From: Pseudooceanicola marinus
Lineage (GTDB): Bacteria; Pseudomonadota; Alphaproteobacteria; Rhodobacterales; Rhodobacteraceae
Reading direction: 5' to 3'
Assembly: GCF_002786295.1 (NCBI RefSeq)
Contig: NZ_PGTC01000017.1
Span: 310,001 to 374,000, forward strand
DNA: 64,000 nt
A model generated the notes under the pieces. That model was given only the letters and a program-made list of their open reading frames with translations, did no database searches and had not been told where the DNA came from. The translations under genes were made by a program, and so were the position numbers. Below, in pieces: positions 1 through 64,000 of the stretch. Numbering within the stretch: position 1 is the stretch's first letter; every line of letters begins with the position of its first letter.

Positions 1-422
1 GCCAGTTCGCGCTGGAAGGCCCGACTGGCCACCGTGGCGGGTGTGGCGAACAGCGCCACGTGTTTCACGGCCACTTCGCGGGGCGGCGAATTGTCCCCCC
101 ACTGGCGTTCGGTCAGCGCCTCGATCAGCGGCACGAAGACCCCCAGCACCCGCTTGTCCGCCGGCACCCAGCTTTCCTGCATGCGCCGCAGGGCAGCCGC
201 GCTGGCGGTGTTGCAGGCCAGGATCACCAGGTCACAGCCGGCATCGAACAGCCGTTGCGTGCCGGCCTTGGTCAGCTCGAAGATGTCATCGGCATCGCGC
301 ACACCATAGGGGGCATGGGCGTTGTCGCCCAGGTAGACGAAGGGCACGTCGGGCAGACGCCTGGCGCAGGCATCCAGCACCGTCAGCCCACCCAGACCTG
401 AATCGAAAATTCCAACCGCCAT
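1..422 (-). CDS. murI: glutamate racemase, 5' part (3' end outside window)
   Basis: MurI interconverts L- and D-glutamate in the cytoplasm and supplies D-Glu for peptidoglycan. Reading the minus strand from the ATG at 420-422 gives a protein starting [15 protein letters not shown], the family N-terminus with the catalytic Asp-Ser pair (D7, S8). The motif ACNTAS follows with the first catalytic cysteine at about C70, then a TER-type region. About 140 codons are present; the second cysteine motif (GCTHY) lies beyond the window edge. It follows the acyltransferase gene on the same strand after 46 bp, so the two may be cotranscribed. Identity is clear from the motifs; only completeness is unknown. 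Confidence 0.95.
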
Positions 423-468
423 GGCCTTTCGGGCCCCGATCCGGGTGCCCGCCCCTCATGCCGCCGGG

Positions 469-1386
469 TCAGCCCCGGTGCTTTGCATCAAACTCGTAGC
501 CGTAATCGTAGGATTTCAACGGCTTCGGGGAAAGCTCATACGTCGCTTTTCGCAGGAAATCCATCATTGCTTTGGTATCGCCCGCGTGCGCGGCCAGGAC
601 GTCGGCGGCAACCGGCTCGCCCACCACCACGCGGACCGGGCCATCGACCCGGCAGCGGAACTCCTTCAGCAGCAGGCCCATGCGAAGGGTCTGATGCAAA
701 TGGCTGGCCAGCTGGAACAGGCGCGAGGTCGTGCCGTCGAAGAAGATCGGCACCACGGTCGCCCCGGACTTGGCGATCATCCGCGCGGTGAAGCCCCGCC
801 AGCCAGGGTCCATAGGGTGCGAGAACGGCGTGGCCGAGGTCGACACCGTACCGCCCGGGAAGACCCCGATGCAGCCACCCTCGCGCAGGTAGCGCAGCGC
901 CTCTCGCCGGGTTTCTATATTCGTTTCAACAGCTTCGCGCGTGATGTCAAAGCTGATCGGCAAGATCACACGGTCCAGGTCACTGGCCTTGCAAAAGACC
1001 CGGTTGGCCAGGATACGGAAATCGCCACGCCGTTCCTGCAGGATATGGCCCAACATCAACCCGTCGAGGATGCCGTAGGGATGATTGGCCACCACCACCA
1101 GCGGCCCCTCCTTCGGCAAGTTGTCGAGACTGCCGCCGACAATCGACAGCTCCAGCCCGTAGCGTTCGACGATGACCGACCAGAAATCGCGCCCCGCGCC
1201 GACATCTTCGTCGTAGCCGTCGGCCCGCCGGATCAGCGCCGGCCGGCCCAGGGCATTCTCCATCAACCGGATCACCATCCGCCCGGAGCGGGTCTGCGCG
1301 CTGGAGGCATAGGAGATGTCGCGCGCAATCTGCCGCCGACTGGGCGGCAGCGGATTGTGCTGAGACGGCAGGATATCGGCAGTCAT
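469..1386 (-). CDS. lysophospholipid acyltransferase family protein (PlsC-like)
   Basis: This 305-residue protein belongs to the glycerophospholipid acyltransferase superfamily. The core block at about 98-110 reads VVANHPYGILDG, with the catalytic His102 and Asp108; the spacing is H-x5-D rather than the usual H-x4-D, as in the hemolysin/OlsA-like branch. A second block, GCIGVFPGGTVS (about 193-204), matches the glycine-rich acceptor-binding motif. No long hydrophobic anchor is obvious, so a peripheral inner-membrane location is likely. It probably transfers an acyl chain to a lysolipid or amino-lipid precursor; the exact acceptor cannot be read from sequence. The gene precedes murI by 46 bp on the same strand. 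Confidence 0.8.
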   Translation of the reverse strand: MTADILPSQHNPLPPSRRQIARDISYASSAQTRSGRMVIRLMENALGRPALIRRADGYDEDVGAGRDFWSVIVERYGLELSIVGGSLDNLPKEGPLVVVANHPYGILDGLMLGHILQERRGDFRILANRVFCKASDLDRVILPISFDITREAVETNIETRREALRYLREGGCIGVFPGGTVSTSATPFSHPMDPGWRGFTARMIAKSGATVVPIFFDGTTSRLFQLASHLHQTLRMGLLLKEFRCRVDGPVRVVVGEPVAADVLAAHAGDTKAMMDFLRKATYELSPKPLKSYDYGYEFDAKHRG

Positions 1387-1534
1387 GGCAAGGGTCCCCG
1401 GTGTTGCGCCTCCTTAGCCACGCCCCCGGATTCGATCCAGAGCCTTGCGCCGGCGGCGCGCCCGTCGCGCCAGACAGTGACCTGCGCGCGACGCCGCCCG
1501 CATCCAAGCGCGGCGGCCTTGCCATCCAGTTAAG

Positions 1535-1566
1535 AGCAAAAGACCCGGATCCCAAAGGGACCCGGG
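1535..1566 (-). terminator. Rho-independent terminator after the indolepyruvate oxidoreductase gene
   Basis: On the minus strand a 10-bp stem (1557-1566 pairing with 1544-1553, loop of three T) is followed by TCTTTTG. It lies about 75 bp past the stop of the large oxidoreductase gene and should separate it from the acyltransferase gene. Confidence 0.75.
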
Positions 1567-1638
1567 CCAACAGAGCGGCAACCGGCCGAAGAGGTGCCGG
1601 GAAGCGCGTGTTTTCGTGCCGCTCCGGCGCCGCGGTCC

Positions 1639-4600
1639 TTATTCGGCCGCAGCGCGGACGGGGCCGTCACGCAGCACCGCCAGATAGGCCTCACGCTGCT
1701 TGGCGGCCTTCGCCTCGTTCTCGACCTTGACCGGGCCGAAGCCGCGGATGGACAGGGGCAGCTCCGCCAAGGCGATCACCGTTTCGATCAACTCCGGGTC
1801 GTAACCCTTTGCGATTTCGCCCATATCCGCTTCGTACTGAGCCAGCAGCGCACGTTCCATCTTTCGTTCGGACAGATTGCGGAACGGGTCCAGAATTGTG
1901 CCACGGATCCCCTTCAGGTGCGCGAGCAGCCAGAAGGACCGCCCCATCCACTCGCCGAAGCTGCGCTTCACCGGGCGGCCATCCTTGCCTTTCTTCTCGA
2001 AGATCGGCGGCGCCAGATGATAGGTCATCTTGAAGTCGCCCTCGAACTGCTCAGCGGCCTTGCGACGGGTGTCGAGGTGCAGCCGGCCGACCTCATACTC
2101 GTCCTTCACCGCCAGCAGCTTGTGATAGCCCTTGGCGACGGCCTCCTTCAGCGCGGGATCCTCGAACTGGTCGACGAAGGCGCGGTATTTCTTCGCCAGG
2201 CGCTTGTTCTGGTACTTGGCCAGGTGATCGGCGCGATAGTCGATGATCTCTTCCAGGCTGCGCGGCTTGGCCTCTTCGACATGGGGCGACGCCAGGCGTT
2301 CCACCTCACGCGGGTTCAGGGCGGCCCAACGACCGATCTCGAAGGCGCGCTGGTTCTTCGGCACGGCCGCGCCGTTCAGCTCGATCGCCTGGTAGATCGC
2401 GTCATGGGTGATCGGCACAAGGCCCCTCTGCCAGGCCGCACCCAGCACCATCATGTTGGAGAAGATGGAGTCGCCCATGGTCGCCCGGGCCAGTTCGCTG
2501 GCGTCGAACAGCGCCACGTCATCCTTCAGGCGCGCTTGAAGTTGCAGCTCCAACCTGTCGGACGGAATGGCAAATTCGGTGTCGCGGGTGAAGTCGCCGG
2601 TGACGATGTCGTGGCTATTGACCACCGCGCCGGTGCGCCCGCTGCGGGTCAGGCCCAGGGTCTTCGACCCGGCGCTGACCACCAGATCGCCGCCTATCAG
2701 CGCGTCGGCCTCGCCGGTGGCAACACGGATGGCGCTGATGTCGTCGGGCTTCTCGGCGATCCGCAGGTGGATATGCACCGCGCCGCCCTTCTGGGCGAGG
2801 CCTGCCATTTCCATCATGCCGGCGCCCTTGCCGTCGATCTGCGCGGCCTGGGCCAGCACGGCGCCGATGGTCACCACGCCGGTGCCGCCGACGCCGGTGA
2901 TGACGATGTTATGGGTGCCCTTGATCGCGGGCAGCGCCGGCGCCGGCATATCCTCGGGCAGATCCAGATGGGTGCCGCTTTCCTTCTTCGGCTTGGCCCC
3001 TTCCAGGGTCACAAAGCTGGGGCAGAACCCCTTCAGACAGCTGAAGTCCTTGTTGCAGGCGGACTGGTCGATGGCCCGCTTGCGGCCCAGCTCGGTGTCC
3101 TCGGGGACGATGGCGACACAGTTCGACTGCACCCCGCAATCGCCGCAACCTTCGCAGACATCGGTGTTGATGAAGACGCGCTTGTCCGGGTCGGGGAACT
3201 GGCCACGCTTGCGCCGGCGGCGCTTCTCCGCGGCGCAGGTCTGCACGTAGATGATGGCCGAGACGCCCTCGACCTTTGTCATTTTCTCCTCGACAGACAG
3301 CAGATCGGCGCGTTCGGAAATCTCGATCCCTTGCGGGAATTGCGAAAGATCAATCTCTTCCTTCTCGTCGTGCACCACAGCGATCTTCGACAGGCCCATG
3401 GCCTTCAGCTCCTCCGCGATGCGGTATGCGGTCAGCCCGCCCTCGTTCGCCTGGCCACCGGTCATGGCGACCGCGTCGTTGAACAGGATCTTGTAGGTGA
3501 TCGTCGTCCCCGCAGCCTGGGCCGCGCGGATCGCCAGGATGCCCGAGTGGTTGTAGGTACCGTCGCCCAGGTTCTGGAACACATGATCCCGGGTGGAGAA
3601 CGGCGCTTCGCCGATCCAGTTCGCCCCCTCGGCCCCCATGTGGGTGTAGCCGGAGGTTTCGCGGTCCATCCATTGCACCATGTAGTGGCAGCCGATCCCG
3701 GCGTAGGCGCGGCTGCCCTCGGGCAGCTTGGTCGAGGTATTGTGAGGGCAGCCTGCACAGAAATAAGGCAGACGCGCCGCGATATCGGTGACATTGTCAT
3801 TCCGGCGCACTTCGCCCAGGGCCGCCATGCCGGATTTGATGCCATCGGTGTCGCGCCCTTCCTCGACGAGGATATCGCCCAGTTTCTCCGCGATTTCAAC
3901 GGGATCCAGGGCGCCCTTCGTCTGGAACAGCTCGGGCGAGCCAAGGCCGCCCTTGCGCGCACCGTAGACGCGGCGCCCCTGGCGGTCGTCGAAGATCGCT
4001 TCCTTGATCTGCACTTCCAGCAGTTTGCGCTTTTCCTCGACCACAACGATCAAATCGAGCCCTTCGGCCCATTCGCGGAAGCTGGTCATGTCCAGCGGCC
4101 AGACCTGCGCGACCTTGTAGGTGGAGATGCCCAGACGCTCGGCCTCGGGTTCGTCGATGCCCAGCAGGGTCAGGGCATGGACCACGTCGAGGTAATTCTT
4201 GCCGGCGGAGACGACACCAATCTTGGCACCCGGCTTGCCCCACATGCGGCTGTCGATGCGATTCGCCCGGGCGAAGGCCTCGGCGGCGAAGCGTTTGTAA
4301 TCGACCACCCGCGCTTCCTGCTCGGGCGGGCTGTCGCCCAGGCGGATATTCAGACCACCTTCGGGCATCTCGAAATCGCTTGGGCTGACCAGTTTCATCC
4401 GCTGCGGGTCGCCATCGACGACGGCGGTGGCCTCCACCGTGTCCTTCATCGTCTTCAGCCCCACCCAAACACCCGCATAGCGGCTGAGCGCATAGCCGTA
4501 GATACCCAGATCCAGGATCTCCTGCACGCCGGCGGGGCTGACGATGGGCATGTAGGCATCCACCAGCGCCCATTCCGACTGGTGCAGCACGGTGGAGCTT

Positions 4601-5052
4601 TCGCCGGTGTGGTCATCCCCCATGGCCATCAGGACCCCGCCATTGGGCGAGGTGCCGGCCATGTTGGCATGTTTCATCGCATCGCCCGACCGGTCCACGC
4701 CCGGGCCCTTGCCGTACCAGAGTCCGAAGACCCCGTCATATTTGCCCTCGCCGCGCAACTCGGCCTGCTGCGCACCCCAGAGAGCGGTCGCCGCGAGGTC
4801 CTCGTTCAGCCCCTCCTCGAAACGAATCGACTGCTCCGCCAGCAACTTGCCGGCGCGGCGCATCTGCATGTCGACCGCCCCCAAGGGCGAGCCGCGATAG
4901 CCTGTGACGTAACCGGCGGTGTTCAGCCCCGCTGCCTTGTCCCTTGCCTTCTGCGCCAGCATAAGGCGCACCAGGGCCTGGGTCCCGTTCAGCAGCACCG
5001 GGCTTTTGGTCAGGTCGAAACGGTCGTTCAGCGATATCCGTGGCTGGGTCAT
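1639..5052 (-). CDS. indolepyruvate ferredoxin oxidoreductase, fused alpha/beta (IorA-IorB) protein
   Basis: This 1137-residue protein catalyses thiamine-diphosphate-dependent oxidative decarboxylation of aryl or branched 2-oxo acids, with ferredoxin as acceptor. Domain order: 2-oxoacid oxidoreductase N-terminal region (about 20-200); a C-terminal TPP-binding region with GDGTYNHSG and KILFND (about 496-525); a cysteine-rich 4Fe-4S segment (about 633-677, CEGCGDC then CNKDFSCLKGFC); a gamma-type domain starting ITGVGGTGVVTIG (about 718); and a DUF6537-like tail. In archaea the alpha and beta subunits are separate; the fused form is usual in Proteobacteria and generally linked to aromatic amino acid or phenylacetate breakdown. 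It is divergent from a LysR gene, and a palindrome overlaps its promoter. Start ATG at 5050-5052 follows a GAGGAGG ribosome site. Confidence 0.93.
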   Translation of the reverse strand: MTQPRISLNDRFDLTKSPVLLNGTQALVRLMLAQKARDKAAGLNTAGYVTGYRGSPLGAVDMQMRRAGKLLAEQSIRFEEGLNEDLAATALWGAQQAELRGEGKYDGVFGLWYGKGPGVDRSGDAMKHANMAGTSPNGGVLMAMGDDHTGESSTVLHQSEWALVDAYMPIVSPAGVQEILDLGIYGYALSRYAGVWVGLKTMKDTVEATAVVDGDPQRMKLVSPSDFEMPEGGLNIRLGDSPPEQEARVVDYKRFAAEAFARANRIDSRMWGKPGAKIGVVSAGKNYLDVVHALTLLGIDEPEAERLGISTYKVAQVWPLDMTSFREWAEGLDLIVVVEEKRKLLEVQIKEAIFDDRQGRRVYGARKGGLGSPELFQTKGALDPVEIAEKLGDILVEEGRDTDGIKSGMAALGEVRRNDNVTDIAARLPYFCAGCPHNTSTKLPEGSRAYAGIGCHYMVQWMDRETSGYTHMGAEGANWIGEAPFSTRDHVFQNLGDGTYNHSGILAIRAAQAAGTTITYKILFNDAVAMTGGQANEGGLTAYRIAEELKAMGLSKIAVVHDEKEEIDLSQFPQGIEISERADLLSVEEKMTKVEGVSAIIYVQTCAAEKRRRRKRGQFPDPDKRVFINTDVCEGCGDCGVQSNCVAIVPEDTELGRKRAIDQSACNKDFSCLKGFCPSFVTLEGAKPKKESGTHLDLPEDMPAPALPAIKGTHNIVITGVGGTGVVTIGAVLAQAAQIDGKGAGMMEMAGLAQKGGAVHIHLRIAEKPDDISAIRVATGEADALIGGDLVVSAGSKTLGLTRSGRTGAVVNSHDIVTGDFTRDTEFAIPSDRLELQLQARLKDDVALFDASELARATMGDSIFSNMMVLGAAWQRGLVPITHDAIYQAIELNGAAVPKNQRAFEIGRWAALNPREVERLASPHVEEAKPRSLEEIIDYRADHLAKYQNKRLAKKYRAFVDQFEDPALKEAVAKGYHKLLAVKDEYEVGRLHLDTRRKAAEQFEGDFKMTYHLAPPIFEKKGKDGRPVKRSFGEWMGRSFWLLAHLKGIRGTILDPFRNLSERKMERALLAQYEADMGEIAKGYDPELIETVIALAELPLSIRGFGPVKVENEAKAAKQREAYLAVLRDGPVRAAAE

Positions 5053-5095
5053 TGGGGGCCTCCTCGCGCCTCAATATACGGCAGGATCAGGTCAG

Positions 5096-5131
5096 ATCTT
5101 ATGACCTTTGGAGTGAAATTCCAAATTTCAC
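5096..5131 (-). promoter_or_regulatory. promoter with overlapping palindrome before the indolepyruvate oxidoreductase gene
   Basis: On the minus strand a -35 TTGGAA (5119-5124) is 17 bp from a -10 TAAGAT (5096-5101). The inverted repeat GTGAAATT-CCA-AATTTCAC (5113-5131, perfect 8-bp arms) covers the -35. It contains a T-n-A dyad of the LysR type, so the divergent LysR protein is the obvious candidate ligand. Promoter calls are by eye. Confidence 0.55.
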
Positions 5132-5244
5132 CTGTCGCTCGAAACAGGCTATCGTTAAGACGAGCGCCACGAAAACCGTGGCAGACACTTATTTAAAGGC
5201 CCTTCCGGGCCATATGGCACGAAACACAGGCAGGCAGGGTCACG

Positions 5245-6159
5245 ATGGATTGGGACAAGCTCAGAATTTTCCACGCCGTGGCCGATGCGGGGTCGCTGAC
5301 CCATGCAGGGGATTCGCTGCATCTGTCGCAGTCGGCGGTATCGCGCCAGATCCGCGGGCTGGAGGAAAGCCTGAATACCACGCTGTTCCACCGCCACGCC
5401 CGCGGGCTAATCCTGACCGAACAGGGTGAACTTCTGTTCGACGCCACCCGCGCCATGGCCAAGCGGCTTGAAACCGCCACTGCGCGGATCCGCGACAGCG
5501 AGGAAGAGGTCTTTGGTGAACTGCGGGTGACAACCGCCGTGGGCTTCGGCACGCTTTGGCTGGCGCCGCGCCTGCCCAAGCTCTACGAGAAATACCCCGA
5601 CCTGAAGATCGACCTGATGCTGGAAGAGCGCGTGCTGGACCTGCCCATGCGCGAGGCCGACGTGGCCGTGCGCATGAAGGAGCCCAGCCAGGCCGACCTG
5701 ATCCGCAAGAAACTGATGTCCATCCGCATGCGCTGCTACGCCTCCGCCGATTACATCGCGCGCTATGGCAAGCCCGAGTCGCTCGATGACCTGTCGACGC
5801 ATCGCCTGATCTGCCAGACCCCCGCCGCGCCCCAGGTGGCCGCCGGCGCCTCGCTGGTAAACCAACTGATGAGCTCGGACGTGCGGTCGACCCTGACGGT
5901 CAACAACTACTTCGGCGTGCTGCAGGCTGTGATCCACAACCTCGGCATCGGCGTTCTGCCCGATTACATCGTCGAGGATTTTCCGACCCTGGAACGGATT
6001 TTCCCCGACATCGAGTCGGGCGAGGTGCCGGTCTTCCTGGCCTTCCCCGAAGAGTTGCGCCACTCGAAACGCGTCGCCGCCTTCCGCGATTTCGTCCAGG
6101 ACGAGATCATGGCACACCGCCGCACCATCCGCGAATTGCGCGACCGTGACGCAGACTGA
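5245..6159 (+). CDS. LysR-family transcriptional regulator
   Basis: The 304-residue protein has an N-terminal winged helix-turn-helix (about 1-62), with MDWDKLRIFHAVADAGS and the recognition-helix region LSQSAVSRQIRGLEESL, then a periplasmic-binding-fold effector domain (about 90-295). Regulators of this type bind T-N11-A dyads and usually control themselves and a divergent neighbour. The neighbour here is the indolepyruvate oxidoreductase gene 192 bp away. No ligand can be inferred. The ATG at 5245 was chosen because the reading begins directly with the family N-terminus. Confidence 0.9.
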   Translation: MDWDKLRIFHAVADAGSLTHAGDSLHLSQSAVSRQIRGLEESLNTTLFHRHARGLILTEQGELLFDATRAMAKRLETATARIRDSEEEVFGELRVTTAVGFGTLWLAPRLPKLYEKYPDLKIDLMLEERVLDLPMREADVAVRMKEPSQADLIRKKLMSIRMRCYASADYIARYGKPESLDDLSTHRLICQTPAAPQVAAGASLVNQLMSSDVRSTLTVNNYFGVLQAVIHNLGIGVLPDYIVEDFPTLERIFPDIESGEVPVFLAFPEELRHSKRVAAFRDFVQDEIMAHRRTIRELRDRDAD

Positions 6160-6207
6160 TCCGCGACCAAAGGCGACCGGCAATCCGCCGCCGGTTTGTC
6201 AATTTGC

Positions 6208-6244
6208 CGCCCCGCGCCCGGACAGGCCGCGGGGCGCGTCGTTT
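6208..6244 (+). terminator. terminator of the LysR gene
   Basis: A GC-rich stem (6208-6216 with 6228-6236, core GCCCCGCG/CGCGGGGC) is followed by CGTCGTTTT. It lies 50 bp past the LysR stop and isolates that gene from the small-RNA promoter downstream. Confidence 0.65.
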
Positions 6245-6334
6245 TCATTGCCTCATGCGTCGCCTGCAGGTGACAGGCGAAAGGCCCTGCAGTGTCTGCA
6301 TAGCAGCAATGAACTTGGTGCGTCACTTTGGGGC

Positions 6335-6363
6335 TTGATCGTTTCAACTCCGACCAATATCTG
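6335..6363 (+). promoter_or_regulatory. sigma70-type promoter of the candidate small RNA
   Basis: The -35 TTGATC (6335-6340) and -10 TATCTG (6358-6363) are separated by exactly 17 bp, predicting transcription from about 6370-6371. That is the first base of a long stem. The extended sequence (CTTGATC and CCAATATCT) also loosely resembles RpoH-type promoters, so stress sigma use is possible. Confidence 0.6.
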
Positions 6364-6370
6364 AGCATTC

Positions 6371-6451
6371 GATGGTGATCGCGCCTACCGGCGCATCATC
6401 GTCATACCTCCCTGTTGGACTTGGCCGGACCTTGTGTCCGGCCTTTTTTTT
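6371..6451 (+). ncRNA. candidate small RNA upstream of purL
   Basis: The predicted transcript is about 81 nt. Its 5' half forms a 14-bp hairpin: 6371-6379 pairs with 6395-6403 and 6381-6385 with 6390-6394, with a single bulged C and a UACC loop. A single-stranded linker (6404-6420) carries CCUCCCU, complementary to ribosome-binding sites. A Rho-independent terminator (6423-6451) ends it with eight U. This architecture of stem, unpaired C-rich seed and terminator is typical of trans-acting sRNAs and resembles the CCUCCUCCC-loop sRNAs known in Rhodobacter. The start codon of purL is 190 bp downstream, beyond the terminator, so this is not simply the purL leader. I could not match it to a named sRNA. 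Confidence 0.65.
6423..6451 (+). terminator. Rho-independent terminator of the candidate small RNA
   Basis: A perfect 8-bp stem GGCCGGAC/GTCCGGCC (6423-6430 with 6436-6443, loop CTTGT) is followed by eight T (6444-6451). It is one of the strongest intrinsic terminators in the window, and no protein gene ends immediately before it. Confidence 0.85.
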
Positions 6452-6641
6452 GCGCCAGCCCCGAAAGGCTCCGGCAAGCACCGCGTCCACCGTCCACGAA
6501 TGGCACAAGCGCCCGGTCCCTCGCGTCGCCCCCGGGCCTGCGCGCGCCATGCACAACGGGCCGCGCGAAATCCCGCAGCCCCCCTTCCCCAAAGCCGCAC
6601 AGTCGCGTAAATCCCCCCCAACGTCACCTAGGGGGACCAGC

Positions 6642-8807
6642 ATGCAAGAGCCGGACATCACCGAAGACCTGATCGCAAGCCACGGCATCAACGACGAGGA
6701 ATATGCCGAGATCCTGCGGATCCTGAACCGTGCCCCCACCTTCACCGAGTTGGGCATCTTTTCGGCCATGTGGAACGAACACTGTTCCTACAAGTCGTCG
6801 AAGAAATGGCTGCGCACCCTGCCGACCGAAGGCCCCCAGGTGATCTGCGGCCCCGGCGAAAACGCCGGCGTGGTCGACATCGGCGATGGCCAGGCCGTCA
6901 TCTTCAAGATGGAAAGCCACAACCACCCCTCCTACATCGAACCTTATCAGGGCGCGGCCACTGGCGTGGGTGGCATCCTGCGGGACGTCTTCACCATGGG
7001 CGCGCGGCCGATCGCGGCGATGAACTCGCTGTCGTTCGGTGAGAAGGACCACCCGAAGACCCGACAGCTGGTGCATGGCGTCGTCGAAGGTGTCGGCGGC
7101 TACGGCAACTGTTTCGGCGTGCCCACCGTGGGCGGCGAGGTCCGCTTCGATCCGGCGTATAACGGCAACTGCCTGGTGAACGCCTTTGCCGCCGGCCTGG
7201 CGGATACCGACAAGATCTTCTACTCCGCCGCCTCCGGTGTCGGCATGCCGGTGGTCTACCTCGGCGCGAAAACCGGGCGCGACGGCGTCGGCGGCGCCAC
7301 CATGGCCTCGGCCGAGTTCGACGAGACCATCGAGGAGAAGCGGCCCACCGTCCAGGTCGGCGACCCCTTCACCGAAAAGCGCCTGATGGAAGCCTGCATG
7401 GAACTGATGCAGACCGGCGCCGTGATCTCGATCCAGGACATGGGCGCGGCGGGCCTCACCTGCTCGGCCGTGGAAATGGGCGACAAGGGCGGTCTGGGCA
7501 TCCGGCTGAACCTGGACGACGTGCCGCAGCGCGAACCCAACATGACCGCCTACGAGATGATGCTGTCGGAAAGCCAGGAGCGGATGCTCATGGTGCTCGA
7601 CCCCGCGAAGGAGGCCGAGGCGCGCGCCGTCTTCGACAAGTGGGACCTCGACTTCGCCATCGTGGGCGAAACCATCGACGAGGACCGCTTCGAGATCATC
7701 CACGGCGGCAAGGTCTGGGCCGATGTGCCGCTGTCGAAACTGTCCTCCTCGGCGCCCGAGTACGACCGCCCTCACGTGGAGACCCCGGCGGCCGAGCCGC
7801 TGACGGATGAGGACATCCCCTCGGTCGATCCCATCGACGGGCTGAAGGCGCTGATCTCCTCGCCCAACTACTGCTCGCGCCAGTGGGTCTATGAACAATA
7901 CGACAGCATGGTCATGGCCGACACCGCGCGCGGCCCGGGCTTCGGCTCCGGCCTCTTGCGCGTGCATGGCACCGACAAGCTTCTGGCCTTCACATCCGAC
8001 GTGACGCCCCGCTACGTGAAGGCGAACCCGATCGAGGGCGGCAAGCAGGCGGTGGCCGAGGCCTACCGCAACCTGACCGCCTCGGGCGCGAAACCGCTGG
8101 CCTCCACCGACAACCTGAACTTCGGCAATCCCGAGAAGCCGGAAATCATGGGCCAGTTCGTCGGCGCCCTGCAGGGGATCGGAGAGGCCTGCCGCGTGCT
8201 GGACATGCCCATCGTGTCGGGCAACGTGTCGCTTTACAACGAAACCGACGGCTCGGGCATCCTGCCCACGCCGACCATCGGCGCGGTCGGGCTGATCAAA
8301 TCCTCCGACCATGCGATCATCGGTCATGCGCGCGAGGGTCATGTCGCCCTGCTGATCGGCGACACGGTCGGTCACTTGGGCCAGTCCGCCCTGCTGGCCG
8401 AGGTCTTCAACCGGACCGACGGCGATGCCCCCCATGTCGATCTGGAGGCCGAGAAGCGCAACGGCGATTTCATCCGCGACAACACCGACTGGATCAAGGT
8501 CTGCACCGACCTCAGCGATGGTGGCCTGGCCCTGGCGGCCTTCGAGATGGCCGAAGCGGCCGGCGTCGGCGTGACCCTGGACGAGACCGACCAGCGCCAG
8601 CTGTTCGGCGAGGACCAGGCGCGCTACCTCGTGGCCTGCAACTTCGACCAGGCCGAGGCGCTGATGGTCAACGCGGGCAAGGCGGGTGTCACCGTGACGA
8701 CGGTGGGCAAGTTCGGCGGCGACCAGGTGACCATAGGCGGCGTCTCCGCGCCCCTGGCGGAGCTGTCGGCGCTCTACCGCGGCGCCTTCGAAGAGCACTT
8801 CGGCTAA
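6642..8807 (+). CDS. purL: phosphoribosylformylglycinamidine synthase subunit PurL
   Basis: PurL converts FGAR plus glutamine-derived ammonia and ATP to FGAM, the fourth step of de novo purine synthesis. At 721 residues it is the small form, which needs PurS and PurQ (not in this window) as partners. Family motifs are seen early: [20 protein letters not shown] and ESHNHPS, the latter followed by the glycine-rich [12 protein letters not shown]. Two AIR-synthase-type halves follow. The ATG at 6642 is preceded by GGGGGAC and begins the conserved region ([11 protein letters not shown]); longer in-frame openings run back through the small-RNA region and lack homologous sequence. A strong hairpin follows the stop. 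Confidence 0.96.
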
Positions 8808-8847
8808 GGCCCTGGCGGCAATCAGCCGCCAACCGCGAGCCAATCGA

Positions 8848-8888
8848 CTGCCCCCGGCGCCAGTGGCGTTCGGGGGCAGTTGCATTTT
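8848..8888 (+). terminator. terminator of purL
   Basis: A 9-bp perfect stem CTGCCCCCG/CGGGGGCAG (8848-8856 with 8871-8879) is followed by TTGCATTTT, about 40 bp past the purL stop. Confidence 0.75.
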
Positions 8889-8905
8889 GACCCGGGCGAC
8901 ACGAT

Positions 8906-8923
8906 GTTACAAAAGCTTCACAG
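8906..8923 (-). promoter_or_regulatory. possible Pho-box-like direct repeat before the YrbL-like gene
   Basis: On the minus strand the sequence reads CTGTGAA-GCTT-TTGTAAC, an 11-bp-period direct repeat resembling PhoB sites (CTGTNAN-N4-CTGTNAC). It is 26 bp before the YrbL-like start but in the opposite orientation, so the assignment is weak. Confidence 0.25.
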
Positions 8924-8948
8924 AAATCCGTTGTCCCCAGGTCCTCCG

Positions 8949-9584
8949 ATGCCCGACATCATTTCCCAGACGATCCGCCTTTCCGGCCAGCGCCCGCTGG
9001 CCGAAGGCAAGGAGAGCATCGTCTACCAGCACCCGGAGTTCCTGAACGTCCTGCTGAAGGTGCCCCGCCAGCAAAGCCGCCATTTCCGCGCCTTCGCCAA
9101 GCCCGGGCTGAAACGCTATGCCGTCTGGCGTTATCGCGGGCTAATCAACTGGTATCGCGAGTACGAGGAATACCTGGCCGCCGTGGCCCGCAGTGGCGAC
9201 CTGCCCGGCTTCCTGCCCCGTCTCTTCGGCTTCTCGCGCACCGACCTGGGCCCTGCCTTCGCCGTGGAACGCATCTCCGGACCGGACGGAGAGCCGGCGC
9301 CCACGCTCATCGAGCTGGCCCGCGCGGGTCGCATCGACGATCACATCCTACGCCTGGTGGACGAGCTCTTCGACCAGATCGCTGAAAGCGGGCTGGTGAC
9401 CCAGGATCTGCACGCGGGCAACATCGTCTGGTCCGGCGACCCCGACCGCCTGGTGCTGATCGAGGGGCTGGGTGACCGGGTGCTGATCCGCGTGCGGGTC
9501 TTCTCGAAACGGGCGCGACTGCGCACCCTTGCACGTGATAAGCAGGCCCTGCTGGCCAAGCTGCGGGAGCTATCGCCCGAGTGA
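8949..9584 (+). CDS. YrbL-family protein (kinase-fold)
   Basis: This 211-residue protein fits the YrbL family (named for its place in the PhoP network of enterobacteria), which has a protein-kinase/APH-like fold. Visible features are LAEGKESIVYQHPE near the N-terminus, like a glycine-rich nucleotide loop with VLLKVPR as the lysine strand. VTQDLHAGNIVW (about 151-162) resembles a catalytic loop with D and N, followed by LVLIEGLGDR. The substrate is unknown. The ATG at 8949 fits the family start; an ATG at 8904 is in frame but overlaps the Pho-like repeat. It stands alone between purL and bolA. Confidence 0.75.
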   Translation: MPDIISQTIRLSGQRPLAEGKESIVYQHPEFLNVLLKVPRQQSRHFRAFAKPGLKRYAVWRYRGLINWYREYEEYLAAVARSGDLPGFLPRLFGFSRTDLGPAFAVERISGPDGEPAPTLIELARAGRIDDHILRLVDELFDQIAESGLVTQDLHAGNIVWSGDPDRLVLIEGLGDRVLIRVRVFSKRARLRTLARDKQALLAKLRELSPE

Positions 9585-9765
9585 TCGCCTCAGGCCCGCA
9601 CTGGCCCGCGGAAGCCTCCTGTGCACCCGGTCGCGCCGGACATCTTGAAATGCAGATCGGACGGCCCCCACCAGGATCTCCGCTTGTCCATTTCCCTCAG
9701 ATGCTTACACCCCCTTTCGGCACGTCCGCACATCGCCGTCGCCGCGCGCGCCCTGGCGCCTCCTC

Positions 9766-9794
9766 TTGCGAGGCCGGGCCCCCTCGCATACATT
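9766..9794 (+). promoter_or_regulatory. promoter of bolA
   Basis: TTGCGA (9766-9771), 17 bp, then TACATT (9789-9794); predicted start near 9801, giving a leader of about 20 nt with GGAGCGAC before the bolA ATG. The 180 bp between the YrbL-like stop and this promoter show no other recognisable feature. Confidence 0.55.
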
Positions 9795-9821
9795 CCTGCC
9801 GAACGACCAACGGAGCGACAC

Positions 9822-10049
9822 ATGACGATTCAGGCCTCGGACATCGAAGCCCTCATCCGCGCAAGTTTCCCTGACGCGAAGATCATCGTCCAGGGCGACG
9901 ACGGTCAGCATTTCTCGGCCATGGTCGAGGATGAGAGTTTCCGCGGCATGAACCGTGTGCAGCAACAGCGCGCCGTCAACGCGGCGGTCAAGTCAAAGCT
10001 GGACACGGGGGAGCTTCACGCCCTGGCCCTGACCACCCGGGCCCCCTGA
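9822..10049 (+). CDS. BolA/IbaG-family iron-sulfur metabolism protein
   Basis: This is a 75-residue BolA-type protein. The family motif region FRGMNRVQQQRAVNAAV matches the conserved helix that follows the variable [H/C] loop, and QGDDGQHFSAMVEDESF contains the conserved histidine used with monothiol glutaredoxins to hold a 2Fe-2S cluster. The monothiol glutaredoxin gene is 129 bp downstream on the same strand, the classic BolA-Grx4 pairing, supporting a role in cluster trafficking or iron sensing. The ATG at 9822 is preceded by CGGAGCGAC. Confidence 0.92.
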   Translation: MTIQASDIEALIRASFPDAKIIVQGDDGQHFSAMVEDESFRGMNRVQQQRAVNAAVKSKLDTGELHALALTTRAP

Positions 10050-10178
10050 CCGACCTATGCAGCCGTGGCTCGGCTCCCTGATGGGGTGCCCCGATGTCGA
10101 CGGCTTTCTGAAACACGGCCCGCGATACTGGCGGGTGCGGCGCGGAACAAGACGACGCGCCTACCGAAGGAGCAGAAC

Positions 10179-10541
10179 ATGACCGACGCGAAGACCCGTA
10201 TCGACGAAACCGTCAAGGCGAACGACGTGGTGCTTTACATGAAGGGCACGAAGTCCATGCCGCAGTGCGGCTTCTCCAGCCGCGTCGCCGGCGTGCTGAA
10301 CTACATGGGGGTGGATTACACCGACGTGAACGTTCTGGCCGATGACGAGATCCGCCAGGGCATCAAGGAATACTCTGACTGGCCGACGATCCCCCAGCTC
10401 TACGTGAAGGGCGAATTCGTGGGCGGTTGCGACATCATCACCGAGATGACCCTGTCGGGGGAGCTGGATGGTCTGTTCGACCAGAACGGCGTTACCTACG
10501 ACAAGGACGCTGCTGACAAGATCCGCGCAGCGAACGCCTGA
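10179..10541 (+). CDS. grxD: monothiol glutaredoxin (CGFS type, Grx4/GrxD)
   Basis: The 120-residue protein carries the CGFS active site (C30-S33, in [11 protein letters not shown]), the [19 protein letters not shown] block with the cis-proline and glutathione-binding residues, and a family-typical length. CGFS glutaredoxins bind a glutathione-ligated 2Fe-2S cluster as dimers or as heterodimers with BolA and pass it to apo-proteins. The preceding bolA gene and the shared strand suggest cotranscription. The ATG at 10179 has GAAGGAGCAG upstream. A bidirectional terminator lies after the stop. Confidence 0.96.
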
Positions 10542-10587
10542 GACAGCGGCCCCGACGGGCCGACCCGATCTCGATCGTATAAAATGC

Positions 10588-10625
10588 AACCGGAGCGAAG
10601 GAGGACCTTCGCTCCGGTTTTCTTT
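10588..10625. terminator. bidirectional terminator between grxD and zapA
   Basis: A perfect 14-bp hairpin (10588-10601 with 10606-10619, loop AGGA) has TTTTCTTTT on the plus side and GCATTTT on the minus side. It sits between the convergent grxD and zapA genes and can stop both. Confidence 0.85.
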
Positions 10626-10707
10626 TGGGAACAGTGGCAAAGCGACGCTGCCGTGATCCAAGAGGCGACGGGGCAGACCCCCGCCCGGGATCACCTCATT
10701 CGCGCGG

Positions 10708-11121
10708 TCAGCCCTCGTCGCCGGTCTGGCCGGCGGCCTTTTCCTCGACCGTGTCGGCCAGCGCCTCGGCGCGGGCGGCCAGTTCGGCCAGGGTATCCCC
10801 GACGCTGTCGGGCACGACGGGCACCTCGACCACGCGCGGCTCGGGCGGCGGGGCATTGCGCAGCGCCTCCAGCTCCGCCTGCATCTCGGCCAGTTGGCCC
10901 TGCAGGGCGTCCAGCTTGTCTTCCATCCCCGCGGTGCGGTCAGCCAGCATCAGCCCCGCCATCAGCAACATCCGGCTTTCGGGGATCCGTCCGGTCTGCT
11001 GCACCAGGGTCGAGGCCTCACGGTCCAGAAGGCCCGCGGCCATCTCCAGGAAGTGTTCTTCGCCGTCCTGGCAGGCCACCTCGAAGCGGCGACCGCCGAT
11101 GGAAATTCCGACCTCGGGCAT
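10708..11121 (-). CDS. zapA: cell division protein ZapA
   Basis: ZapA binds FtsZ and bundles its filaments at the division site. The 137-residue protein starts MPEVGISIGGRRFEVACQDGEE, the ZapA N-terminal FtsZ-binding head, followed by a helical region with LLMAGLMLAD and a long Ala/Glu-rich coiled coil (about 65-130). It is longer than the roughly 110 residues of E. coli ZapA because of the extended tail. Its ATG overlaps the stop of the upstream coiled-coil gene (ATGA at 11119-11123 on the minus strand), implying translational coupling. It converges on grxD across a shared terminator. Confidence 0.9.
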   Translation of the reverse strand: MPEVGISIGGRRFEVACQDGEEHFLEMAAGLLDREASTLVQQTGRIPESRMLLMAGLMLADRTAGMEDKLDALQGQLAEMQAELEALRNAPPPEPRVVEVPVVPDSVGDTLAELAARAEALADTVEEKAAGQTGDEG

Positions 11122-11663
11122 CAGGCCTCTCCTTTTTCTGCGGCGACATCGGCGGCGACGTCAGGGGCCTGCTCGATCATCGCGACCAGCGCCGCCTTGA
11201 TCGTCGCGGCCTCGGCTTCGGCGGCGGCATGATCGGCGCGCAGCGCCTCCAGCTCCGCGGCCAGGGCCTCGTTCAGTTGCTCGGCCGTGGCCCCGCCCTG
11301 CGCCTCGCGCAGCAGGCGGTTGTTCTCGCGCAGGGCCGCGTTGGCGGCACGCAGGCGCGACATATCCTCATCCATCTGGATCATCGCCTCGGCCACCTGC
11401 GGGTCAGGCTCCCCGGACGCCTGGGGTGCGGCTTCGGCAGCGGCCAGCGCCTGTTCCAGCTCCTCCTGGCGGCGGTGCAGCGCCTTCACCCGCTCTTCCA
11501 GCTGGGCATTTGCGGTCCGTTCATCCTCCAGCGCCCGCTGCAGGGCTTCGGGGGTTTCCCCTTCGGCCTCGGCGGGGCGGACCGGTTCCAGCCTGTCCAG
11601 ACCGGCCCCGATCCGCTCCATCGCGTACAGGATCCGGCCCTGCAAGTCTTCCAGATTACTCAT
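11121..11663 (-). CDS. coiled-coil protein upstream of and coupled to zapA
   Basis: This 180-residue protein (MSNLEDLQGRILYAMERI at its start) is almost entirely predicted coiled coil, rich in Ala, Glu, Leu and Arg, with no signal peptide, membrane segment or catalytic motif. It is not assigned to a named family. Its stop overlaps the zapA start by one base-sharing ATGA, so the two proteins are probably made together. By context it may act at the divisome, analogous to the coiled-coil ZapB of enterobacteria; that is inference from position and shape only. Confidence 0.75.
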   Translation of the reverse strand: MSNLEDLQGRILYAMERIGAGLDRLEPVRPAEAEGETPEALQRALEDERTANAQLEERVKALHRRQEELEQALAAAEAAPQASGEPDPQVAEAMIQMDEDMSRLRAANAALRENNRLLREAQGGATAEQLNEALAAELEALRADHAAAEAEAATIKAALVAMIEQAPDVAADVAAEKGEA

Positions 11664-11955
11664 CAGCTCGTCTCACATTGCCCGTTTGCGGCGCCTTGCG
11701 GCCCGTTTTCCCGCCCCGGAAGCCGTGCCACCCCGGCGCGGCCCCTTCCTGCGCATGCCCGCCCGCCGACGTCCACCCGAAAACCCGTTCAGGCGCAGAT
11801 CGGCGCGGTCGTGCCCGGGTTCACGTGAACCCCTCGGCACAGGCTATTGGCTTTACAGGCGAATCATAGTTTCAACCGTGTCGGGGGCAAGTGTAGCGAA
11901 ACCCGCGAACTTTCCCAAACACGGCGCGAAAATCGGCGCATTCCGCCTGCCACGC
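11664..11955. other. divergent intergenic region between the zapA operon and tkt
   Basis: This GC-rich stretch holds no supported gene. A perfect 16-bp palindrome GGGTTCACGTGAACCC occurs at 11817-11832. On the minus strand, short complementary segments (11842-11850 with 11724-11731, and 11792-11797 with 11749-11754) could form a long imperfect hairpin, but no convincing promoter or terminator brackets it. A 6S RNA was considered because zapA is its usual neighbour in other bacteria; it could not be supported. Confidence 0.4.
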
Positions 11956-11994
11956 TTGCCTTTCGCGTGACGGCTGCTATGAGCGCGCTAACAT
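11956..11994 (+). promoter_or_regulatory. tkt promoter with a TGTTAGCG-type operator
   Basis: A -35 TTGCCT (11956-11961) and -10 TATGAG (11978-11983) are 16 bp apart. The sequence CGCTAACA (11986-11993, TGTTAGCG on the minus strand) lies just past the -10, where a bound protein would block transcription. The same octamer recurs before gap1, and close variants before gap2 and fba. Confidence 0.5.
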
Positions 11995-12024
11995 CCGATG
12001 CCTGACATGCGAGAGGAACCCGAC

Positions 12025-14040
12025 GTGGATATCGACGCCCTGCGCACTGCACACCCTGACCATTGGTCCAAGGCCACCGCGATCCGGGCCCTGACCCTCG
12101 ACGCCGTGGCCGCCGCCAATTCCGGCCATTCCGGCATGCCCATGGGCATGGCCGATGTCGCCACCGTGCTGTTCGAAAAACACCTGAAATTCGATGCCAC
12201 CCAGCCCAACTGGTTCGACCGCGATCGCTTCATCCTCTCGGCCGGCCACGGCTCGATGCTGCTCTACTCGCTGCTGCACCTGACCGGCTACGAGGAGTTC
12301 CCGATCGAGGAGATCAAGAATTTCCGCCAGTGGGGCGCCCGCACCGCCGGCCACCCCGAGAACTTCCTCGCCAAGGGGATCGAGACCACCACCGGCCCTC
12401 TGGGTCAGGGCATCGCCAACTCCGTCGGCTTCGCCATGGCCGAGGAAATGCTGCGCGCCCAGTTCGGCAAGAAGCTGGTCGATCACCACACCTACGTCAT
12501 CGCCGGTGACGGCTGCCTGATGGAAGGTGTCTCCGAAGAAGCGATCTCGCTCGCCGGGCGCCACCAGCTGTCCAAGCTGATCGTCTTCTGGGACAACAAC
12601 AGCATCACCATCGACGGCAAGGTCGAACTGTCCTCCACCACCGACCAGGTCGCCCGGTTCAAGGCGAACGGCTGGCACGTGCAGGAAATCGACGGGCACG
12701 ACCCCGAGGCCATCGACGAGGCGATCACCGCCGCCAAGAAGGCCGGCAAGCCCTCGATGATCGCCTGCAAGACCCACATCGCCCTGGGCCACGCCGCTCA
12801 GGACACCTCGAAGGGTCACGGCGCCCTCACCGACGCCGACCAGCTGGCCGCCGCCAAGGCCGCCTACGGCTGGGAGTACGGTGCCTTCGAGATCCCGGCG
12901 GACGTGAAATCCGCCTGGGAAGAGATCGGCCGCCGCGGCGCCGAGGAACGCTTTGCCTGGGAAGGCCGCCTGGGCAACCAGAGCGAACGCCGCCAGCAGG
13001 AGTTCCAGCGCCGCATCGACGGCGAGACGCCGAAGAAGCTCTCGGCCGTGGTACGCGCGCTGAAGAAGCAGGTCTCGGAAACCCAGCCCAAGGTCGCGAC
13101 CCGCAAAGCGTCGGAGATGGCGCTGGAGGTGATCAACCCCGTGCTGCCCGAAACCATCGGCGGCTCGGCCGACCTCACCGGGTCGAACAACACCCTGACC
13201 GGGGACCTGGGCATCTTCGACACCGACAACCGCAAGGGTCGCTTCGTGCACTGGGGCATCCGCGAACACGGCATGGCCGCCGCGATGAACGGCCTGGCCC
13301 TGCATGGCGGGATCAAGCCCTACTCCGGCACCTTCTTCTGCTTCACCGACTACGCCCGCCCGGCGATGCGCCTGTCGGCCCTGATGCAGATCTCGCCGGT
13401 CTACGTCATGACCCATGACAGCATCGGCCTGGGTGAAGACGGCCCGACGCACCAGCCGGTGGAACACCTGGCCATGTGCCGCGCCACGCCCAACACCCTG
13501 GTCTTCCGCCCCGCCGACGCGGTGGAAACCGCCGAAGCCTGGGAAATTGCGCTGAGCCAGAAAGGCACGCCCTCCGTGCTGTCGCTGACCCGCCAGGGCC
13601 TGCCGACCCTGCGGACCGAGCACAAGTCCAAGAACCTGGTCGCCCAGGGCGCCTATGTGATGGCCGACGCCGAAGGCAAGCGCCAGGCGATCCTGCTGGC
13701 CACTGGCTCCGAGGTTGCCATCGCGATGGAGGCCAAGGCCCTGCTGGAAGCCGAAGGCATCGGCACCCGCGTCGTCTCCATGCCCTGCTGGGAGCTGTTC
13801 GAGGAGCAGGACGAGAAGATCCGCAAGCGCGTCCTGCCCGCGGGTCCCGTCCGCGTGGCGGTCGAGGCCGGCGTGCGCCAGGGCTGGGACAAGTGGCTGC
13901 TTGGTGAGCGTGGCCGCGAAGCCAAGGCCGGCTTCGTCGGCATGTCCTCCTTCGGCGGCTCCGCCCCGGCGGACGAGCTCTACGAGAAGTTCGGCATCAC
14001 CGCCCAGGCCGTGGCCGATAAGGTCAAGTCGCTGCTCTGA
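12025..14040 (+). CDS. tkt: transketolase
   Basis: Transketolase moves two-carbon units between sugar phosphates in the non-oxidative pentose phosphate pathway, using thiamine diphosphate. The protein has the N-terminal TPP-binding domain ([53 protein letters not shown] with WDNN), a pyrimidine domain ([14 protein letters not shown], about 410-425) and a C-terminal domain. The start is taken as GTG at 12025: GAGAGGAA lies 6 bp upstream and the product then begins [14 protein letters not shown], as in relatives, at 671 residues. ATG codons at 11998 and 12007 lie upstream of that ribosome site. A terminator follows. No Calvin-cycle genes are nearby, so a central-metabolism role is likely. Confidence 0.95.
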
Positions 14041-14062
14041 GCCGCCCGAGACTGATTGCGAA

Positions 14063-14095
14063 GGCCGGACGCCCCCGTGGCGCCCGGCCTTTTTC
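14063..14095 (+). terminator. terminator of tkt
   Basis: A near-perfect stem (14063-14073 with 14079-14089, one A-C mismatch) is followed by TTTTTCTT. It lies 23 bp past the tkt stop. Confidence 0.8.
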
Positions 14096-14173
14096 TTGCC
14101 CAGGCGACAGCGCCCGCCCCGCCGCACCGGCGCAAGTGTCCTCACGGGTCGCCCCCGCCCTTGCCTCCATACG

Positions 14174-14240
14174 TTGGCCGAAAATACTCCGGGGGACGCG
14201 CGGCACGCGCGGGGGGCAGCGCCCCCTCCCCAACCTCCTG
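14174..14240. repeat. intergenic repeat element, copy a
   Basis: The core TTGGCCGAAAATACTCC (14174-14190) is followed by a G run and GC-rich inverted repeats (GGGGGGCAGCGCCCCC near 14211-14226). Related copies occur near 39480, 40441, 47637, 53085 and 61621. It carries no open frame. The rest of 14096-14286 holds nothing else recognisable. Confidence 0.6.
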
Positions 14241-14286
14241 CGGGCGATTCCCTCACCCCGACGGGCCGACGCTGCACCGCAGAACC

Positions 14287-14383
14287 TGTTAGCGCGAACC
14301 CGAAGCCCGGTTAGCGCAACCACGGGCAGGCCCCCGAATGTTTTCGCTAACATATTGGCTGAAAACACTTTTCTCCCTACCCC
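14287..14383 (+). promoter_or_regulatory. gap1 promoter with three TGTTAGCG-type sites
   Basis: Three copies of the motif precede gap1: TGTTAGCGCGAAC (14287-14299), GGTTAGCGCAACC (14309-14321) and the inverted TGTTTTCGCTAACA (14339-14352). The last ends 2 bp before a -35 TTGGCT (14355-14360), which is 17 bp from TACCCC (14378-14383). A site abutting the -35 suggests activation. The weak -10 fits an activator-dependent promoter. Confidence 0.55.
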
Positions 14384-14437
14384 TACGGTCTACCTTCGGC
14401 TAAGGACATCGCAGGTTTTCTATCAGGAGATATCGGC

Positions 14438-15442
14438 ATGACGGTCACGCTCGGCATCAACGGTTTCGGTCGCATCGGGCGTTGCACGCTCGCCCATATC
14501 GCCGAGGCCGCCCGCAATGACGTTCAGGTCGTGAAGATGAACGCCACCGGCCCGATCGAAACCAATGCCCATCTCCTGAAGTACGACAGCGTGCACGGCC
14601 GCTTCGGCAACGAGGTGAAGATCGCCGGCAACACCATGGACATAGGCCGCGGCCCGATGGAGGTCATGTCGACCTATGATCCGCAGGAGCTGGACTGGGA
14701 AGGTGTCGACGTCGTGCTGGAATGCACCGGCAAGTTCAACGACGGCGAGAAGGCCAAGGTCCACATGGAACGCGGCGCCAAGGCCGTGCTGATCTCGGCC
14801 CCGGCGAAGAACGTGCAGAAGACCATCGTCTACGGCGTCAACCACCGCGATCTGGTGGCTGGTGACACGATGATCTCCAACGGGTCCTGCACCACCAACT
14901 GCCTGGCGCCCCTGGCCAAGGTGCTGAACGACGGCATCGGCATCGACAGCGGCATCATGACGACGATCCATTCCTACACCGGCGACCAGCCGACGCTGGA
15001 CCGTCGCCATGGCGATCTCTACCGCGCCCGCGCCGCCGCGATGAGCCAGATCCCCACCTCCACCGGGGCCGCCAAGGCCCTGGGCGAGGTCCTGCCCGAA
15101 CTGAAGGGCAAGCTGGACGGCTCGGCCATCCGCGTGCCCACCCCCAATGTCTCCGCCGTCGACCTGACCTTCATCGCCAAGAAGGACGTGACCGTCGAGG
15201 ACGTGAACGAGGTGGTCCGCGAAGCCGCCGCCGGTCACATGGGGCAGGTCCTGGGCTACGACCCGGAACCCAAGGTCTCCATCGACTTCTGCCACACCGA
15301 GCAGTCCTCGATCTTCGCCCCCGACCAGACCAAGGTCACCGGCAAGCGCCTGGTGCGCGTGCTGGCCTGGTACGACAACGAATGGGGCTTCTCCGCGCGC
15401 ATGGCCGACGTGGCCGCCGCCCTGGGCCGCCTGCAGAAGTGA
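14438..15442 (+). CDS. gap: type I glyceraldehyde-3-phosphate dehydrogenase, paralogue 1 (probably NADP-using)
   Basis: GAPDH interconverts glyceraldehyde 3-phosphate and 1,3-bisphosphoglycerate. The 334-residue protein has INGFGRIGR (7-15), the active-site block SNGSCTTNC with Cys151, and His178 in TTIHSYTGDQ. The residue ending the second beta-strand, Asp in NAD enzymes, is Ala36 (MNATG), and the adenosine-contacting pair, Leu-Pro in the Bacillus NAD enzyme, is Arg189-Arg190 (DRRHGDL). Both changes favour NADP. The next gene is a second gap copy with the NAD-type Asp. The ATG at 14438 follows TCAGGAGATATCGGC. Coenzyme preference is inferred from residues, not proven. Confidence 0.95.
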   Translation: MTVTLGINGFGRIGRCTLAHIAEAARNDVQVVKMNATGPIETNAHLLKYDSVHGRFGNEVKIAGNTMDIGRGPMEVMSTYDPQELDWEGVDVVLECTGKFNDGEKAKVHMERGAKAVLISAPAKNVQKTIVYGVNHRDLVAGDTMISNGSCTTNCLAPLAKVLNDGIGIDSGIMTTIHSYTGDQPTLDRRHGDLYRARAAAMSQIPTSTGAAKALGEVLPELKGKLDGSAIRVPTPNVSAVDLTFIAKKDVTVEDVNEVVREAAAGHMGQVLGYDPEPKVSIDFCHTEQSSIFAPDQTKVTGKRLVRVLAWYDNEWGFSARMADVAAALGRLQK

Positions 15443-15478
15443 CATCCGCGCCCGCAAGGGCCCCGATCAAAGCACCGA

Positions 15479-15506
15479 ACCCGTCGGAGAAATCCGGCGG
15501 GTTTTT
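15479..15506 (+). terminator. terminator of gap1
   Basis: A 10-bp stem (15479-15488 with 15493-15502, loop GAAA) is followed by TTTTCG, 37 bp past the stop. gap1 and gap2 are therefore probably separate transcripts. Confidence 0.8.
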
Positions 15507-15565
15507 CGCATTGTCGCATCCCTTCCCTTGACCTTTGCGCCGGGGAGGTAGAGTTTACAGACAAA

Positions 15566-15577
15566 GTTAGCGCAAAC
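15566..15577 (+). promoter_or_regulatory. TGTTAGCG-type site before gap2
   Basis: GTTAGCGCAAAC lies 66 bp before the gap2 start. Candidate promoter elements just upstream are TTGACC (15528-15533) with TAGAGT (15549-15554), or TTTGCG (15534-15539) with TACAGA (15556-15561). Either places the site at or just after the transcription start, a position suited to repression. Confidence 0.5.
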
Positions 15578-15643
15578 ATTCCTGACGCTCCCACGACCTT
15601 TCGTGACCTCGTCGTCACGCTTCCCAGCAAAGGACCACGGATC

Positions 15644-16645
15644 ATGGTAACCACAGTCGCCATCAACGGTTTCGGACGCATCGGCCGCAACGTCCTGCGT
15701 GCCATCGCCGAAAGCGGCCGCACCGACGTCGAAGTCGTCGCGATCAACGATCTCGGCCCCGTCGAGACCAATGCTCACCTTTTCCGCTACGACAGCGTGC
15801 ATGGCCGCTTCAACGGCGAGGTGACCACCGGCGAGGACTGGATGGACGTAGGCATGGGCCGCATCAAGGTCACCGCGATCCGCAATCCCGAGGAACTGCC
15901 CTGGTCCGGCGTGGACATCGCGCTGGAATGCACCGGCATCTTCACCAAGCGGGAGGCGGCGGCGCGCCACCTCGAAAACGGCTCCTCGCGCGTGCTGGTC
16001 TCGGCGCCCTGCACCGACGCGGATGTAACCGCCGTCTATGGTGTGAACCATGACGCGATCACCGCCGAGCACAAGGTGATCTCCAACGCCTCCTGCACCA
16101 CCAACTGCCTGTCCCCGGTGGCCAAGGTCCTCAACGATGCCATCGGCATCGAGAAGGGCTTCATGACCACGATCCACAGCTACACCGGCGACCAGCCGAC
16201 GCTGGACACGCTGCACAAGGACCTCTACCGCGCCCGCGCTGCCGCGATGTCGATGATCCCTACCTCGACCGGCGCCGCAAAGGCTGTGGGTCTGGTGCTG
16301 CCGGAACTGAAGGGCAAGCTGGACGGCGTGGCGATCCGCGTGCCCACCCCCAACGTCTCCTGCGTCGACCTGACCTTCATGGCGAAGCGCGAGACGACGG
16401 TGGAAGAGATCAACGCCGCCATCACTGCCGCCGCCGATGGCCCGCTGAAGGGCGTGCTGGGCTACACCACCGCGCCCAACGTCTCGATCGACTTCAACCA
16501 TGACAGCCACAGTTCCACCATGGCACTGGACCAGACCAAGGTCATGGACAGCACCATGGTCCGCATCCTGACTTGGTACGACAACGAATGGGGCTTCTCC
16601 AGCCGCATGGCCGATATGGCGGCCACCATCGGCAAGACCCTCTGA
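15644..16645 (+). CDS. gap: type I glyceraldehyde-3-phosphate dehydrogenase, paralogue 2 (NAD type)
   Basis: The 333-residue protein has the same fold and active site as its neighbour: INGFGRIGR, SNASCTTNC with Cys151, and His178 in TTIHSYTGDQ. It keeps Asp36 (INDLG) at the end of the second strand, which binds the adenosine ribose of NAD and repels NADP, and has Thr189-Leu190 where the paralogue has two Arg. It is thus the likely catabolic, NAD-dependent enzyme. It has its own upstream site and terminator, so it can be regulated independently. The ATG at 15644 follows AGCAAAGGACCACGGATC. Confidence 0.95.
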   Translation: MVTTVAINGFGRIGRNVLRAIAESGRTDVEVVAINDLGPVETNAHLFRYDSVHGRFNGEVTTGEDWMDVGMGRIKVTAIRNPEELPWSGVDIALECTGIFTKREAAARHLENGSSRVLVSAPCTDADVTAVYGVNHDAITAEHKVISNASCTTNCLSPVAKVLNDAIGIEKGFMTTIHSYTGDQPTLDTLHKDLYRARAAAMSMIPTSTGAAKAVGLVLPELKGKLDGVAIRVPTPNVSCVDLTFMAKRETTVEEINAAITAAADGPLKGVLGYTTAPNVSIDFNHDSHSSTMALDQTKVMDSTMVRILTWYDNEWGFSSRMADMAATIGKTL

Positions 16646-16674
16646 GGCACGCCCCGACACGACGGACCGACAAA

Positions 16675-16704
16675 GGGCCGCGCGGAGATCCGCGCGGCCC
16701 TTTT
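16675..16704 (+). terminator. terminator of gap2
   Basis: A GC-rich hairpin (16675-16685 with 16690-16700) is followed by TTTT, about 30 bp past the gap2 stop. Confidence 0.75.
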
Positions 16705-16838
16705 CCACATCCACCGGCGACAAAACGCCACCTGACGCGCCCGGGCATCACATTGGACCACAGGCGCCCCGCAAACCCTTGAAACGCTGGGCATCCTGGG
16801 GCATAGGAAACCGAAGTCGCCGCAGCGGAGGAGCCAGC

Positions 16839-16982
16839 GTGACCAACCGCACCGCGATTATCATCGGCGTTATCATCGTGACGCTCCTGGTGCTGGACAA
16901 CGGTGTCGGAGAGGGAAACAATACCTTATTTCTGATGCGCAAGCTCGCAGATTTCGTCGAGTGGCTAGCCTTCTGGCGCTGA
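16839..16982 (+). CDS. 47-residue single-span membrane protein
   Basis: A GTG at 16839 with GGAGGAG 5 bp upstream opens a 47-codon frame ending in EWLAFWR. Residues about 5-20 (TAIIIGVIIVTLLVLD) form one hydrophobic span, followed by a short amphipathic tail (TLFLMRKLADFVEWLAFWR). I recall very similar short proteins in other Rhodobacteraceae, with the same LxFLxxxFxxxxEWLAFWR ending, but no function. It lies between gap2 and an alpha/beta hydrolase gene, 52 bp before the latter, so the two may be cotranscribed. Calling it coding rests on the ribosome site, the hydrophobic pattern and remembered conservation. Confidence 0.7.
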   Translation: MTNRTAIIIGVIIVTLLVLDNGVGEGNNTLFLMRKLADFVEWLAFWR

Positions 16983-17034
16983 GGCGTCGCATTCGGCGGG
17001 GATGGGTGGCCCTGCCGCAACCTGGGTCTGAGAA

Positions 17035-18018
17035 ATGTACGTCTTTCTGGGGCTTCTGAGCCTTCTTATCCTTTGCGGTCTGGGTCTGGCCCTGAACACC
17101 CTCCTGTGGAAGCGTCGCGCCGAACAGACCGTGCCGCCGCGCGGGGCCTTCACCCGTATTTCCACCGGCCGCCTGCATTACCTCGACGTCGGCGCCGGCC
17201 CCGAGATCCTGCTGATCCACGGCCTCGGCGGCCAGATGGGCAATTTCGATTGCGGTCTGATCGACGACCTGGCGCGCGACCACCGGGTGATCGCCATCGA
17301 CCGCCCCGGCATGGGCTATTCCGACCGGCCGATGACCCACCCCTGCGCCCTGGCCGACCACGCCGAACTGATGTTCGAAATCATGGACAAGCTGGAGATC
17401 CGCAACCCGCTGGTCGTCGGGCATTCCCTGGGCGGCGCGATCGCGATGGCCATGGCGGTGCAGGACGCCGAACGCCTGCGCGGCCTGGCCCTGCTGGCGC
17501 CGTTGACCCTGCGCGCCGGCACCCCCGCCGAGGTCTTCGACGGGCTGCGGATCCGCTCGGATTTCCTGCGCTGGCTGACCGCCTGGACCGTCGCCACCCC
17601 GGCCGCGCTGCGCCAGGCGGACGCCGTGATCGACCAGGTTTACGGCCCCGAGGAGATGCCGCCGAACGCCCCCACCCAGGGGGGTGCGATGCTGACCCTG
17701 CGGCCCAGCCATTTCTACAACACCAGCCGCGACTACATGCAGTCCGGTGACGGGCTGGACGAGATGTCGCGCAAGTATGCCGGGCTGACCGTGCCCGTGC
17801 GGCTGCTTTACGGCACCGAGGATCGCATCCTCGACCCGCAGATTCATGGCGCCAAACTGGTCGGGCGTCACCCGCAGATGGGTCTGAAACTGGTGCCGGG
17901 GGGACATATGCTGCCGCTGACCCAGCCGAAGGTCTGCGCGGAGTTCATCCGCGAGGCCTCCGACAAGATGCGCGGCAGCCTGACGATCAGAAGAGCTTCG
18001 CCCGAAGTCTATCGTTGA
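17035..18018 (+). CDS. alpha/beta hydrolase with N-terminal membrane anchor
   Basis: The 327-residue protein begins with a hydrophobic segment (about 2-25), probably an inner-membrane anchor. An alpha/beta-hydrolase domain follows, with the oxyanion region IHGLGG (61-66), the nucleophile elbow GHSLGG (Ser131), an acid residue in YGTEDRILDP (about Asp263) and His in PGGHMLPL (about 286). The substrate is unknown; relatives include esterases and haloalkane/epoxide hydrolase-like enzymes. It converges with coaD and their coding ends overlap by 32 bp (17987-18018), so mRNA ends of the two genes are antisense to each other. Confidence 0.88.
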   Translation: MYVFLGLLSLLILCGLGLALNTLLWKRRAEQTVPPRGAFTRISTGRLHYLDVGAGPEILLIHGLGGQMGNFDCGLIDDLARDHRVIAIDRPGMGYSDRPMTHPCALADHAELMFEIMDKLEIRNPLVVGHSLGGAIAMAMAVQDAERLRGLALLAPLTLRAGTPAEVFDGLRIRSDFLRWLTAWTVATPAALRQADAVIDQVYGPEEMPPNAPTQGGAMLTLRPSHFYNTSRDYMQSGDGLDEMSRKYAGLTVPVRLLYGTEDRILDPQIHGAKLVGRHPQMGLKLVPGGHMLPLTQPKVCAEFIREASDKMRGSLTIRRASPEVYR

Positions 18019-18478
18019 CGTTAGGGGTGACGAATTTCGACACGTCCCCTTCCAGCCGGCAAATCTCCTTCACCAGCTTGGACGCGATCGCCTGGTGCCC
18101 CGCGTCGGCCATCAGGAAGACCGTCTCGACCGAGGAGTCCAGCGCCCGGTTCATGCCGACCATCTGGAACTCGTACTCGAAATCGGTCACGGCGCGCAGG
18201 CCACGGATGATCAGCGAGGCGCCCACGTCATGGGCGCAGTGGATCAGCAGGTTCTCGAAGGGGTGCACCACGATCTCTGTGCCGCTTTCGCGGGCCAGCG
18301 GTCCGATCTCGGCCTCGATCATCTCCACCCGTTCCTCCAGCGAGAACAGCGGCCCCTTGTCGCGGTTGATCGCAACGCCGATCACCAGCCGGTCGACCAG
18401 CAGCGTCGCCCGCCGGATGATGTCGATATGGCCCAGCGTGACAGGGTCGAACGTCCCAGGGTAAAGACCGATACGCAT
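17987..18478 (-). CDS. coaD: phosphopantetheine adenylyltransferase
   Basis: CoaD transfers AMP from ATP to 4'-phosphopantetheine, the penultimate step of coenzyme A synthesis. The 163-residue protein starts MRIGLYPGTFDPVTLGHIDII, with the TxxH nucleotidyltransferase motif (T10, H18 region), and has SLEERVEMI, LIIRGLRAVTDFEYEFQMVGMNR and SKLVKEICRLEGDVS, all typical. The ATG at 18476-18478 has GGAGCAGCCAC upstream; a longer in-frame extension is not homologous. Upstream (18511-18527) is an inverted repeat ACGCAA-N5-TTGCGT of unknown meaning. Confidence 0.96.
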   Translation of the reverse strand: MRIGLYPGTFDPVTLGHIDIIRRATLLVDRLVIGVAINRDKGPLFSLEERVEMIEAEIGPLARESGTEIVVHPFENLLIHCAHDVGASLIIRGLRAVTDFEYEFQMVGMNRALDSSVETVFLMADAGHQAIASKLVKEICRLEGDVSKFVTPNVNDRLRAKLF

Positions 18479-18619
18479 GTGGCTGCTCCTCCGCTTGCAC
18501 CTGCAGCGCACGCAACAATATTGCGTCCTGGAATGCAAGCGGGAAGCAAGTAATTTCTGGGCCGAACGCCGGTCCGCGCCGATGCTGCATGCGCAAACAT
18601 CGGCAACGGCGCCAGGCCG

Positions 18620-19054
18620 TCAGTGCCCCATGATCATGCCTTCCAGCGCATCCTTCTCGGCCGCCAACTGCGACAGCCGCGCCTTCACGACATCGCCGAT
18701 CGTGACGATGCCGACCAGCACGCCATCCTGCACCACCGGCATGTGGCGGAACCGGCCCTCGGTCATCTTGGTCAGCACCTCGTCCGAGTTCATCTCCAGC
18801 GAGCAGCAGATCGGGTGCTTGGTCATCAGGTCCGCCGCGGTCAGCTCCATCAGGCCTTCGCCCCGGCTGGCCAGCGCCCGCACGATGTCGCGCTCCGACA
18901 GGATCCCCTCGGCGGCCTCTCCGTCGCTGCTGACAACCACGCCACCGATCCGCTTCTCCCGCAGGATCTGTGTCACTTCGCTGATCGACACCTCCGGCTT
19001 CACGGTGAAAACGCCTTCGGTGTCCTTGGCCTTGAGAATCTGCTGAACCAGCAT
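18620..19054 (-). CDS. CBS-domain pair protein
   Basis: The 144-residue protein consists of two CBS domains (about 5-65 and 75-135) and nothing else. Key segments are VFTVKPEVSISEVTQILREKRIGGVVV and HMPVVQDGVLVGIVTIGDVVKARL. Such stand-alone modules bind adenosine nucleotides and act as energy sensors on partner proteins; no partner is evident here. The start chosen (ATG 19052-19054) has GGAGGAG six bases upstream. It lies between coaD and a LysR gene on the same strand but with separate spacing. Confidence 0.9.
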   Translation of the reverse strand: MLVQQILKAKDTEGVFTVKPEVSISEVTQILREKRIGGVVVSSDGEAAEGILSERDIVRALASRGEGLMELTAADLMTKHPICCSLEMNSDEVLTKMTEGRFRHMPVVQDGVLVGIVTIGDVVKARLSQLAAEKDALEGMIMGH

Positions 19055-19119
19055 CGGGTCTCCTCCCTGGGTTGAACCTGTCTCCTCACCCTCAAGCGTC
19101 CCCCGGTTGCTCCAACCTG

Positions 19120-20013
19120 TCAAGAGAGCCCTTCCTTCCGGTTAATCTCGGCCCGCAGCCGCTCGGACAGCAGCGCGGCGAAGCGGTTGAGCCGTTCCAG
19201 GCGCGCGTCGTCCTGGTGCCGCACCAGGTAGAAGCTGCGTGTCAGGCGGGTCTGATCGGGCAGGATGCGGCAGAGATCCGGATGGTGCGGTAGAGAGAAG
19301 TCGTGCAGCACGCCAAGGCCTGCGCCGCCTGCGACCCAGTGGTACTGCACCGAGACGGAGTTCGAGGCCAGCTTCACCCGGTCCACCCCGATCTCTTCGA
19401 GATAATCCAACTCCTTGTCGAAGATCATGTCGGGGATGTAGCCGACCATGCGGTGACCGCGCAGATCATCGAGGCTGCGGATCGGCGGGTGCCGGTCGAG
19501 GTAGCCGCATGTCGCCGCCAGTGTCAGATGATAATCCGACACCTTCTGCACCAGCAGCCGCCCGGCGGTCGGCGCGCTGACGGTCACCGCCATGTCGGCC
19601 TCACGGCGGGAGAGGTTGAACAGCCGCGGCAGGGCGACGATCTGGATCTCCAGCTCCGGGTTGTCGTCGAGGATGCGGGCACAGACATCGGGCAGCAGGA
19701 AGTTCGCCACCCCGTCGGGCGCACCGATGCGGATCTGCCCCGACAAGCCCTGCGCCCCCTGCCCGGCCACCTCCGCCTGGCCCGCCAGCAGCGCGGCCTC
19801 GGCCTGCACCGCGTGGCCCATCAGGCGGGCGCCCGCCTCGGTCAACGCATAGCCCTGGGGCGACTTGGCAAAAAGCGCGGCGCCGGTTTCCTCCTCCAGC
19901 CGGGCGATGCGGCGGCTGACCGTTGCCGGGTCGATGCGCAGCCCGCGCGCCGCCGCCGACAGGCTTTCGCGGCGGGCCACCGCCAGGAACACCCGCAGAT
20001 CATCCCAGTTCAT
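19120..20013 (-). CDS. LysR-family regulator, divergent from the valine catabolism genes
   Basis: The 297-residue protein starts MNWDDLRVFLAVARRESLSAAARGLRIDPATVSRRIARLEEETG, a LysR winged helix, followed by a substrate-binding-fold domain. It is transcribed away from mmsA across 110 bp that contain two palindromes 41 bp apart, the arrangement expected for LysR recognition and activation sites. It is therefore the likely regulator of the mmsA-to-mmsB cluster, with an intermediate of valine or methylmalonate-semialdehyde metabolism as a possible effector; this is inferred from position. Confidence 0.9.
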   Translation of the reverse strand: MNWDDLRVFLAVARRESLSAAARGLRIDPATVSRRIARLEEETGAALFAKSPQGYALTEAGARLMGHAVQAEAALLAGQAEVAGQGAQGLSGQIRIGAPDGVANFLLPDVCARILDDNPELEIQIVALPRLFNLSRREADMAVTVSAPTAGRLLVQKVSDYHLTLAATCGYLDRHPPIRSLDDLRGHRMVGYIPDMIFDKELDYLEEIGVDRVKLASNSVSVQYHWVAGGAGLGVLHDFSLPHHPDLCRILPDQTRLTRSFYLVRHQDDARLERLNRFAALLSERLRAEINRKEGLS

Positions 20014-20039
20014 CGCTCACCCGCCTTTCACACCTGCAT

Positions 20040-20090
20040 TTTTGCAAAACCTCTTTGCCGATTTTCCTCTTCAACAGGTATTTGCGCAAG
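20040..20090. promoter_or_regulatory. divergent LysR/mmsA control region with paired palindromes
   Basis: TTTTGCAAAA (20040-20049) and TTTGCGCAAG (20081-20090) are centred 41 bp apart, four helical turns. A possible mmsA promoter is TTGCCG (20055-20060), 18 bp, TATTTG (20079-20084), so one palindrome is just upstream of the -35 and the other overlaps the -10. Confidence 0.5.
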
Positions 20091-20123
20091 AGTAACCTGA
20101 TCACAAATTCTCAGGAGGATCCT

Positions 20124-21623
20124 ATGCAGGAACTGACCCATTTCATCGACGGCGCCCATGTAAAGGGCACCTCGGGCCGCTTCACCAACGTCATGAACCC
20201 CGCGACCGGCGAAGTGATCGCCAAGGTGCCGCTGGCCACCGTGGACGAGCTGAACCACGCCGTGGAACGCGCCGCCGAGGCGCAGGTCAAATGGGGCGCC
20301 ACCAACCCGCAGCGCCGCGCCCGGGTGATGATGAAATTCGGCGCCCTGATCAACGAACACATGGACGAGCTGGCCGAGCTGGTGTCGAAAGAGCACGGCA
20401 AGACCCTGCCCGATGGCCGGGGCGACGTGCAGCGTGGCCTGGAAGTGGTCGAGGTTTGCATGGGCGCGCCGCACATGCTGAAGGGCGAATACATGAACGA
20501 CGGCGGGCCGGGCATCGACCTCTACTCGATGCGTCAGCCGCTTGGCGTCGTGGCCGGCATCACGCCGTTCAACTTCCCCGCCATGATCCCGCTGTGGAAG
20601 ATGGCGCCCGCGCTGGCCGCCGGCAACGCGATGATCCTGAAGCCTTCGGAACGCTGCCCCTCCACCTCGCTGCGCCTCGCCGAGCTGATCAAGGAAGCCG
20701 GCCTGCCCGACGGTGTGCTGCAGGTCGTCAACGGTGACAAGGAAGTGGTCGACGCGATCCTGGATAACGAGACCGTGCAGGCCGTCGGCTTCGTCGGGTC
20801 GACCCCGATCGCCCAGTACATCTACGGCCGGGCCGCCACCAACGGCAAGCGCGCCCAGTGCTTCGGCGGCGCCAAGAACCACATGATCATCATGCCCGAC
20901 GCGGACATGGACAAGGCCGCCGACGCGCTGGTCGGGGCGGGCTTCGGCGCGGCTGGCGAACGCTGCATGGCGATCTCCGTCGCCGTGCCCGTGGGCGAGA
21001 AGACCGCCGACACGCTGATCGAGAAGCTGATCCCGCGCATCGAGAAACTGAAGGTCGGCCCCTACACCTCCGAGGACGAGGTGGATTACGGCCCCGTCAT
21101 CACCGCCGCCGCGAAGGAGCGGATCGAGGGGCTGATCTCCTCCGGCGTGGAGCAGGGCGCGACCCTGGTGAAGGATGGCCGCGGCTTCTCCCTTCAGGGC
21201 TACGAAGAAGGCTTCTACGTGGGCCCGACGCTGTTCGACAACGTCACCGCCGACATGGACATCTACAAGGAAGAGGTCTTCGGCCCCGTCCTCAGCCAGG
21301 TTCGCGCCGAGACCTACGAGGAGGCGCTGAAGCTGACGATGGACAACCAGTACGGCAACGGCACCTCGATCTTCACCGCCGATGGCGACACCGCGCGCGA
21401 CTTCGCCAACCGGGTGAACGTGGGCATGGTCGGCATCAACTTCCCGATCCCGGTGCCGCTTTCGTACTTCACCTTCGGCGGCTGGAAGAAATCGGCCTTC
21501 GGCGACCTGAACCAGTACGGCCCCGACGCCTTCCGCTTCTACACCAAGACCAAGACCGTCACGGCGCGCTGGTTCTCGGGTATCAAGGAAGGTGGCGAGT
21601 TCAACTTCAAGGCAATGGACTGA
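20124..21623 (+). CDS. mmsA: methylmalonate-semialdehyde dehydrogenase (CoA-acylating)
   Basis: MmsA oxidises methylmalonate semialdehyde to propionyl-CoA in valine degradation, and malonate semialdehyde to acetyl-CoA. The 499-residue aldehyde dehydrogenase has FNFPAMIPLWKMAPALAAGNAMILKPSE (about 149-176), GFVGSTPIAQYI, and the catalytic Cys281 in AAGERCMAISV, the MmsA variant with methionine and alanine after Cys. It ends in the family-typical ARWFSG. The ATG at 20124 follows AGGAGGATCCT. It heads a valine catabolism cluster containing isobutyryl-CoA dehydrogenase, HIBYL-CoA hydrolase and mmsB. Confidence 0.95.
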   Translation: MQELTHFIDGAHVKGTSGRFTNVMNPATGEVIAKVPLATVDELNHAVERAAEAQVKWGATNPQRRARVMMKFGALINEHMDELAELVSKEHGKTLPDGRGDVQRGLEVVEVCMGAPHMLKGEYMNDGGPGIDLYSMRQPLGVVAGITPFNFPAMIPLWKMAPALAAGNAMILKPSERCPSTSLRLAELIKEAGLPDGVLQVVNGDKEVVDAILDNETVQAVGFVGSTPIAQYIYGRAATNGKRAQCFGGAKNHMIIMPDADMDKAADALVGAGFGAAGERCMAISVAVPVGEKTADTLIEKLIPRIEKLKVGPYTSEDEVDYGPVITAAAKERIEGLISSGVEQGATLVKDGRGFSLQGYEEGFYVGPTLFDNVTADMDIYKEEVFGPVLSQVRAETYEEALKLTMDNQYGNGTSIFTADGDTARDFANRVNVGMVGINFPIPVPLSYFTFGGWKKSAFGDLNQYGPDAFRFYTKTKTVTARWFSGIKEGGEFNFKAMD

Positions 21624-21630
21624 TCCAAGG

Positions 21631-21660
21631 GGGCGGCTTTCGGGCCGCCCCATTTGGTTT
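21631..21660 (+). terminator. weak terminator after mmsA
   Basis: A 7-bp stem GGGCGGC/GCCGCCC (21631-21637 with 21644-21650) is followed by CATTTGGTTT. The T run is poor, so partial read-through into the valine genes downstream is plausible. Confidence 0.5.
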
Positions 21661-21826
21661 GCCGGCCCGGAGCAGGCCGGACACAGGGAGGAGGACCAGC
21701 ACAAATCGCCACCAAGGTTGGCAAGTCGGCCGAAATCGACGCCATGCGACCATGCGGCACCGTAGACGGGCACGGTCGCGATGATACAGACTTCGGGCAC
21801 TCCGACCTGTCTTCAAGGCGCCCAGC

Positions 21827-22249
21827 ATGTCCTGTGACTACACGATCCTGACGTCCTTCGGCCTGGCCTATATCCGCCTGGCCGGCATCGTCCGCCCCGG
21901 TGACAGCCTGCGATCCCTCACCCGGTTCGCGCGCGATCCCGAGGCCACGCCGGACCTGAACCAGCTGCTGGACATGCGCGACGTGACGGGAATGAAGCTG
22001 GACGTGCTGGACCTGCTGCGGATGCATGCCCGCAAGGCCGAAATATTCGCGCCGTCGGAACATGACCGGCTGTTCGTGCATCTCGCGGATACCCCGATGG
22101 CCCGAAAGGTGGCAGGCTACGTGGTGAAGAGCTGGGACAAGGTGCCCGGCATCACCCACAGGATCGTCCCGGATGAAGAGCAGGCGCTGGACATCCTGGG
22201 ATTGAGACAGAGAACGATAGAGGCCCTGATCCAGCAGCAACGCGCCTGA
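21827..22249 (+). CDS. hypothetical protein, SpoIIAA/STAS-like
   Basis: This 140-residue protein (start MSCDYTILTSFGLAYIRLAG) has the alternating strand-helix pattern of SpoIIAA/STAS-like proteins, with a segment LLDMRDVTGM resembling the DLSxVT block of that group. No catalytic residues, signal peptide or membrane span are seen. I recall related unnamed proteins of about 140 residues in Rhodobacteraceae. It interrupts the valine cluster between mmsA and the acyl-CoA dehydrogenase, 56 bp before the latter, without an obvious metabolic role. Confidence 0.65.
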   Translation: MSCDYTILTSFGLAYIRLAGIVRPGDSLRSLTRFARDPEATPDLNQLLDMRDVTGMKLDVLDLLRMHARKAEIFAPSEHDRLFVHLADTPMARKVAGYVVKSWDKVPGITHRIVPDEEQALDILGLRQRTIEALIQQQRA

Positions 22250-22305
22250 GGAGAGGTGTGGCGCCAACCGCGGACAGGGCTGGAACTAAGGCGGGAGGAG
22301 AACCC

Positions 22306-23445
22306 ATGGATTTCGCGCTCAGCGAGGAACAACAGGCCATTTTCGACATGGCCCGCAGCTTTGGCCAGGATCGCATCGCGCCCAATGCGCTGGCCTGGGA
22401 AGAGGCCGGGGACATCCCCAAGGATCTCTGGCCCAAGGTGGGCGAGCTGGGCTTCGGCGGTCTTTACGTCAGTGAGGAGAGCGGCGGCGCGGGGCTGACC
22501 CGGCTGGACGCCACGCTGGTCTTCGAGGCGCTGTCGATGGCCTGCCCGTCCGTCGCGGCCTTCCTGTCGATCCACAACATGTGTGCCAAGATGCTGGACG
22601 CCTTCGGCAGCGACGCCCTGAAAGCCGAGTTGCTGCCCGACGTCCTGTCGATGCAGCGCGTCCTGTCCTACTGCCTGACCGAACCCGGCAGCGGATCCGA
22701 CGCCGCCGCGCTGAAGACCCGGGCCGCGGCGACCGAGGGCGGCTATGCCCTGACCGGCACCAAGGCCTTCATCTCCGGCGGGGGCTATTCCGATGGCTAC
22801 CTAGTGATGGCCCGCACCGGCGGCGACGGCCCCAAGGGCATCTCGACCCTCTACGTGCCCGACGGCACCCCCGGCCTCAGCTTCGGCGGGCTGGAACGCA
22901 AGATGGGCTGGAAGAGCCAGCCGACCCGGCAGGTGCAATTCGACGGCTGTGAGGTGCCCGCCAGCTACCTGCTGGGCGAAGAGGGGCGCGGGTTCGCCTA
23001 TGCGATGATGGGCCTCGACGGCGGACGCCTGAACATCGCGTCGTGCTCCCTGGGCGCCGCCCAGGCCGCGCTGGATGCCACCATCGCCTACATGGGCGAA
23101 CGCCGCGCCTTCGGCAAATCCCTGTCCGAGTTCCAGGCCCTGCAGTTCCGCCTGGCCGACCTGGAGATCGAGTTGCAGGCCGCCCGCGTCTTCCTGCGCC
23201 AGGCCGCCTGGAAACTGGACCAGGGCGCGCCGGATGCGACCAAGCATTGCGCGATGGCCAAGAAATTCGTCACCGAGGCCGGATCGAAGATCGTCAATCA
23301 ATGCCTGCAACTGCACGGCGGCTACGGTTACCTTGCGGATTACGGAATCGAGAAACTGGTGCGGGATCTGCGTGTGCACGAGATCCTCGAAGGCACGAAC
23401 GAGATCATGCGCCTCATCACGGCAAGGAGCCTTCTGTCCACATGA
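22306..23445 (+). CDS. acyl-CoA dehydrogenase, probably isobutyryl-CoA dehydrogenase
   Basis: The 379-residue flavoprotein has the usual acyl-CoA dehydrogenase layout: N-terminal helical domain (MDFALSEEQQAIFDMARSF), beta domain with YCLTEPGSGSDAAALKTRA (about 120-138), and a C-terminal helical domain with QLHGGYGYLADYGIEKLVRDLRVHEILEGTNEIMR. The Glu in LEGTNE is the expected catalytic base. Its place beside HIBYL-CoA hydrolase, mmsA and mmsB makes isobutyryl-CoA the likely substrate, the third step of valine breakdown. The start has GGGAGGAG upstream. Its stop overlaps the next start as ATGA. Confidence 0.92.
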   Translation: MDFALSEEQQAIFDMARSFGQDRIAPNALAWEEAGDIPKDLWPKVGELGFGGLYVSEESGGAGLTRLDATLVFEALSMACPSVAAFLSIHNMCAKMLDAFGSDALKAELLPDVLSMQRVLSYCLTEPGSGSDAAALKTRAAATEGGYALTGTKAFISGGGYSDGYLVMARTGGDGPKGISTLYVPDGTPGLSFGGLERKMGWKSQPTRQVQFDGCEVPASYLLGEEGRGFAYAMMGLDGGRLNIASCSLGAAQAALDATIAYMGERRAFGKSLSEFQALQFRLADLEIELQAARVFLRQAAWKLDQGAPDATKHCAMAKKFVTEAGSKIVNQCLQLHGGYGYLADYGIEKLVRDLRVHEILEGTNEIMRLITARSLLST

Positions 23446-24476
23446 ACGATCTTTCCATCCGGCGCGACGGACGCGCCGGGCGCATCACCCTGACGCGGGA
23501 AAAGGCGTTGAACGCGCTGTCGCATGACATGGCGCTGGAGATCGAAAGGGCGCTGCTGGCCTGGCGGGAGGACCCCGAGGTGGCGCTGGTGCTGATCGAC
23601 GCCGAGGGCGATAAGGCCTTCTGCGCCGGTGGCGACATCCGCGAGATGTACGAGACCGGACGCGCGGGCGATTTCGACTATGGCCGCCGCTTCTGGCGCG
23701 ACGAATACCGTATGAACGCCCTGCTGGCCGAATATCCCAAGCCCATCGTCAGCTTCCTGCATGGCTTCGTCATGGGCGGCGGCGTGGGCGTCGGCTGTCA
23801 TGTCGCCACCCGGGTCGTGGGCGAAAGCGCCCGGATTTCGATGCCCGAATGCGGCATCGGGCTGGTGCCGGACGTGGGCGGCTCGCTCCTCCTGGCGCGC
23901 GCGCCCGGACGGCTTGGCGCCTATCTTGGCCTGACGGGCGCCCGCATGGGCCCCGGCGACGCGATCCACGCCGGATTTGCCGATCTCTTCCTGGCGGAGG
24001 AGGAATGGGAGGCCGCCAAGGCGGAGCTCTGCGCCAGCGGCAGCGTCGAGGCCCTGGAAGAGGCCGGGCATTACGCCCCCGCCTCCCGCCTCGCCGAAAA
24101 CCAGGCCTACCTTGATGCGCTCTTCGCCGGCGACAACCTGCCCGAGATCGTCGAGGAACTGGCCGCCGAGGATGGGGAGGAACTGGCGGACAAGGCGCTG
24201 AAGGCCATTCGCGCGGGGTGTCCCCTGTCGATGGCCGCCACGCTGGAGATGCTGCGCCGCCTGCATGACGAGGCCGACATCCGCGCCGCACTGTCGCTGG
24301 AATACCGCTTCACCTACCGCTCGATGAGCGAGGGCGATTTCATCGAGGGCGTCCGCGCCCAGATCATCGACCGCGACCGCAAGCCGAAGTGGAGCTACGG
24401 GCTGGACATCGCCGAGGAGGAGGTTTCGGCGATGCTGGCGCCGCTGGACGCGGAACTGAGCTTCGACGGGCCCTGA
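23442..24476 (+). CDS. 3-hydroxyisobutyryl-CoA hydrolase (enoyl-CoA hydratase/isomerase family)
   Basis: The 344-residue crotonase-fold protein hydrolyses 3-hydroxyisobutyryl-CoA to free 3-hydroxyisobutyrate in valine degradation. Crotonase features are FCAGGDIREMYE (about 62-73) and GFVMGGGVGVGCHVATRV (oxyanion hole), followed by MPECGIGLVPDVGGS with the catalytic Glu/Asp region. The extra C-terminal helical domain of about 100 residues distinguishes HIBCH from simple enoyl-CoA hydratases of about 260 residues. Its ATG overlaps the acyl-CoA dehydrogenase stop by four bases (ATGA), so translation is probably coupled. Confidence 0.92.
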   Translation: MNDLSIRRDGRAGRITLTREKALNALSHDMALEIERALLAWREDPEVALVLIDAEGDKAFCAGGDIREMYETGRAGDFDYGRRFWRDEYRMNALLAEYPKPIVSFLHGFVMGGGVGVGCHVATRVVGESARISMPECGIGLVPDVGGSLLLARAPGRLGAYLGLTGARMGPGDAIHAGFADLFLAEEEWEAAKAELCASGSVEALEEAGHYAPASRLAENQAYLDALFAGDNLPEIVEELAAEDGEELADKALKAIRAGCPLSMAATLEMLRRLHDEADIRAALSLEYRFTYRSMSEGDFIEGVRAQIIDRDRKPKWSYGLDIAEEEVSAMLAPLDAELSFDGP

Positions 24477-24511
24477 GCCCGCGAGACAAGGACAAGAGGG
24501 AGGAGAACATC

Positions 24512-25384
24512 ATGAAGATCGGGTTCATCGGTCTGGGCAACATGGGGTCGCACATGGCCCGCAACCTGGCCGCCGCAGGCCACGACGTCACCGGCTACGA
24601 CATGTCGCCGGTGCGGGTGCCGGGCGTGCCGCTGGCCAATACCGCCGCCGACGCCGCAGAGGGCGCCGAGGTGGTCATCACCATGCTGCCAAATGGCGAG
24701 ATCCTGCGCCAGGTCTCCGAACAGATCCAGCCGGCGATGAAGGCGGGCGCCTGCCATCTGGATTGCTCCACCGTGGATGTCGACAGCGCCCGCGCCGTGG
24801 CCGAGAGCGCAAGCGACCGCGGCCTGCTGGCCATGGATGCGCCGGTCTCGGGCGGAACGGGCGGCGCCGACGCGGGCACGCTGACCTTCATGGCGGGCGG
24901 GCCCGAGGAGGCCTTCGCGCTCGTCTCGCCGCTCTTCGAGATCATGGGCCAGAAGGCCGTGCATTGCGGCGGCGCGGGCAACGGCCAGGCGGCGAAGATC
25001 TGCAACAACATGATCCTGGGCGTGACCATGATCGCCACCTGCGAGGCCTTCGCCCTGGCCGACCAGCTGGGGCTGGACCGGCAGGCGATGTTCGACGTGG
25101 TCTCCACCTCTTCGGGCTACAGCTGGTCGATGAACGCCTATTGCCCCGCGCCGGGCGTGGGGCCGAAGTCGCCCGCAGACAACGACTACACCCCCGGCTT
25201 CGCCGCCGCCCTGATGCTGAAGGACCTGCGCCTGTCGCAACTGGCGGCGCAAAGCAGCGGCGCCGAGACGCCCATGGGGTCTGCGGCCGAGGCGCTCTAT
25301 TCCCGCTTCGTCGAGGAGGAAGGCGGCGGCGACAAGGACTTCTCCGCCATGCTGCCCCGCTTCTCGCGCCTCAACGGCGCCTGA
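24512..25384 (+). CDS. mmsB: 3-hydroxyisobutyrate dehydrogenase
   Basis: MmsB oxidises 3-hydroxyisobutyrate to methylmalonate semialdehyde with NAD, feeding MmsA. The 290-residue protein has the Rossmann start MKIGFIGLGNMGSHMARNL, the substrate motif DAPVSGGTGGADAGTLTFM (about 109-127), the catalytic Lys162 in GNGQAAKICNN, and KDLRLSQ near the C-terminus. The ATG at 24512 follows GGGAGGAGAACATC, 35 bp after the hydrolase stop. It ends the valine cluster; the branched-chain keto-acid dehydrogenase and enoyl-CoA hydratase steps are not in this window. Confidence 0.96.
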   Translation: MKIGFIGLGNMGSHMARNLAAAGHDVTGYDMSPVRVPGVPLANTAADAAEGAEVVITMLPNGEILRQVSEQIQPAMKAGACHLDCSTVDVDSARAVAESASDRGLLAMDAPVSGGTGGADAGTLTFMAGGPEEAFALVSPLFEIMGQKAVHCGGAGNGQAAKICNNMILGVTMIATCEAFALADQLGLDRQAMFDVVSTSSGYSWSMNAYCPAPGVGPKSPADNDYTPGFAAALMLKDLRLSQLAAQSSGAETPMGSAAEALYSRFVEEEGGGDKDFSAMLPRFSRLNGA

Positions 25385-25451
25385 CCTTGTCTCCCTCCCC
25401 TGCCCCCACTAGGCTTTGCCCGGGGGCAAGGGATCGGGCAAGGGACCGGCA

Positions 25452-26432
25452 ATGCTGAGATTTCTGGATTTCGACCGCGACCTGGCCGAGGCCTGCGCGA
25501 CAGAGTTCCTGGCCTCCGACGCCGGGCGCGCGGCTCTGCCCGGAGGCGCCACGGGGCGGCCGGATTTCCTACGCCTCGACGGGGCCAAGGCGCCTGACCT
25601 CGACCGCAGCGTGCTGCGGATGGAGATGGGGGGCGGCAGTTTCGTCCTGAAGCTGAACCAGGTGCCGAAACAGGCCGGGCGCATCGCGGAGGAATACCGG
25701 GCCCTGCGGCAGGCGGCACGGGTCTTTGCCCCGTACCCCGACCTGGGCGTGATCGAGGCCCTCTACCTGTCCCCCGGTGAAACCTTCATGGTGACGCGGT
25801 TCCACGATGTGCCGACGGTGCTGGAACGGATGGAGGAGGGCGCCGATCCGCTGCCGCTCTGCCACCGCGCGGGCCGCTGGTTGGCCGTGCTGCATGGGCA
25901 AAGCCCGGCGGAGGAGGCTCGGTTCTGGCCCAAGTGGATCTTCGCGCGGCTGGAGGAGCTTCGGGCGAAGGGGCCACAGGCGCCCGCCGCCGATTTCCGG
26001 CCCCTGATCCGTGCACTGCGGCAGCAGGTCGAAGGGCTGCGCGGGTGCCCCGTTCCACGTGTTCTGAGCCACGGGGACTTCCATGCCGGCAACCTGCTGG
26101 TCGAGGAGAAACGCCTGCTGGGCCTCGATCTCTTCGAAGAGAAGCGAAAGCTGGCGGTCTACGACATGGTGGATTTCCTGAAAGGCGACATCCGCGCCGA
26201 TGCGCCAGAGGCAGAGATCGATGCCGGCGGCGTGAGGCGCCAGGTGCGCGCCGCGCTGTTGCAGGGCTATGGACAGCCCGTGAACGAGGAACTGCTGTCG
26301 TTCTTGCTGCGCGCGCAGTTGCTGATCGACTGGCTTCACATCGACGCGGCACGCCACGCCGAAAGTCCCTTCCTGCAAGGAAAGTACAAGCGTCTGGAGA
26401 ACCGCCTGGCTCTGGCCTTCGCCGCCGCCTGA
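25452..26432 (+). CDS. aminoglycoside-phosphotransferase-fold protein
   Basis: The 326-residue protein has a kinase-like APH fold. LSHGDFHAGNLLVEE (about 205-219) is the catalytic loop (HGDxxxxN) and LLGLDLFEEKR supplies the metal-binding Asp position. The N-terminal half has FVLKLNQVPKQAGRIAEEY as the lysine strand. Such proteins phosphorylate small molecules such as choline, sugars or homoserine; nothing here supports antibiotic resistance. The ATG at 25452 is preferred over one at 25416, though neither has a strong ribosome site. It converges on uvrA. Confidence 0.78.
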   Translation: MLRFLDFDRDLAEACATEFLASDAGRAALPGGATGRPDFLRLDGAKAPDLDRSVLRMEMGGGSFVLKLNQVPKQAGRIAEEYRALRQAARVFAPYPDLGVIEALYLSPGETFMVTRFHDVPTVLERMEEGADPLPLCHRAGRWLAVLHGQSPAEEARFWPKWIFARLEELRAKGPQAPAADFRPLIRALRQQVEGLRGCPVPRVLSHGDFHAGNLLVEEKRLLGLDLFEEKRKLAVYDMVDFLKGDIRADAPEAEIDAGGVRRQVRAALLQGYGQPVNEELLSFLLRAQLLIDWLHIDAARHAESPFLQGKYKRLENRLALAFAAA

Positions 26433-26440
26433 AACGCGAC

Positions 26441-26471
26441 GGGCCGGACGTCTCCGCCCGGCCCCTGTTTC
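26441..26471. terminator. hairpin between the convergent phosphotransferase gene and uvrA
   Basis: A 7-bp stem GGGCCGG/CCGGCCC (26441-26447 with 26458-26464) is followed by CTGTTT on the plus strand. The T run is weak. Confidence 0.5.
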
Positions 26472-26489
26472 CCTGATGTGCGCCCCACC

Positions 26490-29348
<2,859 letters not shown>

Positions 29349-29417
29349 ATTCGCCCCCGGGAAAACCACTGCGGCTAGAGATAGGGGAGACAGCACGGCT
29401 ATCCAAGGAGAAAATGA

Positions 29418-29432
29418 GAACATTAAGGAAAC
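29418..29432 (-). promoter_or_regulatory. LexA-type SOS box upstream of uvrA
   Basis: On the minus strand the sequence GTTT-CCTTAAT-GTTC matches the alphaproteobacterial LexA consensus GTTC-N7-GTTC at 7 of 8 positions. It is 70 bp before the uvrA start. uvrA is a standard SOS gene, which supports the call. Confidence 0.6.
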
Positions 29433-29711
29433 ATTAGTCTGCAGCCATTCACAATGGCGGGTCCTGTCTTCCTCTTGGGAGGATCTCGGGCAGTTCCGAG
29501 GGGCCGCCCATGGTCCACCTCGCTCGTCCCTCTCCCGATCCGGCGGGGTGAGCGTTCAGGATGTGGTGGAGGATCGCTGCCGAGATTTGGCGCATAGGCG
29601 CGCGACACGGAGGTGCGTAACAGCATCAACCCGAGCCACTGGACGCAGGCCAGCGACCCAACATTGACAGGCAAGGCGGCGCGCGCCGGTGCGACAAGCC
29701 TCGCAAACGGC

Positions 29712-29762
29712 TTGAGCCCGGGGCAAACTCCGTCTACTCAACGCCATGTTATATCGTTACAT
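29712..29762 (+). promoter_or_regulatory. zinT: zinT promoter with Zur-type operator
   Basis: TTGAGC (29712-29717), 17 bp, TACTCA (29735-29740), predicting a start near 29747. The imperfect inverted repeat ATGTTATATCGTTACAT (29746-29762) covers that start and resembles Zur boxes, which regulate zinT in other bacteria. Between 29433 and 29711 nothing else was recognised. Confidence 0.55.
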
Positions 29763-29780
29763 GATTCGAGAGGAGATCTC

Positions 29781-30485
29781 ATGTCGTCCCTTCCCCTGAC
29801 CTCCCGCGCCCTCGCGGCGCTGGCCCTCGGCGCGCTGACCCTCACCGCCCTGCCCGCCTGGGCCGAAAGCCACGACCACGACCACGACCACGAGCATGCC
29901 CATGACGAGGCACACGAGCACGACCATGGCCATGCCCACGACACGGATAGCAAACGGATCTACAGCGGCTATTTCACCGACGAGGAAATCCAGCCGCGCC
30001 CCCTGTCCGACTGGTATGGCGACTGGCAGTCGGTCTACCCGTTCCTGCAGGACGGCACCCTGGCGCCGGTGATGGCCGCCAAGGCCCAGACCGGCGACAA
30101 GACCGCAGAAGAATATACCGCCTACTACGACACCGGCTATGCCACCGACGTGGACCGGATCGAGATCACGGGCAACAGCTTCACCTTCCACGGCCCCGAG
30201 GGCGCGGTGACCGCCGACTACGTCAACAACGGCTATGAGGTGCTGACCTACGCCAAGGGGAACCGCGGCGTGCGCTACATCTTCCGCAAGGTCGACGGCG
30301 ACGAGGCCGCCCCGGGCTACGTGCAGTTCAGCGACCACGCGGTCTCGCCCACCGATGCGGGCCACTATCACCTCTACTGGGGCGACGACCGCGCGGCCCT
30401 GCTGGAAGAGGTCACCAACTGGCCGACCTACTACCCTGCCGATCTGAGCGGCGACGAGATCGTCGAGGAGATGCTGGCCCACTGA
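29781..30485 (+). CDS. zinT: periplasmic zinc-binding protein ZinT (YodA family)
   Basis: ZinT binds zinc in the periplasm and hands it to ZnuA under zinc starvation. The 234-residue precursor has a signal peptide (about 1-28, ending AWAES), then a His/Asp-rich stretch (about 30-55) with repeated HD and HE pairs, then the lipocalin-like ZinT domain: YSGYFTDEEIQPRPLSDWYGDWQSVYPFL, DRIEITGNSFTFHG, GVRYIFRK, and AGHYHLYWG with the zinc-ligand histidines. The ATG at 29781 has GAGAGGAG upstream. A Zur-type box overlaps its predicted transcription start. No znuABC genes are in the window. Confidence 0.93.
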   Translation: MSSLPLTSRALAALALGALTLTALPAWAESHDHDHDHEHAHDEAHEHDHGHAHDTDSKRIYSGYFTDEEIQPRPLSDWYGDWQSVYPFLQDGTLAPVMAAKAQTGDKTAEEYTAYYDTGYATDVDRIEITGNSFTFHGPEGAVTADYVNNGYEVLTYAKGNRGVRYIFRKVDGDEAAPGYVQFSDHAVSPTDAGHYHLYWGDDRAALLEEVTNWPTYYPADLSGDEIVEEMLAH

Positions 30486-30505
30486 TCCCAGGGCCCGGAC
30501 ATGCG

Positions 30506-30536
30506 AAGGGGCGCCGGATCAACCGGCGCCCCTTTT
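30506..30536 (+). terminator. terminator of zinT
   Basis: A 12-bp perfect stem (30506-30517 with 30523-30534) runs into TTTT, 20 bp past the zinT stop and just before the convergent lpd stop. Confidence 0.8.
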
Positions 30537-30558
30537 GCGTGTCAAAAATCGGCAGCGA

Positions 30559-31953
30559 TCAGATGTGGATCGCGCGGCCATAGGCCTGAAGCACCGATTC
30601 ATGCAGCATCTCCGACAGGGTCGGGTGCGGGAAGACGGTGTTCATCAGGTCCTCTTCGGTGGTCTCCAGCGCCTGGCCGACCACGTAGCCCTGGATCAGC
30701 TCGGTCACCTCGGCGCCGACCATGTGGGCGCCCAGCAACTCGCCGGTCTTGGCGTCGAAGACGGTCTTCACCAGACCTTCCTGTTCCCCCAGGGCCACGG
30801 CCTTGCCGTTGCCGATGAAGGGGAAACGCCCGACCTTCAGCTCATATCCCGCCTCTTTCGCCTGTGCCTCGGTCAAACCGACGGAGGCGACCTGCGGGTG
30901 GCAGTAGGTGCAGCCCGCGATGCTTTCGGGGCGGACCGGGTGCGGTTTGTTGCCCGCGGCCAGCTCGGCCACCATGACGCCTTCGTGGCTGGCCTTGTGC
31001 GCCAGCCAGGGGGCGCCGGCGATGTCGCCGATGGCATAGACGCCCTCGACCCCGGTGCGGCAGTATTCATCGACCACCACATGGGTGCGGTCGACCTTGA
31101 TGCCCTGCTCTTCCAGGCCGAGGTTTTCGACGTTGCCGACGATGCCCACGGCGGAGATCACGGTGTCAAACTCGTGCTTCTCGACCTTGCCGCCGACCTC
31201 GATATGGGCGGTGACCTTGCCCTTGGCCCGATCCAGCTGCTTGACCATGGCCTTCTGCATGATCTTCATGCCCTGCTTCTCGAACTGCTTCTTGGCGAAC
31301 TTCGAGATTTCCTCGTCCTCCACGGGCAGCACGCGGTCCATGACCTCGACCACGGTCGTGTCGGCGCCAAGCGTATTGTAGAAGCTGGCGAATTCGATGC
31401 CGATGGCGCCAGATCCGATGACCAGCAGCTTCTTCGGCATGCGTGCGGGTTTCAGCGCGTGGCGGTAGGTCCAGACCAGATCGCCGTCCGCTTCCAGGCC
31501 CGGCAGTTCGCGAGCCCGGGCGCCGGTGGCCAGGACCACGGTCTTGCCGGTCAGCTCTTCGGTGCCATCCTTGGTCTTGACGCTGACCTTGCCCTTGCCG
31601 GCCAGCTTGGCCTCGCCCATGACAACGGTGACCTTGTTCTTCTTCAGCAGGCCGCGCACGCCGCCTTCCATCTGCTTGGCCACCCCGCGCGAACGGTCGA
31701 CCACCGCGTCGAGGTCATAGCCGATCTTGTCGGCGGTCAGGCCGTAATCCTTGGCCCGCTCCATCAGGTGGAAGACCTCGGAGCTGCGCAGCAGCGCCTT
31801 GGTGGGGATACAGCCCCAGTTCAGGCAGATACCGCCCAGGTGTTCGCGCTCGACCACGGCCACGCTGAGGCCCAGTTGCGCGGCCCGAATGGCGGCCACA
31901 TAGCCCCCCGGGCCGGCCCCGATCACCACGAAATCGAAAGACTTGGCTGCCAT
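30559..31953 (-). CDS. lpdA: dihydrolipoyl dehydrogenase (E3)
   Basis: E3 reoxidises dihydrolipoamide of 2-oxoacid dehydrogenase complexes with NAD. The 464-residue flavoprotein begins with the FAD Rossmann motif FVVIGAGPGGYVAAIRAAQLG, has the redox-active disulfide GGICLNWGCIPTKALL (C42, C47), the NAD motif VIGSGAIGIEFASFY, and the C-terminal HPHPTLSE with the catalytic His-Glu. An operator almost identical to one before pdhA lies 28 bp upstream, indicating that this E3 serves pyruvate dehydrogenase although the genes are 30 kb apart. The DUF924 gene lies upstream on the same strand but across a hairpin. Confidence 0.96.
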   Translation of the reverse strand: MAAKSFDFVVIGAGPGGYVAAIRAAQLGLSVAVVEREHLGGICLNWGCIPTKALLRSSEVFHLMERAKDYGLTADKIGYDLDAVVDRSRGVAKQMEGGVRGLLKKNKVTVVMGEAKLAGKGKVSVKTKDGTEELTGKTVVLATGARARELPGLEADGDLVWTYRHALKPARMPKKLLVIGSGAIGIEFASFYNTLGADTTVVEVMDRVLPVEDEEISKFAKKQFEKQGMKIMQKAMVKQLDRAKGKVTAHIEVGGKVEKHEFDTVISAVGIVGNVENLGLEEQGIKVDRTHVVVDEYCRTGVEGVYAIGDIAGAPWLAHKASHEGVMVAELAAGNKPHPVRPESIAGCTYCHPQVASVGLTEAQAKEAGYELKVGRFPFIGNGKAVALGEQEGLVKTVFDAKTGELLGAHMVGAEVTELIQGYVVGQALETTEEDLMNTVFPHPTLSEMLHESVLQAYGRAIHI

Positions 31954-31980
31954 ATGCCCCTCCGCTGCACCTTCGGTTTC

Positions 31981-32006
31981 CAGATAGTTTGACGTTAAAC
32001 TATCTG
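31981..32006 (-). promoter_or_regulatory. palindromic operator and promoter of lpd, shared with pdhA
   Basis: Perfect 10-bp arms CAGATAGTTT and AAACTATCTG flank six bases. The central 22 bp match the pdhA operator at 20 positions. On the minus strand a promoter TTGTCG, 17 bp, TAACGT runs into the palindrome, so its -10 is inside the operator; binding would repress. The rest of 31954-32198 shows nothing else. Confidence 0.65.
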
Positions 32007-32198
32007 CCAGCAGGCGACAAGCACGCGCAGGACCCGCGGCAAGATTTGCGCCGAAAGGCCGCTATGCGTCCGGCGAAACCCGGATCGCCCTCACGCCGAA
32101 CCTAGCGGGTCGCGGCGCCCTGTCAAACCGCGCGAAGGTCGCGCCCCGGCGCGCGCGGAGGACGGCCTGCCCCGCCTCTCGCCCCCGGAACGCGAAAA

Positions 32199-32224
32199 CG
32201 CCGCCCCGGTGGACCGGAGCGGCG
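32199..32224. terminator. hairpin terminator after the DUF924 gene
   Basis: An 11-bp stem (32199-32209 with 32214-32224) has TTTT on the minus side just past the DUF924 stop and CCTTTTC on the plus side. It separates DUF924 from lpd. Confidence 0.7.
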
Positions 32225-32248
32225 CCTTTTCATCCCCCTAAGGGGGCG

Positions 32249-32830
32249 TCAGCCTGCCGCGGCCTCGACGCTGCGCACGGTCTCGCCGTAGCCGCCTTTC
32301 GACAGATAGGCGGTTTCCGACGCGGTGCTGTGCCGTTGCAGCGCCTCGTTGCGATAGGGGAAGCGGCCGAAGGTGCGGATCACCTCGCGGTGCGCCTTGG
32401 CGTGCTTCAGGTTCGCCTCGCCGGTGTCCGGCATCCGGTCCAGCATCAGGCGCACGCAGCGTTCCTGGTCGCAGAGGTTCTCCGAATGCATCATCGGCAG
32501 GTAGAAGAACTGCCGCGCCGGTTCGTCGATCCGCATGTCGAAGCCATGGTCGATCGCCACCTTGGCCGCCGCCAGCGCCACCTTGTCGCTGGCGAAGGCC
32601 CGGCCCTGGCCCCGGAACATGTTGCGCGGGAACTGGTCCATGAGGATGACATAGGCCAGGGCCCCGCTGGGATAGGTCAGCCACAGACCATAGGCTCCTT
32701 CGCAGGCATGGGCCCAGGCCGCTCCGAACCGGCTGCGGATCTCGGCATCCAGCTCGTCGCTGGACTGATACCAGCCCTTGGGGCCGACTTCATCCAGCCA
32801 GAAGGACAACACGTCTTCGGGGGCAATCAT
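32249..32830 (-). CDS. DUF924 family protein
   Basis: The 193-residue protein belongs to the DUF924 family, helical proteins related to tetratricopeptide-like folds. The recognisable blocks are VLSFWLDEVGPKGWYQSSDELDAEIRSRF, LAYVILMDQFPRNMFRGQGRAFASD and FFYLPMMHSENLCDQER, all highly conserved in the family. The function is unknown. There is no signal peptide or membrane span. It lies between lpd and an MFS gene on the same strand, but hairpins and a 98-bp gap make a common operon uncertain. Confidence 0.88.
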   Translation of the reverse strand: MIAPEDVLSFWLDEVGPKGWYQSSDELDAEIRSRFGAAWAHACEGAYGLWLTYPSGALAYVILMDQFPRNMFRGQGRAFASDKVALAAAKVAIDHGFDMRIDEPARQFFYLPMMHSENLCDQERCVRLMLDRMPDTGEANLKHAKAHREVIRTFGRFPYRNEALQRHSTASETAYLSKGGYGETVRSVEAAAG

Positions 32831-32928
32831 GGCTATCTCCTCTTTCGCGATTGCGCCATTTCGTCCAGCGTTACAAAGTTTTCACAATATTGGAACGGAA
32901 GATTTCGGACCTTACGGGATGTGAGCGC

Positions 32929-34206
32929 TCACGCGCCATTTTCGTCACGCGCGGCCTCTTCGGCCGCCTCTTCTGCGGCCTCATATGCCCATTCCTGCGC
33001 CGCCTCGACGGCCACGGAGGTGGCCGACATCAGCACCGGCGCGTAGGCGCCCGCCTCGTCCACGCCCACCGAGGGGCGTTGCGTCATGCGGTAGAAGGCA
33101 TAGCCGGCGGTCGCCAGCAGCAGCACCGCGATGAACAGGAAGAACCCCCCGGGCCCGGCCAGGGTCATGGCGTAACCGGTCAGCAGCGGACCACCGATGG
33201 CGCCCAGGCCGTTGACGAACATCATGCCCGCGCTGCCCGCCGCCATCTGGTCATGCTCCAGCAGGTCATTGAGGTAGGCCAGAAGCAGCGAATAGAGCGG
33301 GTTCGTCATGCCCCCGATGAAGAAGGCCGCGACCAGCAACGCAACATAGGCGTCCCCGAAGACGAAACCGATAAAGGCCCCGACCCCGCCGACGATCGCC
33401 TCGATCGCGATCAGAAGACGCCGGTCCAGCCGGTCCGACAGCCAGCCCAGCGGATAGAGGGTGACCACAGCGCCGACGTAGAACATGGTGATGAACAACG
33501 AGATCTGCGGCAGCGACAACTCCGCCTGGGTGCCAAAGACCGCCGCCATGCCGAACTGCGCCGAGAAGGCGCCGCCCACCAGGAAGACGCCGACGAAACT
33601 GAGCGGCGAGGTATGGAACAGCTCCTTCAGCGACATCGGTCGCGTGGAATCGAAGGCCGGCGTCGGCGAGATCGACAGAAGGATCGGCGCGAAGGAGATC
33701 GAGACCAGCACCGAGGGCACGATGAACAGCACGAAGCCCGCCGGATCGCCGAGCAGTAGCACACCCTGCGCCGCCATGATCCCCAGCACCTGCACGAACA
33801 TGTAAAGCGCCAGAGACTGGCCCCGCGTCTCGTTCGTGGCGGCGTTGTTCAGCCAGCTTTCGGCGACGACGTAGACGCCCGAGAAGCAGAACCCGATGAT
33901 AACCCGCTCGACCGACCAGGCCCATGGGTTGGGGAAGGCCGGGTAGAGGATCAGCACGGCGGAAATGAACGAGGCCAGCGCGGCGAAGACCCGCACGTGG
34001 CCGACGCGGCGGATCATTTCGGGGGCCATGCGCGAGCCGCCCAGGAAGCCGGCGAAGTAGGCCGACATGACCAGCGACATCTGGAAGGTCGAGAAACCCT
34101 CGATCTCGCCACGCACACCCAGCAGTGTCCCCTGCAGGCCGTTGCCCAGCATCAGCAGCATGAGGCCCAGGAGTAGAGCCCAGGAGGTTCCCAGAACCTG
34201 AATCAT
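32929..34206 (-). CDS. MFS transporter (YcaD-like)
   Basis: The 425-residue protein has about 12 hydrophobic segments in two halves, with the MFS loop motif SDRLDRR after the seventh span region (YPLGWLSDRLDRRLLIAIE) and the GGSRMAPEMIRRVGHVRVF loop between helices 2 and 3. The C-terminus is an unusual acidic, alanine-rich cytoplasmic tail (about 385-425). The overall pattern resembles YcaD-type transporters of unknown substrate. queA ends 74 bp upstream on the same strand, so they could share a transcript. Confidence 0.85.
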   Translation of the reverse strand: MIQVLGTSWALLLGLMLLMLGNGLQGTLLGVRGEIEGFSTFQMSLVMSAYFAGFLGGSRMAPEMIRRVGHVRVFAALASFISAVLILYPAFPNPWAWSVERVIIGFCFSGVYVVAESWLNNAATNETRGQSLALYMFVQVLGIMAAQGVLLLGDPAGFVLFIVPSVLVSISFAPILLSISPTPAFDSTRPMSLKELFHTSPLSFVGVFLVGGAFSAQFGMAAVFGTQAELSLPQISLFITMFYVGAVVTLYPLGWLSDRLDRRLLIAIEAIVGGVGAFIGFVFGDAYVALLVAAFFIGGMTNPLYSLLLAYLNDLLEHDQMAAGSAGMMFVNGLGAIGGPLLTGYAMTLAGPGGFFLFIAVLLLATAGYAFYRMTQRPSVGVDEAGAYAPVLMSATSVAVEAAQEWAYEAAEEAAEEAARDENGA

Positions 34207-34280
34207 TCGCGTGTCTCCTCTGGACGCTTCGCGGCGGCGGCGGGCACAGGGATCAGGTCCCGTGGCCCATGGATTTCACG

Positions 34281-35333
34281 TCAGGACGCGGGGATCAACA
34301 GCGAGGCATCGCCGTAGGAGAAAAACCGGTAGTTCCGCGCAATCGCGTGGTCGTAGATCGCCCGCACCCGGTCCGTGCCCATCAGGGCCGAGACCAGCAT
34401 CATCAGGGTGGATTTCGGCAGGTGGAAGTTGGTCATGAGAGCATCTGCCACCGCGAAGGTGAAACCTGGGTAAATGAAGATGTCCGTCTCGCCGCGCCAG
34501 GGGGCGATGGCGCCGCTGTCCCGTGCCGCGCTCTCGATCAGGCGCAGGGCGGTGGTGCCCACCGGGATCACCCGTCCGCCGGCGGCCTTGGTCGCGGCGA
34601 TCTCTGCTGCCGCCGCCTCGCTGACGTGCCCCCATTCGGCATGCATGCGGTGCTTTTCCACGTCCTCGACCTTCACCGGCAGGAAGGTGCCCGCGCCGAC
34701 ATGCAGGGTGACATAGGTCAGCTCCACGCCCTTCTCCTTCAGCCGCGCCAGCAACTCGTCGTCGAAATGCAGCGAGGCGGTCGGCGCGGCCACGGCGCCG
34801 GTGTTGCGGGCCCAGACGGTCTGATAATCCTGCTTGTCCTGGGCGTCGGGGGCACGCAGGGCGGCGATATAGGGCGGCAGGGGCATCTGGCCGGCCTCGG
34901 CCAGGGCCGCATCGAAATCGCCGTCTGCCTCGAAGGACAGGATGCCCTGCCCCTCCTCCTTCGCCTCCAGCCGGGCCGACAGGCGCGGGGTGAAGCGGAT
35001 GATCTCGCCTTCGCGGATCTTCTTCAGCGGCTTCAGCAGCGCGGCCCAGGTGCCTTCGGCGCGCGGCTCCAGCAGGGTCACCTCGATCCGCGCCTCGGTC
35101 TCGCCCTGATCTGAACTGCGCCTGCGGGTGCCCGACAGACGCGCCGGTATCACCTTGGTGTCGTTCAGCACCAGTCGGTCGCCGGGGCGCAGGTAGTCGC
35201 CCAGATCCCGCACGATGGCGTCGGTGATCCGGTCCCCCTCGGCCACCAGCAGCCGCGCGGAGGAGCGCGGACGCGCGGGACGCGTCGCGATCAGCTCTTC
35301 GGGCAGGTCGAAGTCGAAATCGGAAAGCTGCAC
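34281..35333 (-). CDS. queA: S-adenosylmethionine:tRNA ribosyltransferase-isomerase
   Basis: QueA transfers the ribosyl part of SAM to 7-aminomethyl-7-deazaguanine in tRNA, making epoxyqueuosine. The 350-residue protein begins [30 protein letters not shown] and has [48 protein letters not shown] and [17 protein letters not shown], all standard QueA blocks. The ATG is at 35331-35333. The other queuosine genes are not in the window. Confidence 0.96.
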
Positions 35334-35443
35334 CTGGCGCTCCTGTGGTGGTCTCGGTTCGGGTTCTGGGCCTCGCGCAGAAGGCTGTCGCGGCGTCCGC
35401 TACACCCTCGGCCCGCCGGGCGCAATGGCGCCGCCGCCCCGCG

Positions 35444-38400
35444 TCACTGCGCGCCCGGGTCGGGCGGCGGACGGCGGAAGATTTCCCGGAACATCGCCGG
35501 GGTGAAGATCGACAGCGGGTTCACGCGCACGCGCGGCGCCGACGCCGGGCCGTCGATGTCGAAGTTGAACCCGATCAGCCCCTCGCCCTTGCGGGTCAGC
35601 AGCGCGCCGATACCGTTCAGCATGTAGAGGGGGGAGACCACCCCCTGCATTTGCAGCTGGTCCGCCGCCATGTCGTAGATCCCGTCGAGCGACACCCCCA
35701 TGGAGGCCCCGACCGCGCTGGCACGGGTCACGGTCAGCCGGTCGGGGGACAGGCGGAACTCGGCCTCGACCGTTCCGAAGAGGATGCCGGGGCCCGACAG
35801 CTGTTCCAGCAGCCCGACGATGCTCAGCGCGTTCAGCAGCTCGGCCACCGCCCCGGCCTCCTGGATGCGGATGTCGGTGATGCGCAGACTGCCGTCGTAG
35901 GTGCCCGGCGCGCCCGTGGGCACGAGATCCAGCACAAGAGAGCCACCGTTGCCGCGTTTGAGGTACCCCGCATCGGCCAGTGCGGCGCTGGCATCCGCCG
36001 CCTCGATGCGGATACGCCCGCCATTCAACTGCGCGACGACCTCGGCGCCACCGTTGATGCGCCCGCGGAAACGGCCCTGCCCGCGCGCCGCGCCGCCCGC
36101 CGACAGCGCCCCGCGCAATCCGGTGACCGCCAGCGTATCGGTGAACTGCAGCCGGTCCAGTGCCACGTCCATTGCGCCCGATCCGCCGCCCTGCGGCAGG
36201 TCGGGCCTCTGCGTCAGGTCGACCCGCCCCCCGGTGATTGCCAGACCCGGCGCCTGACCGGCGCCGCGCGGCGTCACCTGTGCGGCCACGTCCAGCCAGC
36301 GACCGACCGCCAGACGGTCCAGGCGGACCGCCCCCAGCCTGCCACCCTGGGTGGCGGTCAGCGCTCCCGACAGGGTCAGCCCCGGGGCCTCCAGCCGCAT
36401 CGCCTCCACCCGGACGCCATCCGGGCCCATTTCCCCCTCGGCGCGGACCGTGCCCTTCGCGGCCTGCGGCAGCGACCAGCCCAGCGAGGGCACCGACAGG
36501 CCCAGCCCCGCCAGATCGCTTTCGATCTCGAACCGCATCGGCGCGTCGCGTGGCAGCTCCAGCGACAGGTCCGCCTGGGCCGCGCCGCGCAGGGTCCCGG
36601 GCGGCAGGGCAAGGCCCAGCCCTTCGGCGCCCTCAGCATCCAGCCGCAGCCGCGCCGCGACCGTCGACGGCCCCGACCCGGGGCCGATATCCGTCTGCCA
36701 CGCCCCGTCGAAACCCACGCCGTCCAGCGTGCCCTGCCCCGCCACCCGCAGGTGATCGTTGTCACCCGTCACCTGCAACAGCGGCGCGCGCAGCATATGG
36801 CCCGGCGCCAGGGTGTCGCTTTCCACGTCGCGCACCTCGCCCGCGTATTGCAGGGAGATCGCCTCCAGCGGCACCTTCTTCAACAACGGCAAAGACAGAG
36901 ACGCGGCAAGCCGGGCCTGCCCCTGCGCCAGGTCGGGGCTGCGCCCGGACTTGCTCAGCAGGTTCAGCGGATCGCGATCGAGCAGGGTCAGCATGTCGCC
37001 CAGGGCCCCGGTCAGCCGCAGACCCAACTCGCCATCGGCGGGCTTCTGGCGCACGTTCGGCACGACAAACGTGCTGCCCGCCGCGTCGATGCGTCCGCCC
37101 CCAGGCACCTCGGCATGGCCGGCATCGGCCTGCACGGCGAAGCGGCGGTTCGACAGGACCGCACGACCCCGGGCCTGCTGCAACGGCGGCATGGTTTTCA
37201 TGAAGATCAGCGTGGTGTCGTCGAAATCGAACCCAAGCTGGATCTGCGGCGGGGCGTCCTGTGCCGCGCGCAGGCCGAATTGCAGGTTCGTCAGCCGCGC
37301 CTCCAGCAGGTTGCGCGCCACCCAGTCGCGGCTCTTGTCCGCCACCGCCGGCGGCCAGAATCCCAGCACGTCGTCGGGCGACAGCGTGGCGCCGGGTCCC
37401 CCGCCCCCCTCCGGGTCCTGACCCGCAGCGGTCAGCGCCCCTTCCAGCCCCAGGCTCCAGCCCGTCTCGTCCGCCACCAGCTGCCCGTCGGCGCGCATCA
37501 CATGCGCGCCTTCGGTCAGGATCAGCTCTCCCAGGGTCAGCTCGAAGGGATCGAAGCGCAGACGCAGGTCCGCTTCCGCCCGTTCCAGCCGCAGGGGCGC
37601 GGCGAAGATGTCGGCGGGATCCGCGACGATCTCTCTGGCCGCCAGCTGTCCCGTCATCTGCACCCCGCCGTCGGGCGCCGTGCCCAGGCGGAAGGCGCCC
37701 TCGGCCAGCAGCGACACGACCGGGCTGGCCACCGACAGCTCGCTGAACCGCAGCATCTGGGTCGCCGGATCGAAGGAGAAGTAGCTGCGCGCACTGTCGA
37801 AGGGGATCGGTCGCGTGCCTTCCGAGGGGCGCACCACCCCGCGCCCGATCTGCAGCGTGGCATAGAGCGGGCCGACCGCGCCGTCCTCCTCCAGCGACAG
37901 GCGCAGCGCGCCCGACAGCGGCGCGCGCAGCACCCCCAGCCAGGCCAGCGCCGGGCTTTGGGTCGCCAGGTCCTCGGCCGGCATGTCCTCCACCGACAGC
38001 TGGAACTCGCCCGAATTGCTGTCGAGCCGCGTCGTATAGCTGGTCTCGATCAGGGTGGCATAGCTGCGCCCGCCCAGCAGGGAGAAGTCGCCCCGGATCA
38101 CCAGCGCCGCGCCGTCCCGGTCCAGCACGATGCGCCCGCCGTCGACCGACCAGGACCGGTCCGCGCGCAGATCCTCGTAGACCAGGGTCAGGCCCAGCCC
38201 CTCGATCCGGTCCAGCGCGGCCAGATCCCGGGTCGCCAGCGAGGCCTTCAGTTCGGCCAGCACCAGGGCGATGTCGCGCTCACGCGCCTCTGCCCCCTGG
38301 TCGGGCGACATCAGGTCGAAGCGACCGTCGGCATTGCGCCGCACCCGCAGCTGCGCGCCCTCCACCGTGATTTCCTGCGGCTGCAACCGCCCCCGCAGCA

Positions 38401-38767
38401 GAGGGCCGGGCGCCAGCCGCGTCGTCGCCTGGTTCAGCACCACGCGCGAGCCGCTCTCGGGCAGGATCATGTTCAGGTCGCGCACCCGCAGGCGCGGATG
38501 CCAGGCCTCCTCGAAGACCACAGACAATTTGCTGAAGGCGATCTCCAGCCCCGGCACCTGTGCCTCCAGCCGGGTCTCGATCCGCTCGCGCAGCCAGGGC
38601 GGCGCCACCAGCGGCTCGCCCCGCAGCAGGAAACGCAACCCGCCGAGCCCCGCGCCCAGCCCCGCCAGCAGCACCAGCAACAGCAGCACCCTGGCCAGGC
38701 GGCCCAGCACGCGATGGTGCCTCGGCCTGGCTGCCAGAGCCTGCGGCTGCGGCTTCAGCTTGTGCAT
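35444..38767 (-). CDS. AsmA/YhdP-like (DUF3971) envelope protein
   Basis: The 1107-residue protein has an N-terminal membrane anchor (about 22-46, VLLLLVLLAGLGAGLGGLRFLL) and then a very long region of alternating beta strands with repeated L-x-G and short amphipathic motifs, ending in an AsmA-type C-terminal block (about 950-1090, SLVLDLVPTGAPGTYDGSLRITDIRI and YMLNGIGALLTRKGEGLIGFNFDIDGP). AsmA/YhdP proteins form hydrophobic grooves bridging inner and outer membranes and are linked to phospholipid transport. The start at 38765-38767 (MHKLKPQPQ) precedes the anchor; an upstream extension would overlap the bcp promoter. It is divergent from bcp. Confidence 0.85.
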   Translation of the reverse strand: MHKLKPQPQALAARPRHHRVLGRLARVLLLLVLLAGLGAGLGGLRFLLRGEPLVAPPWLRERIETRLEAQVPGLEIAFSKLSVVFEEAWHPRLRVRDLNMILPESGSRVVLNQATTRLAPGPLLRGRLQPQEITVEGAQLRVRRNADGRFDLMSPDQGAEARERDIALVLAELKASLATRDLAALDRIEGLGLTLVYEDLRADRSWSVDGGRIVLDRDGAALVIRGDFSLLGGRSYATLIETSYTTRLDSNSGEFQLSVEDMPAEDLATQSPALAWLGVLRAPLSGALRLSLEEDGAVGPLYATLQIGRGVVRPSEGTRPIPFDSARSYFSFDPATQMLRFSELSVASPVVSLLAEGAFRLGTAPDGGVQMTGQLAAREIVADPADIFAAPLRLERAEADLRLRFDPFELTLGELILTEGAHVMRADGQLVADETGWSLGLEGALTAAGQDPEGGGGPGATLSPDDVLGFWPPAVADKSRDWVARNLLEARLTNLQFGLRAAQDAPPQIQLGFDFDDTTLIFMKTMPPLQQARGRAVLSNRRFAVQADAGHAEVPGGGRIDAAGSTFVVPNVRQKPADGELGLRLTGALGDMLTLLDRDPLNLLSKSGRSPDLAQGQARLAASLSLPLLKKVPLEAISLQYAGEVRDVESDTLAPGHMLRAPLLQVTGDNDHLRVAGQGTLDGVGFDGAWQTDIGPGSGPSTVAARLRLDAEGAEGLGLALPPGTLRGAAQADLSLELPRDAPMRFEIESDLAGLGLSVPSLGWSLPQAAKGTVRAEGEMGPDGVRVEAMRLEAPGLTLSGALTATQGGRLGAVRLDRLAVGRWLDVAAQVTPRGAGQAPGLAITGGRVDLTQRPDLPQGGGSGAMDVALDRLQFTDTLAVTGLRGALSAGGAARGQGRFRGRINGGAEVVAQLNGGRIRIEAADASAALADAGYLKRGNGGSLVLDLVPTGAPGTYDGSLRITDIRIQEAGAVAELLNALSIVGLLEQLSGPGILFGTVEAEFRLSPDRLTVTRASAVGASMGVSLDGIYDMAADQLQMQGVVSPLYMLNGIGALLTRKGEGLIGFNFDIDGPASAPRVRVNPLSIFTPAMFREIFRRPPPDPGAQ

Positions 38768-38845
38768 CGGGGTCCTGCGCCTCTTGGTGGATCGGCCGGG
38801 TTCGGGTGACGGGCGGATCGGGGCCGGGTTTTCGCACCCGGCACG

Positions 38846-38874
38846 TTTCATTCTGCTCTGCCTGCCGGTAATAG
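38846..38874 (+). promoter_or_regulatory. promoter of bcp
   Basis: TTTCAT (38846-38851), exactly 17 bp, TAATAG (38869-38874); predicted start near 38881, 29 nt before the bcp ATG with GAAAGGCC as ribosome site. Confidence 0.55.
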
Positions 38875-38909
38875 GGAAGGCAGCCCGACACGACAAGAAA
38901 GGCCAGGCC

Positions 38910-39377
38910 ATGTCTCAAGAACTCGACGGCAATAAAGCGCCGGATTTCACCCTTCCCCGCGCCGGTGGCGGCGAGGTGACCCTTTCGGCACTGCGTCCCG
39001 CGCCGGTGGTGCTGTTCTTCTACCCCAAGGACGACACCCCGGGCTGCACCACCGAAAACAAGGATTTCACCACCCTGGCGGATCAGTTCGAGGCGGCAGG
39101 CGTGAAGGTCTTGGGCGTCAGCAAGGACCCGGTCGCCAAGCACGAGAAGTTCCAGGCCAAGCATGAACTGGCGACCGAACTGCTGTCGGATGCCGAGGGC
39201 ACGGTCTGCGAGGACTACGGCGTCTGGAAGGAAAAGAAGATGTACGGCAAGACCTTCATGGGGATCGAGCGGACCACCGTGCTGATCGACGGCGAAGGCA
39301 CCGTGGTGCGCGTCTGGCCCAAGGTGAAGGTCGCCGGCCACGCCGAAGAGGTGCTGGCGGCGGCCAAGGCGCTGTGA
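38910..39377 (+). CDS. bcp: thioredoxin-dependent peroxiredoxin (Bcp/PrxQ)
   Basis: Bcp reduces hydroperoxides through a cysteine thiol. The 155-residue protein has the peroxidatic Cys46 in YPKDDTPGCTTE and the family block VLGVSKDPVAKHEKFQAKHEL. The usual resolving cysteine five residues after Cys46 is replaced by Lys51, but Cys100 (EGTVCEDYGVW) is present in the segment used by other PrxQ-type enzymes, so it may act as an alternative resolving residue. The ATG at 38910 sits just past a good promoter. Confidence 0.93.
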   Translation: MSQELDGNKAPDFTLPRAGGGEVTLSALRPAPVVLFFYPKDDTPGCTTENKDFTTLADQFEAAGVKVLGVSKDPVAKHEKFQAKHELATELLSDAEGTVCEDYGVWKEKKMYGKTFMGIERTTVLIDGEGTVVRVWPKVKVAGHAEEVLAAAKAL

Positions 39378-39395
39378 GCCGGGAGACGAGCTGAC

Positions 39396-39503
39396 GCGGG
39401 GGCCAGCAGCCCCCGCATAAGCGATCCAGCGCGGCCAGCCTCCGCGCAGGGCTTTCAGCGGGGGGGGCCAGCCCCCGCGCCCCGGGATATTTCCGGCCAA
39501 CAG
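39396..39503. repeat. intergenic repeat element, copy b
   Basis: A hairpin GCGGGGGC/GCCCCCGC (39396-39403 with 39409-39416) is followed by a second G-run/CCAGCCCCCGC block and then the core CCCGGGATATTTCCGGCCAACA (39481-39502), the reverse orientation of the 14174 copy. It lies between bcp and the DUF455 gene and may end bcp transcription. Confidence 0.55.
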
Positions 39504-39557
39504 ATGACAGGGGCGCCAGGCGCGGCTGCGGGCCGGGGCGCAGGATGGGACAGGACG

Positions 39558-40367
39558 ATGAAAACTCTTGCAGAGATGGCGGTCGAGGTGCTGACCACCG
39601 CCGATGGCCGGGAAAAGACCGCGTTGTCGCACCGGCACGCCGCCACCTGGTTTGCCGCGCGCGCCGCCGGGGAGGAGATCCCGATCGGCCAGGCCGCGCC
39701 GCCGCTGCGCCCCGCCCGGCCCGAAAAGCCCGCGCTGTTGGACCCGCGCGAGGTGCCCCGCCGCCGCCCAGGCAGCCCGCAGGGACGCATCGCCATCCTG
39801 CATGCCGTGGCCCATATCGAGCTGAACGCCGTGGACCTGCACTGGGACATGGTCGCGCGCTTCACCCACGTCCCCTTCCCCATCGGGTTCTACGACGACT
39901 GGGTGAAGTCGGCGGATGAGGAGTCGAAGCACTTCAACCTGATCTGCGACTGCCTGGAGAGCCTCGGCAGCCACTACGGCGCCCTGCCCGCCCATGCCGG
40001 CATGTGGCGCGCCGCCGAGGATACCGTCGACGACATCTACGGCCGCCTGGCCGTCGTGCCCATGGTGCTGGAGGCGCGCGGCCTGGATGTCACGCCCAAC
40101 ATGATCGAGGTCTTCCGCAAGGCGCAGCTGCAGAACGTCATCGACGCGCTGGAGGTGATCTATGCGGAGGAAGTGGGCCATGTCGCCTATGGGTCGAAAT
40201 GGTTCAACTTCCTCTGCGGTCGCGACGGGCTGGACCCGAAACCGAAATTCCACGAGCTCGTCCGCCACTATTTCCACGGCGCATTGAAGCCGCCCTTCAA
40301 CGAGGAAAAGCGCGCCGAAGCCGGGCTGCCGCCGGATTTCTACTGGCCACTGGCTGATCAGCTCTGA
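39558..40367 (+). CDS. DUF455 family ferritin-like protein
   Basis: The 269-residue protein has the DUF455/ferritin-like pattern of carboxylate and histidine ligands on helices: AVAHIELNAVDLHWD (about 94-108), SADEESKHFNLI (about 125-136) and IYAEEVGHVAYG (about 203-214), consistent with a di-iron site like that of MiaE-type tRNA hydroxylases. Function is otherwise unknown. The ATG at 39558 follows GGGACAGGACG. It lies between two repeat copies. Confidence 0.85.
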   Translation: MKTLAEMAVEVLTTADGREKTALSHRHAATWFAARAAGEEIPIGQAAPPLRPARPEKPALLDPREVPRRRPGSPQGRIAILHAVAHIELNAVDLHWDMVARFTHVPFPIGFYDDWVKSADEESKHFNLICDCLESLGSHYGALPAHAGMWRAAEDTVDDIYGRLAVVPMVLEARGLDVTPNMIEVFRKAQLQNVIDALEVIYAEEVGHVAYGSKWFNFLCGRDGLDPKPKFHELVRHYFHGALKPPFNEEKRAEAGLPPDFYWPLADQL

Positions 40368-40440
40368 TCCGGCACACCCCCGAAACAGGTGCGCACCCGG
40401 CGCCCCGGACAGCCCTGATCGCCTCCCAGACCCTTTCAAA

Positions 40441-40462
40441 AGAGTATTTTTCGGCAAACTAC
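40441..40462. repeat. intergenic repeat core, copy c
   Basis: AGAGTATTTTTCGGCAAACT (40441-40460) matches the repeat core in reverse orientation to the 14174 copy. Here the GC-rich arm is absent. It is followed by CCGCCAAGATCGGCGG, a small inverted repeat, upstream of the M23 peptidase gene. The rest of 40368-40614 has no other clear feature. Confidence 0.45.
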
Positions 40463-40614
40463 CGCCAAGATCGGCGGATTTTCCCTGCTTCCGAGGGGGG
40501 TGGGACCAAACACCTTGCCCGAGCGCAGACGCGCGGGTAACTGGGTTCAGGCGCCTGAGGTGGGGACCTCGCGACGGGCGCAAAAGGACGGGACAAAGAG
40601 GGATACGGGACCTC

Positions 40615-41940
40615 GTGAGAACCAAGCTAGAGATCCGCATGAGAGCGTTTCTGGAAAAGCATTTTCCGGAACGCAGGGTTTTTCTCCGCTCCGACGCGGA
40701 CACACGGTTCATCCGGCTGCGGCCGATGACCCAGATCATCGCCGCGGCGGGCGGGACCATGATCGTCTCCTGGACGATCATCGCCACCGCGATCCTGCTG
40801 ATGGACAGCATCGGATCGGGCAACTACCGCGAACAGGCGATGCGCGACCAGCAGACCTTCCGCGAAAGCCTGAACGCCATGGCCGCCGAACGCGACCTGC
40901 GCGAGCAGGAGGCGCTGGCGGCACAGGACCGGTTCAACACCGCGCTGGAACGGATCTCGGTCATGCAGACCGAACTGCTGCAATCGGAGGCGCGCCGTGG
41001 CGAGCTGGAGACCGGCATCGACGTGATCCAGTCCACCCTGCGCAAGACGCTGGATGAACGCGACGAGGTCCGCGCGGAACTGGCAGCCCTGCAAGCGCCG
41101 TCGGAAAACGGTGAGCGCGAAGCGCTGCCGGCTTATGCCGAAGACACGCTGAACGTGCTGACCGCCGCCCTGTCGGAAACCGCAGAGGAACGCGACGCCA
41201 CCGAACGCGGCGCCCAGGACGCCCTGGCCCAGGCCGACGAGATGGCAGAGCGCATCGCGCTGATGGAAGACCAGAACGACGCGATCTTCCGCCAGCTGGA
41301 AGAAGCCATGACCGTTTCGGTGGAGCCGCTGGACAAGATGTTCCGTGCCGCCGGCATGAACACCGACACCCTGATCGACCAGGTCCGCCGTGGCTATACC
41401 GGGCGCGGCGGGCCGCTGACGCCGATCTCCTTCTCGACCATGGGCGAGGTCTCCTCGCCCGACACCGAGCGCGCCAACGCCATCCTCGAACGGCTGGAAG
41501 AGCTGGACCTCTACCGCATCGCCGCCGAGAAAGCGCCCTTCGCGATGCCGGTGCATGGCCGCTTCCGCTACTCCTCGCAGTTCGGCACCCGCCGCGACCC
41601 GAAGACCGGCGGCATCCGCCAGCACTACGGCACCGACATGGCCGCCCCGGTGGGCACGCCCCTTTACGCCGCCGCCGATGGCGTCGTGACCCATGCCGGC
41701 TGGTCCTCGGGCTATGGCCGCCTGGTGAAGATCAAGCATGACTTTGGCATCGAGACCCGCTACGCCCATATGTCGCGCCTCGGTGTGAGCGTGGGAGAAA
41801 GAGTCTCGCGCGGGGAACGTATCGGTGATATGGGAGCTTCGGGACGCGTGACCGGCCCCCACCTTCACTATGAAATCCGTGTGGGTGGCAAACCCGTGAA
41901 CCCCATGAATTATATCAAGGCGGCAAGAGATGTTTTCTAA
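40615..41940 (+). CDS. membrane-anchored M23 metallopeptidase (LmdC-like, bactofilin partner)
   Basis: The 441-residue protein has a short cytoplasmic N-terminus, one membrane span (about 38-63, MTQIIAAAGGTMIVSWTIIATAILLM), a long coiled coil (about 75-240) and a C-terminal LytM/M23 domain. Zinc ligands are seen in RQHYGTDMAAP (His, Asp) and GPHLHYEIRV (HxH). It should cleave peptidoglycan cross-links from the periplasm. Its end overlaps the bactofilin start by 11 bp; bactofilin-M23 pairs shape cells in Helicobacter, Caulobacter relatives and Hyphomonas (LmdC). The start used is GTG at 40615; ATG at 40639 is an alternative and both precede the span. Confidence 0.88.
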   Translation: MRTKLEIRMRAFLEKHFPERRVFLRSDADTRFIRLRPMTQIIAAAGGTMIVSWTIIATAILLMDSIGSGNYREQAMRDQQTFRESLNAMAAERDLREQEALAAQDRFNTALERISVMQTELLQSEARRGELETGIDVIQSTLRKTLDERDEVRAELAALQAPSENGEREALPAYAEDTLNVLTAALSETAEERDATERGAQDALAQADEMAERIALMEDQNDAIFRQLEEAMTVSVEPLDKMFRAAGMNTDTLIDQVRRGYTGRGGPLTPISFSTMGEVSSPDTERANAILERLEELDLYRIAAEKAPFAMPVHGRFRYSSQFGTRRDPKTGGIRQHYGTDMAAPVGTPLYAAADGVVTHAGWSSGYGRLVKIKHDFGIETRYAHMSRLGVSVGERVSRGERIGDMGASGRVTGPHLHYEIRVGGKPVNPMNYIKAARDVF

Positions 41941-42442
41941 GAGCAAAATCAACGAACCGGGTCCCAAGACCGCAGAGAACAACGCTCCGGCAGCGGCGGC
42001 CGATGCGGCTCCGAAGTCCAAGCCCGCGCCCGATTTCAAGCCCTCCGCCCCCAAGGCGAAGCCGCCGGCGTCGGTGCTGTCCTCGGACCTGCACATCACC
42101 GGCAACCTGAAGACCACTGGCGACATCCAGGTCGAAGGCACCGTCGAAGGCGACATTCGCGCGCATCTGCTGACCGTCGGCGAAAGCGCCACGATCCGCG
42201 GTGAGGTGACCGCCGACGACGTGGTCATCAACGGCCGCATCATCGGTCGCGTGCGTGGCCTGAAGGTGCGCCTGACCTCGACCGCCCGTGTCGAAGGCGA
42301 CATCATCCACAAGACCATCGCGATCGAAAGCGGCGCCCATTTCGAAGGCTCCGTGCAGCGTCAGGACGATCCGCTGTCCTCCGGCACCAAGCAGCAGCAG
42401 GCCCCGGCCCGCAAGCCCGCCGCCCCGGCCTCCGAGGGCTGA
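41930..42442 (+). CDS. bactofilin
   Basis: Bactofilins polymerise into cytoskeletal filaments without nucleotides. The 170-residue protein has a disordered, Ala/Pro/Lys-rich N-terminus (about 1-48), then the beta-helical core (about 50-145: SSDLHITGNLKTTGDIQVEGTVEGDIRA, VTADDVVINGRIIGRVRG, ARVEGDIIHKTIAIESGAHFEGSV), then a short Gln/Pro/Ala tail. Its ATG lies inside the 3' end of the M23 peptidase gene (11-bp overlap, different frame), implying coupled translation. A strong terminator follows. Confidence 0.95.
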   Translation: MFSKSKINEPGPKTAENNAPAAAADAAPKSKPAPDFKPSAPKAKPPASVLSSDLHITGNLKTTGDIQVEGTVEGDIRAHLLTVGESATIRGEVTADDVVINGRIIGRVRGLKVRLTSTARVEGDIIHKTIAIESGAHFEGSVQRQDDPLSSGTKQQQAPARKPAAPASEG

Positions 42443-42474
42443 CCCCGCAAGGCCCGGACGGCCCCCAGATCCCG

Positions 42475-42507
42475 AAAGCCCCGGCGCGCCGCGACCGGGG
42501 CTTTTTG
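42475..42507 (+). terminator. terminator of the M23-bactofilin operon
   Basis: A 10-bp perfect stem (42475-42484 with 42495-42504) ends in TTTTTGTT, 32 bp past the bactofilin stop. Confidence 0.85.
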
Positions 42508-42613
42508 TTGTCCGACAGCGTGGGTGCGCCGCACCAACCGCACCGCGCAGACCTTGCGCAGGCGGATCACAGCCCTTACCTCTGAGCCATCCAGGACAGG
42601 AGACCCGTGCGCC

Positions 42614-42718
42614 ATGAACAAGACTTTCGCCGCCTTCACCCCTTCGGTTTCGCTGCGAGAAGTCCTGCACCATGCCTGCCTCCATCACCCTGTCCCGCCT
42701 GTCGGCCGCCACGCCTGA
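42614..42718 (+). CDS. possible 34-residue leader ORF overlapping the ABC-F start
   Basis: An ATG at 42614 opens 34 codons (MNKTFAAFTPSVSLREVLHH at the start) ending 47 bp inside the ABC-F gene in another frame. CAGGAG lies upstream at 42597-42602, though 11 bp away. ABC-F genes are often controlled by translated upstream ORFs, which makes this worth noting, but there is no stronger evidence that it is expressed. Confidence 0.3.
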   Translation: MNKTFAAFTPSVSLREVLHHACLHHPVPPVGRHA

Positions 42719-44258
42719 CGGCACCCCGCTTTTCACCGATCTCGATCTGACCTTCGGCCCCGAGCGCACCGGCATCGTCGGGCGCAACGGCACGGGCAAG
42801 AGCACGCTGCTGCGCCTCATCGCGGGCCAGCTCTCTCCCTCGGCCGGGCAGATCACCCAAACCGGCACCCTGGCCTACATGCGCCAGGACAGTATCGCGC
42901 GGCCCGATGAAACGGTGGCCGACCTGATGGGCGCCGCCCCTGCCCTGGCGTTGATCGACCGCGCCGAGGCCGGGCGGGCCAGCGCGGCCGAACTGGCCGA
43001 GGCGGACTGGACCCTGCCCGCGCGCCTGGACGCCGCACTGGACCGCTGCGGCCTGTCGGTGGCCCCGACCACGCCGCTGGCCCGTCTCTCGGGCGGGCAG
43101 CGCACACGGGCGGCGCTGGCCGCCCTGCTCCTCGCCGATCCGGACATGTTGTTGATGGACGAACCCACGAACAACCTGGACCGCGACGGGCGCCGTGCGG
43201 TGATCGCGCTGCTGCGGGACTGGACCGGCGGCGCCATCGTCGTCAGCCATGATCGGGAACTGCTGGAGGAGATGGACACCATCGTCGAGCTGACCTCGCT
43301 TGGCGCCACGCGCTATAGCGGGAGCTACAGCACCTATCGCGCCCAGAAGGCACAGGAGCTGGCAGCCGCGGAGCACGCATTGGCCCATGCCGAGAAGACC
43401 CGGGAGGAGACCGCGCGCCGGGCTCGCCAGGCGGCGGAGCGCAAGGCGCGGAAAGACGCCGCTGGCCGCCGGTCGCGCGCGCAAGGGGGCCAGCCGAAGA
43501 TCCTGCTGGACGCCGCGAAGGAACGTGCCGAGGCCTCTGGCGGCGTGGGCCACCGCCTGCGCGACGCCCGCCGAGACGCGGCAGAGGCAGCGCTTGCCGA
43601 CGCGCGCGCGCAGATCGAGGTTCTGACGCCACTGCGCATGCAAATCGCGCCCACGGGTCTGCCGGCGGGCAAGACCGTGCTGCATCTGGAGGGCGTCAGT
43701 GGCGGACCGGATCCCGCCGCCCCGGTGATCCACGACCTGTCCCTGACCCTGACCGGGCCCGAGCGGATCGCGGTCACCGGCCCGAACGGCAGCGGCAAGA
43801 CCACGCTGCTGCGCCTGATGACCGGCGCCCTGTTCCCGACGGCCGGCCGGGTCACGCTGGGCGTGTCCGCCTGGGCACTGCTGGATCAGAATGTGAGCTT
43901 CCTCGACGGGGATCAGTCCCTGCGCGACAGCTTCCGCTCCCTGAACCCCGGCGCGACGGTCCAGACGGCCCAGGCCGCGCTTGCCCGCTTCGGCTTTCGC
44001 GCCGAAGACGCGCGGCGATCAGCGGAGGCCCTCAGCGGCGGGGAGCGTCTGCGCGCGGGTCTGGGCTGCACCCTGGGCGGCTGTCCGCCGCCACAGCTGC
44101 TGCTGCTGGACGAACCGACGAACCATCTGGACCTGCCGGGGCTGGAAGCGCTGGAGGCAGCGCTGGAGAGCTACGACGGCGCGGTGGTCGCGATCAGCCA
44201 CGACAGGGCCTTCCTCGATGCGCTTCGCCCCGACCGGGTGATCTCGCTGGGTGACTGA
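42672..44258 (+). CDS. ABC-F family ATP-binding protein
   Basis: The 528-residue protein has two ATPase domains and no membrane spans. Walker A motifs are GRNGTGKST (about 38-46) and GPNGSGKTT (about 373-381), signatures LSGGQRTRAALAALLLADPD and LSGGERLRAGLGCTLGG, and Walker B LLMDEPTNNLD and LLLDEPTNHLD. A charged, Ala/Arg-rich linker (about 225-325) joins them, as in ABC-F translation factors that act in the ribosomal E site. It is closest in layout to Uup/YheS-like proteins of uncertain role. A short ORF overlaps its start. The region downstream is degenerate. Confidence 0.9.
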   Translation: MPASITLSRLSAATPDGTPLFTDLDLTFGPERTGIVGRNGTGKSTLLRLIAGQLSPSAGQITQTGTLAYMRQDSIARPDETVADLMGAAPALALIDRAEAGRASAAELAEADWTLPARLDAALDRCGLSVAPTTPLARLSGGQRTRAALAALLLADPDMLLMDEPTNNLDRDGRRAVIALLRDWTGGAIVVSHDRELLEEMDTIVELTSLGATRYSGSYSTYRAQKAQELAAAEHALAHAEKTREETARRARQAAERKARKDAAGRRSRAQGGQPKILLDAAKERAEASGGVGHRLRDARRDAAEAALADARAQIEVLTPLRMQIAPTGLPAGKTVLHLEGVSGGPDPAAPVIHDLSLTLTGPERIAVTGPNGSGKTTLLRLMTGALFPTAGRVTLGVSAWALLDQNVSFLDGDQSLRDSFRSLNPGATVQTAQAALARFGFRAEDARRSAEALSGGERLRAGLGCTLGGCPPPQLLLLDEPTNHLDLPGLEALEAALESYDGAVVAISHDRAFLDALRPDRVISLGD

Positions 44259-44941
44259 CCAACAGCGATCTCGTCCCGCCCAGATTTCAATCACCTCTAG
44301 CCTTCAACGGCGCGTCGGATCCCGGGCATCAGCCCGGGACCGCCCACAATGCCCCGTGGCCCAATGGAGCCTTAATGGGCAGCAGCCCCCGAGTTTACCA
44401 GCTTCACAGCCCATCGTTCTCAACAAGAAACCGAAGCTCCAACAGGATGAAAGCAATCAAAAAGACCCATCTCCCTCTCATGGCCCTCACCGCGGCCATG
44501 CGCATCGGTCGCTCCGACAGAGGTACCTCCGCCAGGTCACGCCCCAGGCGGCGCACGCCGCCGGCATTCACGCCCGAGGCATGTCGCGCCACACTGTCCT
44601 TTTCCAACGACGTCACCCGCAGCCCCGCCTGAGCGGCGGCCATGCCGACGGGACCGGCCCCGACGATGCCAAGGTCCTGACCTGAGACGCGGCGCCCTTC
44701 TGGCGTTGAACCACCATGCCGTCCCGGGTCCGGTCATACAGGCCTGACGGTTCGGCTGCCCGTCGACGGTGACCAGGTAGTCAAAGCAGACAGCCATCGT
44801 GCAATAGGGGCACGGCTTCACCTCCCCACGCGGCATGGTGCTGGGCGCCGACCTGGAGGTGCTGCTGGAAACCTTCGAAAGCTGCCTGGCCAGATAAGGT
44901 CATCAGGATCACCAGATGCCCGTATGTCATTGCCGAGGGGC
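44259..44941. other. degenerate region between the ABC-F and HNH genes
   Basis: These 680 bp hold no intact gene. After an 8-bp hairpin (44320-44327 with 44332-44339) without a T run, the minus strand contains a truncated flavin oxidoreductase N-terminus. Further left on the minus strand, 44690-44836 encodes a short cysteine-containing fragment (MPRGEVKPCPYCTMAV). Base composition around 44385-44470 is less GC-rich than its neighbours. The pattern suggests old deletions after insertion or gene loss. Confidence 0.6.
44448..44690 (-). pseudogene. FAD-dependent oxidoreductase (DAO-like) remnant
   Basis: Minus-strand translation gives the dinucleotide-binding sequence IVGAGPVGMAAAQAGLRV, then LEKD and the block HASGVNAGGVRRLGRDLAEV that follows the FAD motif in D-amino-acid-oxidase/sarcosine-oxidase-like proteins. 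After about 65 residues the homology stops and the frame runs into unrelated sequence. An intact enzyme would need about 370-430 residues, so this is a broken fragment. No start or ribosome site is evident. Confidence 0.7.
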
Positions 44942-45526
44942 TCAGGCGTCCAGTTCCGCGTCCCAGTAGAGGAAGTCCAGCCAGCTGTCGTGCAGGTGGT
45001 TGGGCGGGAACCGGCGGCCCATGTTGCGCAGCTCCTCCGCCGAGGGCGGGCGCGGCGGCTTGCGCAGGCTCATCCCCGCGCGACGCAACGATTTCGATCC
45101 CTTGCGCAGGTTGCAGGGCGCACAGGCGGCCACCACGTTTTCCCAGCTGGTGATCCCCCCCGAGGCGCGCGGCACCACGTGATCGAAGGTCAGATCCCCC
45201 TTCGCCCCGCAGTACTGGCAGCAGAATTCATCCCGCAGAAAAAGATTGAAGCGCGTGAAGGCCACGCGCTTCTGAGGTTTCACGTAATCTTTGAGGACGA
45301 CGACCGAGGGGATCCGTATCTCGGTACTGGGGCTATGCACCCAGGTGTCGTATTCGGCGACGATGTCGACCCGGTTCAGCCAGGCCGCCTTAACGGCCTC
45401 CTGCCAGGGCCACAGCGACAGCGGGTAATAGGAAAGGGGTCTGTAGTCCGCATTCAGCACCAGTGCCGGGTGCTGTTTCAGGAACGCCGGTTCCCGTACG
45501 AATTCGCGTCTGAAGTCTCCGTCCAT
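44942..45526 (-). CDS. HNH endonuclease
   Basis: The protein has a C-terminal HNH domain with CQYCGAKGDLTFDHVVPRASGG and WENVVAACAPCNLRKG, giving two CxxC zinc pairs and the catalytic histidine in FDHVVP. The N-terminal half (ALVLNADYRPLSYYPLSLWPWQEAVKA) is the conserved partner of this family, widespread as a single-copy gene in alphaproteobacteria; its role is unknown. The ATG at 45526 is used; GTG at 45532 with GGGAG upstream is equally plausible, and an ATG at 45565 is in frame. It is not part of an intron or prophage here. Confidence 0.88.
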   Translation of the reverse strand: MDGDFRREFVREPAFLKQHPALVLNADYRPLSYYPLSLWPWQEAVKAAWLNRVDIVAEYDTWVHSPSTEIRIPSVVVLKDYVKPQKRVAFTRFNLFLRDEFCCQYCGAKGDLTFDHVVPRASGGITSWENVVAACAPCNLRKGSKSLRRAGMSLRKPPRPPSAEELRNMGRRFPPNHLHDSWLDFLYWDAELDA

Positions 45527-45598
45527 CTTCACAAGTGCTCCCGCCCTGCCTGCCGTCTTCAGCACCAGAGCGGGGTTACCCGCCCCAGTCTTGAGTCA

Positions 45599-45626
45599 AC
45601 TATATATCGCGTCCAGAACCTGGCAA
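45599..45626 (-). promoter_or_regulatory. promoter of the HNH gene
   Basis: On the minus strand TTGCCA (45621-45626), 16 bp, TATAGT (45599-45604), predicting a start near 45592, about 65 nt before the gene. Confidence 0.5.
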
Positions 45627-45760
45627 GCCCCACGATCTGCAATTGACCTGCCTCTGCTCTACCGGGACTGCGTAACGCTGAAATGACAACCATGGGCGGT
45701 TATCCACAGGGTGGGCCTTTGGGCACTAGCCGGCGGCGCGGCGAGGGCTATCTTTGGGAC

Positions 45761-46201
45761 ATGCAAGACGACATGCCCCTTCCCCCCGCCCCGCCCGAGG
45801 CCCTGCTGGAAACTGCGCTTTACGCAGAGGACCTCGAAACCACCGCCCGCTTCTACGCCGATGTGCTGGGCCTGCCCGAGATTGCCCGGGTCGAGGACCG
45901 GCATGTCTTCTTCCGCGTGGGAAACATGGTGCTGCTGCTGTTCCAGCCGCTGGCCACCGCCGCCGGGGGCAGCAACCCCGAACTGCCGGTGCCGCCCCAT
46001 GGCTGCCGCGGTGAGGGGCACCTGTGCTTTTCCGCCTCCGCCGCCGAGATCCACGCCTGGCAGGAGCGGCTGGAAGCCGCGGGTGTGCCGGTGGAGGCCG
46101 ATTTCCACTGGCCGAACGGCGCCCGGTCGATCTATTTCCGCGATCCGGCGGGCAATTCGCTGGAGTTTGCCGAGCCGCGCCTGTGGTTCGACGAGGTCTG
46201 A
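45761..46201 (+). CDS. VOC (glyoxalase/dioxygenase fold) family protein
   Basis: The 146-residue protein has the vicinal-oxygen-chelate fold: LETALYAEDLETTARFYADVLGLPE, HVFFRVGNMVLLLFQP, GHLCFSASAAEIHAWQERLEAAGV, and a C-terminal YFRDPAGNSLEFAEPRLW with the metal-ligand Glu. The first ligand position (usually His near the N-terminus) is occupied by ALYAED, so catalytic competence is unclear. The substrate is unknown; glyoxalase, fosfomycin-resistance-like and dioxygenase relatives all share this fold. ATG at 45761 begins MQDDMPLPP. Confidence 0.85.
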   Translation: MQDDMPLPPAPPEALLETALYAEDLETTARFYADVLGLPEIARVEDRHVFFRVGNMVLLLFQPLATAAGGSNPELPVPPHGCRGEGHLCFSASAAEIHAWQERLEAAGVPVEADFHWPNGARSIYFRDPAGNSLEFAEPRLWFDEV

Positions 46202-46264
46202 GATGGCGCCGGGGCGGATCCCCCGCCCCGCGCCCCGGTCAGGACACCTGTCAGGACCGAAGGA

Positions 46265-46930
46265 TCAGAACCCGCACTTGTCGCGCATGAAGGCCAGGGC
46301 TACGGACAGCCCGTCGGGGGCGATGCCATGTGCGGTGCCTTCCATGATATGGGCAAAGACCTCGCGGAACTTCGCCTCCTGCAGGGCCTCGGCGGCCAGC
46401 GGCAGGGATTGCGGCGGCACCACGTCGTCCTGATCGCCATGCACCAGCAGCACCGGCATCCGCGACACGGTCTCATCCGCCAGCAGCTCGGGGTTCAGGA
46501 TCCGGCCGGAGAAACCGACGACGCCCGCCACCGGATCTTCGCGCCGGGGCGCCACATGCAGGGCCATCATCGTGCCCTGGGAGAAGCCGAAGAGGCAGAC
46601 CTGTTCCGGCATCAGGTCCTCATCCACCATCAGCGCATCGAGGAAGGCGTTCAGGTCATCGACCGAGGCCATCATCGAGCGTTCCGCTTCCTCGTCAGAC
46701 GAGCCGTCCATCCAGGGGATCGGGAACCACTGGAAACCGCCGGGGTTCACCGCCATCTCCTCGGGGGCATCGGGCGCCACGAACAACGTATCGGGCAGAT
46801 GTTCCGACAGCGGATCGGCCAGCCCCAGCACATCGGCGCCGTTGGCGCCATAGCCGTGCAGGAACACCACCGCAGAGCGTGTATCCCCCGAGAGCGGCGC
46901 GCGCCGCTCGGCATTCAGAACCCGTGTCAT
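46265..46930 (-). CDS. phospholipase/carboxylesterase-type alpha/beta hydrolase
   Basis: The 221-residue protein is a small serine esterase of the YpfH/carboxylesterase-2 type. Features are VVFLHGYGANGADVLGLADPL near the start, the nucleophile in LFGFSQGTMMALH, Asp in LVHGDQDDVVP and His in EGTAHGIAPDG. No signal peptide is present, so it is cytoplasmic. Its start overlaps the stop of the DNA glycosylase gene by four bases (ATGA at 46927-46930 on the minus strand), so the two are cotranscribed and translationally coupled. Confidence 0.9.
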   Translation of the reverse strand: MTRVLNAERRAPLSGDTRSAVVFLHGYGANGADVLGLADPLSEHLPDTLFVAPDAPEEMAVNPGGFQWFPIPWMDGSSDEEAERSMMASVDDLNAFLDALMVDEDLMPEQVCLFGFSQGTMMALHVAPRREDPVAGVVGFSGRILNPELLADETVSRMPVLLVHGDQDDVVPPQSLPLAAEALQEAKFREVFAHIMEGTAHGIAPDGLSVALAFMRDKCGF

Positions 46931-47553
46931 GTGACCCCTTCCCGTTTCTTCTCTCGCGCGTAGTGGCTCCACAGGAGCCTGGCGGCAACTCCGCGCCAGG
47001 GTGCCCAGGGGGCGGCCCGCGCGCGCAACGCGGCCTCCGTCGGCCGCTCGGACAATCCGTAGAGGAGGCGCGTGGCCTCCTGCAAGGCCAGATCGCCCGC
47101 CGGGATCAGATCGGCACGGCCAAGCGCCGTGGTGCCATAGATCTCCGCCGTCCAGCGCCCGATGCCCGGCAGGGCCACCAGCCGGTCGATCAGCGCCGGG
47201 TCGTCCAGCGCGTCCAGCCCGTCGAAGTCGATGCCGGCCCCCGCCAGGGCCACGGCATAGCGGATCTTGGGCCGCGACAGCCCGCAGGCGCGCAGCCCCT
47301 CCTCCCCCGCGGCCAGGATCGGGGTCGGGTCGGTCAGCCCGGCCGTCTCCAGCCGTGCCCAGATCGCGGCGGCCGAGGCGGTCGAGACCTGTTGCCCGAC
47401 GATGGCCAGCAAGAGCGTGGCAAAGCCCGGTGGCCGGCGTCGCAGGGGTGGCAGCGGGCCGCTGGCGGCGACCAGCGCCAGCCCCTCGTCGCGCGCCGCC
47501 AGCCAGGCCACGCCGCGCGCCAGCACCTCTTCGCTTTCCAGGATCTCGGCCAT
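46927..47553 (-). CDS. DNA-3-methyladenine glycosylase (AlkA-type, HhH-GPD)
   Basis: The 208-residue protein belongs to the HhH-GPD base-excision repair family and removes alkylated purines. The helix-hairpin-helix is seen in LVALPGIGRWTAEIYGTTAL, followed by the catalytic Asp in LIPAGDLALQ, and LLLAIVGQQVSTASAAAIWARL forms the conserved N-terminal helix. At about 210 residues it lacks the AlkA N-terminal beta domain, like many alphaproteobacterial forms. The ATG at 47551-47553 has GGAGAGGTGAC upstream. It is coupled to a downstream esterase gene. Confidence 0.92.
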   Translation of the reverse strand: MAEILESEEVLARGVAWLAARDEGLALVAASGPLPPLRRRPPGFATLLLAIVGQQVSTASAAAIWARLETAGLTDPTPILAAGEEGLRACGLSRPKIRYAVALAGAGIDFDGLDALDDPALIDRLVALPGIGRWTAEIYGTTALGRADLIPAGDLALQEATRLLYGLSERPTEAALRARAAPWAPWRGVAARLLWSHYAREKKREGVT

Positions 47554-47597
47554 GTCACCTCTCCGTTCGCAGCGCAGCATAGGCGTCTGCCGGAGGA

Positions 47598-47665
47598 GGA
47601 AAAGGGGGGCTCTGCCCCCGCCGCCGGAGGGCGACTCCCCCGGAGTATTTCCCGCAAAGAGAAGA
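47598..47665. repeat. intergenic repeat element, copy d
   Basis: GGGGGGCTCTGCCCCCGCCG (from about 47604) precedes the core CCCCCGGAGTATTTCCCGCAAAG (47637-47659). The arrangement of G-rich inverted repeat followed by GAGTATTT is the fullest copy in the window. The rest of 47554-47879 contains GC-rich sequence without a recognised signal before cobA. Confidence 0.6.
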
Positions 47666-47879
47666 CCTGAACACGGCGCGATGCCCTCGGCAGTGCGCCC
47701 GGGGCGCTGCCTGGCGCCGCGCGATGGCGGCCTGCGGCGGGGGATGGGTGCGGAACGATGTTTGGGTCCGCGGGCGCGGCATGGAACGCCGGTTCGGGGC
47801 GCCAATGGGCGCGCGCGACGGGGTTCTTATTGCGGCGCCCCCCTAGGCCGGTGCCCGGGCGCGCGCGTATATTGGGCGC

Positions 47880-48722
47880 ATGAAAGACATCGCGCTCCCT
47901 CCCTCGAACTGGCCTGACATGGAACCCGGATGGGTCTGGCTCTGCGGCGCCGGCCCCGGTGATCCCGGGCTGCTGACCCTGCATGCGCTGAACGCGCTGC
48001 GCCAGGCCGACGTGGTGGTCTACGACGCGCTGGTCAGCCCCGAGATCCTCGACTGGGCGATGAACGCCGAGCTGGTCTACGCCGGCAAGCGCGGTGGCAA
48101 GCCCTCGGCCAAGCAGCAGGACATCTCGCTGAAGCTGGTCGAACTGGCCAAGGCCGGCAAGAGGGTGCTGCGACTGAAGGGGGGCGATCCCTTCGTCTTC
48201 GGGCGCGGCGGGGAAGAGGCGCAGACGCTGCTGGCCCATGGGGTCAACTTCCGCATCGTGCCGGGCATCAGCGCGGGCATCGGCGGGCTGGCCTATGCGG
48301 GCATTCCCGTCACGCACCGCGACGTGAACCAGTCGGTGACCTTCGTCACCGGACATGACCACACCGGCCAGGCGCCCGGCTCGCTGAACTGGCGGGCGCT
48401 GGCGGAAGGCGCGCAGGTTCTGGTGATCTACATGGGCATGAAGCACGCCCGCCATATCGCCAACGAGTTGATGGCAGCGGGCCGCCCGGGTGATACGCCG
48501 GCCGCCGTGGTCTGCAACGCAACCACACCGGACCAGCAGGTGCTGGAAACCACGCTGGCGCATCTGGCCGACGACATCGAGGCTTCGGACCTGCAGCCGC
48601 CGGCGATCCTGTGCATCGGCCACAACGTGAAGATGCGCGAAGCGCTGGACTGGCAGGCCCTGGCCGAAGGCGCCGCGCCGCGCTCGCTGGACCCGCTGGG
48701 AGTCAAGGCCCAAGGCGCCTGA
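47880..48722 (+). CDS. cobA: uroporphyrinogen-III C-methyltransferase
   Basis: SUMT adds two methyl groups from SAM to uroporphyrinogen III to give precorrin-2, the branch point to cobalamin and siroheme. The 280-residue protein has VWLCGAGPGDPGLLTLHALNAL (SAM-binding P-loop-like motif), VVYDALVSPEIL, LRLKGGDPFVFGRGGEEA and VPGISAGIGGLAYAGIPVTHR, all diagnostic. It stands alone rather than in a cob or cys operon here. The ATG is at 47880; no strong ribosome site is visible. Confidence 0.95.
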   Translation: MKDIALPPSNWPDMEPGWVWLCGAGPGDPGLLTLHALNALRQADVVVYDALVSPEILDWAMNAELVYAGKRGGKPSAKQQDISLKLVELAKAGKRVLRLKGGDPFVFGRGGEEAQTLLAHGVNFRIVPGISAGIGGLAYAGIPVTHRDVNQSVTFVTGHDHTGQAPGSLNWRALAEGAQVLVIYMGMKHARHIANELMAAGRPGDTPAAVVCNATTPDQQVLETTLAHLADDIEASDLQPPAILCIGHNVKMREALDWQALAEGAAPRSLDPLGVKAQGA

Positions 48723-48885
48723 TCCGGACCCGCTTTGGCGGTTCCCTTGGGCGCATCAAGGGGCGGGCACGGGCGACGCAGCACTATAGCGGCCGCGCGC
48801 CGCACACAATCATCCACACGATCCCGCATGGCCCGCGTCATGCTGGCACTTGCCGCACGCGCAAAGCCGGGCTACGGCTTCGTTC

Positions 48886-50124
48886 ATGACCGAAACGACA
48901 TACTCCCCCGATACCGATGCCCGCGCCCGCCGCAACGTGGTGGTGCTGGTGGCGGCCCAGGCGATCCTGGGTGCGCAGATGCCGATGATCTTCACCATCG
49001 GGGGGCTGGCCGGGCAGAGCCTGGCGCCCAACCCGTGCCTGGCGACCATGCCGATCTCGATGATCGTGCTGGGGTCCATGCTGTCGGCCACGCCGATGTC
49101 GGCGCTGATGCAGAAACGCGGGCGCCGTTTCGGCTTCTCGGTTGGCACGGTCTTTGGCGCCCTGGGCGCGTTGGTCGCGGCCTTCGGGTTGTTCCAACAG
49201 AGCTTCGTCATCTTCCTGCTGGGCTCGCTGCTGACCGGCACCTACATGTCGACGCAGGGCTTCTTCCGCTTCGCCGCCTCCGACACCGCCAGCCCGGAGT
49301 TTCAGCCCAAGGCGATCTCCTACGTCATGGCGGGCGGGCTGCTGGCGGCGCTGATCGGGCCACAACTGGGCAAGCTGACCAATGACGCGCTGATCGTGCC
49401 CTTCATGGGCACCTACCTACTGGTCATGGGCCTGAACCTGCTGGGGCCGGTCCTTTTCAGCTTCCTCGACATTCCGCGCCCCGAGGCGCATCCCCCCGGC
49501 ACCGCCGCCCCTGCCCCGGGCCGCAGCCGGTGGGAGCTGATCACCACGCCGCGCATACTGGTGGCGGTGATCTGTGCCATGGTCTCCTACGCGCTGATGA
49601 ACCTGGTGATGACCTCCACCCCGCTGGCCGTGGTCGGCTGCGGATTTGAGACGACCAATGCCGCCGACGTGGTCAGCGCCCACGTGCTGGCGATGTATGT
49701 GCCCAGTTTCTTCACCGGCCACGTGATCGCCCGCTTCGGCGTGGAAAAGGTCGTGGGCGCCGGGCTGGTGATCCTGGCCGCCGCAGGGGCCGTCGCCCTT
49801 CAGGGCGTACAGCTGGAGAACTTCTTCGGCGCGCTGATCCTGCTGGGCGTCGGCTGGAACTTCGGTTTCATCGGGGCGACGACGATGCTGGCGCAAAGCC
49901 ACACGAAGGAAGAGCGCGGCCGGATGCAGGGCCTCAACGACCTGATCGTCTTCGGCGGGGTCACCGCGGCCTCCTTCGCCTCGGGCGGGCTGATGAACTG
50001 CTCCGGTGCCTCGGCCCAGGCCGGGTGGAGCGCGGTCAACCTGGCCATGGCCCCGCTTCTGGCGCTTGCCGGTGGCGCGCTGATCTGGCTGGTGCTACGA
50101 CCAAAGGATGACGCGGATGCCTGA
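48886..50124 (+). CDS. MFS transporter
   Basis: The 412-residue protein has about 12 hydrophobic segments, with MQKRGRRFGFSVGTVFGALGALVA as the helix 2-3 loop and following span, and a cytoplasmic central loop (about 195-215, Pro/Ala-rich). SHTKEERGRMQGLNDLIVFGGVTAAS near the C-terminal half is typical of a branch of uncharacterised MFS proteins. The substrate is unknown. The ATG at 48886 (MTETTYSPD) is favoured over an in-frame ATG at 48850. cutA follows 38 bp downstream and may be cotranscribed. Confidence 0.86.
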   Translation: MTETTYSPDTDARARRNVVVLVAAQAILGAQMPMIFTIGGLAGQSLAPNPCLATMPISMIVLGSMLSATPMSALMQKRGRRFGFSVGTVFGALGALVAAFGLFQQSFVIFLLGSLLTGTYMSTQGFFRFAASDTASPEFQPKAISYVMAGGLLAALIGPQLGKLTNDALIVPFMGTYLLVMGLNLLGPVLFSFLDIPRPEAHPPGTAAPAPGRSRWELITTPRILVAVICAMVSYALMNLVMTSTPLAVVGCGFETTNAADVVSAHVLAMYVPSFFTGHVIARFGVEKVVGAGLVILAAAGAVALQGVQLENFFGALILLGVGWNFGFIGATTMLAQSHTKEERGRMQGLNDLIVFGGVTAASFASGGLMNCSGASAQAGWSAVNLAMAPLLALAGGALIWLVLRPKDDADA

Positions 50125-50162
50125 GCGCCCCGCCCCAGCCCGAGCCCTGCGAGGAGGACCGG

Positions 50163-50477
50163 ATGATCCTTGAGGTTGAAACACTCTGTCCCGCCCGCGG
50201 CGTGGCCGACCGGATCGCCGCGCATCTGCTGGAGTCGCGGCTGATCGCCTGCGCCAACCGCTCGCGCACCGTGGTCAGCCTCTATCGCTGGGAAGGCGAG
50301 GTCCGTGCGGAGGAGGAATATTCCCTGCGCGTGAAGACCCGGATCGAGCTGGCCGAAGCGGTCGAGGCGGCGATCCTTGAATTGCATCCCTACGAGCTGC
50401 CCGCGGTGCTGCGCCATGAGGTGCAGGCCAACGCGGGCTATGAGGCCTGGGTCATCGCGGAGACGCGCGAGGCCTGA
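50163..50477 (+). CDS. cutA: divalent-cation tolerance protein CutA
   Basis: The 104-residue protein has the CutA1 trimeric ferredoxin-like signature: ESRLIACANRSRTVVSLYRWEGEV, EEYSLRVKTRIE and LHPYELPAVLRHEV. CutA is linked to copper tolerance in E. coli, but its biochemical role is unsettled. The usual N in ACVN is retained (ACAN). The ATG at 50163 has GCGAGGAGGACCGG upstream. Confidence 0.92.
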   Translation: MILEVETLCPARGVADRIAAHLLESRLIACANRSRTVVSLYRWEGEVRAEEEYSLRVKTRIELAEAVEAAILELHPYELPAVLRHEVQANAGYEAWVIAETREA

Positions 50478-50499
50478 CAGGCCGCCGTGCCGCCCGGGA

Positions 50500-51297
50500 T
50501 CACCAGCGGCCGAGGCTGGCCCGCAGCAGGCCCAGCCGGGTCGCCAGCGGCGCCGGATCGAGCGCCGCTTGTTTCACCCGAGCCGGTTCCTTGCGCGCCA
50601 GTTTCAGCACCATCGCCGCCTCGGGGGCGAGGAACAGCAGCGGCGCCGCCGCCTTGCCGACCGCCCCCCGCTGCGCCCGCGCGGCAGCCAGCCGCGTCAG
50701 GGCTTCGTCCGCCAGATCGCGCACCGTGCTTTCGCGCCCGTCGGGCAACGGCATCCGCTGCGCGTTTTCCAGCGCCGGGATGGCGCGGAACCAGGCGGCC
50801 AGGCCCAGGGCAAAGCCCGCGTCGGCGGCCACGGCCTCGGGCAGATCACCGCCCAGCATGCCAGCGCCCGCCCGCAGAAGACCGGCAGAGGTCGCATCCA
50901 GGTAGCGGCGGAAATGGGCGTCATCCTCGAAGGGTTCCTTCCAGATGTCCCAGCGACGCGCCTCGATCAGCCCGTCCAGAATCCCGGCTCCCGCCGGCGT
51001 GAGGTAGTGCGACAGGGGCGTGACCACCTCATGCCGCCGGATGCCCTCGCCCTTGCCGATCTCCTCCAGCGCGTCGCGCCACCACTGCAGGCGCATCTCG
51101 GCGATCATCGGCTCCTGCGTGACCCAGGGGGCGCGGCTGACCTCGATGTTGAAGGCGTAGAGCGCGAAAAGCGCCGGGCGGGCGGACACCGGCGCGGCCA
51201 TGGTGGCGCGGAAGCGGGGCACGTCACCGCGTTCCACCAGTTCGGCACAGGCGGTCAGGTCGTCGGACCAGGGGGCGTCGGGGGAGGAAGAGGTCAC
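50500..51297 (-). CDS. squalene/phytoene synthase-family protein (NDUFAF6-like)
   Basis: The 265-residue protein has the squalene/phytoene synthase fold (ALFALYAFNIEVSRAPWVTQEPMIAEMRLQWWRDALEEI, LLRAGAGMLGG, GLAAWFRAIPALENAQRMPLP) but both aspartate-rich catalytic motifs are missing: the first DxxxD position reads FNIEVSRA and the second AIPALENAQ. This matches NDUFAF6-type members, which in mitochondria act in complex I assembly rather than prenyl coupling. No carotenoid genes are adjacent. A role in respiratory complex assembly is inferred from family resemblance. Confidence 0.82.
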   Translation of the reverse strand: MTSSSPDAPWSDDLTACAELVERGDVPRFRATMAAPVSARPALFALYAFNIEVSRAPWVTQEPMIAEMRLQWWRDALEEIGKGEGIRRHEVVTPLSHYLTPAGAGILDGLIEARRWDIWKEPFEDDAHFRRYLDATSAGLLRAGAGMLGGDLPEAVAADAGFALGLAAWFRAIPALENAQRMPLPDGRESTVRDLADEALTRLAAARAQRGAVGKAAAPLLFLAPEAAMVLKLARKEPARVKQAALDPAPLATRLGLLRASLGRW

Positions 51298-51422
51298 GGG
51301 CGGTCTCCGGTCAGGCGGGCGGCGGCGCAGGGGAGTCGGGGCGCGCGCGCCGCGTTGCGGCGGGAGGTATCAGAGCGGCAGGCGGCTGCCCAGCCCCCTG
51401 CCCCCCTGTCCGCCCGGACGGG

Positions 51423-53051
51423 TTATTCCCCGGCCAGTGCCTGCGCCGGCGGCACCTGCATCAGCCGCCAGGTGACGGCATCGACCAGCGCCTCGAAACT
51501 GGCGTCGACTATGTTGGCCGAAACGCCCACGGTGGACCAGCGGCGCCCCTCGCCATCCTCGCTGTCGATGATGACGCGGGTGACGGCCTCGGTGCCGCCT
51601 TGGGTGATGCGCACCTTGAAGTCGACCAGCCGCATGTCGTCGATCTGGCACTGGTACTTGCCCAGGTCCTTGGCCAGCGCCGTCCACAGCGCGTTGACCG
51701 GACCCTGGTCGTTGCCGGCCTCGTCCAGGCTTTCCGACACCGACAGGATCTTCTGCCCGTCCACGATGGTGGCCACCACCGCCTCCGACACGGTCACCAC
51801 CTCGCCGCGGGCGTTGCGGCGCCGTTCTATGCTGACCCGGTAGCGATCAACCTCGAAGAAGGCGGGCAACTGCCCCAGCACCTTGCGCGCCAGAAGTTCG
51901 AAACTCGCCTGAGCGCTGTCGTAGGTATAGCCGCGATCCTCCCGCGCCTTCACCTCGGACAGCATCTCGCCCAGGGCCGGGTTGCCCTTTTCCACGGTGA
52001 TCCCCGTCTCCTCCAACCGGCGGCGCAGGTTCGACTGCCCGGCCTGGTTGGACATGGGGATGATGCGCTCGTTGCCGACCACCGCAGGATCCACGTGTTC
52101 GTAGGTCGAGGGATCTTTCAGGATCGCGCTGGCGTGCAGGCCGGCCTTGTGGGCGAAGGCCGAGGCGCCGACGAAGGGCGCCTGTTTCACCGGCACGCGG
52201 TTCAGAATGTCATCCAGCTGGCGCGAGATCGGGGTGAGGTTCACCAGCGCCTCGGGGTTCACGCCCGTTTCGTAGGTCGAGGCATAGGGTTCTTTCAGCA
52301 GCAGCGTCGGGATCAGCGTCACCAGGTTGGCATTGCCGCAGCGTTCGCCCAGCCCGTTCAGCGTGCCCTGGATCTGGCGCACCCCCGCATCCACCGCTGC
52401 CAGGCTACCCGCCACCGCATTGGCCGTGTCGTTGTGGGTGTGGATGCCCAGCCGGTCGCCCGGCGCGCCGGAGGCGATGACATCGCGCACGATATCCCCG
52501 ATCTCGACCGGCAGCGTCCCGCCGTTGGTGTCGCACAACACCACCCAGCGGGCGCCCGCGTTCAGCGCCGCATGGACACATTCCAGCGCATATTCCCGGT
52601 TGGCCTTCCAGCCGTCGAAGAAATGCTCGGCGTCGAACAGCGCCTCACGGCCCTCGGCCACCATATGCGCAACGGAGCGGGAGATGTTGTCGAGGTTCTC
52701 CTCCAGCGTGATACCGAGCGCGGTGGAGACGTGGAAATCGTGGGTCTTGCCCACCAGGCAGACGGCAGGCGTCCGGGCGTTCATCACGGCGGCCAGCACG
52801 TCGTCGTTTTCCGCCGAGACGCCCGCGCGCTTGGTCATGCCGAAGGCGGTCATGGTGACGCGGGTTTCGGGGGCGGCCTCGAAGAAGGCGCTGTCGGTCG
52901 GGTTGGCCCCGGGCCAGCCACCCTCAATGTAGTCGACGCCGAGCTCGTCCAGCATCTCGGCGATGCGGATCTTCTCGGGGGTGGAGAACTGCACCCCTTG
53001 CGTTTGCTGCCCGTCGCGCAGCGTCGTGTCGTAGAGATAGAGACGTTCCAT
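51423..53051 (-). CDS. cimA: (R)-citramalate synthase
   Basis: CimA condenses pyruvate and acetyl-CoA to citramalate, starting the threonine-independent route to isoleucine; related enzymes act on other 2-oxo acids. The 542-residue protein has the HMG-CoA-lyase-like barrel (MERLYLYDTTLRDGQQTQGVQFS, DYIEGGWPGANPTD, VLCDTNGGTLP, GIHTHNDTANAVA) and the C-terminal LeuA-type allosteric dimer domain (about 400-535), where isoleucine feedback usually acts. The ATG at 53049-53051 has GGAGGAGGGCTCTG upstream. Confidence 0.92.
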   Translation of the reverse strand: MERLYLYDTTLRDGQQTQGVQFSTPEKIRIAEMLDELGVDYIEGGWPGANPTDSAFFEAAPETRVTMTAFGMTKRAGVSAENDDVLAAVMNARTPAVCLVGKTHDFHVSTALGITLEENLDNISRSVAHMVAEGREALFDAEHFFDGWKANREYALECVHAALNAGARWVVLCDTNGGTLPVEIGDIVRDVIASGAPGDRLGIHTHNDTANAVAGSLAAVDAGVRQIQGTLNGLGERCGNANLVTLIPTLLLKEPYASTYETGVNPEALVNLTPISRQLDDILNRVPVKQAPFVGASAFAHKAGLHASAILKDPSTYEHVDPAVVGNERIIPMSNQAGQSNLRRRLEETGITVEKGNPALGEMLSEVKAREDRGYTYDSAQASFELLARKVLGQLPAFFEVDRYRVSIERRRNARGEVVTVSEAVVATIVDGQKILSVSESLDEAGNDQGPVNALWTALAKDLGKYQCQIDDMRLVDFKVRITQGGTEAVTRVIIDSEDGEGRRWSTVGVSANIVDASFEALVDAVTWRLMQVPPAQALAGE

Positions 53052-53084
53052 CAGAGCCCTCCTCCGGCCCGTTGGCGAGCGAGG

Positions 53085-53200
53085 CTCGGGTATTTTTGGG
53101 ATCTGCGGTCAGGTTTAGAAGAACCGACCGGGTCGCGCAGCGGCCCGGTCAGCCCCCGGCCGCCCCCCCGGGCGGGGGCTTTCGCCCCCCCCCGCGGCCG
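53085..53200. repeat. intergenic repeat element, copy e (degenerate)
   Basis: GCTCGGGTATTTTTGGGATC (53084-53103) resembles the repeat core, with long G/C runs and a hairpin GGGGGCGAAAGCCCCC-like structure at 53173-53192 on the minus strand. The latter lies about 40 bp past the cysS stop and may serve as its terminator. Confidence 0.4.
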
Positions 53201-53229
53201 GGAACTGACCTCTGAAAAGAGAGAAACAG

Positions 53230-54768
53230 TCAATTCTCCGCCTCCAGCGTTCGACGCCAAGACTGAACCTTCTCTGCCACCCGAACAAAGCCACTGTTCG
53301 AGGGATTACCTACGAGCATTTCAGCTTCAGTATGAGAAACGACCACGCCCGCAGGCGGCACATCGGAAAATTGCATCAGCGTTGCTGGGTCAGCATCCCA
53401 AGATGCGCCATCTTTCGTATCTTGAATATTTATACCCATTGCCTTCAGGTCATTCCGAGCGAGATCGCATTTCTCAAACAGGGCCTTAGCCCTTACCTTT
53501 TCATCGTCTGTCCCCTTGATAAGTTGGCGTGCCGCGCTCTGCAGCGCAGCCCTAGCTTCAAGGAACTTTGCCATCTCCGTCTCGATCGAACTCAGGTCCG
53601 GCGCCTCGGCCCAGGCCCCCAGCTCCTCCGTCAGCAGCCCGAGGAACTGCGCCGAGGCCTTCAGCCCCGCCGCATCGCCTGCGCTCGCCAGTTTGTGCAG
53701 CTCGGCCACGGCGCCGGCGGTGTTCAGGTCATCGGACAGCGCATTCACGACAGCCTCCGACACCTCTCCGGCCTCGACGCCTGCAACCAGACCGCGCCAC
53801 TTGCGCAAGGTGGCCTCCGCCTCGGCGCGCTTCTTCTCCGTCCAGTCCATCGGCTTGCCGTAGTGCGTCCCGAGGAACACCATGCGGATCACCTCCCCCG
53901 GCACGCCCTGATCCAGCAGATCCCGCACGGTGAAGAAGTTGCCCAGCGACTTGGACATCTTCTTGCCCTCGACCTGCAGCATCTCGTTGTGCAGCCAGTA
54001 GTTGGCGAACTTGCCCTTCGGGTGGGCGCAGCAGCTCTGGGCGATCTCGTTCTCGTGGTGCGGGAACTGCAGGTCGATACCGCCGCCATGGATGTCGAAA
54101 CTTTCCCCCAGAAGCTCATAGCTCATGGCGGAGCATTCGATGTGCCAGCCCGGACGCCCCCGGCCCCAGGGGCTGGCCCAGCCCGGCGTGCCCTCGTCCG
54201 AGGGTTTCCACAGCACGAAATCCATCGGATCGCGCTTGTAGGGCGCGACCTCGACCCGGGCACCGGCGATCATGTCCTCGACCGTGCGGCCCGACAGCGC
54301 GCCGTAGGCCTTGTAGCTGTCGACGGAGAAGAGCACGTGGCCCTCGGCGGCATAGGCGTGACCCTGGGCGATCAGCATCTCTATCATGGCGATCATCTGG
54401 TCGATGTATTCGGTCGCGCGCGGCTCATGGGTAGGGCGCAGGGTGCCAAGCGCCTCCATGTCCTCGTGATACCAGGCGATGGTCTCATCGGTGATGTCGC
54501 GGATCTTGCGGCCCGTGGCCTCGGCCTTGGCGTTGATCTTGTCGTCGACGTCGGTGAAGTTGCGCACATAGGTCACATGCTCGGGTCCGTAGACATGGCG
54601 CAGCAGGCGATAGAGCGTGTCGAAGACCACCACGGGGCGGGCGTTGCCCAGGTGGGCGCGGTCGTAGACCGTGGGGCCACAGACATACATCCGGACGTCT
54701 TCGGGGGTGATCGGCTCGAAGACTTCCTTCTTGCGCGTCTTCGAATTGTGCAGCCTGATCTCGACCAT
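53230..54768 (-). CDS. cysS: cysteine--tRNA ligase
   Basis: CysRS charges tRNA-Cys. The 512-residue protein has the zinc/Cys site YVCGPTVYD, the HIGH-equivalent [18 protein letters not shown] with zinc ligands, [17 protein letters not shown], and KMSKSLGNF. It is longer than many relatives (about 460-500): after [12 protein letters not shown] there is an extra tail of about 45 residues, and the DNA from roughly 53230 to 53560 is noticeably less GC-rich than the rest of the gene, suggesting recombination or an acquired tail. A 15-codon peptide with two Cys codons lies 98 bp upstream and may control expression. Confidence 0.95.
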
Positions 54769-54804
54769 GTCTCGCTCCTCGACGGTCCCGTGATGGGGTT
54801 TGCC

Positions 54805-54857
54805 CGCGGGCGGCTTATCAGGATGTTCCGGATCAGGAAACGAGGAAGCGGCCCGCG
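54805..54857 (-). promoter_or_regulatory. possible attenuator hairpin between leader peptide and cysS
   Basis: CGCGGGC (minus strand, 54857-54851) can pair with GCCCGCG (54811-54805), and within the loop TTCC/GGAA segments allow an alternative small hairpin. The first arm starts 10 nt after the leader stop codon, where a ribosome stalled at the final Cys codon would cover it. No T run follows, so control at translation initiation or by Rho is more likely than intrinsic termination. Confidence 0.35.
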
Positions 54858-54866
54858 AGAGAATTC

Positions 54867-54914
54867 TCAGCAGGGAATGATGCAGCCGGTAATGATGGCG
54901 ATCATGTGCTTCAT
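54867..54914 (-). CDS. 15-residue Cys-containing leader peptide upstream of cysS
   Basis: A minus-strand ATG at 54912-54914 with AAGGA seven bases upstream opens 15 codons, [15 protein letters not shown], then TGA. Two of its last five codons are TGC (Cys), the final one directly before the stop. It sits 98 bp before the cysteinyl-tRNA synthetase gene on the same strand. A short peptide rich in the cognate amino acid is the hallmark of ribosome-mediated attenuation. It is too short for ordinary gene finding and could be chance. Confidence 0.5.
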
Positions 54915-54973
54915 GCGCCGATCCTTAGCCTGTCGGGCCGGATCTGCCAAGGGGGATGATGCGCCCCGCGCGG

Positions 54974-55759
54974 CTAGAGATGACCCAGGGTGACCGCGCG
55001 GGCCCAGTCCTCGCGCCCGGCGGCGCGGGCGCGGGCGGCCATGGCGGTGCTGTCGTAGGGCACGTGGCGGTGGCAGACCTGCCACCCCTCGGCCCGGCGT
55101 GCGACCAGGGCATAGCTGGCCAGCGGGTGCCCGGCGGCCACCACATGGGGCACGAGCGCCGTGTCGCTGTAGGCCGGGCAGCCGACCGAACCGGGGTTCA
55201 GCAGCAGCTGGCCCGTGGGCAATGCCCAAAGACCGGGCAGATGGGTATGGGCGCAGATCAGCAGGGGCGCGGTGGTGCCGCGGGCCTCCTCGGCCATCTC
55301 CTGCGGCGCGCGCAGCTGCACCTGACCGTCTTCGCCCGCCACATGGGTCCAGTAGCGGTCATCAGCGCGGGGCGTGGCGTGCCAGGCCTGCACATCGCCG
55401 AAATCCAGCCCCTCGGGCAGCCCGGCCAGCCAGCGGAAGGCGGCGGCGTCCAGCGCCGCATGGGCGATCCGGTCCGACGGCCCCAGGGCGGCGGGCGGAC
55501 CTTCCAGAAGGTAACGATCATGATTGCCACGCAGGGCGTGACAGTCCAGCGGCAGCAGCAGCTCGGCCGTGCCGGCCGCATCCAGCGGGCCGGAGAAATG
55601 ATCGCCCAGCACCAGCAGCGCGGCCGAGGCCGGCAGCACCTGCCGCAGATCCGCCAGCACCGCGCGCAGGGCATCGCTGTTGCCATGCACATCGGCCAGC
55701 ACCGCGAAGCGGTCGGGCAGCGCGGGGCGGGGTTCCAGGGGAAGAAGCGGGCCGGTCAT
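54974..55759 (-). CDS. metallophosphoesterase family protein
   Basis: The 261-residue protein has the calcineurin-like phosphoesterase motifs in order: FAVLADVHGNSDALRAVLADL (DxH), LVLGDHFSGPL (GDxx), LRGNHDRYLL (GNHD), and CAHTHLPGLW (GHTH variant) followed by LLNPGSVG. It matches the YfcE/diadenosine-tetraphosphatase-like group of small cytoplasmic enzymes. The substrate is unknown. The start at 55757-55759 (MTGPLLPLEP) is chosen over an in-frame ATG at 55801. It precedes the cysS leader on the same strand by 59 bp. Confidence 0.9.
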   Translation of the reverse strand: MTGPLLPLEPRPALPDRFAVLADVHGNSDALRAVLADLRQVLPASAALLVLGDHFSGPLDAAGTAELLLPLDCHALRGNHDRYLLEGPPAALGPSDRIAHAALDAAAFRWLAGLPEGLDFGDVQAWHATPRADDRYWTHVAGEDGQVQLRAPQEMAEEARGTTAPLLICAHTHLPGLWALPTGQLLLNPGSVGCPAYSDTALVPHVVAAGHPLASYALVARRAEGWQVCHRHVPYDSTAMAARARAAGREDWARAVTLGHL

Positions 55760-55863
55760 GTCAGCAGCCTGACCCGCCGGCCCGGCCCGAGACAAGCGCA
55801 AAAACCCTTGCGCCGCAGCCCGCTCTGCCCGACGCTCCGGCCAAGAGCCGACAGGAGAGCCCG

Positions 55864-56688
55864 ATGCACGACCCCGCCCCCGCCTTCCGCGCCCTGCACC
55901 GCAAGGGACACCCCTTCGTCCTGGCCAACGCCTGGGACGCCGGATCGGCCCGAATGCTGGCCGCGCTCGGCGCCCAGGCGATCGGCACCTCCTCGGCCGC
56001 CTTCGGCTTCACCCTGGGCCGGCCCGACGGCAACGTCACACGGGACGAGGCCCTGGCCCATGCCGAGGCGCTGGTGGCCGCCACGCCCCTGCCCGTCTCG
56101 GGCGATTTCGAGAACGGCTATGGCGACGACCCCGACACGGTGGCCGAAACCGTGCGCCTGGCGGCCGAGGCGGGGCTGGCCGGCATCTCGATCGAGGACA
56201 ATCCGCCGGGCGGCGCCACCTCCTACGATCACGACCTGGCGGTGGAAAGGATCCGCGCGGGCGCGGCGGCGGCGCGCGCCCTGCCCGGTGACTTCGTGCT
56301 GGCCGCGCGGGCCGACGGGGTGATGAACGGCACCTACGACATGGCCGAGGCGCGGGCCCGCTGCGCGGGCTACGAGGCCGCCGGCGCCGATGTCCTCTAC
56401 GTGCCCAGCCCGCCCAGCTTCGAGGATCTGCAGGCCCTGGTCGAAAGCACCGACCTGCCCGTCAACGCCCTGGCCGCCGGCCACCTGGCCAGCTACTCGG
56501 CCGAGGATTTCGCCCGTATCGGCGTGGCGCGCATCTCCCTCGGCTCCGCCCTGGCGCGGGCGACGCATCGCGTCATCATCGACGCCATGCAGGAGATTTA
56601 CGAGGACCGCAGCTTCTCCAAGCTGAAGAAATCCGTGGCGGGCGACGTGGTCGACGCACTGCTGCTGAAAGGCGCGCGGCCCGACTGA
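55864..56688 (+). CDS. isocitrate lyase/PEP mutase family protein
   Basis: The 274-residue protein has the ICL/PEPM barrel: FVLANAWDAGSARMLAALGAQAIGTSSAAFGFTLG, VSGDFENGYGDDP (metal-binding Asp/Glu region), GISIEDNPPGG and VLAARADGVM. It lacks the KKCGH active-site motif of isocitrate and methylisocitrate lyases, so it is closer to the carboxyvinyl-carboxyphosphonate/oxaloacetate-decarboxylase-like branch of unknown substrate. The ATG at 55864 has GACAGGAGAGCCCG upstream. It converges with a LysE-family gene only 9 bp after its stop. Confidence 0.88.
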   Translation: MHDPAPAFRALHRKGHPFVLANAWDAGSARMLAALGAQAIGTSSAAFGFTLGRPDGNVTRDEALAHAEALVAATPLPVSGDFENGYGDDPDTVAETVRLAAEAGLAGISIEDNPPGGATSYDHDLAVERIRAGAAAARALPGDFVLAARADGVMNGTYDMAEARARCAGYEAAGADVLYVPSPPSFEDLQALVESTDLPVNALAAGHLASYSAEDFARIGVARISLGSALARATHRVIIDAMQEIYEDRSFSKLKKSVAGDVVDALLLKGARPD

Positions 56689-56697
56689 GACGCGCCC

Positions 56698-57315
56698 TCA
56701 GGCCTGGCCCGGCTGACGGCTGGCCAGCAGCAGCAGGCCGAACAGCACCATGCCGCCGCCCGAGGCGCGCTGGAACCAGTGCATGCGACGGGCGGCAAAG
56801 CGCGCGGCGAAGCGGCCCGCCAGGGCGTAGATGGTGATCGCGCAGGCCTCCAGTCCCAGAAACAGCGCCCCGAGGGTCGCATAGCTTGTCCAGTAGGCCT
56901 GCGTATCCACGAACTGCGGGAAGAAGGCGGCGAAGATCAGGATCGCTTTCGGGTTGCTGACCGCCGCAAGCCCCTCGCGCCGCGCCGCCTGACGCAGGCT
57001 GGCGGGCACGTGCCCCTGCCCCCGCGCATCGACCGTCGGACGGGTCCGCAGCAGTTTCACGCCCAACCACAGCAGGTAGAGCGCGCCGGCCACCTTCACC
57101 ACGCCGAACAGAAGGGCCGATGTCGACATCAGCACGCCCAGCCCCAGGGCACTGGCGGCGATCATCGGCACGAAGGCCGCCAGCCGGGCCATCGCGGCGG
57201 CCAGGGCAAACGGCACGCCGCGTTCCGCGCCGTGGGTCAGAGACAGCAGGTTGTTCGGCCCGAACGCCAGGTTCAGGGCGAAACAGGCGGGGATGAAAAC
57301 CAGCAGGTCGATCAT
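56698..57315 (-). CDS. LysE/RhtB-family amino acid exporter
   Basis: The 205-residue protein has about six hydrophobic spans and the LysE/RhtB signature near the start (FIPACFALNLAFGPNNLLSLTHGAERGVPFALAAAMARL), plus SNPKAILIFAAFFPQF in the middle. Such proteins export amino acids or homoserine lactone-like compounds; the substrate cannot be read from sequence. The ATG is at 57313-57315. It is followed within 10 bp by the convergent PEP-mutase-family gene. Confidence 0.9.
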   Translation of the reverse strand: MIDLLVFIPACFALNLAFGPNNLLSLTHGAERGVPFALAAAMARLAAFVPMIAASALGLGVLMSTSALLFGVVKVAGALYLLWLGVKLLRTRPTVDARGQGHVPASLRQAARREGLAAVSNPKAILIFAAFFPQFVDTQAYWTSYATLGALFLGLEACAITIYALAGRFAARFAARRMHWFQRASGGGMVLFGLLLLASRQPGQA

Positions 57316-57455
57316 GGGGGCACTCCGCAGTAAATCCGCGCGAGATAGAGCATAACTGCGCGCCCCAGGCCAGACCACGCGCCGCCCTGCACGACTGGCC
57401 CCTGCCCGACTGGCGCCGCAGCCAGAGCGAACCGCATTCCGGCGCCGGAATGCAG

Positions 57456-57481
57456 AACGGCCCCGGCGTTTCCACCGGGGC
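57456..57481 (-). terminator. hairpin after the cyclophilin genes
   Basis: A 9-bp perfect stem CGGCCCCGG/CCGGGGCCG (57456-57464 with 57473-57481) lies 25 bp past the stop on the minus strand, followed by only TTCTGC, so termination is probably weak. Confidence 0.5.
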
Positions 57482-57505
57482 CGCTATGTCACGCCCGCAG
57501 GCGCC

Positions 57506-58058
57506 TCAGTCGGTGACGGTGACCGTCCGCATCATGTCGGGCTCGCCCGCGACCGCCCCGCTGCGGCCCTGGCCGCGCTTGATCTGGTCGACAACCTCCA
57601 TGCCCGAGGTCACTTCGCCGACGACCGTGTACTGGCCGTTCAGCGAGGGGTACTCGGTGAACATGATGAAGAACTGCGAGTTGGCGCTGTCGGGGTCCGA
57701 AGACCGCGCCATGCCGACGACACCCCGAGTGAAGGGGATGTCGGAGAACTCGGCCGGCAGATCCGCATAGTCGGAGCCGCCGGTGCCGGCGCGACGCATG
57801 TCGCCCCCCTCGGAGGGGTTGCGCGCATATTGCACGTCGCCGGTCTGGGCCATGAAGTTCTCGATCACCCGGTGGAAGTAGACGCCGTCATAGGCGCCTT
57901 CCTCGGCCAGGGTGGTGATCCGTTCCACGTGCTGCGGGGCAACATCATCGAACAACTCCACATGGACGGTGCCATTGGCCTGGCCCGCGATCTCGATGTC
58001 CAGCCCGGTGGCCAGCGCCGGTCCCGCCAGCGCCACCAGGGCCGCGGAGAGGGCCAGC

Positions 58059-58066
<8 letters not shown>
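57506..58066 (-). CDS. periplasmic peptidyl-prolyl cis-trans isomerase (cyclophilin)
   Basis: The 186-residue protein has a signal peptide (about 1-20, ALSAALVALAGPALA) followed by a cyclophilin domain with YFHRVIENFMAQTGD, GVVGMARSSDPDSANSQFFIMF and LNGQYTVVGEV. The catalytic Arg in FHRV and the FMAQTGD core are retained. It should speed proline isomerisation of exported proteins. Its start overlaps the stop of the cytoplasmic cyclophilin gene by 8 bp, so the pair is an operon. Confidence 0.92.
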
Positions 58067-58565
<499 letters not shown>

Positions 58566-58702
58566 TTGCCAGTCTCCTTCCGGTGTTTGCGCCAGCATTA
58601 TGCAGATGTAACCCGATTGCCAAGGCGGGCTGGTTGACCATGGGCCGGGAAGCGGCCATCACTGGTCCGACCAAGACGCCAAACGCATCCGGGAGAACCT
58701 CT

Positions 58703-59887
58703 ATGGGCTGGAAAACGCTTGATGACATGGACCTTGACGGCAAACGGGTGCTGACCCGGGTCGACATCAACGTGCCCGTGGAAAACGGAAAAGTGACCGA
58801 CGCGACCCGGATCGAACGAATCGTTCCCACGGTCGAGGCGATCCTGGAAAAGGGCGGACAGCCCGTGCTGATCGCCCATTTCGGCCGCCCCAAGGGCAAG
58901 GTCGTGCCCGAGATGTCGCTGCGCGTCACCCTGCCCGCCCTGGAAGAGGCCCTGGGCCGCAAGGTCGTCTTCATCGAGACGCTGGAGGCCGCCAAGGCCC
59001 ACACCAACGAACAGGACAAGGCCGAGGTGCTGCTGCTGGAGAACATCCGCTTCCACCCGGGCGAGGAGAAGAACGACCCCGCCCTGGCCAAGGAACTGGC
59101 CTCGCTGGGTGATGTCTACTGCAACGATGCCTTCAGCGCCGCGCACCGGGCCCATGCCTCGACCGAGGCCCTGGCACATGAGCTGCCCTGCTGCGCCGGT
59201 CGCCTGATGCAGACCGAGCTGGAGACGCTGGAAAGCGCGCTCGGCAAGCCGCAGCGCCCGGTGGTCGCCGTGGTCGGCGGCGCCAAGGTCTCCACCAAGC
59301 TGGATCTGCTGGGCAACCTGGTCGAGAAGGTCGACCGCCTGGTGATCGGCGGCGGCATGGCCAACACTTTCCTCGCCGCCCAGGGCATCGACGTGGGCAA
59401 GTCGCTGTGCGAACACGACCTGATCACCACCGCGAAGAAAATCATGCTGAAGGGCCTCGACGTGGGCTGCGAGGTGATCCTGCCCTCCGACGTCGTCGTG
59501 GCGCGCGAATTCAAGGCGGGCGCCGAGAACGAGACCGTCTCGGTCACCGACTGCCCCGCCGACGCGATGATCCTGGACTCCGGCCCCGACGCCGTGGCCC
59601 GGATCGGCGCCGCCTTCGAGACCGCTCATACGCTGATCTGGAACGGCCCCCTTGGCGCCTTCGAGATCGAACCCTTCAACGCCGCCACCGATGCCGCCGC
59701 CCTGAAGGCGGCCGAGCTGACCAAGGCCGGCAAGCTGAAATCGGTCGCCGGCGGCGGGGATACCGTGGCCGCGCTGAACGCCTCGGGCGCGGCGAAGGAT
59801 TTCACCTATATCTCCACCGCCGGCGGCGCCTTCCTGGAATGGATGGAGGGCAAGACCCTGCCCGGCGTGGCCGCGCTGGAAGCCTGA
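58703..59887 (+). CDS. pgk: phosphoglycerate kinase
   Basis: PGK interconverts 1,3-bisphosphoglycerate plus ADP and 3-phosphoglycerate plus ATP. The 394-residue protein has [56 protein letters not shown] (the SAAH variant of the substrate motif), [10 protein letters not shown] and WNGPLGAFE, and ends in GGGDTVAAL and [18 protein letters not shown]. The ATG at 58703 has GGGAGAACCTCT upstream. No TGTTAGCG-type site was found before it, unlike tkt, gap and fba. Confidence 0.97.
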
Positions 59888-59920
59888 TCCGCGCCCGCCG
59901 GACTGATGGAAAGAGGCAGG

Positions 59921-59955
59921 AACGCCGTCCCTCCGGGGGCGGCGTTTCGCGTTTC
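59921..59955 (+). terminator. terminator of pgk
   Basis: An 11-bp stem with one G-T pair (59921-59931 with 59936-59946, loop TCCG) is followed by TCGCGTTTC, 33 bp past the stop. Confidence 0.65.
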
Positions 59956-60004
59956 GCCGCCCTTTTCCGCGGTGATCCGCCCGCCGGGCCGGGGCCGCGG
60001 GCAC

Positions 60005-60049
60005 GTTAGCGCAACCTGAATTGCCAGCGTTACACAGCTCGCCTAGGAA
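60005..60049 (+). promoter_or_regulatory. fba promoter with a TGTTAGCG-type site
   Basis: GTTAGCGCAAC (60005-60015) ends 5 bp before a -35 TTGCCA (60021-60026), which is exactly 17 bp from TAGGAA (60044-60049). The upstream position matches that at gap1 and suggests activation. Confidence 0.55.
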
Positions 60050-60115
60050 GGGAGCAGAGGGGGACCGCACCGCGCGGACCCGATTGGTGTAACCCAAGAA
60101 TTTCAGGCGAAACAC

Positions 60116-61039
60116 ATGTCCGACACGATGCAGGCCGAGATGGTCAAATCCGATCCCGCCATGGCGGAACAGATGCGCTCCGGCGACGGGTTCATCGCCG
60201 CGCTCGACCAGAGCGGCGGTTCGACCCCGAAGGCGCTGAAGCTCTATGGCGTGGGCGAAGATGCCTATTCCAACGACGCCGAGATGTTCGCCCTGGTCCA
60301 CGAGATGCGCGCCCGGATCATCAAGTCGCCGGCCTTCAACGGCAACAAGGTGATCGCGGCGATCCTGTTCGAGCGCACCATGGACGGCGAGATCGACGGC
60401 ACGCCCGTTGCCGAATACCTGTGGAAGGAATGCCGCGTGGTGCCGCTGCTGAAGGTCGACAAGGGCCTGGCCGCCGAGGAGGGCGGCGTGCAGCTGATGA
60501 AGCCGATGCCCGAGCTGGACGCGCTGTGCGAGCGCGCCGTGGCCAAGGGGATCTTCGGCACCAAGATGCGCTCGGTGGTCAGTGCCGCCACGCCCGAGGG
60601 GATCAAGGCCGTGGTCGCCCAGCAGTTCGAGGTGGGCCAGCAGATCCTGTCGCACGGGCTGATCCCGATCATCGAGCCGGAGGTGACGATCAGCATCCCC
60701 GACAAGGCCGAGGCCGAGGACCTGCTGCGCGATGCCATCCTGGCCCAGCTGGACGCCCTGCCCCAGGGCACCCAGGTGATGCTGAAGCTGACGCTTCCCG
60801 AGAAGGACAACCAGTACAAGCCCTTGGTCGACCACCCCGCGGTGATGCGTGTCGTCGCGCTGTCGGGCGGCTATGCCCGCGACGAGGCGAACGAACGGCT
60901 GTCGCGCCAAACCGGCATGATCGCCTCCTTCAGCCGCGCCCTGACCGAAGGCCTGTCGGCGGATCAGTCGGACGAGGAATTCGACCAGACACTGGCCACC
61001 TCGATCATCTCGATCTACGACGCCTCCGTCGCCGGCTAA
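60116..61039 (+). CDS. fba: class I fructose-bisphosphate aldolase
   Basis: The 307-residue protein is a bacterial class I (Schiff-base) aldolase: GDGFIAALDQSGGSTPKAL near the start, AILFERTMDGE, VVPLLKVDKGLAAEEGG, GTKMRSVVS and IIEPEVTI with the Lys-forming barrel strands, VMLKLTLP, and LSGGYARDEANERLS. It cleaves or makes fructose 1,6-bisphosphate without a metal. The ATG at 60116 (MSDTMQAEM) has CAGGCG upstream; ATG at 60128 is an alternative. It sits between pgk and the pdh operon. Confidence 0.95.
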   Translation: MSDTMQAEMVKSDPAMAEQMRSGDGFIAALDQSGGSTPKALKLYGVGEDAYSNDAEMFALVHEMRARIIKSPAFNGNKVIAAILFERTMDGEIDGTPVAEYLWKECRVVPLLKVDKGLAAEEGGVQLMKPMPELDALCERAVAKGIFGTKMRSVVSAATPEGIKAVVAQQFEVGQQILSHGLIPIIEPEVTISIPDKAEAEDLLRDAILAQLDALPQGTQVMLKLTLPEKDNQYKPLVDHPAVMRVVALSGGYARDEANERLSRQTGMIASFSRALTEGLSADQSDEEFDQTLATSIISIYDASVAG

Positions 61040-61062
61040 CCCCGGGTTTCCAGAAGGATTTC

Positions 61063-61088
61063 AGGGGCGTCCACCGGGCGCCCCTTTC
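61063..61088 (+). terminator. terminator of fba
   Basis: A 10-bp stem with one G-T pair (61063-61072 with 61076-61085) runs into TTTCG, 24 bp past the stop. Confidence 0.7.
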
Positions 61089-61205
61089 GTCTGGCCCTCT
61101 CACGAATCTTTTTGCGTGATCGTCACGATTGGGGATTCACATCGCGAATCACCTGTGGCATGATTCGCCTACACCGCCCGACAGAGGCGGGTCATTGAGG
61201 CAAGC

Positions 61206-61505
61206 ATGAGCAACGAGTCGCGCCCGGCATTCGGGCTGTTTCTTTATTTCGGCGCCATCCTGATGTTGGGGATGTATTTCACCTTTGCCGCCGTGCAGGG
61301 GGAATACGGCCTGTTCCGACGGGCAGAGGTGGTGGCCGCGAATGAAGATCTCAGCGCGGAGCTGGCGCGGCTCGACAGCCGCATCGAGGAGATGGCGAAC
61401 AAGACCGCCCGTCTCTCCGATGACTTCCTGGATCTCGATCTTCTCGACCAGCAGGCCCGCGACGTTCTGGGCCTGGTGCGCGTGGATGAGTTCGTCCTGC
61501 GCTGA
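61206..61505 (+). CDS. septum formation initiator FtsB/DivIC family protein
   Basis: The 99-residue bitopic protein has one membrane span (about 9-28, FGLFLYFGAILMLGMYFTFA), then a GEYGLFRRAEV turn and a periplasmic coiled coil (about 38-75) ending in LGLVRVDEFVLR, the FtsB-type tail. FtsB joins FtsL and FtsQ in activating septal peptidoglycan synthesis. In Rhodobacteraceae a gene of this type commonly lies between fba or eno and pdhA, as here. The ATG at 61206 follows TTGAGGCAAGC, a weak ribosome site. Confidence 0.9.
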   Translation: MSNESRPAFGLFLYFGAILMLGMYFTFAAVQGEYGLFRRAEVVAANEDLSAELARLDSRIEEMANKTARLSDDFLDLDLLDQQARDVLGLVRVDEFVLR

Positions 61506-61818
61506 GGCGCCCTCCCTTCCATCGAGATGACCGTTGCGCTGTCCAGCCTGGACAGCAGTAGGACTCTGCCCCTTCGCCGCTGAAATCGCCCCTGGACGAT
61601 TTCCAGGACGCGGCCCTGTCCCCCGGTTTTTCGGCAAAGTGAAGATTTAGGGCGCAGTCCTCTGTCCCCCAGATGACGCACCCAGAGGCGCGGTGCACCA
61701 GGCGCGCAGCGGCGCGGCGCCGGACGGCCGGATCGGCGCCCGAGGCGAAAGGCCCATGGACAAGGGCGAAAACCCCTCTAGTCTTGCACTGACGGCAACC
61801 CGGCCAACTGCGGTGATT
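61506..61818. other. intergenic region between ftsB and the pdh promoter, with inverted repeats
   Basis: There is no supported gene. Present are a 19-bp inverted repeat GCTGTCCAG-C-CTGGACAGC (61538-61556), a second one GAAATCG/CGATTTC (61582-61588 with 61597-61603) that competes with CCTGG/CCAGG (61591-61595 with 61603-61607), and a repeat-core-like CGGTTTTTCGGCAAAG (61624-61639). The rest is GC-rich without clear structure. Confidence 0.4.
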
Positions 61819-61875
61819 TTGACCCTCGCATCACGGGCGGTTATGCTGTAGGAGATAGTTTAGCGTTAAACTATC
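61819..61875 (+). promoter_or_regulatory. pdhA promoter and palindromic operator
   Basis: TTGACC (61819-61824), exactly 17 bp, TATGCT (61842-61847), predicting a start near 61854. The operator 61854-61875 has arms GATAGTTT and AAACTATC around six central bases and begins at that start, so a bound protein should block transcription. It matches the lpd operator at 20 of 22 positions. Confidence 0.7.
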
Positions 61876-61911
61876 CAAGATTTGCATTTCGACTCACGGG
61901 GAGGACACCGC

Positions 61912-62925
61912 ATGGCGACCCGCAAATCCGCAGCCAAGCCGAATGTTTCGGCGGATGAGCTGAAGAAATATTACCACGACATGCTGCTGATCCGGCGCTT
62001 CGAAGAGAAGGCGGGCCAGCTTTACGGCATGGGGCTGATCGGTGGCTTCTGTCACCTCTACATCGGCCAGGAAGCCGTTGTCGTCGGTCTGGAAGCCGCG
62101 GCGGAGGAAGGCGACAAGCGCGTCACCTCCTACCGTGACCACGGCCACATGCTGGCCTGCGGCATGGATCCCAACGGCGTGATGGCCGAGCTCACGGGCC
62201 GCGAAGGCGGGTATTCCAAGGGCAAGGGCGGCTCCATGCACATGTTCTCCAAGGAGAAGGACTTCTACGGCGGCCACGGCATCGTCGGCGCCCAGGTGCC
62301 GATCGGCACCGGCCTGGCCTTCGCCGACAAGTACCTGGGCAACGACCGCGTCTCCTTCGCCTACTTCGGCGACGGCGCGGCCAACCAGGGCCAGGTCTAC
62401 GAGAGCTTCAACATGGCGGCCGTCTGGAAGCTGCCGGTGATCTTCGTGATCGAGAACAACCAGTACGCCATGGGCACCGCGCAGAAACGCTCGACCTCCT
62501 CGGCCGAGATCTACAAGCGCGGCGAGCCCTTCGGCATCCCCGGCCAGCTGGTCGACGGCATGGACGTGCTGGCGGTCAAGGAAGCGGGCGAGAAGGCCGT
62601 GGCGCACTGCCGCTCGGGCGAAGGCCCCTACATCCTGGAAATCAAGACCTACCGCTATCGCGGCCACTCCATGTCGGACCCGGCGAAGTACCGGACCCGC
62701 GAGGAAGTGCAGAACATGCGCGAGAAGCATGACCCGATCGAGCACATCCGCCAGATGCTGATCGACGGCAAGCACGCCTCCGAGGACGACCTGAAGTCGA
62801 TCGACAAGACGATCAAGGACATCGTCAACAACTCTGCCGATTTCGCCAAGGAAAGCCCCGAGCCCGCGCTCGAGGAACTGTGGACCGACATCTACGCGGA
62901 TGAAATTCCGCAGCACGACGCCTGA
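61912..62925 (+). CDS. pdhA: pyruvate dehydrogenase E1 component subunit alpha
   Basis: E1-alpha binds thiamine diphosphate and decarboxylates pyruvate with PdhB. The 337-residue protein has [30 protein letters not shown], the TPP motif [31 protein letters not shown] (GDG to NN), and the phosphorylation-loop-like [19 protein letters not shown]. The alpha2beta2 E1 form with a separate beta gene is usual in alphaproteobacteria. The ATG at 61912 has GGGGAGGACACCGC upstream. pdhB follows after 13 bp. Confidence 0.97.
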
Positions 62926-62938
62926 GGGAGGATCGCAA

Positions 62939-64000
62939 ATGCCTACTGAAGTTCTGATGCCCGCCCTCTCTCCGACGATGGAGGAAGGCACCCTGGCCAA
63001 GTGGATGGTCAAGGAAGGCGACACCGTGTCGTCCGGCGACATCCTGGCCGAGATCGAGACCGACAAGGCGACGATGGAATTTGAAGCCGTCGACGAAGGC
63101 ACCATCGGCAAGATCCTCATCGAGGAAGGCACCGAGGGCGTGAAGGTCAACACCCCGATCGCCGTGCTGCTGGAAGAGGGCGAAAGCGCCGACGACATCG
63201 GCGAGGTCTCCGCCGCACCCGCCGCCGACAGCTCCGACGACAGCGACGAGGAGGAGGCCCCGGCCCCCGCCAAGGCGCACGCCGCCGCCAGCGTCCCGGC
63301 CGAAGTCAAATCCAACGCCTCGCCCGACTGGCCCGAAGGCACGGAAATGAAGGAACAGACCGTCCGCGAGGCCCTGCGCGACGCCATGGCCGAAGAGATG
63401 CGCGCCGATGAGCTGGTCTATGTCATGGGCGAAGAGGTGGCCGAGTACGAAGGCGCCTACAAGGTCACCCAAGGCCTGCTGGACGAGTTCGGCTCGAACC
63501 GCGTCGTCGACACGCCGATCACCGAGCACGGCTTTGCCGGTCTCGCCGTCGGTGCGGCCTTCGGTGGCCTGAAACCCATCGTCGAGTTCATGACCTTCAA
63601 CTTCGCCATGCAGGCGATGGACCAGATCATCAACTCCGCCGCCAAGACGCTGTACATGTCTGGTGGCCAGATGGGCGCGCCCATGGTCTTCCGCGGCCCG
63701 AACGGCGCTGCCGCCCGCGTGGCTGCCCAGCACAGCCAGGACTATGCATCCTGGTACGCGCATATCCCGGGCCTGAAGGTCGTCATGCCCTACTCCGCCT
63801 CGGATGCGAAGGGCCTGCTGAAACAGGCGATCCGCGATCCGAACCCGGTGATCTTCCTGGAAAACGAGATCCTCTACGGCCGCTCCTTCGAGGTGCCGGT
63901 GCTGGATGATTTCACCATTCCCTTCGGCAAGGCGCGCATCTGGCGCGAGGGCAGCGATGTGACCATCGTCTCCTTCGGCATCGGCATGCAATACGCCCTG
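62939..64000 (+). CDS. pdhB: pyruvate dehydrogenase E1 subunit beta with N-terminal lipoyl domain (3' end outside window)
   Basis: The frame from ATG 62939 stays open to the window end (354 codons). It starts with a complete lipoyl domain (about 1-80) with the lipoylation motif [14 protein letters not shown] (Lys43), then an Asp/Glu/Ala/Pro-rich linker (about 85-130), then the transketolase-like E1-beta domain ([66 protein letters not shown]). A lipoyl domain on E1-beta rather than only on E2 is characteristic of alphaproteobacterial PDH. GGGAGGATCGCAA precedes the start. pdhC (E2) presumably follows. Confidence 0.96.

Follow-up and report, generated by a model that had tools for sequence, protein, structure and literature searches.

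SorY (formerly RSs1543) of Rhodobacter sphaeroides is reported to be an Hfq-bound small RNA that depends on RpoHI/RpoHII and is induced by singlet oxygen, and it acts on the mRNA of takP, a malate or metabolite transporter. It has its own promoter, and its transcription start was mapped to position 1,632,642 (PMC6238624). SorX of the same species is described as following an OmpR-type gene (PMC6238624). In rhizobia and relatives, the LysR-type regulator LsrB/VtlR is described as the activator of AbcR1, VrsA and NfeR1 (PMC7486931, PMC8844928, PMC10746234). AbcR2 of S. meliloti is presented with an RpoH1-type promoter and without the LsrB motif (PMC8844928), and linkage of trxB to lsrB is given as the rule in Rhizobiales (PMC11975290).

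The small RNA gene between lysR and purL

The window, i.e. the whole stretch of 64,000 nucleotides of Pseudooceanicola marinus DNA that was analyzed, carries a small RNA gene with the following features and neighbors.

5245..6159, + strand: LysR-type regulator, LsrB/VtlR ortholog and candidate activator of SorY (Pfam HTH_1 and LysR_substrate)
6288..6311, + strand: LsrB-like operator, TGCA-N6-GCATAGCAGCAATG, about -78 to -55 from the extrapolated start
6334..6339, + strand: -35 element CTTGAT (CTTG in 79/85 homologs)
6356..6362, + strand: -10 element AATATCT (family consensus CCTANNT, from the promoter alignment)
6366..6451, + strand: small RNA gene, SorY ortholog (RF02651 match; start extrapolated from R. 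sphaeroides)
6371..6403, + strand: 5' hairpin of 14 pairs with one bulge (minimum-energy fold and family comparison)
6406..6422, + strand: seed ACCTCCCTGTTGGACTT, anti-Shine-Dalgarno (CCTCCCTGTTGGACT in 90/90 family matches)
6423..6451, + strand: intrinsic terminator, 8-bp stem (6423-6443) and eight T (6444-6451)
6642..8807, + strand: purL, downstream neighbor outside the SorY unit (NCBIfam PurL, 977.7 bits)

The Rfam model of SorY (RF02651) aligned with this RNA over its full length, in sequence and structure (model positions 1-83 with 6369-6450; 66.1 bits, E 1.2e-12), at a score below the curated cut-off of 111 bits. SorY matches at E<=0.001 were found in 279 of 295 Rhodobacteraceae genomes, and only one of the 295 passed the curated cut-off; our claim is therefore one of gene orthology, without an Rfam gathering-level match. 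The sole family genome above the cut-off (G051) has its match at 1,632,645, and since this agrees with the mapped start of SorY, we took it as R. sphaeroides 2.4.1. The mapped start lies 3 nt before the model start, which corresponds to about position 6366 in the window; a first-pass annotation of this DNA had predicted the start at 6370-6371, which this carry-over from R. sphaeroides (PMC6238624) moves upstream. The gene order lysR-SorY-purL is common to the window and R. sphaeroides, and the genes flanking SorY are 78.8% (lysR) and 82.2% (purL) identical between the two. A search of plasmids for SorY retrieved four records with partial matches, none of them reaching 80% coverage of the RNA.

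Judged by alignment and gene order, the small RNA gene of the window is the ortholog of SorY, a known stress-response type. The first-pass annotation had called a trans-acting small RNA with an anti-Shine-Dalgarno linker, distinct from purL, and had found no named family for it. The evidence favors this call, and the orthology supplies the missing name.

The adjacent LysR regulator, the operator-like dyad and the promoter

Conservation was evaluated in the 90 best-scoring family matches, a non-random sample from 89 genomes (G070 is represented twice). In 85 of these 90, a LysR gene precedes the RNA on the same strand, the exceptions being L010, L014, L068, L084 and L111, of which L014 starts close to a contig end. 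The LysR gene ends within 400 nt of the seed, and is thereby directly adjacent, in 82 of the 90, while a gap of about 1 kb is found in L011, L086 and L098. Downstream, purL was detected in 52 of the 90, having been sought only within the sequence stretch at hand. Both the LysR gene and the operator upstream of SorY had been overlooked in the first-pass annotation.

By several searches, this regulator is the ortholog of LsrB/VtlR. With a trxB-linked LysR of Bradyrhizobium japonicum as the query, the window LysR was the best match in its genome (266.8 bits, next 141.7), and the LysR beside SorY was the best match in R. sphaeroides (259.8 bits, next 112.5). The window LysR found matches at E<=1e-60 in 77 of 142 genomes of the class, one per genome. 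We retained the best LysR matches outside Rhodobacteraceae, one per family, as a set of 28 class loci that is not a random draw; a thioredoxin-reductase CxxCDG motif lies upstream of LysR in 24 of these 28 and in 74 of 80 named loci, mostly from Hyphomicrobiales. The window LysR has no trxB operon beside it, its upstream gene, on the opposite strand, being an indolepyruvate ferredoxin oxidoreductase. Going by these gene orders, the link to SorY replaces the trxB link of LsrB in Rhodobacteraceae. The predicted occurrence of LsrB beyond Rhizobiales contradicts PMC11975290, where LsrB was called unique to Rhizobiales in 2025 from a few chosen species. A broader distribution of the regulator is in itself no novelty, because VtlR has been called conserved in Alphaproteobacteria (PMC7486931) and the AbcR1 region has been noted to be highly syntenic across alphaproteobacteria (PMC8844928). 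Two cysteines of the window LysR were considered as candidate redox residues; 60 of 84 relatives retain Cys190, and 2 of 83 retain Cys164.

A motif search in the 85 SorY upstream regions returned one strong motif of 18.8 bits, YGCATRGCGGNNATGC, whose position relative to the seed is -113 to -92 in 84 regions and -121 in the remaining one. The dyad GCATRGC-N-GNNATGC, found in the 85 upstream regions, lies at about -65, and its spacing to the RNA is nearly constant, unlike that to the LysR gene; in R. sphaeroides, relative to the mapped start, the GCAT-to-T stretch of the operator spans about -71 to -57. Matches to a pattern derived from the motif were present in 52 of the 85 regions, whereas 200 shuffled sets gave 8.2 on average and never more than 16. 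Scored in-sample, all 85 regions reach at least 8 bits, with 57 sites elsewhere in 523,860 positions. Two published patterns, which were not fitted here, were also searched. TGCA-N6-GCAT, given as the LsrB motif of NfeR1 (PMC10746234), occurs in 52 of the 85 SorY regions compared with 5 of 594 control windows, and its copy in the window lies at 6288-6301. When one base of the LsrB consensus of PMC8844928 is relaxed, the resulting GCAT-N3-NG-N3-T occurs in 75 of the 85 compared with 38 of the 594; the strict form, GCAT-N3-TG-N3-T, occurs in only 8 of the 85. The dyad upstream of SorY resembles the published LsrB operator and is a candidate site for it. Genome-wide, the operator pattern GCATRNCNGNNATG was found at 46 places, compared with none for the reversed pattern; no regulon is claimed from this count. 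Scores of at least 8 bits before lysR itself were reached in just 16 of 80 loci, so autoregulation of lysR is not general.

Between the dyad and the RNA, CTTG is found where expected in 79 of the 85 upstream regions, and the consensus anchored on it reads CTTGA-N17-CCTANNT. The consensus sequences published for S. meliloti, CTTGAA-N16-CCTATAT for RpoH1 and CTTGAC-N17-CTATAT for RpoD (PMC8844928), differ little. RpoH1 fits the SorY promoters better, because a C precedes CTA in 64 of the 79 regions and only 8 of the 79 have C as base 6 of the -35 element. The promoter of the window, CTTGAT-N16-AATATCT, has A A as the leading pair of its -10 element where the consensus has C C. A scan for sigma-70 promoters returned none. 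The SorY promoter appears closer to the RpoH than to the sigma-70 pattern and would be an RpoH-type promoter of the RNA's own. The elements read in the first-pass annotation (TTGATC at 6335-6340, 17 nt, TATCTG at 6358-6363, then the stem and the terminator) are all found on inspection of the sequence; the ordinary promoter type assigned to them gives way to the RpoH pattern.

Gene order and dyad together suggest that the neighboring regulator switches SorY on, and that the pair is old and found in many alphaproteobacteria. SorY could instead be under RpoH sigma factors alone, with the dyad serving another factor and the LysR neighbor reflecting passive gene order; the literature credits SorY to RpoHI/RpoHII and, in the text available, names no LysR, and the rarity of the strict LsrB consensus in the SorY regions also speaks for this reading. 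We regard it as unlikely. The spacing of the dyad is near-fixed relative to the RNA and not to the LysR gene, and the dyad equals, except at its center, the one found after LsrB in Hyphomicrobiales. LysR also stays beside SorY more often than purL does (85 versus 52 of 90, purL having been sought in a limited stretch), and SorX, which has no adjacent LysR, has no operator site (1.4 bits).

Fold, family conservation and paralogs of the RNA

The 81-nt sequence folds at -39.9 kcal/mol, compared with -20.5 kcal/mol for shuffles (z -6.17; 0 of 200 shuffles as good). The linker between hairpin and terminator (6404-6422) contains CCTCCC; it had been described as 17 nt long and unpaired in the first-pass annotation, but measures 19 nt, and the minimum-energy fold adds a weak 2-bp CC/GG pairing to it. 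In 5600-7000 this terminator is the sole terminator-like site, and since shuffles yield 0.9 on average, it is not beyond chance when taken alone.

Across the 90 best family matches, the seed CCUCCCUGUUGGACU is present throughout, and the base preceding CCTCCCTGTTGGACT is A in 89; seeds were located by the string CCTCCCTGT, and only the remainder of CCTCCCTGTTGGACT is an independent observation. The terminator, like the seed, is kept in all 90. The sequence of the 5' stem varies widely in an alignment of 42 sequences, and a 5' hairpin of 9-17 pairs is predicted in all 85 SorY loci beside LysR, the 5' segment having a median z of -2.98 relative to its own shuffles (75 of 85 below -2). Contrary to a simple picture of a free linker, CCUCCC is wholly unpaired in just 2 of the 85 minimum-energy folds. 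In 67 it pairs with downstream bases (among the folds inspected, usually a CC with a nearby GG), and in 16 the 5' segment takes up some of its bases. Covariation was evaluated in 25 sequences picked by eye as alignable, in which 86.4% of cells pair, compared with 38.9-44.9% when partners were slid, and the covariation score exceeded all 500 shuffles. Two of the five covariation measures were unremarkable in this group, namely pairs changed on both sides and further pair types, for which 83 and 110 of 500 shuffles scored as high. The first-pass annotation had proposed comparing stem, linker and terminator across relatives as a check, and the conserved seed, terminator and hairpin and the covariation in the alignable group bear it out.

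Its statement that the RNA contains no open frame is incorrect, as the ATG at 6372 starts an open frame that continues into purL. This frame, together with the common strand of lysR and purL, would be compatible with there being no separate RNA at all, but rather the terminator and 3' end of an extended lysR transcript, or a purL leader. Of the 37 loci with purL within 400 nt of the seed (window counted), only 8 keep the frame open across the RNA, and it is thus no conserved coding. The seed is conserved, a promoter conserved in 79 of 85 regions stands between lysR and the RNA, and SorY has its own promoter in R. sphaeroides (PMC6238624), which makes a lysR tail or purL leader very improbable. 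The conserved promoter likewise upholds the earlier view that the terminator does not merely end a longer upstream RNA; the purL ATG was also correctly placed 190 bp beyond it.

A SorX-type RNA at this locus is more improbable still, for although the Rfam SorX model (RF02784) scores 55.2 bits here, above its cut-off of 46.6, it does so through the common seed and terminator, with letters at 56 of 73 positions and gaps at those of the SorX 5' hairpin, whereas contig C15 carries a better SorX (74 bits) after a frame that by eye ends like an OmpR-type regulator, as in R. sphaeroides (PMC6238624).

A third sibling RNA (G000:C17:209154-209231; L005, 1501-1578) carries ACTTCCTCCCTGTCAGACTGG before a terminator. 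It scores 29.1 bits with the SorX model and 5.5 bits for the operator, and by eye its neighbors include neither a LysR nor an OmpR-type gene. Its assignment to alpha-r8 by neighborhood was rejected, the neighbors being, by eye, unlike N-formylglutamate amidohydrolase.

SorY orthology, RNA structure, gene order and the conservation of promoter and operator were established by computation.

Related RNAs, putative targets and comparison with known systems

A scan at the Rfam gathering thresholds gave no match in the 28 LysR loci of other families and one locus of the same family, so the RNA of the class loci was located by visual inspection and pattern matching. Within 520 nt downstream of LysR, 19 of the 28 class loci contain CCTCCCTG with a T run behind it, and windows upstream of LysR in the same 28 loci, on both strands, contained no such combination. 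The usual 3' end of the class RNA is ACGTCTCCCAGACGTGAAGCCTCCCTGTTNNACT-terminator. In the loci L037-L064, directly 3' of LysR, a CUCCCA hairpin often precedes the CCUCCCUGUU seed. Below their cut-offs, the SorX model matched 7 of 8 class loci tested (35.3-44.1 bits), and the SorY model gave weak matches in 5 of 8 (E 0.0012 to 0.91).

We built a covariance model from the 19 class RNAs, with no Rhodobacteraceae included. Its only significant match in the 64 kb is the SorY of the window, at 38.6 bits (E 4.2e-8), followed by one with an E of 0.79. Searched against 41 further loci from this genome and the family, out of more than 90, it matched all 38 SorY-type loci (16.5-33.2 bits, 33 of them at E below 0.005; R. 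sphaeroides 23.5), as well as SorX (28.2), the third sibling (30.9) and two other places (15.0 and 14.6 bits). Because it matches paralogs too, the model attests kinship of the group, within which SorY is set apart by its gene place. In the reverse search, a SorY model found the class RNA in 9 of the 28 class loci at E below 1e-4. The operator of the class loci reads, in-sample, GCCATGC-N6..8-GCATGGC. One class locus, L043, has three SorY-model matches in a row after LysR (2593-2682, 2879-2968 and 3062-3180; 15.7, 23.7 and 18.7 bits) and a second operator-like site at +1480; these are perhaps tandem copies like AbcR1/AbcR2.

In Hyphomicrobiales, the strict LsrB consensus was found within 300 nt after LysR in 34 of 78 loci, compared with 2 among 156 windows taken within lysR. 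Of 14 such sites inspected, several read GCATGGCTGNCATGC, which differs from the 15-bp dyad of SorY chiefly at the center. By eye, the RNA after LsrB is AbcR-like in this order. In 23 of the 24 Hyphomicrobiales loci searched, the class model scored no higher than 17.9 bits (E 0.016), the 24th, L233, being set aside as it has the downstream sequence of the training locus L038; the ar15 model gave no match in these loci. Searching 115 class genomes with ar15 gave no match, and no control gave one either, so this does not amount to absence. Place, operator and regulator suggest common descent of SorY and AbcR, a descent that the sequence does not show, as neither the ar15 nor the class model matches the Hyphomicrobiales RNA well. 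Close to LsrB in L156 (Rhizobium sp. Q54), a terC RNA (RF03067) was found at 3921-3983 on the - strand (52.2 bits).

Candidate targets were sought among transporter genes. In R. sphaeroides, the seed is complementary, counted by eye, at 12 of 14 positions to GTCCACAAGGGAGG, located before gene L241. The protein encoded by L241 matches PDB 2hzk, deposited as SmoM (E 1e-198), which we take to be TakP. The closest TakP-like protein in the genome of the window is 35% identical to R. sphaeroides TakP, and its gene has a predicted duplex with SorY of -21.8 kcal/mol, second of 30 in a ranking from which L241 was left out owing to a miscalled start; other TRAP proteins may be closer to TakP by function. 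AGGGAGG was found before the chosen start of 7 of 21 TRAP binding-protein genes, compared with 3 of 133 others (Fisher p 3e-5), where TRAP starts were picked by Shine-Dalgarno match, which favors TRAP, and the other genes were permitted every in-frame start within their first 40%, which favors the background. The count covers 21 of the 22 TRAP binding-protein genes of this genome (L236-L264) and relies on crude gene calls. SorY, SorX and the third sibling may have the mRNAs of TRAP binding proteins as common targets.

We propose that a SorY RNA of about 85 nt would be made from its own RpoH-type promoter and ended by its own terminator. The linker ACCUCCCUGUUGGACUU would pair with ribosome-binding sites of target mRNAs, those of transporters included, and this pairing would lower their translation or stability, probably with Hfq. 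The adjacent LsrB/VtlR-type LysR would probably activate SorY through the dyad near -65, and LsrB input and stress sigma factors would converge on the single SorY promoter. Transcription of SorY in P. marinus, its activation by LysR, the signal sensed and the local targets are inferred here from sequence. Taken as a whole, from the SorY gene with its RpoH-type promoter and own terminator to the seed acting on ribosome sites and the activation by LysR, we hold this explanation with good confidence. Points that weigh against it are the SorY score below the Rfam cut-off, the rarity of the strict LsrB consensus, the 46 copies of the bare operator pattern in this genome, the S. meliloti AbcR2 promoter of RpoH1 type that lacks an LsrB motif, the mostly paired seed and the low identity of the closest TakP-like protein. 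With somewhat less assurance, we favor a broader view in which LsrB/VtlR and a downstream anti-Shine-Dalgarno small RNA would form an ancestral alphaproteobacterial module. SorY would be its Rhodobacteraceae form and, by place and control, the counterpart of AbcR; elsewhere a family absent from Rfam would follow LsrB, SorX and the RNA at C17:209154 would be paralogs that left, and the LsrB and RpoH inputs, split between AbcR1 and AbcR2 in S. meliloti, would be merged in SorY.

New here are the control and the ancestry of SorY, that is, the adjoining LsrB ortholog, the LsrB-like operator, the RpoH-type promoter and the kindred RNAs after LsrB. This would join two separate literatures, on the photo-oxidative-stress small RNAs of Rhodobacter and on the LsrB/VtlR-AbcR circuit of rhizobia and relatives. 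In the open-licence literature, we found no paper treating SorX with MmgR and no small RNA paper treating AbcR with SorY, and a search for SorY, LysR and sphaeroides returned only a co-mention in reference lists or unrelated subjects. If control by LsrB is true, SorY in R. sphaeroides should fall without the adjacent lysR. In many other families, a small RNA unlisted in Rfam would likewise stand beside LsrB.

Among known systems, alpha-r8 (MmgR, SisA-D; RF00519) shares with SorY a single-stranded CUCCCU before the terminator and several sibling copies per genome, but differs in its core, UUUCCUCCCU, and in mostly adjoining an N-formylglutamate amidohydrolase gene; the alpha-r8/suhB model scored 23.9 bits at the window RNA, below its cut-off of 41, and had no match genome-wide at E<=0.001. 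NfeR1 (alpha-r14) of S. meliloti also has anti-Shine-Dalgarno motifs and is described as LsrB-activated via TGCA-N6-GCAT at about -72 to -60, but unlike SorY has three hairpins with CCUCCUCCC loops and is Hfq-independent (PMC10746234). AbcR1/AbcR2 (alpha-r15, RF02345) of Rhizobiales are, like SorY, anti-Shine-Dalgarno RNAs beside lsrB, and the likeness extends to the LsrB-type operator of AbcR1 and the RpoH-type promoter of AbcR2. The S. meliloti AbcR RNAs are unlike SorY in having three hairpins and a UCCUCCC 5' loop, and the ar15 model matched neither the window, even at E values of up to 10, nor the loci tested. Since SorY lies, as AbcR does, beside lsrB with an LsrB-like operator, it sits like AbcR and may work like it, without being filed as AbcR. 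SorX has the same seed and terminator type as the window RNA, which in contrast lacks the SorX 5' hairpin, lies outside an ompR-type 3' UTR, has its own promoter and follows a LysR gene. SorY of R. sphaeroides differs from the window RNA in its stem and loop sequences, as reflected in the 66.1 bits against a cut-off of 111, but is like it in the full-length alignment, the seed, the 5' hairpin and the terminator, as well as in the order lysR-SorY-purL and the RpoH-like promoter.
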